NCBI GenBank assembly: GCA_016790425.1
Contig: JAEUPF010000032.1
Coordinates: 1-46,245, forward strand
DNA length: 46,245 bases
DNA from: Rubrivivax sp.
Lineage (GTDB): Bacteria > Pseudomonadota > Gammaproteobacteria > Burkholderiales > Burkholderiaceae_C
Reading direction: 5' to 3'
Below are positions 1 to 46,245 of the stretch, one piece after another. Under the pieces are notes generated by a model. That model was not told the DNA's origin, did not search any database, and saw nothing but the letters and a program-made list of their open reading frames with translations. Position numbers and translations under genes: made by a program. Position 1 is the first letter of the stretch. Each line of letters starts with the position of its first letter.

Positions 1-1187
<1,187 letters not shown>

Positions 1188-1199
1188 GAGGCGGCCCGC

Positions 1200-1676
1200 C
1201 TATTCGACGATGAACAGCGGCTGCCCGAACTCGACCGCCTGGCCGTTCTCGCACAGGATGCGCGTCACGCGGCCGGCGACGTCGGCCTCGATCTCGTTCA
1301 TGATCTTCATCGCTTCGATGATGCACACCGGCTGGCCGACCTTGACCTCGTCGCCGACCTCGACGAAGGCCTTGGCGCCGGGGCTCGCGGAGCGGTAGAA
1401 GGTGCCCACCATCGGCGACTTGATCGCCTGGCCGGCCGGCTCGGGGCTCGCCGCCTCGGCCGCCGCGGGCGCGGCGGCGGTTGCGGCGCCGGCAGCAGGG
1501 GCCATCGCGACCACCGGCGCGACGGCCGGGGCTAGCGCGGCGGGGTGGGCGGCCACCATCGCCACCGGGGAAGCCTTGACGATGCGCACCTTGCCTTCGG
1601 CCTCGGTGATCTCGAGTTCCGAGATGTTCGACTCCGACACCAGGTCGATCAGCGTCTTCAACTTGCGCAGGTCCAT
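1200..1676 (-). CDS. accB: Biotin carboxyl carrier protein of acetyl-CoA carboxylase
   Basis: AccB carries the biotin that shuttles CO2 from AccC to the AccAD carboxyltransferase. It is 158 residues long. The N-terminus [13 protein letters not shown] is typical. A flexible Ala/Pro-rich linker spans about residues 35-85. The C-terminal biotinyl domain has the biotin-attachment motif EAMKIMNE with the acceptor lysine at residue 124, and the family ending [15 protein letters not shown] ribosome-binding site lies 7 bases upstream of the ATG. accC follows 12 bases downstream. In many Burkholderiales aroQ sits directly upstream of accB; here the gene upstream is the TlpA-like thioredoxin and no aroQ is seen. 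Confidence 0.97.
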
Positions 1677-1743
1677 CGGCGCTCTCCTCGGGGGATGTGT
1701 CGTCAGGCGGCGCGGCGGAAGGTCGCCGCACGCAACCCGCGGA

Positions 1744-1770
1744 CTTTACGCCGAATTGGTGGCCGTAAAG
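1744..1770. promoter_or_regulatory. Inverted repeat upstream of accB
   Basis: CTTTACG (1744-1750) and CGTAAAG (1764-1770) form a perfect 7-bp inverted repeat with a 13-base spacer. It lies in the 132-base gap between accB and the thioredoxin gene, about 70-90 bases upstream of the accB start. The gap is clearly less GC-rich than its surroundings. It could be an operator or part of the accBC promoter region. I see no convincing -35/-10 pair, so the role is inferred from position only. Confidence 0.35.
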
Positions 1771-1808
1771 AGCCGTAGAAGCGCTTTTCGCGTTAGTTGC
1801 CGGCTTGT

Positions 1809-2354
1809 TCAGGCCTTGGCGAGGGCGCGGCCCCAGTCGGCCAGCATCTCGAAGCGGGTCTCGCCGAGGTGCCGCCGGGCCACGTTGCCGGCCGCGTCGA
1901 AGGCCACGGTGAACGGCAATACACCGCCTTCGTTGCCGAGCTGGCGGCTGAGCGTGATGCCGTCGAAGCCGGCCAATGCTATCGAATAGCTGACCCGGTT
2001 CTGGCTCAGGAAGTCCCGGACGGGTTTGTCCTGATCCACGGCAATGCCGACCACTTGCCAGCCTTTGTCGCGAAATTGGCTTGCGAAGCGGTCGAGCGCG
2101 GGCATCTCGCGGATGCAAGGCGCGCACCAGGTGGCCCAGAAGTTCACCAGCAGCGGCCGGCCGCGCAGCGTGGCGAAGGCGAGTTCGCCACCTCCGGGCT
2201 GGGGCAGGCGCAGAGTCCAGAAGTCCGCCGGTGCCGGCTCGCTGAGCACGCCGGTGCGCTGCCGGGACCACCAGGCGGCGCCGAGGCCGGCGGCGCCGGC
2301 GGTGGCGCCGGCCAGCAGCAGCCAGCGGCGTCGAGCCGGGGGATTCGTGTTCAC
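1809..2354 (-). CDS. TlpA-like membrane-anchored thioredoxin
   Basis: This is a thiol-disulfide oxidoreductase of the TlpA/ResA group that would act on the periplasmic side of the inner membrane. The 181-residue protein begins with a positive patch (ARRR) and a hydrophobic segment (about residues 11-29) that serves as signal anchor. It has the redox motif WCAPC (Cys77, Cys80) within LLVNFWATWCAPC, and a cis-proline region GVLPFT. I chose the GTG at 2354 because AAGGAG lies 8 bases upstream of it. A second in-frame GTG at 2363 overlaps the previous stop codon as GTGA but has the Shine-Dalgarno sequence right against it. It is the last gene of the mtgA-linked group, 5 bases after the hypothetical gene. 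The substrate is unknown. Confidence 0.85.
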   Translation of the reverse strand: MNTNPPARRRWLLLAGATAGAAGLGAAWWSRQRTGVLSEPAPADFWTLRLPQPGGGELAFATLRGRPLLVNFWATWCAPCIREMPALDRFASQFRDKGWQVVGIAVDQDKPVRDFLSQNRVSYSIALAGFDGITLSRQLGNEGGVLPFTVAFDAAGNVARRHLGETRFEMLADWGRALAKA

Positions 2355-2359
2355 GGGGG

Positions 2360-2980
2360 TCACTCCTTCTTCCCTGCTTCGTCCAGCAGCAGCCTCTCCA
2401 GTGCACCGAGGTCGCCGCGCCACGTCCGGCCGCGCGCATCGGCCTTCAGCGCGCCGCGCAGTGCGTCGTGATCCAGCACGTGCAGGTGCAGCGTCACCGG
2501 CTCGGCCAGTTCGCGGCACGGCACGGCCAGGGTCAGCACCGACGCGTCGGCGTCGCTGCCGGGGGCGAGCGCGAAATCGAGGCCGGCGTTGACCAGCGCG
2601 ATCTCGGCCGCCTTGCCGTCGTCGCAGTAAAGCTCCACGTGCACGGCCGACAGGCGCGTCGCCGTGCCGCGCCACACCGCCCCGGCCAGGTGCGGCCTGA
2701 ACGCGGCCAGCCGCTGCATCCAGGCCAGCGCCACGCGCCGCAAGGCCGCCAGTTCGCGCGGCTGCGTGTCGGCGCAGAAGAGGGCGATGTGCTCGCGCAC
2801 GGCCTCTTCCACCGCCTCGTTGCTGGGCAGGTCGGAAGCCCGGGCGCCGCGGCCGCCGCCGCCGCCCCGGTTGCGGCCCAGGTCGCGTGCGGCGCGCCGC
2901 TTGGCCGCCGCGTATTCCAGCCCTTCCTCGACGACGAGGCGCGCTGCGGCGACGGCGAGTTCGTCGTTGGCCGATGTCAT
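2360..2980 (-). CDS. Conserved protein of unknown function
   Basis: This 206-residue soluble protein has no signal peptide or membrane segment. The N-terminal part (MTSANDELAVAAARLVVEE) is helical, with the basic stretch AAKRRAARDLGR at about residues 25-36 and a short glycine run. The C-terminal half is an alternating alpha/beta region. I recognise it only as a type of small conserved protein that keeps company with cell-wall genes in Burkholderiales, sometimes labelled after the neighbouring mpl ligase. I cannot assign an activity. It sits 32 bases after mtgA and its stop codon is 5 bases before the thioredoxin start, so it belongs to the same transcription unit. The ATG at 2980 is the first good start in frame. 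Confidence 0.75.
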   Translation of the reverse strand: MTSANDELAVAAARLVVEEGLEYAAAKRRAARDLGRNRGGGGGRGARASDLPSNEAVEEAVREHIALFCADTQPRELAALRRVALAWMQRLAAFRPHLAGAVWRGTATRLSAVHVELYCDDGKAAEIALVNAGLDFALAPGSDADASVLTLAVPCRELAEPVTLHLHVLDHDALRGALKADARGRTWRGDLGALERLLLDEAGKKE

Positions 2981-3012
2981 GGTGCGGACCTGGCCTTGCA
3001 ATTGCCGCGCCT

Positions 3013-3786
3013 TCAGCGCGGCAGCTCCACTGCGCCCATGCGCGCGACGATCACCGCGGCGCGCTCGCTGACATAGGCCGAGCCGGGCGCCTTCTCGAAC
3101 AGCTTCGGTGCCGGCAGCATCACCGCCAGCCGCGCCGCGGCTTCGGGCCCCAGGCGCGCCGCGTCGACGCGGTGGTAGTAGCGCGCGGCGGCCTGCGCGC
3201 CGAACAGGCCCTCGCCCCATTCGACGTTGTTGAGGTAGATCTCCAGGATGCGCTGCTTGGACAGCAGCGCCTCCAGCGCCAGCGTCAGCACCAGCTCCTG
3301 CGCCTTGCGCGCCGCCGTGCGCTCGCCGCTGAGCAACAGGTTCTTGGCCAGCTGCTGCGTGATGGTGCTGCCGCCCACGAGCTTCGGCGGCCGCCGCGGC
3401 GCGGTGCCCGCGCCGCCACGGCGCGCGGCGGGTGTCGCCGCGCGGGCGCCGCTGCTCCTGGCTTCCTCGCGCTGGTTGCGCTCCCAGGCGCGCTCGACCG
3501 CTTCCCAGTCCACGCCCAGGTGTTCGGTGAAGGCGGCGTCCTCGCTGGCGATGACGGCGCGCTGCAGATGCGGCGACACCTGCGCCAGCGGCACCCAGCG
3601 CTGCGCCCACAGCAGAGGTCGCTTGTCGCGCACGAGGCGCCACATCTCGCTGCGCTGGAAGGTCGTCGATTGGGGATCGACCAGCGCCGTCAGCGCGATG
3701 CGCGCCACGAACACGAGCTGCAGCGCGAGCACACAGAGCGCCAGCAACGCGGCGAAGCGCAGCAGTTGGTGGGCGGCGGCGTTCAC
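3013..3786 (-). CDS. mtgA: Monofunctional biosynthetic peptidoglycan transglycosylase
   Basis: MtgA polymerises lipid II into glycan strands at the outer face of the inner membrane. The 257-residue protein has one N-terminal membrane anchor (about residues 9-33) followed by a GT51 domain. Its motifs are visible in order: SEDAAFTEH with the catalytic Glu82, GGSTITQQLAKNL (about 138-150), RKAQE (about 160-164) and ILEIYLN (about 180-186). An Ala/Arg/Gly-rich insertion of about 25 residues (108-134) stands directly before GGSTITQQ, where most family members have only a few residues. The start is a GTG that overlaps the aroE stop codon (GTGA), so translation is likely coupled to aroE. Confidence 0.95.
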   Translation of the reverse strand: MNAAAHQLLRFAALLALCVLALQLVFVARIALTALVDPQSTTFQRSEMWRLVRDKRPLLWAQRWVPLAQVSPHLQRAVIASEDAAFTEHLGVDWEAVERAWERNQREEARSSGARAATPAARRGGAGTAPRRPPKLVGGSTITQQLAKNLLLSGERTAARKAQELVLTLALEALLSKQRILEIYLNNVEWGEGLFGAQAAARYYHRVDAARLGPEAAARLAVMLPAPKLFEKAPGSAYVSERAAVIVARMGAVELPR

Positions 3787-4706
3787 GGCGATCCCGAGGC
3801 CGGCGGCGCCGCCGATGCCGGCGGCGCCTGCGGCGGCGGCGATGCCTGCACCGCCTCCTGGGCGAGCTGCTCGCGCAACGCGGCCAGCACCGGCGCCGCC
3901 TCGGGCAGCACGCCGCGGAAGACGAGGAATGCCTCGGCCGCCTGCTGCACCAGCATGCCCAGGCCGTCGCGCGCCACGGCGCCAGCCGCCTCGGCCCAGC
4001 GCAGGAAGGGCGCCGCGGCCGGCCCGTACATCATGTCCAGCGCCAGTGCACCCGGCGCCAGCACGCGCGCGGGCACCGGCACCGCCGCGTTGGCCAGGCT
4101 GCTGCTGGTGGCGTTGACGACGACGTCGAAGCGCTCGCCGCACTCGTGCAGTGCCTGCGCGGCCAGGCGCACGCGGTGGCGGTCGGCCCACGCCGCGTGC
4201 GCGGCGACAAGCGCCTCGGCCCTGGCCGGCGTGCGGTTGGCCAGCACCAGTTCGGCCGGGCCGGCGGCAACGAGCGGCCCCAGGGCACCGGCCGCCGCAC
4301 CCCCGGCGCCCAGCAGCAGCACGCGCTTGCCGGCCAGCGCGACAGCGGCCCCTTGCTCGATGTCGCGCACCAGGCCCACGCCGTCGGTGTTGTCGGCAAA
4401 CCAGCCTTCGGCGTCGTCGAGCCTGAGCACGTTCGCGGCGCCGGCGAGGCGGGCGCGATCGCTTCGCCGCGGCGCCAGCGCCAGCGCATCGAACTTGAAC
4501 GGCACCGTCACGTTGACGCCGCACCCCCCGCCGGCGGCGAAGGCGCGCAGCGTCGCCTCGAAGCCGTCGGCCGGGCACAGCACACGCTCGTAGCGCACCG
4601 CCAGGCCGCACTGGCGCGCGAACGCCTCGTGGATGAAAGGCGAGCGGCTGTGTGCCACCGGGCGGCCGAGCACGGCGTACAGCGGCGCAGAGGTCGAGGC
4701 TTCCAT
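3783..4706 (-). CDS. aroE: Shikimate dehydrogenase
   Basis: AroE reduces 3-dehydroshikimate to shikimate with NADPH in the pathway to chorismate and aromatic amino acids. The 307-residue protein has the substrate-binding segment GRPVAHSRSPFIHEA (about residues 14-28), the catalytic Lys71 in NVTVPFK, the catalytic Asp108 in DNTDG, the nucleotide-binding loop LLLGAGGAA and the NADP-selective NRT motif. The last ~20 residues are a Pro/Ala-rich tail (QASPPPQAPPASA...) beyond the normal end of the fold. Its ATG overlaps the stop codon of the TonB-like gene (TGATG), and its stop overlaps the mtgA start. This aroE-mtgA coupling is a known betaproteobacterial arrangement. Confidence 0.96.
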   Translation of the reverse strand: MEASTSAPLYAVLGRPVAHSRSPFIHEAFARQCGLAVRYERVLCPADGFEATLRAFAAGGGCGVNVTVPFKFDALALAPRRSDRARLAGAANVLRLDDAEGWFADNTDGVGLVRDIEQGAAVALAGKRVLLLGAGGAAAGALGPLVAAGPAELVLANRTPARAEALVAAHAAWADRHRVRLAAQALHECGERFDVVVNATSSSLANAAVPVPARVLAPGALALDMMYGPAAAPFLRWAEAAGAVARDGLGMLVQQAAEAFLVFRGVLPEAAPVLAALREQLAQEAVQASPPPQAPPASAAPPASGSP

Positions 4707-5740
4707 CAGCGCGCCGTCAGCGAAGTCTCGAGCCCCTCTTCGCGCGTGAAGCGGAAGCGCGCGGTGATGACGATCTGGTCGGCCTGCGCGCGCATCGGGC
4801 TGCTGAACGCGCCGAAGGGCGCCGCGGCGCGCACGATCGACATCGCCTTGGCGTCGAGCACGCGCGAGCGCGAAGGCCGCACGACCTCGGTCTCCACCAC
4901 CTGGCCGGCGGCGTCGACGGTGACGTTCATCACCAGCTCGCCGTACAGCTTCTGGCCCTGGTAGGTGGGGAAGTCGCGCGTGCCGCGGTCCTCGATGCGC
5001 CGGCGCAGCGCGTCGTAGTACAGCGCGTACACCTCCTCGCGCGTCGCCGGGCTGATGTAGCGGCGCTTCGGGCGCGCGTTCTCCTCGTTCACGCGCTTCT
5101 CGATCTCGGCCAGCATGCGCAGCATCTGGCGCCGGCGTTCCTCCTGCTCGCGTTCTTCGGCGCTGCCCTGGTCGCGCCGCGGGTCGGGCGGCGGCAGCGC
5201 GGCGATCTCGCGGCGAAGCTGTGCCAGCAGCTGCTGCTGCTCCTGCTGCAACTGGTCGATGCGCCGGCGCGCCTCGTCGGTGGAGTCGCCCAGCGCCACC
5301 TGCGGCGCCATCGGCAGCGGCGACGTGGCGCGGCCCCGTTCCGCCTCGCCGCCGCCGGCAAGGTTGGCTTGCGCGATCGCCTGCGCCTGCACCGGCGCCT
5401 CGCGCGAGCGCGCGTTGACGAGGATCACTTCGAGCGGCGTGTCGCGGAACGCGCGCTCGAACCGCTCGGGGTCGACGAAACGCACCATCAGCAGCGCCGC
5501 GTGCACCGCGAAGGAGACGAGCAGCGCCCACTGCAGCGCCGAGAGCTCGCGCCAGCGCGCGCGCCACGCCGATGCGGGCCTGGGCATCGCGCGGGCGCCG
5601 GGGCGGGCGCCGCGGGCGGCGCCCGAAGCTTCGGCGGCACGGTTGTCGCCGCGGGCCGCGGGCCGCGCCGCGCGCGCCGGCGCGGCAGGCGGCTCCGGCG
5701 CGCGCGGGTCGATGATCTGCGTCGGCTCGAAGTCGTTCAT
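4706..5740 (-). CDS. TonB-like energy transducer
   Basis: This 344-residue inner-membrane protein is built like TonB. It has a cytoplasmic Pro/Ala/Arg-rich N-terminus, one transmembrane helix (about residues 68-87), and a periplasmic linker with a Gln/Glu/Arg-rich predicted coiled coil (about 155-215). The C-terminal TonB domain (about 255-344) includes LVMNVTVDAAGQVVE and VLDAKAMSIVRAAAP. TonB proteins pass the proton-motive force to outer-membrane receptors. No exbB or exbD is nearby, and the long coiled coil is less usual than a Pro-Lys spacer, so it may instead be an envelope scaffold with a TonB fold. The ATG overlaps the rnb stop as ATGA, and its own stop overlaps aroE. Confidence 0.87.
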   Translation of the reverse strand: MNDFEPTQIIDPRAPEPPAAPARAARPAARGDNRAAEASGAARGARPGARAMPRPASAWRARWRELSALQWALLVSFAVHAALLMVRFVDPERFERAFRDTPLEVILVNARSREAPVQAQAIAQANLAGGGEAERGRATSPLPMAPQVALGDSTDEARRRIDQLQQEQQQLLAQLRREIAALPPPDPRRDQGSAEEREQEERRRQMLRMLAEIEKRVNEENARPKRRYISPATREEVYALYYDALRRRIEDRGTRDFPTYQGQKLYGELVMNVTVDAAGQVVETEVVRPSRSRVLDAKAMSIVRAAAPFGAFSSPMRAQADQIVITARFRFTREEGLETSLTAR

Positions 5741-8004
5741 CGCTCGCCCGCCGGCCCGCCGCGTTCGCGTACGGCGCCGGTGCCTTCGTGCCCCGCGCGG
5801 TCCGGGCCGTCCGGCGCCTTCGGACCCGCGCCGTGCGGCGCCGGCGCGGCTGCATCGTCGTCGGCGGCCGTGGTCGCTGCCTCGGCATCGTCGATGGCCA
5901 GGTGCAGCGGCCCCGCGGCCATGCCGTCGTCGTCGTCGCCGGCGTCCGCCTCTTCGGCCTCGATGGCCGCTGCCGCGCCCGCGGCGGGCGTCTCGAGCGC
6001 AGCGACGAGCACGGCATGCAGGTCCAGCGTCAGGAGGTCCATGCCGGCGATGCGGGCGCGCACGCGCGCGCCGCGCGGCAGCGCATCGGTGCCGCGCAGC
6101 TCGAAGACCAGCGGCAGCGTCTCGGCGCGCACGAGGCCGGGCTTGATGACCGTCGCTTCGATCTCGCTCGCTGCGTTCTGCTGCAGCCAGCGCAGTGTCC
6201 AGAAGCGCTCGATGCCGTTCTGGAAGTCGTGGTACGCGGCGTGCGCCGCCTCGTAGGCCGAGATGAGCGCGAACAACGCCGCGTCGCGCGGCTTGAACGG
6301 CGCCACCAGCGCGGCCATGCGGCCCTGGCGCGCCACCGCGATGATCTGCCACTGGTTGACGAGGTCGACGCAGCGGCGCAGCGGCGAGGTGGCCCACGTG
6401 TAGTGCGGCACGCCCATGCCGGCATGCGGCAAGGGCTTGCTGCCCATGCGCACCTTGACGCCCGGCGCCAGGCTGGCCTGGCTGCGGTAGATGCCCGGCA
6501 CGCCGTGCTCGGCGAGCCAACCGCCCCAGTGGCTGTTGGCGAGGATCATCGCCTCGGCGACGATGAGGTCCAGCGGCGCACCGCGGCGGCGCGGCGTGAT
6601 GACGACGCGCTCGTTGCCGGTCGGCTCGCCCGCGTGTTCCGCCGCGGATCGATCGATCGCCTCAGCGCTCGGCGTGCCGGCGGCCGCGGCTGCCGCATCG
6701 GCTGGCGCCGCGCCGTCGGGCGGCGCCAGGCGGAAAGCGTAGTCGGGCCGGTTGAACGTCTCGGGCTTGCCGCGTACCAGCTCGCGCGCGGCCTTCAGGG
6801 CCTGCGCGAGGCGCCAGCCGAAAGCCAGCTCGGCCGCGAAGGGGAAGCCGGCCGCGCCGCTGGCCAGCGTGCCTGCCGCGACCGCCGCGAGCGCCTCCCC
6901 GGTGACGAGGGCATCGAGCTTGTCGTGGCGCAGGTTGGCGGCGATGGCCACGCGCTCCAGGCGCGTCTCGAAGGCCCGCACTTCGAGCGTCGCTTCGTCG
7001 ACCGTCGCGTACAGGCTCACTGCCGGGCATTCGCGGCCTTCGACGAGCGTGAACGCCTGCACCACGTCGGCCGGCAGCATCGTGATCTTCCACCCTGGCA
7101 TGTACACGGTGGAAAGGCGTTCGCGCGCCAGCTTGTCCAGCGCCGAATCGGGCGCGATCGCCAGCCCCGGCGCGGCGATGTGGATGCCGCAGGTGACGGT
7201 GCCGGTGCCCAGGCCGCGCACCGACAGCGCGTCGTCGATCTCGGTGGTGGCCGAGTCGTCGATCGAGAACGCCTGCACGCCCTCGGCCAGCGGCAAGGGC
7301 TCGGCGATGCGCGGCGCCTCCAGCTTCGGCGGGAAGGCGGTGCCGCGCGGGAACGCCTCGAACAGGAAGCGGCGCCAGTGGAACTGGTACGGGCTCTCGA
7401 TGGCGCCGGCGGCTTTCAGCAGTTCCAGCGGCGCACGGTGCGTGCGCTTGGCCGCTTCGACGACGGCGCGGTACTCGCTGGCGTTCTTGTCCGGCTTGAA
7501 GAGGATGCGGTAGAGCTGCTCGCGCACCGGCTCCGGGCAGCGGCCGGCGGCGATCTCCGTGGCCCAGGCTTCGATCTGCTCGGCCTGGCGGCGCTTGCGC
7601 TCGATGGCCAGCAGCGCCGCCTTCACCGTCTCCTCGGGCGCCTTGCGGAACTGGCCGCGGCCCAGGCGGCGGAAGTAATGCGGCGCCTCGAACAGGCGGA
7701 ACAGCGCCGCGGCCTGCTTCTCGGGGCCCGCGCCGGGCTCGAAGTACTCGCGCGCCAGTTCGGCGAAACCGAAGTCGACGTCGGGCGCGAATTCCCACGC
7801 CAGGTCGAGGTCGATCTCGCCGGCCAGTGCCTGCGCGCGCGCGATCAGCTCCGCCGGCGCGGGCTTGTCGAAGCGCAGCATCACGTTGGCGGCCTTGACC
7901 TTGACGCGCTTGCCCGACTCCAGCTCGATCTGCAACGAGGTTTCGGCGTCGGACAGCACGCGCCCGGCATGGAAGCGGCCGGCGTCGTCGAAGAGGGCGT
8001 ACAT
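5737..8004 (-). CDS. rnb: RNase II/R family exoribonuclease
   Basis: This enzyme would degrade RNA from the 3' end to mononucleotides. It has 755 residues. The RNB catalytic motif AFSIDDSATTEIDDAL is at residues 245-260. It keeps the metal-binding aspartates except that the second one (Asp207 of E. coli RNase II) is Glu here, which appears to be normal for this subfamily. The region SPLRRCVDLVNQWQI (about residue 540) is the conserved arginine-containing active-site segment. The ~70-residue C-terminal tail, rich in Asp, Glu and Ala, is low complexity. It lacks a clear basic C-terminal S1 end as in RNase R, so it is closer to a short RNase II-type protein. It is the first gene of the overlapping rnb-tonB-aroE-mtgA string. 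Confidence 0.92.
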   Translation of the reverse strand: MYALFDDAGRFHAGRVLSDAETSLQIELESGKRVKVKAANVMLRFDKPAPAELIARAQALAGEIDLDLAWEFAPDVDFGFAELAREYFEPGAGPEKQAAALFRLFEAPHYFRRLGRGQFRKAPEETVKAALLAIERKRRQAEQIEAWATEIAAGRCPEPVREQLYRILFKPDKNASEYRAVVEAAKRTHRAPLELLKAAGAIESPYQFHWRRFLFEAFPRGTAFPPKLEAPRIAEPLPLAEGVQAFSIDDSATTEIDDALSVRGLGTGTVTCGIHIAAPGLAIAPDSALDKLARERLSTVYMPGWKITMLPADVVQAFTLVEGRECPAVSLYATVDEATLEVRAFETRLERVAIAANLRHDKLDALVTGEALAAVAAGTLASGAAGFPFAAELAFGWRLAQALKAARELVRGKPETFNRPDYAFRLAPPDGAAPADAAAAAAGTPSAEAIDRSAAEHAGEPTGNERVVITPRRRGAPLDLIVAEAMILANSHWGGWLAEHGVPGIYRSQASLAPGVKVRMGSKPLPHAGMGVPHYTWATSPLRRCVDLVNQWQIIAVARQGRMAALVAPFKPRDAALFALISAYEAAHAAYHDFQNGIERFWTLRWLQQNAASEIEATVIKPGLVRAETLPLVFELRGTDALPRGARVRARIAGMDLLTLDLHAVLVAALETPAAGAAAAIEAEEADAGDDDDGMAAGPLHLAIDDAEAATTAADDDAAAPAPHGAGPKAPDGPDRAGHEGTGAVRERGGPAGER

Positions 8005-8122
8005 CTAGGGGGCGATTGTCGCCGGGGCAGGGGTCGAAGCCGGGCGCCGGGGCCGGGCGGCCGCGGCGGGCGTCACTGTGCCGGGCGCCGCGTCCGGCCC
8101 TTGCCGCGGGCGGCCGTCGTGA

Positions 8123-8560
8123 TCAGGCCAGCACCCGCAGCAAGCGCTTGCGCTCGCCCTCGGTGGCCAGCAGGGCACCGATACCGTTGTCGAAGGTGAC
8201 GAGCGCGGCCTCGTTGCGGGCGGCGGCGGTCAGCAGGTAGGCATCGGTGATCTGCCGGTGCCCGAGCAGACCGCCGGTGCAGCAGCCCAGCACCTGTTCC
8301 AGCCCGAAGTCCAGCGGCAGCAACCGGTGCGCGGCGTGGGCGACGTTGCGCAACAGCAGTTCGGCCGCTTGCGTCACGGCGATCGCGCGCCCCGCGAAAG
8401 CCGGCTGCGAGACGATGCGCACGAACGCGGCCTGCGTGAAGGCCGTCGTGGCCCAGCCCTCGCGTGCGTGGCGCTCGAACCAGCGGTGCACGCTGTCGTG
8501 ATGCTCGTGCGCGGGCCAGCCGAGCGCGATCAGCGCATTGGCGTCGAGCAGCCAGCGCAT
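8123..8560 (-). CDS. vapC: PIN-domain toxin of a type II toxin-antitoxin pair (VapC family)
   Basis: VapC toxins are Mg-dependent ribonucleases that cleave tRNA or rRNA when released from their antitoxin. The 145-residue protein has the PIN-domain acidic residues Asp6 (LLDANAL), Asp106 (QITDAYLL) and Asp124 (VTFDNG). At the position of the second acidic residue I see TTAFTQAAFVR, with Gln instead of Glu, as in the subfamily that carries T-Q-x-x-F-x-R. The start follows the antitoxin gene by 14 bases, so the two are co-transcribed. The pair stands between rnb and the esterase gene, which are often direct neighbours elsewhere, so it is probably an insertion. Confidence 0.9.
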   Translation of the reverse strand: MRWLLDANALIALGWPAHEHHDSVHRWFERHAREGWATTAFTQAAFVRIVSQPAFAGRAIAVTQAAELLLRNVAHAAHRLLPLDFGLEQVLGCCTGGLLGHRQITDAYLLTAAARNEAALVTFDNGIGALLATEGERKRLLRVLA

Positions 8561-8574
8561 CGCAACCGCAGCCC

Positions 8575-8802
8575 TCAGGGGTTCTCGTCGAGCAGTTCGC
8601 GCACGCGCTGCGCCGTCACCCGCGGGGCTTCCGGCGGCAGATCGAACACCCACACGCCGTTGCGTTGGCGCAGCGGCAAGCGCGGCGCGCTGCCCAGGCG
8701 GATCAACTCCGACACCGCCTGGGACAGCTTCAGCGAGCGCGCGCGGGCGAACGTCTGCGCTTTCTCGAAAGCATCGGGTTCGATCGTCAGCGTGGTTCGC
8801 AT
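8575..8802 (-). CDS. vapB: Antitoxin of the VapBC pair, ribbon-helix-helix type
   Basis: This 75-residue protein would bind and silence the PIN toxin and repress its own promoter. The N-terminus MRTTLTIEPDAFEKAQTF followed by SLKLSQAVSELIRLG is a ribbon-helix-helix DNA-binding fold. The C-terminal part (GVWVFDLPPEAPRVTAQ) is the usual toxin-wrapping tail. I chose the ATG at 8802 because the DNA-binding strand begins right after it. An in-frame ATG at 8832 would add 10 residues (MHPNHIQASA) and would put the inverted-repeat operator inside the coding region, which makes it less likely. Confidence 0.87.
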   Translation of the reverse strand: MRTTLTIEPDAFEKAQTFARARSLKLSQAVSELIRLGSAPRLPLRQRNGVWVFDLPPEAPRVTAQRVRELLDENP

Positions 8803-8825
8803 GGCTGATGCTTGAATGTGATTTG

Positions 8826-8850
8826 GATGCATTCTAACGGAAAGTGCATC
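8826..8850 (-). promoter_or_regulatory. Likely vapBC promoter/operator
   Basis: GATGCA (8826-8831) and TGCATC (8845-8850) form an inverted repeat with a 13-base spacer. The symmetry extends outward with TTTG and CAAA if one base is looped out. On the minus strand a TAGAAT hexamer, one mismatch from a -10 box, falls between and on the arms (8831-8836), about 30 bases before the vapB start. This is the layout expected for autoregulation by a ribbon-helix-helix antitoxin. I see no good -35 at 17 bases. Confidence 0.5.
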
Positions 8851-8956
8851 AAACGATTCGCTTTGCACCTGAGTCCTGCGCCTGCGCCGCGCGCCGCGCG
8901 CCGTGCGCCGTGCGCGAAGCGCCATGCGTTCCGCGAGGTCCGTGAGGTCCGTGAGT

Positions 8957-8979
8957 CCGCGTGGGCGCCCTCCACGCGG
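8957..8979 (-). terminator. Hairpin downstream of the esterase gene
   Basis: CCGCGTGG (8957-8964) and CCACGCGG (8972-8979) form a perfect 8-bp stem with a 7-base loop, 26 bases after the stop codon of the esterase gene. There is no run of U, so an intrinsic terminator is uncertain. Next to it, toward 8930, the bases AGGTCCGTG are repeated twice in tandem. The rest of the 200-base gap (8803-9004) holds the vapBC operator and GC-rich simple sequence. Confidence 0.35.
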
Positions 8980-9004
8980 CGCCTCGCGGCCTCGCCGCAG
9001 ACGG

Positions 9005-9616
9005 TCAGACCAGCCGCAGGAAATGCAGGATCGCCGGCAGGTGCGCGGCGAAGTCCGACAAGCCGTGGTCGCTGCCTTCGAGCAACTCGCCGGCGGCGCC
9101 CGGGTAGCGCGCGCTCATCTCGCGCCAGTCGAGCAGCTCGTCGCCCTTGGCGATGAGGGCGTAGTAGCGGGCGGGCCGCGTGATCGGCCCCGGCGTCAGC
9201 GCGCGCAGCTCGTCGATGTAGCGGGCGTGGAAGTCCAAGCGCAGCGAGGGGTCGTGGAACGCCTCGAGTTCGCCGACGAAGCCGGCGAGGTCGCGCGCGG
9301 GGTCGACGGCGGGGTTCATCACCACCGCCGGGCAGCCCCAGCGCTCGGCCAGCACGGTGGCGTAGAAGCCGCCGAGCGAACTGCCGAGCACCGCGCGCGT
9401 ACCGCGCGGCCAGCTCGCCGTGCCCGCTTCGGCCAGCGCGACCGCCTCGCGCGGCGATGGCGGAAGCTGCGGGCACCACCAGGTCACGCCGGGCCGGTGC
9501 TCGGCCAGCCATGCCGCGAGCTGGCGCGCCTTGAACGATTGCGGCGACGAGCGGAAGCCGTGCAGGTAGAGCAGGTGCGTCGGCCGCTCCGCGGGCGGGT
9601 GAGTGGCGGCAGTCAC
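9005..9616 (-). CDS. yqiA: YqiA-like alpha/beta-hydrolase (esterase)
   Basis: This small cytoplasmic serine esterase of the YqiA/UPF0227 group has 203 residues, close to the family norm of ~190. It shows the oxyanion HGF motif at residues 19-21, the nucleophile elbow GSSLG with Ser80, the acid Asp159 in AKGDELL and the catalytic His184 in GSDHGL. The natural substrate is unknown; acyl-CoA and short-chain ester hydrolysis are reported for relatives. The start is a GTG just before TAATHPPAERPTHLLYLHGF. Longer starts would read through low-complexity sequence with no similarity to the family. It is transcribed away from the binding-protein gene of the ABC operon. Confidence 0.86.
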   Translation of the reverse strand: MTAATHPPAERPTHLLYLHGFRSSPQSFKARQLAAWLAEHRPGVTWWCPQLPPSPREAVALAEAGTASWPRGTRAVLGSSLGGFYATVLAERWGCPAVVMNPAVDPARDLAGFVGELEAFHDPSLRLDFHARYIDELRALTPGPITRPARYYALIAKGDELLDWREMSARYPGAAGELLEGSDHGLSDFAAHLPAILHFLRLV

Positions 9617-9809
9617 GATGGCGCGGAAGTCTAGGCGCTGGCGCCGAGGAGCCGTGTTTTCCCGAACTCGAGCGGCCGCGCGGCCGGCGCGGGATGCGGC
9701 GTGCTTAACATCCTGCGGCACTTGTTGCCGAACGATCGCTGCCGCCACGACGGCAGCAGCACGGCGACCCCCACCGCGACCACCACCAAAGCCCTGAGGA
9801 GAAACCGCG
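9617..9809. other. Divergent intergenic region between the esterase and the ABC operon
   Basis: This 193-base gap must carry the promoters for both directions. It contains a perfect 14-bp palindrome, CGGCCGCGCGGCCG (9673-9686), which could be an operator but could also arise by chance in such GC-rich DNA. A strong ribosome-binding site (GAGGAGA) precedes the ATG at 9810. I cannot identify a clear -35/-10 pair. Confidence 0.4.
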
Positions 9810-10811
9810 ATGAGCCTGCCTTCCTTCACCCGCCGCGAAGCCCTCTCGGTCGCCGCTGCGACGCTGGCGGCCGCCAGCGGCGTCTCGCGCGCCCAGGGCG
9901 GCAAGATCAAGGTCGCGGCGATCTACACCGTGCCCTTCGAGCAGCAGTGGGTCAGCCGCATCCACAAGGCGCTGAAGGCGGCCGAGGCGCGCGGCGACGT
10001 CGAATACAAGGCGAGCGAGAACGTCGCCAACGCCGACTACGAGCGCGTGATGCGCGAGTACGCCACCGGCGGCGCGCAGCTCATCGTCGGCGAGAGCTTC
10101 GCGGTGGAAGCCGCGGCGCGCAAGGTCGCCAAGGACTTCCCGAAGATCAGTTTCCTGATGGGCAGCTCGGGCAAGCCGCAGGCGCCCAACTTCGCGGTCT
10201 TCGACAACTACATCCAGGACCCGGCCTACCTCACCGGCATGATCGCCGGCGGCATCACGAAGAACAACAAGATCGGCATGGTCGGCGGCTTCCCGATCCC
10301 CGAGGTCAACCGCCTGATGCACGCCTTCATGGCCGGCGCGCGCGAGGTCAACCCGAAGGTGCAGTTCATGGTCACCTTCATCAACAGCTGGTTCGACCCG
10401 CCCAAGGCCAAGGAGGCCGCCTTCGCGATGATCGACAAGGGCGCCGACGTGATGTACGCCGAGCGCTTCGGCGTCAGCGACGCCGCCAAGGAGCGCAAGG
10501 TGCTGGCCATCGGCAACGTCATCAACACCCAGGACAAGTACCCCGAGACCGTGGTCGCCTCGGCGCTGTGGCACATGGAGCCCACCATCGAGCGGGCGCT
10601 CGGCCTGGTGAAGGCCGGCAAGTTCACCGCCGAGGACTACGGCGCGTATTCGATGATGAAGCACAAGGGCAGCGAACTGGCGCCGCTGGGCACCTTCGAG
10701 GCCAAGGTGCCCAAGGCGCTGGTGGACAAGGTGCGCGCCAAGGAGAAGGCGATCCAGGGCGGCCAGTTCACGGTCAAGGTCGACGACACGCAGCCGAAGT
10801 CGACGATCTGA
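9810..10811 (+). CDS. BMP-family ABC transporter substrate-binding protein (nucleoside/nucleobase type)
   Basis: This periplasmic binding protein captures the ligand for the ABC importer encoded downstream. The 333-residue protein starts with a twin-arginine-like signal (TRREALSVAAATLAAASG, with likely cleavage near A28). The mature part has the PnrA/Med-like BMP fold: KVAAIYTVPFEQQWVSRIH at its start, then the hallmark segments ASENVANADYERVMREYA, QLIVGESFAVE and GGFPIPEVNRLM. BMP proteins near nucleobase deaminases usually bind purine nucleosides or related bases. GAGGAGA lies 7 bases before the ATG. It is the first and probably most expressed gene of the operon. Confidence 0.93.
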   Translation: MSLPSFTRREALSVAAATLAAASGVSRAQGGKIKVAAIYTVPFEQQWVSRIHKALKAAEARGDVEYKASENVANADYERVMREYATGGAQLIVGESFAVEAAARKVAKDFPKISFLMGSSGKPQAPNFAVFDNYIQDPAYLTGMIAGGITKNNKIGMVGGFPIPEVNRLMHAFMAGAREVNPKVQFMVTFINSWFDPPKAKEAAFAMIDKGADVMYAERFGVSDAAKERKVLAIGNVINTQDKYPETVVASALWHMEPTIERALGLVKAGKFTAEDYGAYSMMKHKGSELAPLGTFEAKVPKALVDKVRAKEKAIQGGQFTVKVDDTQPKSTI

Positions 10812-10848
10812 CCGCGCGCCCACGCTCGATCCCGCCGGCGGGCGCACC

Positions 10849-12543
10849 GTGAGCGAGCCCGTCCTGCGTCTGGCCGGCATCAGCAAGCGCTTCGGCTCGC
10901 TGGTGGCCAACGACGACATCTCGCTGGTGCTGAACCGCGGCGAGGTGCTGGCGCTGCTGGGCGAGAACGGCGCGGGCAAGTCGACGCTGGTGTCGATCCT
11001 GTTCGGCCATTACGAGGCCGACGCCGGCCGCATCGAGGTCGAAGGCCATCGGCTGCCGCCGGGCCAGCCGCGCGCGGCGCTCGCCGCCGGCATCGGCATG
11101 GTGCACCAGCACTCGACGCTCGCCGACAACCTCTCCGTGCTCGACAACGTGATGCTCGGCACCGAGCCGCTGTGGCGGCCGTGGTCGCGGCGCGAGGCGG
11201 CGCGCCGCGCGCTCGTGCAGACCGCGGCGCGCTTCGGCCTGGCCGTCGTTCCCGAGGCGCGCGTGGCGATGCTGGGCGTCGGCGAGCGGCAGCGGGTGGA
11301 GATCCTGAAGGCGCTGGTGCGAGGCGCCCGCATCCTCATCCTCGACGAGCCCACCGCGGTGCTGACGCCGCAGGAAAGCGAGTCGCTCTTCGCGACGCTG
11401 GCGCAGATGGTGGCCGAGGGTCTGGCGATCATCTTCATCAGCCACAAGCTGGCCGAGGTGCAGCGGGTGTCGCATCGCGTCGTCGTGCTGCGCGGCGGGC
11501 GCGTCGTCGCCCAGGCGAAGGCGAACGAGGCGAGCGCCGCGCAACTGGCGGCGTGGATGGTCGGGCACGCGGTCGAGTCGCCGCTGCGTACGCCCGCCGC
11601 CGACGTCGGCGCGCCGGTGTGCGAGCTCGAAGGCGTGTGCACCGGGCGCGGCGCCGGCAGCGGCCGCGACCGACTGGACAACGTCTCGCTGACGCTGCGC
11701 GGCGGCGAGATCGTCGCCGTCGCCGGCGTCTCGGGCAACGGCCAGGCAGCGCTCGCCGGCGTGCTGTGCGGCACGCACACCGTCACCGCAGGGCGCCTGC
11801 GCTACCTCGGTGCCCCGATGCCGGCCGAGCCGGCCGCGCGCGTGGCCGGCGGCGTCGCGCGCATCCCCGAGGACCGCCAGGGCACCGGCGTCATCGGCGA
11901 TCTGCCGCTGTGGGAGAACGCCGCCAGCGAGCGCCTTGCGGGCGATGCGTTCTCGCGCCGCTTCCTCGGGCTGCGCTGGATCCGTCGCCGCGCGGCGCGC
12001 GCCTTCGCCAGCCGCATCGTCGAGCGCTTCGACGTGCGCGGCGGCGGGCTCGATGCGCCGGTGCGGCTGCTTTCGGGCGGCAACATGCAAAAGCTCATCC
12101 TCGGGCGCGCGCTCGCCGTGCCGGCGGCGGCAACGCCCGTTGCGCCCGCCGTGCCGGGTCCGCGCCTCATCGTCGCGCACCAACCGACCTGGGGGCTCGA
12201 TGTCGGCGCGGTGGCCGCCGTGCAGCGGCACCTCATCGCCGCGCGCGATGCGGGTGCTGCCGTGCTCGTGATCTCCGACGACCTCGACGAGGTGCTGGCG
12301 CTGGGCGACCGGGTGGCGGTGATGCACGACGGCCACCTCGGCCAGGCGCGGCCCGGCCCGGCGTGGACGCGCGCGGCGATCGGGCTGGCGATGGCTGGCG
12401 CGCGCGCCGATGGTGACGGCGACGGTGATGGCGGCGGCGACGGTGATGGCGACGGCGACGGCGGTGCCGCGCCGCAGGCCGCGGCGGGCCCCGGCGGCGG
12501 TGGGGCGGCGCAACCCGGCACGGCGCCCGCCGGCAGCCGATGA
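10849..12543 (+). CDS. Double ABC ATPase of the nucleoside/nucleobase importer
   Basis: This 564-residue protein carries two fused nucleotide-binding domains, like RbsA or NupO, and powers the importer. Domain 1 (about residues 5-245) has Walker A GENGAGKST, signature LGVGERQRVE and Walker B ILILDEPTAVL. Domain 2 (about 260-515) has the degenerate Walker A GVSGNGQAAL, signature LLSGGNMQKL and a Walker B region IVAHQPTWGLD in which the catalytic Glu is replaced, as is usual for second domains here. A tail of about 45 residues is made of Gly-Asp repeats and a Gly/Ala/Pro run, and is not part of the fold. The start is a GTG at 10849; the next gene's ATG overlaps the stop as ATGA. Confidence 0.94.
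   Translation: MSEPVLRLAGISKRFGSLVANDDISLVLNRGEVLALLGENGAGKSTLVSILFGHYEADAGRIEVEGHRLPPGQPRAALAAGIGMVHQHSTLADNLSVLDNVMLGTEPLWRPWSRREAARRALVQTAARFGLAVVPEARVAMLGVGERQRVEILKALVRGARILILDEPTAVLTPQESESLFATLAQMVAEGLAIIFISHKLAEVQRVSHRVVVLRGGRVVAQAKANEASAAQLAAWMVGHAVESPLRTPAADVGAPVCELEGVCTGRGAGSGRDRLDNVSLTLRGGEIVAVAGVSGNGQAALAGVLCGTHTVTAGRLRYLGAPMPAEPAARVAGGVARIPEDRQGTGVIGDLPLWENAASERLAGDAFSRRFLGLRWIRRRAARAFASRIVERFDVRGGGLDAPVRLLSGGNMQKLILGRALAVPAAATPVAPAVPGPRLIVAHQPTWGLDVGAVAAVQRHLIAARDAGAAVLVISDDLDEVLALGDRVAVMHDGHLGQARPGPAWTRAAIGLAMAGARADGDGDGDGGGDGDGDGDGGAAPQAAAGPGGGGAAQPGTAPAGSR
12411..12469 (+). repeat. Gly-Asp coding repeat at the end of the ABC ATPase gene
   Basis: About nine degenerate copies of a 6-base unit (GGYGAY) encode an alternating Gly-Asp stretch near the C-terminus of the ATPase. 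Copy number changes would keep the frame. Confidence 0.75.
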
Positions 12544-13649
12544 GGCTCGAGCGTCGCGACGAACCTTCGGCGCTGGCGCTCGTGCTGGCGCCGCTGGCCG
12601 CGGTGGCGGCAACGCTGGCGGTGTGCGCCTTGCTCGTCGCCTGGGCCGGCGCGCCGGTGGGCCGCACCTACGCAGCCATCGCCTCCGGCGGCTTCGGAAC
12701 GCTCTTCGCCTGGAGCGAGACGCTGACGCGCGCCGTGCCGCTCATCCTCACGGGGCTGGCAGCGGCGGTGGCCTTCCGGGCGCGGCTGTACAACATCGGC
12801 GCCGAGGGCCAGCTCTACGGCGGCGCGATGGCCGCGGTGATGGTGGCGAGCTGGCTTGTCGGCGAAGGCGCCGAAGGCACCAGCGCCTTGCTGCTGCCGG
12901 CGTGGCTGTCGCTTGCGCTGGTCCTGGTTGCCGCGGCGGCGGCCGGCGCGCTGCTGCTGCTGGGGCCGGCCTGGCTGAAGGCGCGCCTCGGTGTCGACGA
13001 GGTGGTGACGACGCTGCTCTTGAACTTCGTGATCCTGCTGGCGGTGTCGGCGCTGCTCGATGGGCCGATGAAGGACCCCGGCGCGATGGGCTGGCCGCAG
13101 AGCGTGCCGCTGCCGGCCGAGCTCGAACTGAGCCGGCCGCTGCAAGGCCTGCGGCTGCACAGCGGCCTGTTCATCGCGCTGGCCCTGGCGCTGGCGCTGG
13201 CGGTGGTCTTCCGCTTCACGCTGCTGGGGTTTCGCATCCGTGCCAGCGGCGCCAACGCCCGTGCTGCCGCCTTCGCCGGCGTGCCGGCCGTGCGCACCAC
13301 GCTCGTCGTGGCGGCTTTGTCCGGCGCGCTGGCCGGGCTGGCCGGTGCCATCGAGGTGGCCGGGCGCGCCGGCTACGTGACGCTGGACATGTCGCCCGGC
13401 TACGGCTACTCGGGCATCGTCATCGCGATGCTGGCGGCGCTGCAGCCGCTGGCCGTGCCACTGGCGGCCGTGTTCGTCGCCGGCGTGCTGGTGGGCGCCG
13501 ACAGCATGAGCCGCGTCGTCGGCGTGCCCACCTACATTGCAGACGTGGTGGTGGCCACGGCGCTGATCGCCGTGCTCGTGGCGACCCTGCTGGCGCAGTA
13601 CCGCTTGCGCTGGCGCCCGGCGGCCGGGCCGGCAAACGCGGCACACTGA
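12540..13649 (+). CDS. ABC transporter permease, NupP-like (first permease)
   Basis: This inner-membrane subunit forms the channel together with the second permease. The 369-residue protein has about nine or ten hydrophobic helices, beginning with LVLAPLAAVAATLAVCALLVA. It shows the family segment FRARLYNIGAEGQLYGGAMAA (about residues 80-100) and GFRIRASGANARAAAFAGV near residue 232, the loop that contacts the ATPase. It matches BPL_trans/RbsC-type permeases of BMP systems. Its ATG overlaps the ATPase stop. The next gene, only 5 bases away, is not a transporter gene but a protein of unknown function. Confidence 0.92.
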   Translation: MRLERRDEPSALALVLAPLAAVAATLAVCALLVAWAGAPVGRTYAAIASGGFGTLFAWSETLTRAVPLILTGLAAAVAFRARLYNIGAEGQLYGGAMAAVMVASWLVGEGAEGTSALLLPAWLSLALVLVAAAAAGALLLLGPAWLKARLGVDEVVTTLLLNFVILLAVSALLDGPMKDPGAMGWPQSVPLPAELELSRPLQGLRLHSGLFIALALALALAVVFRFTLLGFRIRASGANARAAAFAGVPAVRTTLVVAALSGALAGLAGAIEVAGRAGYVTLDMSPGYGYSGIVIAMLAALQPLAVPLAAVFVAGVLVGADSMSRVVGVPTYIADVVVATALIAVLVATLLAQYRLRWRPAAGPANAAH

Positions 13650-13654
13650 AGCCC

Positions 13655-14977
13655 ATGGCGCCCGTGCACCGGATCGACAGCGGCGAGCATATCGACCGCC
13701 AGCGGCCTGCAGGCGAGCGAGCGGTTTCGGCGCGCTCGCCGCGCCGCCGCGCCGCGATCGCCGCCGGCGGCGTGGCCGTCGTCGCGCTGTTGGTCGCCGC
13801 CGCCTGGTGGGGGCTGGCCCCGCGCGACGCCGGCCCGGCCCGCGCCGAGACGCCGTTCCCCTGGGGTCGCGCGCCGGCCGGCAACGAGCCATTGGCGCAG
13901 GCAGCGGCCGCTGCGCCGCTGCCGGGCGCCAGCGATGCCGCTGCCGCGGCGGCCTTCGCGGCTTCGGCGGCGGCGCCCTCGGGCCCGGTGGCGTTCGATC
14001 TCTGCGGCCTCGGCCGCATTGTCGTGCCCGGGCGCGACACCGACCGCGAAAGCGGCTCGCTGGCCGGTTTGCCGCCGCCGGTGGGACGCTTGCCGCTGCA
14101 GGAGGCGCTGGCGCGGCTGGCCGGCACGCTGGCCGCCGGCGACCCCAAGCAGCGCGTCGCGGCGCGCATGCTGCGCCAGCCCGGCGACGACGACCCCGCG
14201 GCGCAGGCCGCGTGGGCGCGCGGGCTGGTCGCCGACGCGCTGGCCAGCCGCGACGCGCAGGCCCTGCGCTGGGCCGGCGCCGCGTGCCCGTTCGTCGAAG
14301 ACGAGGCACAGTGCCGCACTCGCCTGGCGCGCGCGCGCGTGCAGGCCGAGCCTGCCAACGCACTGCACTGGCTCGAGTGGGCGCACGAGGAACCGGCCGC
14401 CGCCGATGCGGCCTGGGCCGGGCTGCAACGCGCACAGTACTGGCGCGAACAGCCGCTCGGCCTGGCCGGGGTGCTGCTGCGCGCGGTGCCCACCGATATC
14501 GCACCGTACCTGCAGTCGGCGCTGGCCGTGGAGGCGATGGCGCACGACGTGGCTTTCCCTGCGCCGCCGCTTTCGCCGCTGCTCGAACGCTGCCCGGCGC
14601 GCGGCGCTGCCGGCGCGCCGGCTGCGGCCTGCGAGCGCCTCGCTCGCCTGCTGCTGGAGCGCAGCGACTCGGTGCAGGCGCTGATGCTCGGCCGCGAACT
14701 GGGCGAGCACATCGGCTGGCCGGCCGAGCCACTGACGCGGCTGGAACGCGAGATCGACGCGCTGCAGCGGCAGGAGGCGCACTGGACCGTCGACGAACAG
14801 CGGCCGCTCGGCTGCGCCACCGTGGAGAGCCAGCGCAGCCACATCGCGGCGGTCGAGCGCGAAGGGGAACTGGCGGTCCTGCGGCGCAACCTGGCGTCGC
14901 TGCCCGCGCCTGCGGTCGCCGCCGCGCCCGCCCCGGCCGCCGCGCAGGCCGCGGCGCCCGCCGCTGCGCCGCGCTGA
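13655..14977 (+). CDS. Membrane-anchored protein of unknown function inside the ABC operon
   Basis: This 440-residue protein has one hydrophobic segment (about residues 32-52, AAGGVAVVALLVAAAWWGLA) after a basic stretch, so it is probably anchored with its bulk in the periplasm. An Ala-rich linker follows, then a folded region starting at FDLCGLGRIVVPG. Several cysteines are spaced through the rest (ACPF, QCRTR, ERCPARG, AACERL, GCATVE), some possibly in disulfides. Helical Trp/Ala-rich segments in the middle resemble TPR-like repeats but I cannot define units. The DLCGLG motif is one I associate with uncharacterised Burkholderiales proteins. The end is Ala/Pro low complexity. It is co-directional and tightly packed between the two permeases. 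No function is assigned. Confidence 0.8.
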   Translation: MAPVHRIDSGEHIDRQRPAGERAVSARSPRRRAAIAAGGVAVVALLVAAAWWGLAPRDAGPARAETPFPWGRAPAGNEPLAQAAAAAPLPGASDAAAAAAFAASAAAPSGPVAFDLCGLGRIVVPGRDTDRESGSLAGLPPPVGRLPLQEALARLAGTLAAGDPKQRVAARMLRQPGDDDPAAQAAWARGLVADALASRDAQALRWAGAACPFVEDEAQCRTRLARARVQAEPANALHWLEWAHEEPAAADAAWAGLQRAQYWREQPLGLAGVLLRAVPTDIAPYLQSALAVEAMAHDVAFPAPPLSPLLERCPARGAAGAPAAACERLARLLLERSDSVQALMLGRELGEHIGWPAEPLTRLEREIDALQRQEAHWTVDEQRPLGCATVESQRSHIAAVEREGELAVLRRNLASLPAPAVAAAPAPAAAQAAAPAAAPR

Positions 14978-15010
14978 GCGCAAACGCCGGGCCGCACCGA
15001 TCCGCGCACC

Positions 15011-15940
15011 ATGCTCGAGTCCCTCGACATCGTCGCCAGCGAAGCGTTCTGGGTCGCCGTGCTGCGCATCGCCACGCCGCTGGTGCTGGGGACGCTGGGT
15101 GTGCTGCTGTGCGAACGGGCCGGCGTACTCAACCTCGGCATCGAAGGGATCATGGTCGCCGGCGCGTTCTGCGGCTGGCTGGCGGTGTACGCGGGCGCCG
15201 GGCTGTGGGCGGGCGTCTTGGTGGCGGCCGGCGTCGGCGCCGCTTTCGGCCTCTTGCACGCCGCGCTGACCGTGGGCCTGGCGCTGTCGCAGCATGTCTC
15301 GGGGCTGGGCATCACGATGCTCGCCACGGCGCTGTCGTACTACGGCTACCGCGTCGGCTTCCCGAAGGTGACGACGCCGCCGACCGTCACGCCTTTCGCC
15401 GAGATGAGCGCGCTGCCGCTGCCGGTGCTCGCGCACGAGACGCCGCTGACGCTGCTGGCGCTGGTGCTGGTGCCGCTGGCGGCGTGGTTCATCCAGCGCA
15501 CGCCGGCCGGGCTGGCCTTGCGCATGGTCGGCGAGAACCCGCAGGCGGCCGAAGGGCAGGGCATACCGGTGGCGGCGGTGCGCACCGCGGCCGTCGTCGC
15601 CGGCTCGGCGCTGATGGGCGTGGCCGGCTCGTTCCTCACGCTGGCCGCTTTCGACGCCTTCTTCTTCAACATGGTCAACGGCCGCGGCTGGGTCTGCGTG
15701 GCGCTGGTGGTCTTTGCTTCGTGGCGGCCGGGCAAGGCGCTGGCCGGGGCGCTGCTGTTCGCCTTCTTCGACGCGCTGCAACTGCGCCTGCAGCAAGGCG
15801 GCGGCGGCTTCGCGGGGGTGCCGTATCAGGTGTACCTGATGCTGCCGTACCTGCTGTCGATCGCCGCGCTGGTGCTGGTGGCGCGGCGGGCGACGTATCC
15901 GCAGGCGCTGATGAAGCCTTACCGCAAGGGGGAGCGCTGA
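15011..15940 (+). CDS. ABC transporter permease, NupQ-like (second permease)
   Basis: The second channel subunit of the importer has 309 residues and about eight hydrophobic helices. Family hallmarks are LLCERAGVLNLGIEGIMVAGAF (about residues 35-56; the NLGIEG loop is shared by all permeases of BMP systems) and the coupling segment LRMVGENPQAAEGQGI (about 172-187). It starts 33 bases after the gene of unknown function. Its stop overlaps the deaminase start (TGATG), which ties transport to metabolism of the imported base. Confidence 0.93.
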   Translation: MLESLDIVASEAFWVAVLRIATPLVLGTLGVLLCERAGVLNLGIEGIMVAGAFCGWLAVYAGAGLWAGVLVAAGVGAAFGLLHAALTVGLALSQHVSGLGITMLATALSYYGYRVGFPKVTTPPTVTPFAEMSALPLPVLAHETPLTLLALVLVPLAAWFIQRTPAGLALRMVGENPQAAEGQGIPVAAVRTAAVVAGSALMGVAGSFLTLAAFDAFFFNMVNGRGWVCVALVVFASWRPGKALAGALLFAFFDALQLRLQQGGGGFAGVPYQVYLMLPYLLSIAALVLVARRATYPQALMKPYRKGER

Positions 15941-17235
15941 TGCTCGATCTGCTCGTGCGCCGTGCCACGCTGCCCGACGGCCGCCGCGATGTCGGCATCG
16001 CCGTTCAGGACGGGCGCATCGTCGAAGTGCGCGCAGGGCTCGGCGCTGATACGCAGGCGCTGCCGCCGGCGCGCGATGTGCTCGACGCCGAGGGCTGGCT
16101 CGTCAGCCCGCCGTTCGTCGACGCGCACTTCCACATGGACTCGACGCTGAGCTACGGCCTGCCGCGCGTCAACGCCAGCGGCACGCTGCTGGAGGGCATC
16201 GCGTTGTGGGGCGAACTGAAGCCGCAGCTCACGCAGCAGGCACTCGCCGAGCGGGCGCTCGCGTACTGCGACTGGGCGGTGGCGAAAGGGCTGCTGGCCA
16301 TCCGCTCGCACGTCGACGTGTGCGACGAGCGGCTGCTCGCCGCCGAGGCGCTGCTCGACGTGAAGCGCCGCGTCGCGCCGTACCTCGATCTTCAGCTGGT
16401 CGCGTTCCCGCAGGACGGCGTGCTGCGCTCGCCCGGGGCGCTGACGAACCTGAAGCGCGCGCTGGCGATGGGCGTCGACGTCGTCGGCGGCATCCCGCAC
16501 TTCGAGCGCACGATGGCCGACGGCGCGGCGAGCGTGCGCCTGCTGTGCGAACTCGCCGCCGAGCAAGGCCGCCTCGTCGACATGCACTGCGACGAGTCCG
16601 ACGACCCGCTGTCGCGCCACGTCGAGACGCTGGCGGCCGAGACGGTGCGCCTGGGCCTGCCCGGCCGCGTCACCGGCTCGCATCTCACCTCGATGCACAG
16701 CATGGACAACTATTACGTCAGCAAGCTGCTGCCGCTGCTGGCCGAGGCGCGGCTGAACGTCGTGGCCAACCCGCTGATCAACATCACGCTGCAAGGCCGG
16801 CACGACAGCTACCCCAAGCGTCGCGGCATGACCCGCGTGCCCGAGCAGCTGGCCGCCGGGCTGACGGTGGCCTTCGGGCACGACTGCGTGATGGACCCGT
16901 GGTACAGCCTCGGCTCGGCCGACATGCTGGAGGTGGCCTCGATGGGGCTGCACGTGGCGCAGATGACCTCGCGCGCGGCGATGCGGCAATGCTTCGACGC
17001 GGTGACCGCGGCGCCGGCGCGCATCCTGCAGCTCGAGGGCTACGGCATCGAAGCCGGCTGCCACGCCGACTTCGTGCTGCTGCAGGCGCGCGAACCGCTG
17101 GAAGCGATCCGCCTGCGCGCGGCGCGGCTGGCCGTCTATCGGCGCGGCCGCCGCGTCGCTGCAACCGCGCCGGCCACGGCCACGCTTGCGCTGCCTGGGC
17201 GGCCGGCGAGCGTGGACTTCACGCTGCAGCGGTAG
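15940..17235 (+). CDS. Cytosine-deaminase-like amidohydrolase
   Basis: This 431-residue metal-dependent amidohydrolase aligns well with E. coli CodA, recalled from knowledge, at a constant offset of two residues. The metal ligands are present: His63 and His65 (DAHFHMD), His216 (DMHCDESDD) and Asp315 (GHDCVMD). So are the general acid Glu219, His248 (GSHLTSMHS), the substrate-binding Gln158 (AFPQDG) and Trp321. The residue after Asp315 is Cys316; CodA has Asp314 there, a residue that touches the base and sets specificity. The enzyme should therefore hydrolyse a ring or amino group of a nucleobase-like compound, but not necessarily cytosine. It ends the importer operon and overlaps the second permease by one base. 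Confidence 0.9.
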   Translation: MLDLLVRRATLPDGRRDVGIAVQDGRIVEVRAGLGADTQALPPARDVLDAEGWLVSPPFVDAHFHMDSTLSYGLPRVNASGTLLEGIALWGELKPQLTQQALAERALAYCDWAVAKGLLAIRSHVDVCDERLLAAEALLDVKRRVAPYLDLQLVAFPQDGVLRSPGALTNLKRALAMGVDVVGGIPHFERTMADGAASVRLLCELAAEQGRLVDMHCDESDDPLSRHVETLAAETVRLGLPGRVTGSHLTSMHSMDNYYVSKLLPLLAEARLNVVANPLINITLQGRHDSYPKRRGMTRVPEQLAAGLTVAFGHDCVMDPWYSLGSADMLEVASMGLHVAQMTSRAAMRQCFDAVTAAPARILQLEGYGIEAGCHADFVLLQAREPLEAIRLRAARLAVYRRGRRVAATAPATATLALPGRPASVDFTLQR

Positions 17236-17242
17236 GGGTTGC

Positions 17243-17280
17243 GGCGCCCTGTGCCGCTGCCGCCAGCGGGAGGGGGCGCC
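17243..17280. terminator. Nested hairpin between convergent genes, likely bidirectional terminator
   Basis: An outer stem GGCGCCC (17243-17249) with GGGCGCC (17274-17280) encloses an inner stem CCGCTG (17254-17259) with CAGCGG (17264-17269) and a 4-base loop. Both stems are perfect. It fills the 53-base gap between the amidohydrolase stop and the metalloprotease stop. There is no U tract in either direction, so it may act with Rho or only protect the 3' ends. Confidence 0.55.
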
Positions 17281-17288
17281 ACGGCCCG

Positions 17289-20168
17289 CTACGTGCCCTG
17301 CCGGATCAGCGGCGCCTTCAGCGCTTCGGAAAGCGTCGCCAGGCTGTCGGCGAGGTGCGCGCGCGCCATCGGTGTCCAGGCGCGCGATTGCAGCGCGGCC
17401 TTCAGCGACGCCTCGAGGTCGAGCGCCACCTGCCGGTGCACCGAGCGCACGTCGGCCGCCGCGCCCGAGGTGGCGCGCAGCACGCCGCCCGCCAGGCGCC
17501 GCACGTGTTCGCGCTGCAGGTTGCGGCGCAGGCTGTCGATCTCGGCCGGCGGGCCGCCGCGTTCGGCGCCGGCCTTGTCCCTGGCCGCCTGGCGCCCGCC
17601 CGCCTTCGGCGGCGGGGCGATCTCCGCCCACACCGCTTCGCGCAGCTTCTCCTGCAGTTCGGCATAACCGAGCAACTGAGCCGAGTCGGTGACCTTCACT
17701 TCGGCGTCGGCCAGGCGCTGCGCGACCGCGTCGGACATCAGCGCATCGAGGGCGCCGCGCTGGATGCCGAGCACGGTGGACGCGAGGCTGAAGTCGGCGA
17801 CGCGGCCGCTGGCGTTGATGTCCAGGCGGTCGACGCCCAGGCGGCTGAGATAGCGCGGCTCGAAGCGGAAGCTCGAGCTCGAGAACACCTCGCCCAGCAG
17901 CGCCGCCAGCGCCTCGCGCTGCTGCGGCGCCGGCACCGGTTCCACCAGCGGCTTGTTGGCGCCGGCGGTGGCGCGCGTGGTGAAGGCGCCGCCGATGTAC
18001 TTGCCCAGCAGCTGCACCGCCACCGACACGCGCGCCAGGCCGCGGCCGAGGTTGCGGCGGTAGACCTCCATCGTGTCGTCGGGCGGCAGCTCGCGCGCCT
18101 GGGTGCGCGTCCACAGCTCGTGCGCCAGCGCGAGCTGGCGCTTCGCATACGCCAGCGGGTCGTCGCCGAGGTCGAAGCGGTTGACCAGCGGGTCGTCGGC
18201 GGCGGCGTCGCCGTCGGTGGCGAAGGCGAGCGCGGCATCGGTGTCGCCCTGGGCGGCCAGCCGCGACAGCGCCTGCCCTTCCTCCACCGGCCCGGTGTAC
18301 TCGCGGTAGGCGTACTCGATGGCCCAGTAGTCGTAGGCGCCCAGCCCCGGCATGTGGATGTCGGCCACCGCCTCGCCGGGCAGCGCGATGTTCGGCGGGT
18401 TGTAGTCCATCACCGAGTTGGACACGCCGCGCTGCGCGGTGAAGCTGCGGTCGCGCAGCTGCGCCTGCGTGATGCCGGTGGAGGCCTTGAAGTTGTGGCG
18501 CAGGCCAAGCGCGTGCCCGACCTCGTGCACGACCACTGCCTTGATGCTGGCGTTGACGTAGCGGTCGGCCTCTTCGCTGCCCTGGGCGATGTCGCCGCGC
18601 AGCTGCAGCAGTTCGAGCCCGACGGCCATCTGCTCGAGCGCGTCGCTGGCGAAGCTGCACTCGGCGAAGCGCTGCGCGAACTCGCCGCGCGTGCCGCGCC
18701 ACGCCGCGGCGGCAGCGGGGGCGTCGGCGAGGCCGGCCGTGCCGGCGCCGGGCAGGCGCGGCGCCGTGTCGGTGACCACCGAGCGGTCGAAGCGCACCCA
18801 GTTCTCCGGGATGATCGCCGCCCCGCGCAGGATCTCGCCGGTGCGCGGGTCGGCCTGGCTCGGGCCCACCGCCGTGGCGCCGGGACCTTCCATCGCGAAC
18901 CAGCGCACGGCCAGCAAGCGCGTGCCTTCCACCGAAGCCCAATCGGCGTCGGCGGCCTGCTGCTCGACGACGATGGCGTTGCGGAAGCCCGCGCGCTCGA
19001 AGGCCTTGTTCCATTCGAGGATGCCTTCGCGCACGGCGGGCCGCCACTTCTCGGGGATGTTGCGGTCCATCACGGCGCGGATCGGTTCCTTCGGGTCGGA
19101 CACGGCCGCAGCGGCGTCCTTCTTCTCCAGGCGCCAGCGGTTGACGAAGTGCGTGCGCCGGTTGTCGCCGCCCGCCTCGTTGTCGTAGTCGATGAAGGCT
19201 TCGGTGAAGTAGCCCACGCGCTGGTCGGCGCGGCGTGGCTTCATCGGCACCGCCGGCAGCGGCGCCATCGTGTAGGCCAGCGAGAGGAAGAAGCTGCGCG
19301 CGTCGGGCACGGCGCGCGGCGGGTTAGGCAGCAGGGCCGGGTTCGGCGGCGCCGCGCCCGGCGGCGGTGGCGAGGGCACCTTGGGCACGAAGTAGTGGTT
19401 GCGCATCGTCAGCGAGGTGCCGGCGGCCGCCGTGCGCGTGCGCTCGACCGACGAGTTGCCGCGGTCCAGCGCATAGCCGACGCGGAAGGCGCCCTCGAAG
19501 AAGCTCTGCAGGTTGGCGATGTCGCCGCCGAGCAGCACCTGCGCGTCGACGAGCAGCGACTTGCGCTCCGGTTGCGGCGCGGCGGCCAGCGGCGCGCTGG
19601 CGAGCAGGCTGCCGGAATAGCTCTCGCCGATGGCGCGTGCCACCGGCGAGCCTTCCTTGGCGCGCGCGTGCATGTTCACCGCCACCAGTTGCACGCTGTT
19701 GGCCACGCGCTGCAGCACGACGACCTGCTCGGTGCCCATCAGGCCGGGCAGCAGGAAGCCCTGCCCGAGGCCGGAGGCGAGCGAGAAGCCGAAGAAGAAA
19801 GGCTTGTCGAGGCGGTCGGCAGGGATCTCGAACCAGGTCTTCTCGTCGCGCGTCCAGACGGTGAGGAAGCCGTCGCTGCTCTTGGCGCCGCGCGTCACTT
19901 CGGCGAACGGCGGCGGCGTGCCCGGTGCCGGTGGGGTCGGCGGTCGCGCGCCGGGACCCGAGGCCGCGCCCGCCGGGGCGGAGGCGGCGGTGGCGGCGGA
20001 TGCCACGGCGGTGGCCGCCGGCGCCGAGGCGGCCGCGCGCGGGCCGGCGGCGGCACCGGTCGTTGCGGCAGGTCCGCCTGCCGGCGCAGTGGCGCAGCCG
20101 GCGAGGACGGCTGCGGCGAGCGCCGCCAACGTGTGGTTTCGGGTCGAGTGCGCGGTGGAACGGGTCAT
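17289..20168 (-). CDS. Lipoprotein zinc metalloprotease (HEXXH, large family with DUF5117/DUF5118-like regions)
   Basis: This 959-residue exported protein has a lipoprotein signal whose lipobox LAGC puts the acylated cysteine at residue 25. A long Ala/Gly/Pro linker runs to about residue 90. The body includes the segment WFEIPADRLDKPFFFGFSLASG typical of the DUF5118 region and the gluzincin/metzincin-like zinc site HEVGHALGLRH at residues 548-558, followed by the structural stretch NSVMDYNPPNI (about 590). This is the pattern of the large bacterial zinc-dependent metalloproteases. Its target is unknown; an envelope or secreted-protein processing role is inferred from the lipid anchor. I chose the ATG at 20168 because it gives a well-formed signal; an upstream ATG at 20291 would add 41 unlikely residues. 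Confidence 0.88.
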   Translation of the reverse strand: MTRSTAHSTRNHTLAALAAAVLAGCATAPAGGPAATTGAAAGPRAAASAPAATAVASAATAASAPAGAASGPGARPPTPPAPGTPPPFAEVTRGAKSSDGFLTVWTRDEKTWFEIPADRLDKPFFFGFSLASGLGQGFLLPGLMGTEQVVVLQRVANSVQLVAVNMHARAKEGSPVARAIGESYSGSLLASAPLAAAPQPERKSLLVDAQVLLGGDIANLQSFFEGAFRVGYALDRGNSSVERTRTAAAGTSLTMRNHYFVPKVPSPPPPGAAPPNPALLPNPPRAVPDARSFFLSLAYTMAPLPAVPMKPRRADQRVGYFTEAFIDYDNEAGGDNRRTHFVNRWRLEKKDAAAAVSDPKEPIRAVMDRNIPEKWRPAVREGILEWNKAFERAGFRNAIVVEQQAADADWASVEGTRLLAVRWFAMEGPGATAVGPSQADPRTGEILRGAAIIPENWVRFDRSVVTDTAPRLPGAGTAGLADAPAAAAAWRGTRGEFAQRFAECSFASDALEQMAVGLELLQLRGDIAQGSEEADRYVNASIKAVVVHEVGHALGLRHNFKASTGITQAQLRDRSFTAQRGVSNSVMDYNPPNIALPGEAVADIHMPGLGAYDYWAIEYAYREYTGPVEEGQALSRLAAQGDTDAALAFATDGDAAADDPLVNRFDLGDDPLAYAKRQLALAHELWTRTQARELPPDDTMEVYRRNLGRGLARVSVAVQLLGKYIGGAFTTRATAGANKPLVEPVPAPQQREALAALLGEVFSSSSFRFEPRYLSRLGVDRLDINASGRVADFSLASTVLGIQRGALDALMSDAVAQRLADAEVKVTDSAQLLGYAELQEKLREAVWAEIAPPPKAGGRQAARDKAGAERGGPPAEIDSLRRNLQREHVRRLAGGVLRATSGAAADVRSVHRQVALDLEASLKAALQSRAWTPMARAHLADSLATLSEALKAPLIRQGT

Positions 20169-20354
20169 GGTTGGCGCGAGGTGTGCAGCAGGGGCGGTTG
20201 AACGGAGGAGCAGCCAGCGGAACGGTGAAACGCAGCGCAGGGACGGCGGCGGCGAGCGCCGGCGGAGCGCGAACGGTAATCCTTCCGGCATGAAGGGCGG
20301 GAGCGGCGGGCGACGAATCGCCCAGGCAGCGGGATGAACGAAGGTTCTCCTGGC

Positions 20355-21785
20355 TCAGCGCGCCGCACCCCGGGCCGGTGCGGGCCCGCGCACAGCCAGC
20401 GCTTCGAGCAGCCGGTCGTGGATGCCCTCGAAGCCGCCGTTGCTCATCACCAGCACGTGGTCGCCTTCGTGCGCCGCGGCGGCCACCGCGGCCACCAGCG
20501 CCGGCACGTTGTCGGCCACCCGGGCCCGCGCGCCCAGCGGCGCCAGTGCCTCGGCGACGCTCCAGCCCCAGGCGCCTTGCAGCGCGAAGGCGAGGTCGGC
20601 CTGCTCCAGCGCCCACGGCAGCTGCGCCTTCATGGTACCCAGCTTCATCGTGTTGGAGCGCGGCTCGAACACGGCCAGGATGCGCGGCGCGCGCCAGGCC
20701 GCGCCGGGGTGCGCGAGCTGCTCGCGCTCCAGCCGGTGGCGCAGGCCGCCGATGGTGGCGCGCATCGCGGTGGGGTGGTGCGCGAAGTCGTCGTAGACGC
20801 GGACGCCCCCGGCCTCGCCGCGCAGCTCCAGGCGCCGGCGCACGCCCTTGAAGCCGCACAGCGCGGACGCCGCGGCCTGTGGCTCGATGCCGACGTGCTC
20901 GGCCGCGGCGATGGCGGCCAGTGCGTTGAGCTGGTTGTGCTCGCCCAACTGCTCCCACTCGACGCGGCCGACCTTGAGGCTGCCGCGCAGCACGTCGAAG
21001 GCCTGCGGGTCGCCGCGCGCCGAGAGGCCGCCGGGCTCCTCGCGCTTGGTGGCGAAACGCTGCACGCGGCTGAAGCAGCCGCGCTTGAGCACGCGCGCCA
21101 GTGCCTCGTCGCGGGCGTTGACGACGATGAGCGCGCTGGCGGCCATCGTGCGCACCAAGTGGTGGAACTGCGTCTCGATGGCGGCGAGGTCGGGGAAGAT
21201 GTCGGCGTGGTCGAGCTCGAGGTTGTTGAGCACGGCGGTGCGCGGCCGGTAGTGCACGAACTTGCTGCGCTTGTCGAACAGCGCCGTGTCGTACTCGTCG
21301 GCCTCGATGACGAAGGGTTGGCCGCGCTCGGCACGGCCCAGGCGCGCCGAGACGCCGAAGTCCAGCGGCACGCCGCCGACGAGGAAGCCGGGTTCGCGGC
21401 CGCCGGCTTCGAGGATGTGCGCCAGCATCGCCGTGGTGCTGGTCTTGCCGTGCGTGCCGGCCACCGCCAGCACATGGCGGCCGTGCAGCACGTGCTCGGC
21501 CAGCCACTGCGGGCCGCTGGTGTAGCGCTCGTCGCCTTCGAGCAGCGCCTCGAACAGCGCATTGCCGCGCTTGACGACATTGCCGACGACGTAGACGTCG
21601 GGACGGAGCTTCGTCTGCGCGGCGTCGTAGCCGGGGATCAGCTCGATGCCCAGGCTTTGCAGCTGCTCGCTCATCGGCGGGTACACCGCCTCGTCGCAGC
21701 CGGTGACGCGGTGCCCGGCCTGGCGCGCCAGCGCCGCCAGGCCGCCCATGAACGTGCCGCAGATGCCGAGGATGTGCAGGTGCAT
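20355..21785 (-). CDS. mpl: UDP-N-acetylmuramate:L-alanyl-gamma-D-glutamyl-meso-diaminopimelate ligase (murein peptide ligase)
   Basis: Mpl reattaches the tripeptide recovered from old peptidoglycan to UDP-MurNAc, so it feeds murein recycling in the cytoplasm. The 476-residue protein has the N-terminal nucleotide-binding stretch HILGICGTFMGGLAALAR and the ATP loop GTHGKTST (about residues 109-116). It also has the Mur ligase segments EADEYDTALFDKRSKF and NNLELDHADIFPD, and the C-terminal HPTAMRATI. The motif ICGTFMGG (rather than IGGSGM or a MurC-type loop) marks Mpl. In relatives mpl lies next to yqiA and rnb; here about 11 kb separates them. Confidence 0.95.
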   Translation of the reverse strand: MHLHILGICGTFMGGLAALARQAGHRVTGCDEAVYPPMSEQLQSLGIELIPGYDAAQTKLRPDVYVVGNVVKRGNALFEALLEGDERYTSGPQWLAEHVLHGRHVLAVAGTHGKTSTTAMLAHILEAGGREPGFLVGGVPLDFGVSARLGRAERGQPFVIEADEYDTALFDKRSKFVHYRPRTAVLNNLELDHADIFPDLAAIETQFHHLVRTMAASALIVVNARDEALARVLKRGCFSRVQRFATKREEPGGLSARGDPQAFDVLRGSLKVGRVEWEQLGEHNQLNALAAIAAAEHVGIEPQAAASALCGFKGVRRRLELRGEAGGVRVYDDFAHHPTAMRATIGGLRHRLEREQLAHPGAAWRAPRILAVFEPRSNTMKLGTMKAQLPWALEQADLAFALQGAWGWSVAEALAPLGARARVADNVPALVAAVAAAAHEGDHVLVMSNGGFEGIHDRLLEALAVRGPAPARGAAR

Positions 21786-21810
21786 GGCCCGATGATTCTA
21801 GGAACGCGGT

Positions 21811-21832
21811 GCCTGCGGGCATCCCCGCGGGC
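21811..21832. terminator. Hairpin between hemL and mpl
   Basis: GCCTGCGGG (21811-21819) pairs with CCCGCGGGC (21824-21832) over 9 bp with one G-U pair and a 4-base loop. It lies about 85 bases after the hemL stop and 26 bases before the mpl start, both on the minus strand. It may end hemL transcripts or structure the mpl leader; there is no U tract. The remainder of the 131-base gap shows nothing else I can name. Confidence 0.35.
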
Positions 21833-21916
21833 GCGCTGGCGTGCCTGGGTGGCGAGTGGCAGCGGCTGCTGCCGCGCCCGGTTGCGCCGGCGCCCGCGGC
21901 TGGGCCGCTCGCCCGC

Positions 21917-23218
21917 TCAACCGCGCAAGGCCTCGCACGCCGCGGCGACGGTGGCGGCGATGTCGGCTTCGCTGTGCGCGGCCGAGACGAACCCCGCCTC
22001 GTACAGCGCCGGCGCCAGGTAGACGCCGCGATCGAGCATCGCGTGGAAGAAGCGATTGAAGCGCTCCTTGTCGGTGGCCATCACGGCGCCGTAGTTCTGT
22101 GGCAATCCGTCGGCGCCGGCGCGCACGAAGAAGAAGCCGAACATGCCGCCCTCGCAGTCGGCCGCCAACGGCACCCCGGCTTCGCGGGCCGCGCCGGCCA
22201 GGCCCTCGACGAGGCTTCTCGTGCGCGCGGCCAGCCCCTCGAAGAAGCCGGGCCTGCCGATCTCGCGCAGCGTCGCCAGCCCGCACGCCGTGGCCACCGG
22301 GTTGCCCGACAGCGTGCCGGCCTGGTACACCGGGCCCAGCGGCGCCAGCTGGCTCATCAGCGAGCGCGCGCCGCCGAACGCGGCCAGCGGCATGCCCCCG
22401 CCGATGACCTTGCCGAACACCCACAGGTCGGGCCGGAAGCCGGGGATCAGCTTCGCGTAGTGCGCGTGCGCGCCGCCCAGGCCGACGCGAAAGCCCGTCA
22501 TCACCTCGTCGAAGACGAGCAGCGCGCCGTGCGCCGCGGTGAGCTCGCGCAGCCGTTTCATGAACGGCACGCTGGCGCGCACGAAGTTCATGTTGCCGGC
22601 AATCGGCTCGACGATGACGCAGGCTATCTCGCGCCCGCCGAGCGCGAACGCCTCCTCGAGCTGGGCGACGTTGTTGTATTCGAGCACGGTGGTGTGCTGC
22701 ACCACCTCGGCCGGCACGCCGGCACTGGTGGGGTGGCCGAAGGTGGCCAGGCCCGAGCCGGCCTTGACCAGCAGCGCGTCGGCGTGGCCGTGGTAGCAGC
22801 CTTCGAACTTGACGATGCGCGAGCGGCCGGTGGCGCCGCGCGCCAGCCTGAGCGCGCTCATGCCGGCCTCGGTGCCGCTGGAGACCAGGCGCACCTGCTC
22901 CAGGCCGGGGACGTGGGCGATGATCGCCTCGGCCAGCTCGATCTCGCGCTCGGTGGGGGCGCCGAAGCTCAAGCCTTCGGCGGCGGCGCGCTGCACCGCT
23001 TCGAGCACCGCCGGGTGGCCATGGCCGAGGATCATCGGCCCCCACGAGCCGATGTAGTCGATGTAGCGCCGCCCTTCGGCGTCCCACAGGAAGGCGCCTT
23101 CGGCGCGGGCGATGAAGCGCGGCGTGCCACCGACGGCCCGGAAGGCGCGCACCGGCGAATTCACGCCACCGGGGATGACGCGCTGCGCGCGTTCGAACAG
23201 TTCGGCGTTGCGGGTCAT
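21917..23218 (-). CDS. hemL: Glutamate-1-semialdehyde 2,1-aminomutase
   Basis: HemL converts glutamate-1-semialdehyde to 5-aminolevulinate, the haem precursor, using pyridoxamine/pyridoxal phosphate. The 433-residue protein starts [26 protein letters not shown]. It shows the gating segment [16 protein letters not shown] (about residues 113-128), [17 protein letters not shown] with the PLP-ring Asp237, and the Schiff-base lysine Lys270 in [23 protein letters not shown] near residue 310 completes the set. AAGGA lies 6 bases before the ATG, directly below a small hairpin (CGCGCC/GGCGCG at 23230-23246). It follows the ThiD-like kinase by 88 bases. Confidence 0.97.
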
Positions 23219-23306
23219 TGCGGATCCTTCGCGCCGGCAAGGCGCGCCGAGGTTTCAGCCGAGGCAGGAACGGGCGCTGCGGCGCACGCCGGCGTCCGGT
23301 GCACGT

Positions 23307-24341
23307 TCAGTGCACGCGGCGCGGCTGGCCCTTGCCCTTGGGGTCTTCGCGCTCGCCCGGCGGCGCGCCGCCGGGCCCGCTGCTGCTGCCGCCGCCACCG
23401 CTGCCGCTGCCGCCGGCCGGGCCGGCGCTGCCGGCTTGTCCGTCCTGCCCTTCCTCGCCTTCCTCGGGCGGCGGCAAGGCCCAGAAGAAGCGGTCGGGCA
23501 CGATGTTGCCCATGCCGGGGCGGAAGCCGGCGTCCAGGCTCTGGTCGAGGAACGACAGCGCCTCGCTGACGGCGCTGGTCATGTCGCTGCCCGAAGCGAG
23601 CAGCGCGGCCAGCGCCGCGGCCAGCGTGTCGCCGGCGCCGACGAAGGCGGTGTCGAACATCTCGAACTTCTCGCCGGCGATGGCGCCCTGCGGCGTGGCC
23701 AGCACGTTGTCGATGTACTGCTCCTTGCCCTTGCTCGGCAACAGGATGCCGGTGACGAGCACGTGCCGCGTGCCGTGCTCGCCGGCGGCCACCGCGAGCT
23801 CGCGCGCCGAGGGCGGCCGCTCGTTGTCCCAGTCGGGCAGCAGGAAGTCGCGCAGCGCCTGGTGGTTGCCCACCAGCACTTCGGCCGCGGGCAGGATCAG
23901 TTCGCGGAACGCGTCGAGGTACGGCTGCAACTGGTCTTCGGGCAGCCAGGTGAGCGCCGGCAGGTAGGCCACCAGCGGCACCTCGGTGTAGTCGGAGAGG
24001 ATCTCGGCCACCGCGCTGACGCCGTCGGCGCTGCCGAGGAAGCCGACCTTCCACGCCGCCACGGTGACGTCTTCGAGCACGGTGCGCGCCTGTTCGGCCA
24101 CCGCGTCGGGGTCCACCAGGTGCTGGTCGAACACGTCGGCGGTGTCGCGCATCACGATCGAGGTGACCACCGGCAGCGCGTGCGCGCCCATCGCCGCGAC
24201 GGTGGCGATGTCGCCGGACAGGCCCGCGGCGCCGCTGGCGTCGCTGGCGTTGAAGCACATCACGCAGGCGGGCGCGGGTGGTTCGCTGCCGGCTTGCTCG
24301 GGGTCGGCGGGGGAGGGGTTCGGAGCGGTGTCGGCAGTCAT
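23307..24341 (-). CDS. thiD: ThiD-family kinase (hydroxymethylpyrimidine or pyridoxal kinase)
   Basis: The N-terminal half follows ThiD closely (FNASDASGAAGLSGDIATVAAMGAHALPVVT, about residues 30-60), so it is a ribokinase-fold kinase of the hydroxymethylpyrimidine/phosphomethylpyrimidine group. The anion-hole motif is VGAGDTLAAALAAL with Asp238, whereas classic ThiD has a catalytic Cys at that place (GTGC). Asp is the residue of pyridoxal and sugar kinases. The substrate is therefore open: thiamin pyrimidine or vitamin B6. The last ~55 of 344 residues are a Gly/Ser/Pro/Glu-rich tail ending in a basic stretch, not part of the fold. The start is the ATG at 24341, in a leader region full of inverted repeats. 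The gene stands between hemL and rubA. Confidence 0.85.
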   Translation of the reverse strand: MTADTAPNPSPADPEQAGSEPPAPACVMCFNASDASGAAGLSGDIATVAAMGAHALPVVTSIVMRDTADVFDQHLVDPDAVAEQARTVLEDVTVAAWKVGFLGSADGVSAVAEILSDYTEVPLVAYLPALTWLPEDQLQPYLDAFRELILPAAEVLVGNHQALRDFLLPDWDNERPPSARELAVAAGEHGTRHVLVTGILLPSKGKEQYIDNVLATPQGAIAGEKFEMFDTAFVGAGDTLAAALAALLASGSDMTSAVSEALSFLDQSLDAGFRPGMGNIVPDRFFWALPPPEEGEEGQDGQAGSAGPAGGSGSGGGGSSSGPGGAPPGEREDPKGKGQPRRVH

Positions 24342-24370
24342 CGTGGGGCAGCTCCGGTGCCTGCGGCCAA

Positions 24371-24432
24371 ACCTACAGCAGTGCCTGAGGAACGCTGCGT
24401 AGGTCCTCACAATTCCTCGGATTTCCGAGGAA
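24371..24432. promoter_or_regulatory. Cluster of inverted repeats in the kinase leader / rubA upstream region
   Basis: Three inverted repeats are packed into about 60 bases: ACCTAC (24371-24376) with GTAGGT (24399-24404), TGAGGA (24386-24391) with TCCTCA (24404-24409), and TTCCTCGG (24413-24420) with CCGAGGAA (24425-24432). The first two overlap by one base, so they may exclude each other in RNA. On the minus strand they would lie in the 5' leader of the kinase mRNA. I compared it with the TPP riboswitch consensus from memory and do not find the CUGAGA core. It may be an operator array or an unrecognised structured leader. Confidence 0.4.
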
Positions 24433-24440
24433 CCGCGTGG

Positions 24441-24462
24441 CTACAATCGGCCGCCATTGTAG
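24441..24462. promoter_or_regulatory. Face-to-face -10 candidates between the kinase and rubA
   Basis: CTACAAT (24441-24447) and ATTGTAG (24456-24462) are inverted repeats. Each contains TACAAT, one mismatch from the -10 consensus, one reading toward rubA (start 24481) and one toward the kinase (start 24341). The plus-strand copy is preceded by TGG, a possible extended -10. No good -35 is seen on either strand. Confidence 0.45.
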
Positions 24463-24480
24463 TGACGAGACCGTCCCGAC

Positions 24481-24663
24481 GTGGTTTCTGCGAGCGAAGC
24501 GCGCACCTGGATGTGCCTGATCTGCGGCTGGATCTACAACGAGGCCGACGGCGACCCCGAGCATGGCATTCCTCCCGGCACCGCGTGGGCCGACGTCTCG
24601 ATGAACTGGACCTGCCCGGAGTGCGGTGCACGCAAGGAAGACTTCGAGATGGTGCAGATCTGA
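24481..24663 (+). CDS. rubA: Rubredoxin
   Basis: This 60-residue one-iron electron carrier has the two Cys-x-x-Cys loops of rubredoxin: Cys12/Cys15 (CLICGWIYN) and Cys45/Cys48 (CPECGARKEDF). The stretch GDPEHGIPPGTAW between them is standard. It may serve alkane hydroxylase-type oxygenases or oxidative-stress reductases; neither is nearby. The start is taken as the GTG at 24481, which gives an N-terminus slightly longer than the core. It is divergent from the kinase gene, an arrangement I associate with other Betaproteobacteria, and precedes pilG by 66 bases. Confidence 0.95.
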   Translation: MVSASEARTWMCLICGWIYNEADGDPEHGIPPGTAWADVSMNWTCPECGARKEDFEMVQI

Positions 24664-24729
24664 CCGGGCGCGACGACAACCGTTCACGCCCCGCAGGCAC
24701 CGAGGGACGGAGGCACGAGGAGCAAGCGC

Positions 24730-25146
24730 TTGGACAGCAGCCCCCAGCAGCAGCCAGACAGCACCGACAGCCAGGGCGCCAAGGTCCTGGTCATCGACGA
24801 CAGCAACACCATCCGCCGCAGCGCCGAGATCTTCCTGCGCCAGGGCGGGCACGAGGTGGTGCTGGCCGAGGACGGCTTCGATGCGCTGGCCAAGGTCAAT
24901 GACCATGTCCCCGAGCTGATCTTCTGCGACATCCTGATGCCGCGGCTTGACGGCTACCAGACCTGCGCCATCATCAAGCGCAACCCGCGCTTCGCGCACG
25001 TGCCGGTGATCATGCTGTCGTCCAAGGACGGCCTGTTCGACAAGGCGCGCGGGCGCATGGTGGGCTCGGAGGACTACCTCACCAAGCCGTTCACGAAGGA
25101 GCAACTGCTGCGCGCGGTGGAGACGTTCCGCCGCGCCGCTGGCTGA
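24730..25146 (+). CDS. pilG: Response regulator of the Pil-Chp system (PilG-like)
   Basis: PilG is a CheY-like single-domain regulator that, once phosphorylated by ChpA, promotes type IV pilus extension. The 138-residue protein has a 16-residue tail before the REC domain, the acidic pair in VLVIDDSNTIRR, the phospho-acceptor Asp67 (FCDILMPRLDGYQ) and Lys119 (YLTKPF). The start is a TTG at 24730 with AGGAG 7 bases upstream; the next in-frame ATG lies inside the domain. It opens the pilG-pilH-pilI-pilJ-chpA cluster for twitching motility or surface sensing. Confidence 0.92.
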   Translation: MDSSPQQQPDSTDSQGAKVLVIDDSNTIRRSAEIFLRQGGHEVVLAEDGFDALAKVNDHVPELIFCDILMPRLDGYQTCAIIKRNPRFAHVPVIMLSSKDGLFDKARGRMVGSEDYLTKPFTKEQLLRAVETFRRAAG

Positions 25147-25210
25147 GACGGCGGCCGGCGGCGGCGCCCGCGAGGGATGCGCTGCCGCCTGTCGCACGAA
25201 GGACTTTCCC

Positions 25211-25576
25211 ATGGCGATCCAGAAAGTGCTGCTCGTCGACGACTCGAAGACCGAGTTGCATCACTTGTCGGAGATCCTGCTCAAGCGCGGCTTCCAGGTG
25301 CGCACGGCGGAGAACGGCGACGAGGCGATGCGCCGCCTCAACGAGGACAAGCCCGACCTGATCCTGATGGACGTGGTGATGCCCGGGCAGAACGGCTTCC
25401 AGCTCACGCGCGCCATCACGCGCGACCCGCGCTTTGCCGACGTGCCGGTGATCATGTGCACCAGCAAGAACCAGGAAACCGACAAGGTCTGGGGCATGCG
25501 CCAGGGCGCGCGCGACTACATCGTCAAGCCGGTCAACGCCGACGAGCTGGTCGCGAAGATCAAGGCATTCGACTAG
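25211..25576 (+). CDS. pilH: Response regulator of the Pil-Chp system (PilH-like)
   Basis: PilH is the second CheY-like regulator of the cluster, thought to favour pilus retraction or to act as a phosphate sink. It has 121 residues: KVLLVDDSKTELHHL at the N-terminus, phospho-acceptor Asp54 (ILMDVVMPGQNGFQ), Thr/Ser switch in MCTSKNQ and Lys106 (YIVKPV). The segment QETDKVWGMRQGA is characteristic of PilH. AAGGA lies 9 bases before the ATG. pilI follows 6 bases after the stop. Confidence 0.94.
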   Translation: MAIQKVLLVDDSKTELHHLSEILLKRGFQVRTAENGDEAMRRLNEDKPDLILMDVVMPGQNGFQLTRAITRDPRFADVPVIMCTSKNQETDKVWGMRQGARDYIVKPVNADELVAKIKAFD

Positions 25577-25582
25577 CACCCG

Positions 25583-26113
25583 ATGGCCAACCGCGAAGCG
25601 CTCCGCGAACTGCAAGGCCGGCTGGCGGCGCGGCTGCAATCGGCGCAGGACCAGTCGCGCACCGCCAACTGGCTGGCCGTCGAATGCGGCGGCCAGGGCT
25701 TCCTGTTCGGCCTGGCCGACGCCGGCGAGATCTTCCCGCTGGCGGCGCTGAAGCCGGTGCCGCATACGCATCCGTGGTTCGCCGGTGTGGCCAACCTGCG
25801 CGGCGGTCTGCACGGCGTCGTCGACTTGGCCGCCTTCCTCGGCCTGCGCGCACCGGCGCTGCCCGAGTCGGTGCGCGAGCACGCGCGCCTGGTGGCGCTC
25901 AACCCGGCGCTCGGCGCGCAGTGCGCGCTGCTGGTCGAGCGCCTGGCGGGCCTGCGCCTGCCCGAGCAGCTCGAGCGGCTGGAGGACGGCGACAGCGCAG
26001 CGCGGCCGGCCTTCGCCGGGCCGGTGTGGCGCGACCGCGAAGGCCGGCTGTGGCAGGAGCTGGACCTGGCAGCCCTGGCGAGGCACGAGCAGTTCCTGGG
26101 CATCGCGGCATGA
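25583..26113 (+). CDS. pilI: CheW-like adaptor of the Pil-Chp system (PilI-like)
   Basis: PilI couples the receptor PilJ to the kinase ChpA at the membrane. The 176-residue protein has a short helical start ([19 protein letters not shown]) and a CheW domain from about residue 35. It includes [23 protein letters not shown] and the conserved [20 protein letters not shown] (about 71-90). The last strand region [19 protein letters not shown] is typical of PilI. It is followed after 19 bases by pilJ. Confidence 0.92.
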
Positions 26114-26132
26114 TGGACCTCACGAGGGCGAC

Positions 26133-28538
26133 ATGAACTTCCTGGACCGGATCAAGGGCAATTCGTCGCGCAACAAGGGGTATCCGCAGACCGCGCCATC
26201 GCAGCTCCCCGATTACGACGACGTGGTGCCGTCGACCAGCTCGATGGACGCCACCGTGCGCCTCGGTCCGGCCGCGGTGGCCGCCGCGCGCAGCGGCGCC
26301 GGCAACGACATCGGCCTGGCTCCCACCGCCGTGGGCGCGCCGCAGCGCGGCGCGCGGCCGCCCGGCAGTGCCGGCGCCTCGTCGATCATCGCCGAGGCGG
26401 CGCCGTCGGAGATGAAGAGCGAGTTTCCCGAGACGCGCCTGCCCGGCGACCGCACCGAGGCCGCCAAAGCCCGCCGGCGGCTGCCGACGCTGCCGATGAT
26501 CGGCAAGTGGCCGCTCGAACAGCAGCAGCGGGCGCTGATCGGCCTGTTCGTCGCCGGCCTGCTGCTGTTGCTGGGCGCCGTGCTGGTGGCGTTGATCTCC
26601 GGTGCCCGGGTGTCCTCGCAGGTGGCCGCCGCCGGCCAGGCGCAGATGCAGTCGCAGCGGCTGGCGAAATCGGTCTCGCAGGCGCTGGTGGGCAACGCCA
26701 CCGCGTTCCCCGAGGTGCGCGACAGCGTCGAGGTGCTGACGCGCAACCTGCGTTCGCTCAAGACCGGCGAAGGCGACGTGGCGGCATTGCCGGGCGGCCT
26801 GCAGCCGCTGCTCGACCCGATCATGCCGCTCGTCGACCGCGCGGAGAAGAACGCCGCCATCGTGCTGACGCAGCAGAAGACGCTGACGCAGGTGGGCCAG
26901 GCGCTGCGCGCCATCAACCGCCAGAGCGCCGACCTGCTCGAGACGGCCGAGACGGTGTCGTCGCTGAAGCTGCAGCAAGGCGCCTCGGCGGCCGAGCTTT
27001 CTGCGGTCGGCCAGCTGGTGATGCTGACGCAGCGCATCGGCAAGAGCGCCAACGAGTTCCTCACCACCGAGGGCGTCAGCGCCGAGGCGGTGTTCCTGCT
27101 CGGCAAGGACCTGAACAGCTTCAAGGAGATCGCCCAGGGCGTCATCAACGGCAACGCCGACCTGCGCCTGCCCGGCACGCGCGATGCCCAGGTGCGCGAA
27201 CGACTGCAGCAACTCCTCACCCAGTACGAGCAGGTGCGCGCCGACGCCGGCGCCATCCTCGGCAACTTGCAGGGCCTGGTGGCGGCGCGCGAGGCGCAGA
27301 CGAGCGTCATCACCGACAGCGAGCCGCTGCGCCGCGGCCTCGACTCCCTGCAGGAGGGGCTCGCCGGCGGCGGCGGCCTCGGCGTGCTCGGCGTGCTGGC
27401 GGTGCTGCTGGGCCTGGCGTTCATCGTCGGCGCCGGCTACGGCCTGTTGCGCTTGTTCGTGCAGGACCAGACCAACCGCTCGCGCCTGGCCGAGCAGCAG
27501 CGCCAGGAAGCCGAGCGCCAGGAGCAGGAAGCCAAGCGCGTCAACGACGCCAACCAGGCGGCCATTCTGCGCCTGATGAACGAGCTGCAGACGGTGGCCG
27601 AAGGCGACCTGACGCAGACCGCCACCGTGACCGAGGACATCACCGGCGCCATTGCCGACTCGGTGAACTACACGGTGGAGGAACTGCGCTCGCTGGTGTC
27701 GCAGGTGCAAAGCACCGCGGCGCGCGTCACCGACACCACGCTGCAGGTGGAGCAGACCTCCACCGAGCTGCTGGCCGCCTCGACCGAGCAGCTGCGCGAG
27801 ATCCGCGACACCGGCGAGTCGGTGCTGCAGATGGCCGGCCGCATCAACGACGTCTCGGCGCAGGCGCAGCAAAGCGCGCAGGTGGCGCGGCAGTCGCTGC
27901 GCGCGTCCGAGTCGGGCCTGCAGGCGGTGCAGAACTCGATCGGCGGCATGAACTCGATCCGCGAGCAGATCCAGGAGACGTCCAAGCGCATCAAGCGGCT
28001 GGGCGAAAGCTCGCAGGAGATCGGCGAGATCACCGAGCTGATCTCCGACATCACCGAGCAGACCAACGTGCTGGCGCTCAACGCCGCCATCCAGGCGGCC
28101 AGCGCCGGCGAGGCGGGCCGCGGCTTCTCGGTGGTGGCCGAGGAAGTGCAGCGCCTGGCCGAACGCTCCGGCGATGCGACACGGCAGATCGCCGCCATCG
28201 TGCGCACGATTCAGACCGACACCCAGGACGCGGTGGCCGCCATGGAGCGCAGCACGCAGGGCGTGGTCGAAGGCGCCCGGCTGTCCGACGCGGCCGGCGC
28301 GGCGCTGGCCGACATCGACCGCGTCACGCGCGAGCTGGCCGACCTCATCGAACGCATCTCGAGCAACGCCTCGCGCGAAGCCGAGTCGGCCAACGAGGTG
28401 GCGGCCAACATCCAGCACATCTTCGCGGTGACCGAGCAGACCTCCGAAGGCACCCGCTCGACGGCGGCGATGGTGCGCGAGCTGTCGCGCACGGCCGACG
28501 AGCTGAAGGCGTCGGTGGCGCGGTTCAAGGTCGCGTAG
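26133..28538 (+). CDS. pilJ: Methyl-accepting chemotaxis receptor of the Pil-Chp system (PilJ-like)
   Basis: PilJ senses surface contact or pilus state and controls ChpA. The 801-residue protein has an unusually long cytoplasmic N-terminus (about 130 residues, Ala/Pro-rich) before the first transmembrane helix (about 132-155). The periplasmic part contains two PilJ-type helical modules ([13 protein letters not shown] and [13 protein letters not shown]). A second helix follows at about 412-440, then a HAMP-like stretch and the signalling domain. The conserved hairpin tip, [20 protein letters not shown] to [19 protein letters not shown], lies at about 640-673. P. aeruginosa PilJ has about 680 residues; the difference is mainly the N-terminal extension. 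Confidence 0.94.
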
Positions 28539-28583
28539 GGCGGCCGCTCCGAGCCTTGGCCCGCAGCCAGTCGCGGTGACACG

Positions 28584-31500
28584 ATGAACGCAGCCGTTTC
28601 CGTTCCCGCAGCGAGCGCCGCCGCCGCCGGCCCCGGCGACGACCTGAGCGCGCTCGCCTGGGTGCACGACGAGCTGCGCCGCTCGCTGGAGGGCGCGCAC
28701 AAGTCGCTGCGCCGCTACCTCAAGGAAGCCGAGGCGGCCGGCGGCTCCGATGTCGACACCGTCGACCCCGCCGTGCTGCGCAACGCCCGCGTGCAGATCC
28801 ACCAGAGCGCCGGTGCGCTCGAACTGGTGGGGCTGTCCGAGGTGGCCGACGTGCTGCGGGCCGGCGAGAACGTCGTCACGCGGTTGGCGCAGCGGCCGCA
28901 GGCGATGGACCAGGCCGCCGTCGAGACGGTGGAGCGGCTGTCCTTCGCGGTGCTCGATTTCGTCGCCCGCCAGCTGGCCGGCAAGCCGGTGTCGCCGGTG
29001 ATGCTGTTCCCGCAGTACCGCGCCGCGCAGCAACTCGCCGGCGCCGACCGCGTGCACCCGGCCGACCTGTGGCGCATGGAGCTGCAGTGGCGCGAGCTGC
29101 CGCCGCACGGCGACAGCGCCACCGCGTTGCCGGCCGACGACGAGGCGCGCACGGCGATGGAAGGGCTGACGCTGGCGCTGATGCGCCAAAGCGGCGCCGA
29201 CACGCTGGCGCGCATGAGCGACCTCTGCGCCGGCCTGGGCGCCGGCGCCGTCGGCCCGGCGCGTTCGCTGTGGCAGCTGGCCGCCGCCGTGTTCGAGGCG
29301 CAGGCCACCGGCGCGCTGGCCGCCGACGTCTACACCAAGCGGCTGGCGTCGCGCCTGTTGACGCAGTTGCGCATGGCCGTGCGCGGCCAGGAAGAGGTGA
29401 GCCAGCGGTTGGCGCTGGACCTGCTGTTCTTCTGCGCCCACGCCAAGCCCACTTCGGCGGCGCTGACGCCGCGCCTGGAAGCGGTGCGCCAGGCCTGGCG
29501 ACTGAAGCCCGGCGCCGATGTCGACTACGAGACGCCGCGCCTGGGCCGCTTCGACCCCGCCGTGGTGGGGCTGGCGCGCAAGCGCGTCGCCGCCGCCAAG
29601 GACAACTGGGCGGCGGTGGCCGGCGGCGACATGCATCGCGCCGCCGCCTTGACCGAGCAGTTCTCGCTGGTGGGCGATTCGCTGGCGCGGCTGATGCCCG
29701 GCGGCGACCTGCTCGGCGCTTCGCTGCAGGCGGCGGTGGCGCCGGCGGCCAACGCGCTGCAGGCGCCCTCGGCGCCGCTGGCGATGGAGGTCGCCACCGC
29801 CATCCTCTATGTCGACGCCACCATCGAGGACGGCGAGCTCGACCACCCCGAGCTGCCGGCCCGCCTCAGGCGCCTGGCCAAGCGCATCGACGACGTGCGC
29901 ATCGGCGTCGAGCCGCTGCCGCTCGAACCGTGGATGGAGGAGCTGTACCGCCGCGTCAGCGACCGCCAGACGATGGGCAGCGTCGTGCAGGAACTGCGCG
30001 CGTCGCTGTCGGAAGTCGAGAAGCAGCTCGACCAGTACTTCCGCAACCCCGCCGAGCGGCAGGTGCTGATCCCGGTGCCGGCGCAGTTGTCGGCGATGCG
30101 CGGCGTCTTGTCGGTGCTCGGCCTCGACCAGGCCTCGGCGGCGGTGGTGCACATGCGCGACGACATCGACGCGCTGGCCAACACCGAAGTCGACGTGCAG
30201 CGCGCGCGCGAGACCGGCGCCTTCGACCGCGTCGCCGACAACCTCGGCACGCTCGGCTTCCTCATCGACATGCTCAGCGTGCAGCCGGCGCTGGCGAAGT
30301 CGCTGTTCCGCTTCGATCCCGTCACCGGCAACCTGAGTGCGGTGATGGGCCAGAGCGAGCGGCCGTCGTCGTTCGGGGGCCTGGACAGCGGCCGCGGCGG
30401 CGACGACGAGCGCGACACCGAAGCCGGCGGCCTCACGGTGGCCGGCGAACTGCCCAGCGGCGAGAGCGCCAGCGGCGAAGGCTTCGCGCCGCTGACGCTG
30501 GAGGACTACGCACGCCAGGTCGGCTCGGCAGCGCTCGACCCCGACACCGGCGTGCCGGCGCTTTCGCGCCAGCTCGAGCGGCTGGCGCAGCGCGCTCTGA
30601 CGGCCGAGCAGCCGGCGCTGGCGCGCATCGCCGGCGACGCGCTGGACCGCCTGCGCCGCGTCAGCGAAGAGCCGCAGCGGCGCGCCGTGCGCACCGACCT
30701 CGCGCGCAACCTGGCCGGCCTCGGGCCGCCGGTGCCCGAACCGCTGCCGCCGCCCGCGCCGCTGCCGCCGCCGCGGCCGCCGGCCGCCGCCGGCGGCACC
30801 GGCCTCGAAGAAGACGCCGAGATGCGCGAGGTCTTCATCGAGGAAGCGCGCGAGGTGCTGCGCGACGCTCAGGCCGCGCTCGAGCGGCTGGCCGACGCGC
30901 CCGAGAGCCCCACCGAGATGACCGCGGTGCGGCGTGCCTTCCACACGCTGAAGGGCAGCTCGCGCATGGTTGGCCTGGCCGCCCTCGGCGAGGCGGCGTG
31001 GGGCTGCGAGCAGCTCTACAACGCCCGCCTGGCGCAGGCGCCGCGCATGGACGCGCCGCTGCGCGAGTTCACGCAGGAAGCGCTGACCTACCTGTCGAAC
31101 TGGGTGGAGGCCATCGCCGCCGGGCGCGACGACGGCCACCGCGCCGAGGCCGTCGCCGCCGCCGCCGAGGCGCTGCGCGTCGAGGGCCGGCGCGTGCCGA
31201 TCCCGGCGCCGCGCGAGCCCACCGTCACGCTGCTGCGCCCGTCGCTTCCGGCGCCCCCGCCGGCCACCGGGGCCGAAGTCACCACCATCGTGCTGCCGCG
31301 GCGTGCCGACGCGCCGCCACCGCCGCCGCCGTTGCCGGCGCAACTCCAGATCGCCGCCGCGGCGGGCGAGCCGCGCACGGTGGCCTTGCCCGGCCGCGCG
31401 GCCGCTGCCCCCGGCGCCGCGCCCGGGGCACCGGGAGACGAGCCGCGCACGGTGGCGCTGCCGGGCCGCCCGCGCGAGGTGGCGCCCGATTCCGGTTTCG

Positions 31501-34500
31501 GCTTCGAGCTCGACCTGCCGGAGCTGACGTCGGCCGAACCGACCCTCCCGGCGCAAAGGCTCGCCGACAAGGTGCCCGAGCTGCCGGCGGCCGAAGACCT
31601 CGAACTGCACCCGCGTGCCGCCTCGCCGTTCCTCGAGGCGCCGCTGCCCCCGCTGGACATGGCGGCCACCGTCGCGCTGCCGCCGGTGGATGGCGGCCGC
31701 TCGCCGCCGCTGGGCCCCGGCGCCGCCGCGCCGGGCGCCGCACCCCGGCCCGGGTCCGAACCAGGGCCCGAACCCGTTTCCGGGCCCGTTTCCGAGCCCG
31801 TTTCCGAACCGCTCTCGTTCGACTTCGAGTTGCCGCCGGCAGCGGCCGCCGCCCCAGGGGCGACCGCCACCGCAGCCGGTGCCGATGCGCCGCTGCCGGT
31901 GCCCGAAGTCGAGCCGTTCGACCTCGACCTCGGCAGCCTGGAGGAGCCGGCCGCCGCGGCGCCGGCCGCGCTGCCGGACCTCGATCTCGGCGCGCTGCCG
32001 TCGGTGAGCGGCGTCGATGTGCCGGCCGGCGACGCGCAGGCGCTGGATATCGACGCGGCCGAGCTCGAGCGCGTGTTCGCCACGCAGCCGCAGCCGGCGC
32101 CGGCACCTCCGCCGCCGCCGGCCGAAGGCGTGCTCGACGAGCCGGTCAAGGTGATCGGGCCGCTGCGCATCTCGATCCCGCTGTTCAACATCTTCCTCAA
32201 CGAGGCCGACGAACTGTCGCGGCGCCTCGTCACCGAACTCGCCGAGTGGGGCCTGGAGTCGACGCGGCACCCGGTGCCCGAGAGCAGCGTCGCGCTGGCG
32301 CATTCGCTGGCCGGCACCTCGGCCACGGTGGGCTACGGCGATCTGTCGGCGCTGGCGCGCTCGCTGGAGCATGCGCTGGCGCGCTCGCACGCCAGCGGCC
32401 GCGGCCGCCGCGGCGAGCCGCCGCTGTTCAACGACGCGGCCGACGAGATCCGCCGCCTGCTGCACCAGTTCGCCGCCGGCTTCCTGCCGCCGGCTTCGGC
32501 GCAGCTCATGGAGCGCCTGGCCGAGCACGAGCACTGGCCCGAGCCGTCGGCGGTGGGCGGGGTGCCCGGCGTGGCGGTGGAGATCTCCGACTTCCTGCCG
32601 TTGATGGCCGAGCCCGAGCCCGGCGCTGCGGTGCGCGCCGACGCCTTCGACGACGACGAGGACATCGACGCCACCGATGCCGTCGACGCCGAGCTGTTCC
32701 CGGTGTTCGACGAAGAAGCGGCCGAGCTGCTGCCGCAGCTGCAGACGCGCCTGCGCGAGTGGCACGAGCACCCGGGCGACCGCGACGCGCCGGCGGCGTG
32801 CATGCGCGCGCTGCACACGCTCAAGGGCGGGGCGCGGCTGGCCGGCGCGATGCGCCTGGGCGAAATGGCGCACCGGCTGGAGACGGCCATCGAACACCTC
32901 GGGGGGCACGGTGCGGTGCACCCCGACGAGATCGAGCCGCTGCTGCTGCGCTCCGACCGCATGGCCACCGTGCTCGATGCGCTGCGCGCCGCCGCCGCCG
33001 GCGAGCCGGCACACCCGGCACACCCGGCGCATCCAGCGCATCCGGCGCATCCGCCGTTCACCGCCGCGCACGAGACGGCGCCTTCGCGCCCGACCCCGGC
33101 GAGCGCCGGTCCCGTGCTGGCGGCCTCGTCGGGGTCCACCGCGCCTGCCGCCCCTGCAGCGCCGGCGCAGCCTTCGCCGCCCGTTCCTGCCCCTTCCGGG
33201 CGTCCGCAGCTGCACGTGGTGCCTCCGGCACCGGCGCCCGAACCGGCCCCGCCTGCGCGCGAGCCGGCCGTTGCGCTGGCGCCGGTGGCGCCGGTGCCCT
33301 CGGCCCAGCAGCCCCTGGCGCCGGTGCCGCCCGCGCCGGCGCCATCGCCCGTGGGCGAGCCGGCCGCGGCCGGCAGCGTGCGGCGAGCCACCGGCGCGGG
33401 CACCGTGCCCATCGACTGGTACCGCTTCCACGCCGGCAGCGCGGCGCTGGCCGAGCGCGCCGAGCGTGCACTCGCCGGTGCCGCTGCCGCGGTGCGCGTG
33501 CGCGCCGGCCTGCTCGACCGCCTCGTCAGCCACGCCGGCGAGGTGAGCATCACGCGCGAGCGCATCGCCGCCGAGATGAAGCAGTTGCAGGGGTCGCTCA
33601 CCGAACTCACCGACAGCCTGGAGCGCATGCGCCGGCAGCTGCGCGACATCGAGGTGCAGGCCGAGACGCAGATCGCCTCGCGCATGGAGACGGCGCGCTC
33701 GGCGGGGCAGACGTTCGACCCGCTGGAGATGGACCGCTTCACGCGCTTCCAGGAGCTGACGCGCTTCATGGCCGAGTCGGTGGCCGACGTGGCGACGCTG
33801 CAGCGCACCGTGCAGCGCACGCTGCAGTCCACCGAAGACGAGCTGGCGGCGCAGGCGCGCCTGACGCGCGAGCTGCAGGACGACCTCCTGCGCACGCGCA
33901 TGGTCGAGTTCGAAAGCGCCTCCGACCGCCTGTACCGCACCGTGCGCCAGGCGGGCAAGGAAACCGGCAAGGCGGTGCGGCTGGACATCGTCGGCGGCGC
34001 CATCGAACTGGACCGCGGCGTGCTCGAGCGCATGGTCGGTCCCTTCGAGCATCTGCTGCGCAACAGCGTCGTGCACGGCATCGAGCCGCCCGAGCAGCGC
34101 GCCGCCGCCGGCAAGGACACCACCGGCCGCATCGTCGTGCAGGTGGCGCAGGCCGGCAACGAAGTGGCGGTGGAGTTCGGCGACGACGGCGGCGGCTTCG
34201 ACTACCGCCGCATCCGCCAGCGCGCCGAGGAGCGCGGCCTGATCGAGGCCGACCAGGCCGTGAGCGACGCCGAGCTCGCGCAGCTCGTGTTCGCGCCGGG
34301 CTTCTCCACCGCCGAGACGGTGAGCGAGCTGGCCGGCCGCGGCGTCGGCCTCGATGTCGTGCGCGCCGAGGTCAACGCGATGGGCGGGCGCATCGAGACG
34401 CAAAGCGCGCGCGGCCAGGGCACGCGCTTTCGGCTGCTGCTGCCGCTGACGACGGCGGTGACGCAGGTGGTGAACCTGCGCTGCGGCGAGTTCCAGGTGG

Positions 34501-35315
34501 CGGTGCCGTCGACGCTGGTGGAGGTGGTCAAGCGCGTGCCGCGCGCCGAGACCGAGGCCGCCTACGCCCGCGGCAGCCTCGAATTCAACGGCGAGCGGCT
34601 GCCGTTCTACTGGCTGGCGGCGCTGCTGCAGGCCGGCACGCGCGGCGACACCGGGGGGCGCACGCAGGCGGTGGTCGTCATCCGCTCGGCGGCGCAGCGC
34701 GTCGCCATCCACGTCGACGAAGTCGTCGGCAACCAGGAAGTGGTGGTCAAGAACGTCGGGCCGCAGTTGTCGCGCCTGCCCGGCCTCGTCGGCGTGACGC
34801 TGCTGCCCTCGGGCGCCGTGGCGCTGATCTACAACCCGGTGGCGCTGGCGGCGGTGTACGCCGAGAACGCGCGCTCGCGCATGACGCAGCCGCAGCGGCC
34901 GGTGGGCACCAAGCCCGAGCAGCCGACGCAGGCGGCGGCACCGCTGGTGCTGGTGGTGGACGACTCGCTCACCGTGCGCCGCGTGACGCAGCGGCTGCTG
35001 ACGCGCGAGGGCTACCGCGTCGCCACCGCCAAGGACGGCCTCGAAGCGCTGGAGCGACTGGCCGAGGAGCGGCCGGTGGTGGTGCTGTCGGACATCGAGA
35101 TGCCGCGCATGGACGGCTTCGACCTCGTACGCAACCTGCGCGCCGACGAGCGGCTGGCCGACCTGGCGGTGATCATGATCACCTCGCGCATCGCGCAGAA
35201 GCACCGCGACTACGCCGCCGAGCTGGGTGTCGACCACTACCTCGGCAAGCCGTACTCCGAGGAGGAACTGCTGTCGCTGGTGGCGCGCTACGCGCACGGC
35301 GAGACCCTGGTCTAG
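28584..35315 (+). CDS. chpA: Giant hybrid chemotaxis histidine kinase of the Pil-Chp system (ChpA/PilL)
   Basis: ChpA is the central CheA-type kinase of the twitching cluster. The 2243-residue protein has a long helical N-terminal region (about 1-700, FimL-like in character). Three clear Hpt domains follow, with phospho-histidines at His787 (AFHTLKGSSR), His1240 (LAHSLAGTSA) and His1411 (ALHTLKGGAR). Then come a Pro/Ala linker, the dimerisation segment VSHAGEVSITRERIA (about 1645), and the ATPase domain with N box LLRNSVVHGIEPPEQR, G1 FGDDGGGFD and G2 GRGVGLDVV. A CheW-like domain (about 1955-2085) precedes a C-terminal receiver with Asp2170 (LSDIEMPRMDGF). P. aeruginosa ChpA has more Hpt copies. 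Short tandem repeats build the linkers. Confidence 0.95.
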   Translation: MNAAVSVPAASAAAAGPGDDLSALAWVHDELRRSLEGAHKSLRRYLKEAEAAGGSDVDTVDPAVLRNARVQIHQSAGALELVGLSEVADVLRAGENVVTRLAQRPQAMDQAAVETVERLSFAVLDFVARQLAGKPVSPVMLFPQYRAAQQLAGADRVHPADLWRMELQWRELPPHGDSATALPADDEARTAMEGLTLALMRQSGADTLARMSDLCAGLGAGAVGPARSLWQLAAAVFEAQATGALAADVYTKRLASRLLTQLRMAVRGQEEVSQRLALDLLFFCAHAKPTSAALTPRLEAVRQAWRLKPGADVDYETPRLGRFDPAVVGLARKRVAAAKDNWAAVAGGDMHRAAALTEQFSLVGDSLARLMPGGDLLGASLQAAVAPAANALQAPSAPLAMEVATAILYVDATIEDGELDHPELPARLRRLAKRIDDVRIGVEPLPLEPWMEELYRRVSDRQTMGSVVQELRASLSEVEKQLDQYFRNPAERQVLIPVPAQLSAMRGVLSVLGLDQASAAVVHMRDDIDALANTEVDVQRARETGAFDRVADNLGTLGFLIDMLSVQPALAKSLFRFDPVTGNLSAVMGQSERPSSFGGLDSGRGGDDERDTEAGGLTVAGELPSGESASGEGFAPLTLEDYARQVGSAALDPDTGVPALSRQLERLAQRALTAEQPALARIAGDALDRLRRVSEEPQRRAVRTDLARNLAGLGPPVPEPLPPPAPLPPPRPPAAAGGTGLEEDAEMREVFIEEAREVLRDAQAALERLADAPESPTEMTAVRRAFHTLKGSSRMVGLAALGEAAWGCEQLYNARLAQAPRMDAPLREFTQEALTYLSNWVEAIAAGRDDGHRAEAVAAAAEALRVEGRRVPIPAPREPTVTLLRPSLPAPPPATGAEVTTIVLPRRADAPPPPPPLPAQLQIAAAAGEPRTVALPGRAAAAPGAAPGAPGDEPRTVALPGRPREVAPDSGFGFELDLPELTSAEPTLPAQRLADKVPELPAAEDLELHPRAASPFLEAPLPPLDMAATVALPPVDGGRSPPLGPGAAAPGAAPRPGSEPGPEPVSGPVSEPVSEPLSFDFELPPAAAAAPGATATAAGADAPLPVPEVEPFDLDLGSLEEPAAAAPAALPDLDLGALPSVSGVDVPAGDAQALDIDAAELERVFATQPQPAPAPPPPPAEGVLDEPVKVIGPLRISIPLFNIFLNEADELSRRLVTELAEWGLESTRHPVPESSVALAHSLAGTSATVGYGDLSALARSLEHALARSHASGRGRRGEPPLFNDAADEIRRLLHQFAAGFLPPASAQLMERLAEHEHWPEPSAVGGVPGVAVEISDFLPLMAEPEPGAAVRADAFDDDEDIDATDAVDAELFPVFDEEAAELLPQLQTRLREWHEHPGDRDAPAACMRALHTLKGGARLAGAMRLGEMAHRLETAIEHLGGHGAVHPDEIEPLLLRSDRMATVLDALRAAAAGEPAHPAHPAHPAHPAHPPFTAAHETAPSRPTPASAGPVLAASSGSTAPAAPAAPAQPSPPVPAPSGRPQLHVVPPAPAPEPAPPAREPAVALAPVAPVPSAQQPLAPVPPAPAPSPVGEPAAAGSVRRATGAGTVPIDWYRFHAGSAALAERAERALAGAAAAVRVRAGLLDRLVSHAGEVSITRERIAAEMKQLQGSLTELTDSLERMRRQLRDIEVQAETQIASRMETARSAGQTFDPLEMDRFTRFQELTRFMAESVADVATLQRTVQRTLQSTEDELAAQARLTRELQDDLLRTRMVEFESASDRLYRTVRQAGKETGKAVRLDIVGGAIELDRGVLERMVGPFEHLLRNSVVHGIEPPEQRAAAGKDTTGRIVVQVAQAGNEVAVEFGDDGGGFDYRRIRQRAEERGLIEADQAVSDAELAQLVFAPGFSTAETVSELAGRGVGLDVVRAEVNAMGGRIETQSARGQGTRFRLLLPLTTAVTQVVNLRCGEFQVAVPSTLVEVVKRVPRAETEAAYARGSLEFNGERLPFYWLAALLQAGTRGDTGGRTQAVVVIRSAAQRVAIHVDEVVGNQEVVVKNVGPQLSRLPGLVGVTLLPSGAVALIYNPVALAAVYAENARSRMTQPQRPVGTKPEQPTQAAAPLVLVVDDSLTVRRVTQRLLTREGYRVATAKDGLEALERLAEERPVVVLSDIEMPRMDGFDLVRNLRADERLADLAVIMITSRIAQKHRDYAAELGVDHYLGKPYSEEELLSLVARYAHGETLV
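31775..31814 (+). repeat. In-frame 12-bp repeats in the chpA linker
   Basis: About three copies of a 12-base unit close to CCCGTTTCCGAG encode a Pro-Val-Ser-Glu/Gly repeat in the linker before the second Hpt domain. Confidence 0.7.
33009..33053 (+). repeat. In-frame 9-bp repeats in the chpA linker
   Basis: Five tandem copies of a 9-base unit (CAYCCRGCR type) encode a repeated His-Pro-Ala tripeptide after the third Hpt domain. The 9-base unit keeps the reading frame whatever the copy number. Confidence 0.75.
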
Positions 35316-35407
35316 CGGCGCGGCGGCTCGCCGCCCGACAATGACTCCGTTCAGGGGGGTGACAAGAACGACACGACGCCGCGCGCCAAGACGCGGCGCA
35401 GCGCCCG

Positions 35408-36451
35408 ATGACCCTCGTCGTTGAACACCTGGCCGAGCTGACCGGCTTTCGCGACCGCGACCTGCTGGACGTGATGCTGGTGAGCACCCTGCGCGACCTG
35501 CTGCGGCCGGTCTCGGTGGGGATCTACCGCGTCGTCGGCGATGCGCGCCAGCAGCACTGGCTGACGCGGGCGCGCATCGGCGAGCACGACACCGCGCCGG
35601 CGGCCGACCCGTTGTGGAGCGAGCTGGAGGATCTCCCGGCGCTGCACGACTGCCCCGAGCGCGAGCGCTGCCTGCGCGAGGAGCGCCCCATCGAGCGCGC
35701 ACCCGCGGCGCCCGGCGAAGCGGTGCGGCTGCATTTCCCGATCGTCACCGAGCACGAAGCGGCCGGCGTCCTCGAAGTCGAGACGAGCGCACCGATGCCC
35801 GACGAGCAGCGGCGCACCACCGCCGGGATCCTGCGCATCTACCGCAATTTCCAGAGCCTGCTGGACTACAGCGAGCGCGACACGCTCACCGGGCTGCTCA
35901 ACCGCAAGACCTTCGACGAATGCTTCCTGCGCCTGGCGGTGGAGGCGGCCAACGGCGAGCGAACGCGCGCGCAGGGCGGCGGCCGGCGCATCGACGGCGC
36001 CGCGTTCGTGCACCTGGCCGTCATCGACATCGACCACTTCAAGCGCGTCAACGACCTGCACGGGCACCTGATCGGCGACGAAGTGCTGCTGCTGCTGTCG
36101 CGCCAGTTGCGCGCCTGCTTCCGCTTCTACGACCACCTGTTCCGCTTCGGCGGCGAGGAGTTCGTCGTGCTCGTGCGCTGCGCTTCGCCGCAGGCGGCGC
36201 CGGAGGTGTTCGAGCGCATGCGCGCCACGGTGGCGGCCTGCGTCTTCCCGCGCGTGGGGCAGGTGACGGTGAGCGTGGGCATGAGCGCCCTGCGCAGCGG
36301 CGACACGCCCGGGGCCGCCTTCGAGCGCGCCGACAAGGCGCTGTACTGGGCCAAGCAGCACGGCCGCAACCGCGTCGCCGACTTCGAGGCGCTGGTTGCC
36401 GCCGGCGAGCTGAGCGAGGCTGCGCGCACGGGCGACGTCGAGCTGTTCTGA
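35408..36451 (+). CDS. GGDEF-domain diguanylate cyclase
   Basis: This 347-residue cytoplasmic protein makes the second messenger c-di-GMP. The N-terminal ~150 residues form a GAF-like sensor without membrane segments. The linker SERDTLTGLLNRKTFDE opens the GGDEF domain. The active-site motif is GGEEF at residues 248-252. The inhibitory I-site Arg-x-x-Asp is present as RFYD exactly five residues before it, and the metal-binding DIDHFKRVND precedes. It is therefore predicted to be an active, product-inhibited cyclase. It begins 92 bases after chpA in the same direction, which suggests that surface sensing and c-di-GMP are linked. Confidence 0.93.
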   Translation: MTLVVEHLAELTGFRDRDLLDVMLVSTLRDLLRPVSVGIYRVVGDARQQHWLTRARIGEHDTAPAADPLWSELEDLPALHDCPERERCLREERPIERAPAAPGEAVRLHFPIVTEHEAAGVLEVETSAPMPDEQRRTTAGILRIYRNFQSLLDYSERDTLTGLLNRKTFDECFLRLAVEAANGERTRAQGGGRRIDGAAFVHLAVIDIDHFKRVNDLHGHLIGDEVLLLLSRQLRACFRFYDHLFRFGGEEFVVLVRCASPQAAPEVFERMRATVAACVFPRVGQVTVSVGMSALRSGDTPGAAFERADKALYWAKQHGRNRVADFEALVAAGELSEAARTGDVELF

Positions 36452-36545
36452 GTCTTCCGCGGCGCCCTCGCGGCCATCGTCCAGCCGCTAGACTCGCGGC
36501 CCCGCGTTCCTCGTTGCACCCCGCACGGCCCGCGCCACGAGCGCG

Positions 36546-37919
36546 ATGCCGCTGCGGCTGCTTCCACTTCGCATGCGTCTCCCGCTCGCCCGCCCGGCGG
36601 CCGGCCCTCGTCTTGCCGGCTGCGCTGCCGCCCTCGCCGCGATCGCGGCCATCGCGGCCGTCGCCGCCCACCGCGGGGCGGCGGCCGCCGACGCGCCCGC
36701 CGGCAAAGCCAGCGCTGCTGCAGCAGCGGCCAGGCCTGCCCTCACCGTCACCGTCGTCTCGCCGGCGACGGCGACCTGGCCGCAGACCGTGGCGGCCAAC
36801 GGCTCGATCTTCGCGTGGCAGGAAGCCAGCGTCGGCGCCGAGGCGCCGGGCTGGCGCCTTGCCGAAGTGCGCGCGCAGGTGGGCGACACGGTGCGCCGCG
36901 GCCAGGTGCTGGCGGTGTTCGCCACCGAGATCGCCGAGGCCGACCTGGCGCAGCAGCGCGCTGCGCTGGCCGAAGCCGACGCGGTGCTCGTCGAAGCCAC
37001 CGCCAACGCCAACCGGGCGCGCGAACTGCAGCCCAGCGGCGTCCTCAGCGCCCAGCAGACGCAGCAGATCCTCACCACCGAGCGCACGGCGCAGGCGCGC
37101 GTGGCGGCGCAGCGCGCGGCGCTGGCAGCGCAGGCGCTGCGCTTGAAGCAGGCGCAGGTGCTGGCGCCGGACCACGGCGTCATCTCGGCGCGCACGGCCA
37201 CCGTCGGCGCGGTGGTGCAGCCGGGGCAGGAGTTGTTCCGCCTCATTCGCCAGGGCCGCCTCGAATGGCGCGCCGAGGTCGCCGCCGCGGACCTGGCGCG
37301 CATCCAGGTCGGCCAGCGCGTGCGCATCGCCCCGGTGGGCGCAACGCCGATGAGCGGCCGCGTGCGCATGGTCGCACCGACCGTCGACGCGGCCACGCGC
37401 AATGGGCTGGTCTTCGTCGACCTGCTGGCGCCGGCACCGGCGGCCCCTGCTGCCGCCCCGGCTGCTGCCCCTGCTGCCGCTTCCGCCGCCACTTCCGCCG
37501 CCGCTTCCACTGCCGCTTCCACTGCCGCTTCCACTGCCGGTGCCGCGGCCGCCGCCCCGGCCCGCGCGGGCATGTTCGCGCGCGGCGAGTTCGAAGTCGG
37601 CAGCGCGCCGGCGCTGACGCTGCCGCAGGCGGCGGTGCTGCAGCGCGAAGGGTTCAACTACGTCTTCCGCGTCGGCGCCGACAACAAGGTGCAACAAGCC
37701 AAGGTGAGCGTCGGCCGCCGCGTCGGCGAGCGCATCGAGATCACCGGCGGCCTCGACGCCGGCGCGCGCGTGGTCGCGCAAGGCGCCGGCTTCCTCGGCG
37801 ACGGCGACCTCGTGCGCGTCGTCGAGGGCGCGGCGGCGGCCCCGGCGGCGGTGGCAGCGCCGCCTGCGGCGGCCAAGCCGGCCGCGCGCGCCTCGGCAAC
37901 GGCAGCGGCAGCGAAGTGA
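36546..37919 (+). CDS. RND efflux periplasmic adaptor subunit
   Basis: This membrane-fusion protein of the AcrA/MexA/HlyD family bridges the RND pump and an outer-membrane channel. The 457-residue protein starts with a hydrophobic segment (about 25-41) that anchors or exports it. The lipoyl half-motifs flank a short alpha-hairpin: VGAEAPGWRLAEVRAQVGDTV (about 97-117) and LAPDHGVISARTATVGAVVQPG (about 207-228). Inside the barrel domain, after GLVFVDLLAPAP, an Ala/Ser/Thr-rich insertion of about 40 residues interrupts the fold (about 298-340). The C-terminus is another Ala-rich tail. No outer-membrane factor gene is adjacent, so it must use a TolC encoded elsewhere. The start codon is uncertain; an ATG at 36573 would also serve. 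Confidence 0.91.
   Translation: MPLRLLPLRMRLPLARPAAGPRLAGCAAALAAIAAIAAVAAHRGAAAADAPAGKASAAAAAARPALTVTVVSPATATWPQTVAANGSIFAWQEASVGAEAPGWRLAEVRAQVGDTVRRGQVLAVFATEIAEADLAQQRAALAEADAVLVEATANANRARELQPSGVLSAQQTQQILTTERTAQARVAAQRAALAAQALRLKQAQVLAPDHGVISARTATVGAVVQPGQELFRLIRQGRLEWRAEVAAADLARIQVGQRVRIAPVGATPMSGRVRMVAPTVDAATRNGLVFVDLLAPAPAAPAAAPAAAPAAASAATSAAASTAASTAASTAGAAAAAPARAGMFARGEFEVGSAPALTLPQAAVLQREGFNYVFRVGADNKVQQAKVSVGRRVGERIEITGGLDAGARVVAQGAGFLGDGDLVRVVEGAAAAPAAVAAPPAAAKPAARASATAAAAK
37444..37542 (+). repeat. In-frame tandem repeats in the adaptor gene
   Basis: Copies of GCTGCCCCTGCTGCC-like units pass into three to four near-perfect copies of the 12-base unit GCTTCCACTGCC. They encode an Ala-rich stretch with Ala-Ser-Thr-Ala repeats inside the adaptor's barrel domain. 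Neighbouring gene sequence has far fewer T's at these positions, so the array looks like recent slippage. Confidence 0.7.
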
Positions 37920-37926
37920 CACGCCG

Positions 37927-40900
37927 ATGAACGTCTCCGCCTGGTGCATCCGCAACCCGATCCCGGCGCTGATGCTGTTCGTGATGCTCACGCTCACGGG
38001 CGCGTTGGCGTTCCGCTCGATGAAGGTGCAGCAGTTCCCCGACATCGACCTGCCGACGATCAACGTCACCGCCAGCCTGCCCGGCGCCGCGCCGGCGCAG
38101 CTGGAGACCGAGGTGGCGCGCAAGATCGAGAACGCGGTCGCCGCGCTCACCGGCGTCAAGAACATCTACACCAAGGTGCAGGACGGGGTGGCCATCGTCA
38201 CCGTCGAGTTCCGCCTCGAGAAGCCGACGCAGGAAGCGCTGGACGACACGCGCGCGGCGGTCTCGCGCATCCGCGCCGACCTGCCGGCCGACCTGCGCGA
38301 CCCGGTGGTGACCAAGCTCGACCTCGCCGGCACGCCGATCCTCACCTACACGGTGGCCAGCGAGCGGCCCGAGCGCATGGACGACGAGGCGCTGTCCTGG
38401 TTCGTCGACAACCAGGTGACCAAGGCCGTGCTCGCCGTGCGCGGCGTCGGCTCGGTGGCACGGGTGGGCGGCGTGGCGCGCGAAGTGCGCGTCGAGCTCG
38501 ACCCGGCGCGGCTGCTGGCGCTGGGTGCCAGCGCCGCCGACATCTCGCGCCAGCTGCGCGCCACGCAGCAGGAAGCCCCGGGCGGCCGCGCCGACGTGGG
38601 CGGCATCGAGCAGAGCGTGCGCACGATCGCCACCGTGAAGAGCGCCGAGGAACTGGCGCGCATGGAGGTGACGCTCGCAGACGGCCGCCGCATCCGCCTG
38701 GACCAGGTGGCCAACGTCGCCGACACCGTGGCCGAGCCGCGCAGCGCCGCGCTCGTGAACGGGCGGCCGGCGGTGGGCTTCGAGGTCGTGCGGTCGCGCG
38801 GCGCCAGCGAGACCGAAGTGGCCGACGGCGTGCGCGCGGCGCTGGGCAAGCTGGCCCAGGAGCACCCGGAGATCAGGACCACCGAGGTCTTCAACTTCGT
38901 CGAGCCGACGGTGGAGAACTTCCACGGCTCGATGATGCTGCTCATCGAAGGCGCGGTGCTGGCCGTGCTCGTGGTGTGGCTCTTCCTGCGCTCGTGGCGC
39001 GCGACGCTGGTGGCGGCGACGGCGCTGCCGCTTTCCGTGCTGCCGGCGTTCGCGGCGATGCACTACGTCTTCGGCTTCTCGCTCAACGTGGTGACGCTGC
39101 TGAGCCTGTCGCTGGTGGTGGGCATCCTCGTCGACGACGCGATCGTCGAGATCGAGAACATCGTGCGTCACCAGCGAATGGGGAAGACGCCCTACGACGC
39201 GGCGATGGAAGCGGCCGACGAGATCGGGCTGGCGGTCATCGCCACCACCTTCACGCTGATCGCGGTGTTCCTGCCGACGGCGTTCATGGCCGGGGTGCCG
39301 GGCAAGTTCTTCGTCCAGTTCGGCTGGACGGCGGCGATCGCGGTGTTCTTCTCGCTGGTCGTGGCGCGCATGCTGACGCCGATGATGGCCGCGTACCTGC
39401 TGAAGCCGCCGAAGACGGCGCGGCCCGAACCGCGCTGGATGACGATGTACCTCGGCTGGGCTGCGTTCTGCCTCAGGCACCGCATCGTGACGATGATCGT
39501 GACGGCGGTGTTCTTCGCCGGCAGCTTCGGGCTCGTGGGCCTGCTGCCCACCGGCTTCATCCCGCCCGACGACTTCGGCCAGACGCAGGTGAGCGTGACG
39601 CTGCCCCCGGGCTCGACCTTCCAGCAGACGCTGGCCAGCGCCGAGCAGGCGCGCTCGCTCGTGCAGGGGCACCGGCAGGTGCGGCTCGTCTACACCACGG
39701 TGGGCGGCGGCAGCACCGGGGCCGACATCTGGACGCCCGGCGGCGGCCTGCCCGACGTGCGCCGCGCGACGCTGACGCTGAAGCTCACGCACCGCAGCGA
39801 ACGCCCCGGCATCAGCAAGCAGGACGTCGAAGCCGACCTCCGGCGCGCGCTCGAGGTGCTGCCCGGCGCGCGCGTCAAGGTCGGCTTCGGGCAGAGCAGC
39901 GAGAAGTACGTGCTCGTGCTCGCCGGCGAGGACGGCGCGGCGCTGGCCGCGCACGCCGTCAAGGTCGAGCGCGAGCTGCGCACGCTGCCGGGCATCGGCA
40001 ACGTCACGTCGTCGTCGAGCCTGGTGCGCCCCGAGCTCATCGTGCGGCCCGACTTCGCGAAGGCGGCCGACCTCGGCGTCACGTCGGCGGCGATCGCCGA
40101 CACGCTGCGCATCGCCACCGCCGGCGATTTCGACCAGAGCCTGCCGAAGCTGAACCTGGCGCAGCGGCAGGTGCCCATCGTCGTGCGCCTGCCGGCGGCG
40201 GCGCGCACCGACCTCGGGTTGCTCGAACGGCTGCCGGTGCCGGGCAAGGGCGGCTCTGCGGTGCCGCTGGGCAACGTGGCCACCATCGCCATCGACAGCG
40301 GCCCGGCCGAGATCGACCGCTACAACCGGCAGCGCAACGTCAACTTCGAGATCGAGCTGAACCAGCAGCCGCTGGGCGAAGTGAAGGACGCGGCGCTGGC
40401 GCTGCCGTCGTTGAAGAGCCTGCCGGCGGGCATCATCGTCACCGAGATCGGCGACGCCGAGGCGATGGCCGAGCTGTTCGAGAGCTTCGGCCTGGCGATG
40501 CTCACCGGCGTGGTCTGCATCTACATCGTGCTGGTGCTGCTGTTCAAGGACTTCGTGCAGCCGGTGACGATCCTCGGCGCGCTGGTGCTGTCGATCCCCG
40601 GCGCCTTCGTGGCGCTGTTCGCCACGCACACGGCGCTGTCGATGCCGAGCATGATCGGGCTCATCATGCTGATGGGTATCGCGACGAAGAACTCGATCCT
40701 GCTCGTCGACTACGTCATCCTGGCGCGACGCGAGCACGGCCTGGCCCGCCGCGAGGCGGTGCTCGACGCCTGCCGCAAGCGGGCGCGCCCGATCGTCATG
40801 ACGACCATCGCGATGGCGGCCGGCATGACGCCCATCGCGCTGGGCATCGGCGTCGATCCGAGCTTCCGCGCGCCGATGGCCATCGTCGTCATCGGCGGGC

Positions 40901-41046
40901 TCGTCACGTCCACGTTCCTGAGCCTGCTGGTGATCCCGGTGCTGTTCACGTACGTCGACGATGCGATCACGCACATCCGGCGCTGGCTGCGGCTGAAGCC
41001 GCGCTCGTACGGCCGGCTGCCGGCGGCTGCGAAGGCGGCCGACTGA
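37927..41046 (+). CDS. RND efflux pump, inner-membrane transporter
   Basis: This proton-driven efflux pump of the HAE1/AcrB-like RND superfamily has 1039 residues. It shows the expected two repeats of six helices and large periplasmic loops. The N-terminus MNVSAWCIRNPIPALMLFVML is typical. The proton-relay aspartates of helix 4 are Asp403 and Asp404 in VVGILVDDAIVEIENI. GGAPAA-like pore-domain segments (FPDIDLPTINV, PGAAPAQLETEV) are clear. GIATKNSILLVDY with its conserved Lys lies in helix 10. It resembles the short MexB-like pumps of Burkholderiales with unknown drugs or lipids as substrates. It follows the adaptor by 7 bases. Confidence 0.95.
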   Translation: MNVSAWCIRNPIPALMLFVMLTLTGALAFRSMKVQQFPDIDLPTINVTASLPGAAPAQLETEVARKIENAVAALTGVKNIYTKVQDGVAIVTVEFRLEKPTQEALDDTRAAVSRIRADLPADLRDPVVTKLDLAGTPILTYTVASERPERMDDEALSWFVDNQVTKAVLAVRGVGSVARVGGVAREVRVELDPARLLALGASAADISRQLRATQQEAPGGRADVGGIEQSVRTIATVKSAEELARMEVTLADGRRIRLDQVANVADTVAEPRSAALVNGRPAVGFEVVRSRGASETEVADGVRAALGKLAQEHPEIRTTEVFNFVEPTVENFHGSMMLLIEGAVLAVLVVWLFLRSWRATLVAATALPLSVLPAFAAMHYVFGFSLNVVTLLSLSLVVGILVDDAIVEIENIVRHQRMGKTPYDAAMEAADEIGLAVIATTFTLIAVFLPTAFMAGVPGKFFVQFGWTAAIAVFFSLVVARMLTPMMAAYLLKPPKTARPEPRWMTMYLGWAAFCLRHRIVTMIVTAVFFAGSFGLVGLLPTGFIPPDDFGQTQVSVTLPPGSTFQQTLASAEQARSLVQGHRQVRLVYTTVGGGSTGADIWTPGGGLPDVRRATLTLKLTHRSERPGISKQDVEADLRRALEVLPGARVKVGFGQSSEKYVLVLAGEDGAALAAHAVKVERELRTLPGIGNVTSSSSLVRPELIVRPDFAKAADLGVTSAAIADTLRIATAGDFDQSLPKLNLAQRQVPIVVRLPAAARTDLGLLERLPVPGKGGSAVPLGNVATIAIDSGPAEIDRYNRQRNVNFEIELNQQPLGEVKDAALALPSLKSLPAGIIVTEIGDAEAMAELFESFGLAMLTGVVCIYIVLVLLFKDFVQPVTILGALVLSIPGAFVALFATHTALSMPSMIGLIMLMGIATKNSILLVDYVILARREHGLARREAVLDACRKRARPIVMTTIAMAAGMTPIALGIGVDPSFRAPMAIVVIGGLVTSTFLSLLVIPVLFTYVDDAITHIRRWLRLKPRSYGRLPAAAKAAD

Positions 41047-41107
41047 ACGCCCGGGCCGGCGCGCACGCGGCCATCGACGGCGCGCGCTGCGCCGCCGGCG
41101 CCGGCGC
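41047..41107. terminator. Convergent gap with GC hairpins
   Basis: The 61 bases between the RND pump stop and the photolyase stop contain GCCGGCGC (41055-41062) complementary to GCGCCGGC (41098-41105), and a small hairpin GCGCC-gcc-GGCGC (41089-41101). One of these may end transcription in both directions. Such matches are easily found by chance at this GC content. Confidence 0.3.
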
Positions 41108-42673
41108 TCAACGCTCCTTCACCACCGCGTAGCGCGCCAGGGCCTCCCGGCGCGCCAGCGCGTGCTCGACGATCGGCAGCGGATAGTCCACGCCCAGCCG
41201 CACCGAGGCGGCCTCCAGATCGGCCGGCCGCGCCAGCCACGGCGCGTGGATCAGCGCGTCGGGAAGCCGGGCCAGTTGCGGCAGGTAGCGGCGGATGAAG
41301 CGGCCCTCGGGGTCGAACCTGCGGCTCTGGCTCACCGGATTGAAGACGCGGAAGTACGGCTGCGCGTCGCAGCCGCTGCCGGCCGCCCATTGCCAGCCGC
41401 CGTTGTTGGCCGCCAGGTCGTAGTCGTTCAGGTGCAGCGCGAAGTACGCCTCGCCGCGCCGCCAGTCGATGCCGAGGTCCTTGGTGAGGAAGCTGGCCAC
41501 CACCATGCGCAGGCGGTTGTGCATGTAGCCGCTGCCGTTGATCTGGTGCATCGCCGCGTCGACGAGCGGATAGCCGGTGCGGCCTTCGCACCAGGCGGCG
41601 AATTGCGCCTCGGCGTGCTTGCCGTGGTGCCAGCGGATGCGGTCGTAGGCCGGCTTGAAGGCGGCTCCGACGACGCGCGGGTGGTGGTGCAGCAGCTGCT
41701 GGTAGAACTCGCGCCAGGCGAGTTCGGCGAGCCACATCTCGGCGCCGCGCATGCCGGCGGCGGCGCGCTCGTGCGCCTCGCGCACGACGCGGCGGACGGA
41801 GACGGTGCCGAAGCGCAGGTGCACGCCGAGGTAGCTCGGCCCCTTCACGGCGGGGAAGTCGCGCGTCTCGTGGTAGCGCTCGATGCGGCCGCCGAGGAAA
41901 TCGGCCAGCAGTTCCTCGGCACCGGCCGGGCCGCTGGGCAGCTTCAACTCGTGCAGGTTGGTCGGCTCGAAACCGAGGTCTTGCAGGGACGGCACGCCGC
42001 GCGGCCCGGACAGCTCCTCCGGCAACGGCGCCAGGGCGCGCGCGCGCGGCGCCACCGGACGTGGCGCCAGCGCCTCGGGCCCGGCGGCGTGCAGCGCCTT
42101 CAGCCAGGCGGCCTTGTACGGCGTGAACACCGAGAACGGCCGGCCGCCGGCGGTGAGCACCTCGTTGCGCTCGAAGACGACCTGGTCCTTGCCCAGGTGC
42201 AGTGCCACGCCGGCGTGCGCCAGCTCGCCGTGCACGCGCAGGTCGCGTTCGCGCGCGGCCGGCTCGTCGTCGTGGTTGGCGAACACGGCCTGCACGTGCA
42301 GCTCGCCCGCCAGCCGCGGCACTTCCGCGACGGCGAAGCCGTGGCGCACGATCAGGCCGGCGCCGGCCACGCCATGCGCGGCGGCCAGCTCGCGCAGCTC
42401 GGCATCGACTCCGACCAGGCTGTCGCGGATGAACTCCACCCGCCGGTCGGCGCGGCGCCCGGCGGCCAGCAGCCCATCGAGGATGGCGCGGTCGAAGACG
42501 AAGCAGCACCACACCTGCCGCGCCGCCGCCAGCGCGTGCGCCAGCGCCGCGTGGTCATGCACGCGCAGGTCACGCCGCAACCAGACGAGGGCGCGCTCGA
42601 AGCGCGGCGGTTCCTCGTGGCGGTGGCCGTCGCGGCGGTGGGTCACCCCCTGGGTCCGGGCGGGGTCTTGCAT
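41108..42673 (-). CDS. phrB: Deoxyribodipyrimidine photolyase
   Basis: Photolyase repairs UV-made cyclobutane pyrimidine dimers using light, FAD and an antenna pigment. The 521-residue protein has an extension of ~28 residues, then the N-terminal antenna domain starting [21 protein letters not shown]. The C-terminal FAD domain has the signatures [25 protein letters not shown] (about 355-380) and [21 protein letters not shown], including the electron-transfer tryptophans, and ends with [16 protein letters not shown]. The [13 protein letters not shown] stretch is also typical. It is transcribed divergently from yqgE, with only 36 bases between the two starts. A start inside the N-terminal extension (GTG before THRRDG) is possible. 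Confidence 0.95.
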
Positions 42674-42709
42674 CGGCTGCCAAGTGTGAGGCCGGAATAA
42701 GATACGCGC

Positions 42710-43294
42710 ATGGCAGCCGGTTCTCGCATCGACCTGACGAACCAGTTCCTGATCGCCATGCCGGGCATGGTCGACGACACCTTCAAGGGCGCCGTTGTCT
42801 ACCTGTGCGAGCACACCGAGAAGGGCGCGCTCGGCCTGGTGATCAACAAGCCCATCGACATCAAGCTGAAGAACCTGTTCGAGAAGGTCGATCTCGGCAC
42901 GCCGCCGGCGCCGCTGGCCGAGCAGCCGGTGTACTTCGGCGGCCCGGTGCAGACCGAACGCGGCTTCGTGCTGCACGAGCGCCAGGGCGAGGCCGGCGCC
43001 TCGTACAACTCGACGCTGGCGATCGCCGACAGCGGCCTGGAGATGACGACCAGCAAGGACGTGCTGGAGGCGATGTCCAGCGGTGGCGGCCCGAAGAAGG
43101 TGCTCATCACGCTGGGCTACAGCGGCTGGGACGCCGGCCAGCTCGAAGACGAGATCGGCCGCAACGGCTGGCTCACGGTCGACGCCGATCCGGCGATCAT
43201 CTTCGACACGCCCACCGACAAGCGCTACGACCGCGCCTTGTCGCTGCTGGGCATCGACCCGCGCATGCTCTCCCAGGAGGCCGGGCACGCATGA
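42710..43294 (+). CDS. yqgE: YqgE/AlgH family protein
   Basis: This conserved cytoplasmic protein of the UPF0301 (DUF179) family has 194 residues. It carries the family segments [20 protein letters not shown] (about 11-30), [15 protein letters not shown] (about 38-52) and [16 protein letters not shown] (about 78-93), and ends [21 protein letters not shown]. Its biochemical role is unsettled; the name AlgH comes from a link with alginate control in Pseudomonas. It is routinely encoded just before ruvX. The ATG of ruvX overlaps its stop codon (ATGA), so translation is coupled. Confidence 0.94.
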
Positions 43295-44325
43295 ACGCGG
43301 CGGCGCCGCGCAACGCGCCGGCCCGCCCCGTTGCCTTTCTGGCGTTCGATTTCGGCACCCGGCGCGTCGGCGTCGCCGCCGGCAACTCGCTGCTGAGGAG
43401 CGCGCAGCCGCTGGCCACCGTGAGCGTGGCGGGCGAAGCGCGCTTCGCGGCGATCGCCCGGCTCATCGGCCAGTGGCAGCCCGATGCGCTCGTCGTCGGC
43501 GTGCCGTTCCATCCGGACGGCGCGCCGCACGACAATACGCGCCGCGCGCGTGCCTTCGGCCGCCAGTTGCACGGCCGCTTCAAGCTGCCGGTGCACGAGG
43601 TGGACGAGCGCTACAGCACCACCGAAGCGCGCGCGCGGGGCGTGGGCGATGCCGGCGTCGATGCGGCCTCGGCGGCGGTCATCCTCGAGCAGTTCCTGCG
43701 CAGCCTGCCCGACGACGATCCGCCCCTGCCGAACGGAACGACGAGAACGACGAGAACGACGAGAACGACGAGAACGACGAGAACGATGCCGATGCTCGAG
43801 CTTGACGCCGAAGCGCTCTACGCCGACCTGCGCGAGGCGGTGCGCCGCCTGCTGCGCCCCGAACGGGCGGCCGGCACCAGCCTCGTGGGCATCTGGTCCG
43901 GCGGGGCGTGGCTGGCCGAGCGGCTGCAGCGCGACCTGGCGCTGCCCGGTGCGGCCGGCGTCATCTCCAGCACGCTGCACCGCGACGACTTCGGCTCGCG
44001 CGGGCTGGCCGCGCACAGCGACGCGACGAACCTGCCCTTCGACATCGAGGGCCGGCACATCGTCCTCGTCGACGACGTGCTCTACACCGGCCGCACGGTG
44101 CGTGCCGTGATCAACGAGCTGTACGACTTCGGCCGCCCGGCCAGCGTGGCGCTGGCGGTGCTGGTGGACCGTGGCGGCCGCGAGTTGCCCATCGAGCCGG
44201 CCTGCGCCGCGGCGCGCATCGTGCTGCCGGCGGCGCAGAAGCTGACGCTGGCGCGCGGCGAGGGCGGCGGCTTCTCGTTCTCGATCAGGCCCCGCGACGA
44301 CGCCAACGACGGGGAGCGGCGCTGA
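43291..44325 (+). CDS. ruvX: RuvX (YqgF) nuclease fused in frame to PyrR
   Basis: One uninterrupted frame of 344 residues encodes two proteins that are normally separate. Residues 1-147 are RuvX/YqgF, an RNase H-fold nuclease for Holliday junctions and 16S rRNA 5' end maturation, with Asp20 in [15 protein letters not shown], the motif [13 protein letters not shown] and the final [14 protein letters not shown]. Residues ~148-165 are a Thr-Thr-Arg repeat encoded by a 9-bp tandem array. From Met166 onward lies a complete PyrR, a PRPP-binding uracil phosphoribosyltransferase/pyr regulator, with the PRPP loop [13 protein letters not shown] (about 257-269). No stop codon separates the halves. Either the fusion is real or PyrR is also made from Met166 or Met168. 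The frame overlaps yqgE by 4 bases and pyrB by 1. Confidence 0.85.
43736..43786 (+). repeat. 9-bp tandem repeat joining ruvX and pyrR
   Basis: Five perfect copies of GAACGACGA (43736-43780) plus a partial sixth copy up to 43786. Read in the RuvX-PyrR frame it gives Thr-Thr-Arg repeats. The unit is a multiple of three, so gain or loss of copies keeps the two genes in one frame. Confidence 0.93.
43786..44325 (+). CDS. pyrR: PyrR part of the fusion, possible separate translation from an internal ATG
   Basis: PyrR homologues normally start close to the sequence [17 protein letters not shown], which is found here right after ATG codons at 43786 and 43792. A separate 179-residue PyrR could therefore be translated from inside the fused frame. 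The upstream repeat offers only a weak Shine-Dalgarno match (GAG 4 bases before the ATG), so strong independent initiation seems unlikely. PyrR senses UMP/UTP and PRPP, controls pyrimidine gene expression, and converts uracil to UMP. Its position before pyrB and a pyrC-like gene fits that role. No PyrR-binding attenuator leader is visible within the cluster. Confidence 0.4.
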
Positions 44326-45287
44326 TGCTCGCGCGCCGCAACCCGCAGCTCAACGCCAACGGCGAGCTGATCCACCTGTTGTCGATCGAGGGGCTGCCGC
44401 AGGCGATCCTGGTGCAGATCCTCGACACCGCGAGCACCTTCCTCTCCGTCAACGAGCGCGAGGTGAAGAAGGTGCCGCTGCTGCGGGGCAAGAGCGTCTT
44501 CAACCTGTTCTTCGAGAACAGCACGCGCACGCGCACGACGTTCGAGATCGCCGCCAAGCGGCTGTCGGCCGACGTCATCAACCTCGACATCGCGCGCTCG
44601 AGCACCGCCAAGGGCGAGAGCCTGCTCGACACCATCGCCAACCTCTCGGCGATGCACGCCGACATGTTCATCGTGCGCCACGCCGAAAGCGGCGCGCCGT
44701 ACCTGATCGCGCAGCACGTGGCGCCGCACGTGCACGTCGTCAACGCCGGCGATGGCCGCCACGCCCATCCGACGCAGGCGCTGCTGGACATGTACACGAT
44801 CCGCCACTTCAAGCGCGACTTCAGGAATCTCGTCGTCGCGGTGGTCGGCGACATCGTGCACTCGCGCGTCGCGCGCTCGGACATCCACGCGCTGACGACG
44901 CTGGGCGTGCCCGAGATCCGCGCCGTCGGCCCGAAGACGCTGGTGCCGGGCGATCTGGCGGCGATGGGCGTGCGCGTTTGCCACTCGATGGCCGAGGGCA
45001 TCCGCGGCGCCGACGTGATCATCATGCTCAGGCTGCAGAACGAGCGCATGAACGGCGCCCTGCTGCCGAGCGCCGCCGAGTTCTTCATGACCTACGGCCT
45101 GACGCCGGAGAAGCTGGCGCTGGCGAACAAGGACGCGATCGTGATGCACCCGGGGCCGATCAACCGCGGCGTCGAGATCGATTCGCAGGTCGCCGACGGC
45201 CGCGCCAGCGTCATCCTGCCGCAGGTGACCTTCGGCATCGCGGTGCGCATGGCGGTGATGAGCCTGATCGCGGGGAACCAGGCATGA
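44325..45287 (+). CDS. pyrB: Aspartate transcarbamoylase catalytic subunit
   Basis: PyrB joins carbamoyl phosphate and aspartate in the first committed step of pyrimidine synthesis. The 320-residue protein has the carbamoyl-phosphate site [13 protein letters not shown] (about 64-76), the loop [23 protein letters not shown] (about 148-158) and the aspartate-domain segment [10 protein letters not shown]. Its N-terminus is slightly extended, as in the class of ATCases that assemble as dodecamers with a PyrC-like partner. The ATG overlaps the fusion gene's stop (TGATG), and its own stop overlaps the next gene as ATGA. Confidence 0.97.
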
Positions 45288-46245
45288 AGATCCTCGTGCG
45301 CGGCGGGCGCGTCATCGACCCGGCCAGCGGCCGCGACGAAGTGGCCGACGTGGCCATCGCCGCCGACCGCATCGTCGGCATCGAGGGCAGCGGCGGCAGC
45401 GATGGCCGTGGCCGGCTGCGCGATTTCGCTGCCGAGCGGGTGATCGACGCCAGCGGCCTGGTCGTGATGCCGGGGCTGGTCGACCTGGCGGCGCGGTTGC
45501 GCGAGCCCGGCCACGAGCACGAAGGGATGCTCGAAAGCGAGCTCGCCGCGGCGGCGGCCGGCGGCGTGACGAGCCTCGTCTGCCCGCCCGACACCGACCC
45601 CGTGCTCGACGAGCCGGGCCTGGTGGAGATGCTGAAGTTCCGCGCCCGCAAGCTCTCGCGCTGCCGCGTCTTCCCGCTCGGCGCGTTGACGCGCAAGCTC
45701 GACGGCGCCGCGCTCACCGAGATGGCCGAGCTGACGGCGGCCGGCTGCATCGGCTTCAGCCAGGCCGACGCGCCGGTGCGGGACACGAACGTGCTGATGC
45801 GCGCGCTCCAGTACGCGGCCACCTTCGGCTGCACCGTGTGGCTGCGGCCGCAGGACCCGTGGCTGGGCAGCGGCGTCGCCGCCAGCGGTGCGGTGGCCAC
45901 GCGCCTGGGCCTGTCGGGCGTGCCGGTGGCGGCGGAGACGATCGCGCTGGCACAGATCATCGAGCTCGTGCGCGCCACGGGCGCGCGGGTGCATCTGCAG
46001 CGCCTGTCCAGCGCCGCCGGCGTGGCGCTGGTGCGCGCCGCCAAGGCCGAGGGGCTGCCTCTGACGGCCGACGTCAGCATCAACTCGCTGCACCTGACCG
46101 ACGTCGACATCGGCTTCTTCAACGCCGACATGCGCCTGACGCCGCCGCTGCGCCAGGGCGCCGACCGCGAGGCGCTGCGCGCGGCGCTGGCCGACGGCAC
46201 GATCGATGCGCTGGGCTCCGACCACAACCCGGTGGCCGAGGACAT
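45284..46245 (+). CDS. pyrC': Dihydroorotase-like protein, probably non-catalytic PyrC' partner of PyrB (3' end cut by window)
   Basis: The first 320 residues have the dihydroorotase fold and spacing, but key metal ligands are missing. The usual Asp-x-His-x-His-x-Arg-Glu-Pro-Gly is [11 protein letters not shown] here, with Ala69 and Arg71 in place of the two histidines. The later His-His pair of the TPHHLLLTD region reads SINSLHLTD. The final Asp site (LGSDHNPV) is kept. In Pseudomonas such an inactive PyrC' is needed to assemble the PyrB dodecamer, and the genes overlap by 4 bases exactly as here. An active PyrC must then be encoded elsewhere. The C-terminal ~100 residues lie outside the window. 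Confidence 0.9.

Follow-up and report, generated by a model that had tools for sequence, protein, structure and literature searches.

What the window (the whole stretch of 46,245 nucleotides that was analysed) holds is an ordinary event: ruvX and pyrR, overlapping housekeeping genes, have become one frame through a frame change at a 9-bp tandem repeat in a single assembly, that of a MAG related to Rubrivivax. The explanation that we favour, with some reserve, is a recent, strain-level and near-neutral fusion, in which an indel with a net effect of −1 (mod 3) at the first unit of the repeat array would have put RuvX into the pyrR frame.

Domains and repeat array of the joined frame

The joined frame, its parts and its neighbours lie on the plus strand as follows.

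42710 to 43294, plus strand: yqgE/algH-family gene, the upstream neighbour (NCBIfam NF001267, 302 bits, cut-off 284)
43291 to 44325, plus strand: RuvX-PyrR joined frame of 344 codons, from the ORF list
43336 to 43701, plus strand: RuvX core domain, residues 16-137 (Pfam PF03652, 114.6 bits, cut-off 29.2)
43736 to 43786, plus strand: GAACGACGA tandem array found by TRF, read as (TTR)n in the fused frame and as (NDE)n in the ancestral ruvX tail frame
43792 to 44325, plus strand: PyrR coding part, 177 codons and a stop (NCBIfam NF003545, 209.4 bits, cut-off 140)
44325 to 45287, plus strand: pyrB, aspartate carbamoyltransferase, the downstream neighbour (NF002032, 395.8 bits), whose start overlaps the pyrR stop in the sequence as TGATG

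The joined frame runs from ATG to TGA without an internal stop, and the calculated mass of its product is 36.9 kDa, which agrees with the size of about 37 kDa given in the preliminary description. Both halves scored above the cut-offs of their family models. The RuvX half also exceeded the cut-off of NCBIfam TIGR00250 (83.8 bits versus 43.25), and in the PyrR half the NF003545 match covers residues 170-333 of the fused chain, while PF00156 matches residues 177-301 (54 bits, cut-off 26.3). Using phmmer, we found that the RuvX half matched E. coli YqgF (1nmn and 1nu0, E from 4.3e-24 for 1nmn to 4.9e-24), and that the PyrR half matched PyrR structures (1ufr and 1a3c, E from 1.4e-25 for 1ufr to 3.9e-23). 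When aligned to 1nmn, the RuvX half was found to contain the acidic motifs DFGT, DER, and VDAASA, which we take to be catalytic, the activity being predicted from sequence; the PyrR half, aligned to 1ufr, keeps the 12-residue family motif, presumably the PRPP loop. The earlier claims that both proteins are encoded in one uninterrupted frame and that both halves keep their motifs were thus borne out. Unlike the product predicted for the window, the solved YqgF and PyrR chains are separate proteins, and none of the 37 distinct PDB sequences listed (E up to 0.001) had its best stretch over both halves.

According to TRF, GAACGACGA is repeated 5.67 times without a mismatch (100% matches); its score of 102 is the highest of those listed for the window. 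The preliminary description was right about a perfect 9-bp array at the junction, and its count of five copies is replaced by the TRF value. Because the unit contains no T, the array holds no stop in any forward frame, and because it measures 9 bp, the gain or loss of whole units keeps the frame, so that copy-number change alters only the length of the linker, as had been proposed. Phase variation by repeat slippage calls for a unit that is not a multiple of three, and the T-free unit of this array is of another kind. A genome search with the exact two-unit pattern gave four overlapping matches in the MAG, all at this array. The pattern was absent from all 114 distinct relatives, and among 231 loci it was found only in L001 and L179-L182, which all represent the same place in the MAG.

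Near-perfect arrays (at least 93% matches and at least 3 copies) numbered 17 per 378 kb of the MAG, 14 per 560 kb of the related MAG G012, and 0 per 98 kb of the relatives G007 and G009 together; they are not unusual in this MAG. A second perfect 9-bp array, GTGCCCTGG with 4.8 copies, is located in the same MAG at 6456-6498 of L174 (G000:C150), where it encodes (GTQ)n inside a gene; this stretch is missing from the aligned gene of G012. Arrays of 9-bp units recur in the MAG.

Junctions in relatives and the retained ruvX stop

We read the junctions of 150 loci containing both halves, corresponding to 115 distinct sequences including the window; L089, L124, and L210 (3 of 153 loci) were set aside with one half missing. 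As had been stated at the outset, ruvX and pyrR are normally separate neighbouring genes: they are so in 114 of 114 distinct relatives, and only the window is fused. Three layouts coexist among these relatives. The commonest, with pyrR in phase +2 with respect to ruvX, is that of 63 of the 114: the genes overlap by 4 bases in 54 of them and by 1 base in 6, and are apart in 3. Phase +1 is found in 41, of which 31 have overlaps of 8-20 bases and 10 have the genes apart, and in the other 10 pyrR shares the phase of ruvX with a stop between the two. A few relatives (L072, L096, L130, L064, and L032) have the two genes 82-328 bases apart. The spacer of L072 (1888-1969) is GC-rich and inverted-repeat-like (CCCCCTCGGGGG...GGCGCCGAAGGCGCC) and resembles an intergenic repeat element that has inserted there.

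The five closest distinct relatives, whose PyrR and RuvX are 81-87% and 71-81% identical to those of the window, are all in phase +1, with ruvX ending in a TGA within pyrR. In the records, the nearest is a Burkholderiales MAG, and the other four are Rubrivivax sp. MAGs. The frame relation of the window differs from that of all five, and since they are in phase +1 and the window is in the fused phase, a net change of −1 (mod 3) is needed. The RuvX of G012 matches window positions 43330-43734 in the RuvX frame with 79% identity; this similarity stops at 43734, at the edge of the array, which places the frame change at that point. The positions that bear on the change are as follows.

43731 to 43745, plus strand: likely point of the frame change, an incomplete first unit, GAACG, ahead of full units, from the alignment of five relatives and the junction table
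43786 to 43794, plus strand: candidate pyrR start codons at 43786 and 43792, the latter aligned with the start in relatives
43803 to 43805, plus strand: ancestral ruvX stop TGA within the pyrR Leu-Asp codons CTT GAC, positioned as in relatives

From this comparison, the net −1 (mod 3) change would likely fit at the broken first unit, CCGAACG before GAACGACGA.

The TGA at 43803-43805 is still present downstream of the array, out of the fused frame. Its query coordinate was calculated as 171.7, and ruvX stops at exactly this coordinate in 28 of the 41 distinct relatives in phase +1, including the closest relatives of the MAG. Read in the ancestral frame, the array encodes (NDE)n and the tail ends in NDADARA before the stop, an acidic tail of the same kind as those of ruvX in relatives (PDDAAA, DDDAAA, and DDADAGT, each followed by the stop).

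In the 28 phase +1 loci with this stop, the TGA that ends ruvX falls across the Leu-Asp codons of pyrR, which forces the rare leucine codon CTT. Across 18 gene segments that were taken from conserved matches of the window, 11 of 930 leucines (1.2%) are encoded by CTT. At this position it was found in the window, in 29 of 41 phase +1 relatives, in 3 of 63 phase +2 relatives, and in 1 of 10 same-phase relatives. Given this distribution, the CTT of the window is a relic of the old ruvX stop. That this rare codon survives suggests that the frame change either is recent or is absent from the cells altogether; for a change carried by the cells, the codon points to a recent fusion.

Where the RuvX core ends, the pyrR frame lacks stops in 39 of the 41 phase +1 relatives and in 57 of the 63 in phase +2; in 11 of the former and 41 of the latter it is open for at least 60 bases of the core. 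Because this frame is already free of stops there in these GC-rich genomes, one frame change in the ruvX tail joins the two genes.

The calculated Shine-Dalgarno duplex energy was strong for ruvX (−10.3 kcal/mol) and weak for pyrR (−3.0 kcal/mol for either candidate start). In the 41 phase +1 relatives, the pyrR value had a median of −2.7, with 14 of 41 at −4 or lower. Overlapping gene pairs on the same strand are translated by termination-reinitiation, as described in PMC10666635, which deals mostly with 4- and 1-base overlaps. The relatives resemble these coupled pairs in that ruvX and pyrR overlap (31 of 41 in phase +1, 60 of 63 in phase +2) and in that pyrR often has a weak Shine-Dalgarno sequence, so PyrR would be made there largely through coupling to ruvX translation. 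Unlike those pairs, the upstream frame of the window no longer ends near the pyrR start, and coupling would yield to a joined chain.

To search for fusions elsewhere, we used 41 genomes of relatives, 399 of the family, 81 of the genus, 399 of the order, and 369 of the class, 1,226 distinct genomes in all, of which 43 gave no match and many were without one of the two genes; a true fusion is expected near the top of its match list. Among the matches listed, a fused ruvX-pyrR frame was found in 1 of 1,226 genomes, this MAG, and thus in a single species. A single reading frame spanning both domains, which the preliminary description had proposed to look for in the same family, was found in none of the other genomes among the matches listed for the 399 of the family. 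Elsewhere, the listed matches that span both halves hold a stop, except for five (G021, G475, G819, G1067, and G1212), which we rejected as fusions: in each, ruvX uses a different frame and ends at a TGA of its own. Among the matches listed for the order and the class, some PyrR frames stay open for about 310-345 codons. A motif-only look at 20 fetched regions recognised RuvX in 11 and missed PyrR in three. With tblastn of each half, both halves were found in 22 of 22 checked loci (the 20 regions, G475, and G021 as L016), each ruvX ending at its own stop and none fused. The long open stretches upstream of PyrR in other genomes are out-of-frame readings. No report of a RuvX-PyrR fusion was found in the open-access PMC library, which is the literature covered.

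Frame change in the cells or in the assembly

In the fusion that we favour, the ancestral ruvX would have ended at a TGA 14-20 bases inside the pyrR start, in another frame, giving two separate proteins. In the lineage of the MAG, the acidic ruvX tail would have gained the 9-bp array, either before or after the indel, and at the first array unit one base (net, mod 3) would have been lost, which would have shifted RuvX into the pyrR frame. With no stop in that frame, ribosomes coming from the ruvX start would read through into a 37-kDa RuvX-(TTR)n-PyrR protein. PyrR, probably once coupled to ruvX translation, would with the loss of this coupling be delivered mainly as the C-terminal half of the same chain, and some of it may still be initiated internally from its own weak site. 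As the tail of RuvX is free to vary from one relative to another, the frame change was probably tolerated. The fusion is most likely recent, strain-level and near-neutral.

A competing reading, less probable and still a serious one, holds that the frame changed in the assembly only: the cells would carry an ordinary overlapping ruvX/pyrR pair in which RuvX has an (NDE)n tail, and the base lost at the array would be a sequencing or assembly error. The following observations speak for it; those on the single assembly, the repeat and published frame breaks also weigh against the favoured fusion. The fusion comes from one assembly, a MAG of 4.31 Mb in 178 contigs with 82% completeness and 1.3% contamination, and its one-base change lies precisely at a tandem repeat, the kind of site most prone to assembly errors. 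The old TGA and the rare CTT codon are intact, and no relative among the matches listed has the fusion. According to the GeneTack paper (PMC3711429), unclustered frame breaks validated by BLASTp are expected to be sequencing errors and not genuine indels; this category is related to the window case without being identical to it.

Against an error speaks, first, the repeat itself: its collapse or expansion by an assembler would remove or add whole 9-bp units and leave the frame as it is. The 20 sampled contigs of the MAG measure 2-55 kb and at least one other extends beyond 89 kb; these sizes look like those of a short-read assembly, and single-base gaps are rare in short-read assembly. In addition, we surveyed about 378 kb of the MAG with coding-like reference ORFs from the relatives G012, G007, and G009 (192 of 1,038 kept), and among the 65 conserved matches (74,964 nt) no other broken gene was recognised in the MAG.

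The survey raised two frame-change, one short-frame, and six long-frame flags. The first frame-change flag is a break in G012 and not in the MAG: a permease-like gene is continuous in the window from 13305, and its frame changes after about 48 codons in G012 (L183, G012:C5:1330001-1350000, minus strand, reverse-complement offset about 7935-8380), an apparent assembly frameshift. Such breaks thus occur in such assemblies, which counts against the favoured fusion. The second concerns a photolyase start, where the reference ORF is over-long upstream as judged from the ORF list, and the short-frame flag is an upstream non-coding stretch. Among the long-frame flags, one is ruvX itself (331 codons versus 137), another belongs to a gene whose additional C-terminal domain makes sense, and four were left aside (L164 at 16115; the window at 8004, 28638, and 36741); ruvX is the only gene recognised as running into its neighbour. 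The gene at 5478-3810 of L174 (G000:C150, minus strand) continues for about 130 codons beyond the point where its G012 counterpart stops, and this extension resembles an OmpA-like C-terminal domain by eye (SGYVDSTGSAAANAELAKQRAFAVRDAL). For a 20-kb query from G012 (L150), no syntenic stretch was found in the MAG. With both sides considered, we lean towards an indel that is present in the cells and not only in the assembly.

A stronger version of the favoured fusion is that the cells make a 37-kDa RuvX-PyrR protein with a length-variable (TTR)n linker, the first of this architecture, which would fix the two proteins in a 1:1 ratio and would be a fusion at birth, caught before the relic stop decays; we consider this whole proposal unlikely.

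Much less probable still is a selected two-domain protein that ties rRNA and Holliday-junction processing to pyrimidine sensing and is kept by purifying selection. The retained motifs of both halves would suit it, as would the pairwise dN/dS against three relatives (0.19-0.30 for RuvX and 0.17-0.23 for PyrR), but these ratios span the whole divergence from the relatives and are therefore silent on the time since fusion; the purifying selection on both halves reflects their long past and not the fusion. The occurrence in one genome of those searched and the youth indicated by the CTT codon also speak against it. The least credible reading, that repeat expansion replaced the ruvX stop, as the preliminary description had suggested and as a stop-free array at the junction might imply, was rejected, since the aligned TGA is retained downstream of the array and 9-bp steps cannot shift the frame, which yet differs from that of the five closest relatives.

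A probable fusion of overlapping neighbours

The window resembles the fs-genes catalogued in the GeneTack paper (PMC3711429) in that an indel changes the frame relation of adjacent coding regions and in that it is a singleton; unlike in those fs-genes, its indel joins two complete genes and breaks none. Since the fusion was found in only one of the 1,226 genomes, among the matches listed, nothing in the sequences points to a conserved function for it, and no new function is indicated. It is a one-off event that tells more about the ease of fusing overlapping genes than about a new link between RuvX and PyrR, and it calls for caution when Rosetta-stone inference relies on a fusion from a single MAG. 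A single indel suffices because, in GC-rich genomes such as these, the frame of the downstream gene is free of stops right through the end of the upstream gene. If real, the joined frame would be a snapshot of overlapping operon neighbours turning into one protein, in which a rare codon preserves the fossil of a lost stop.
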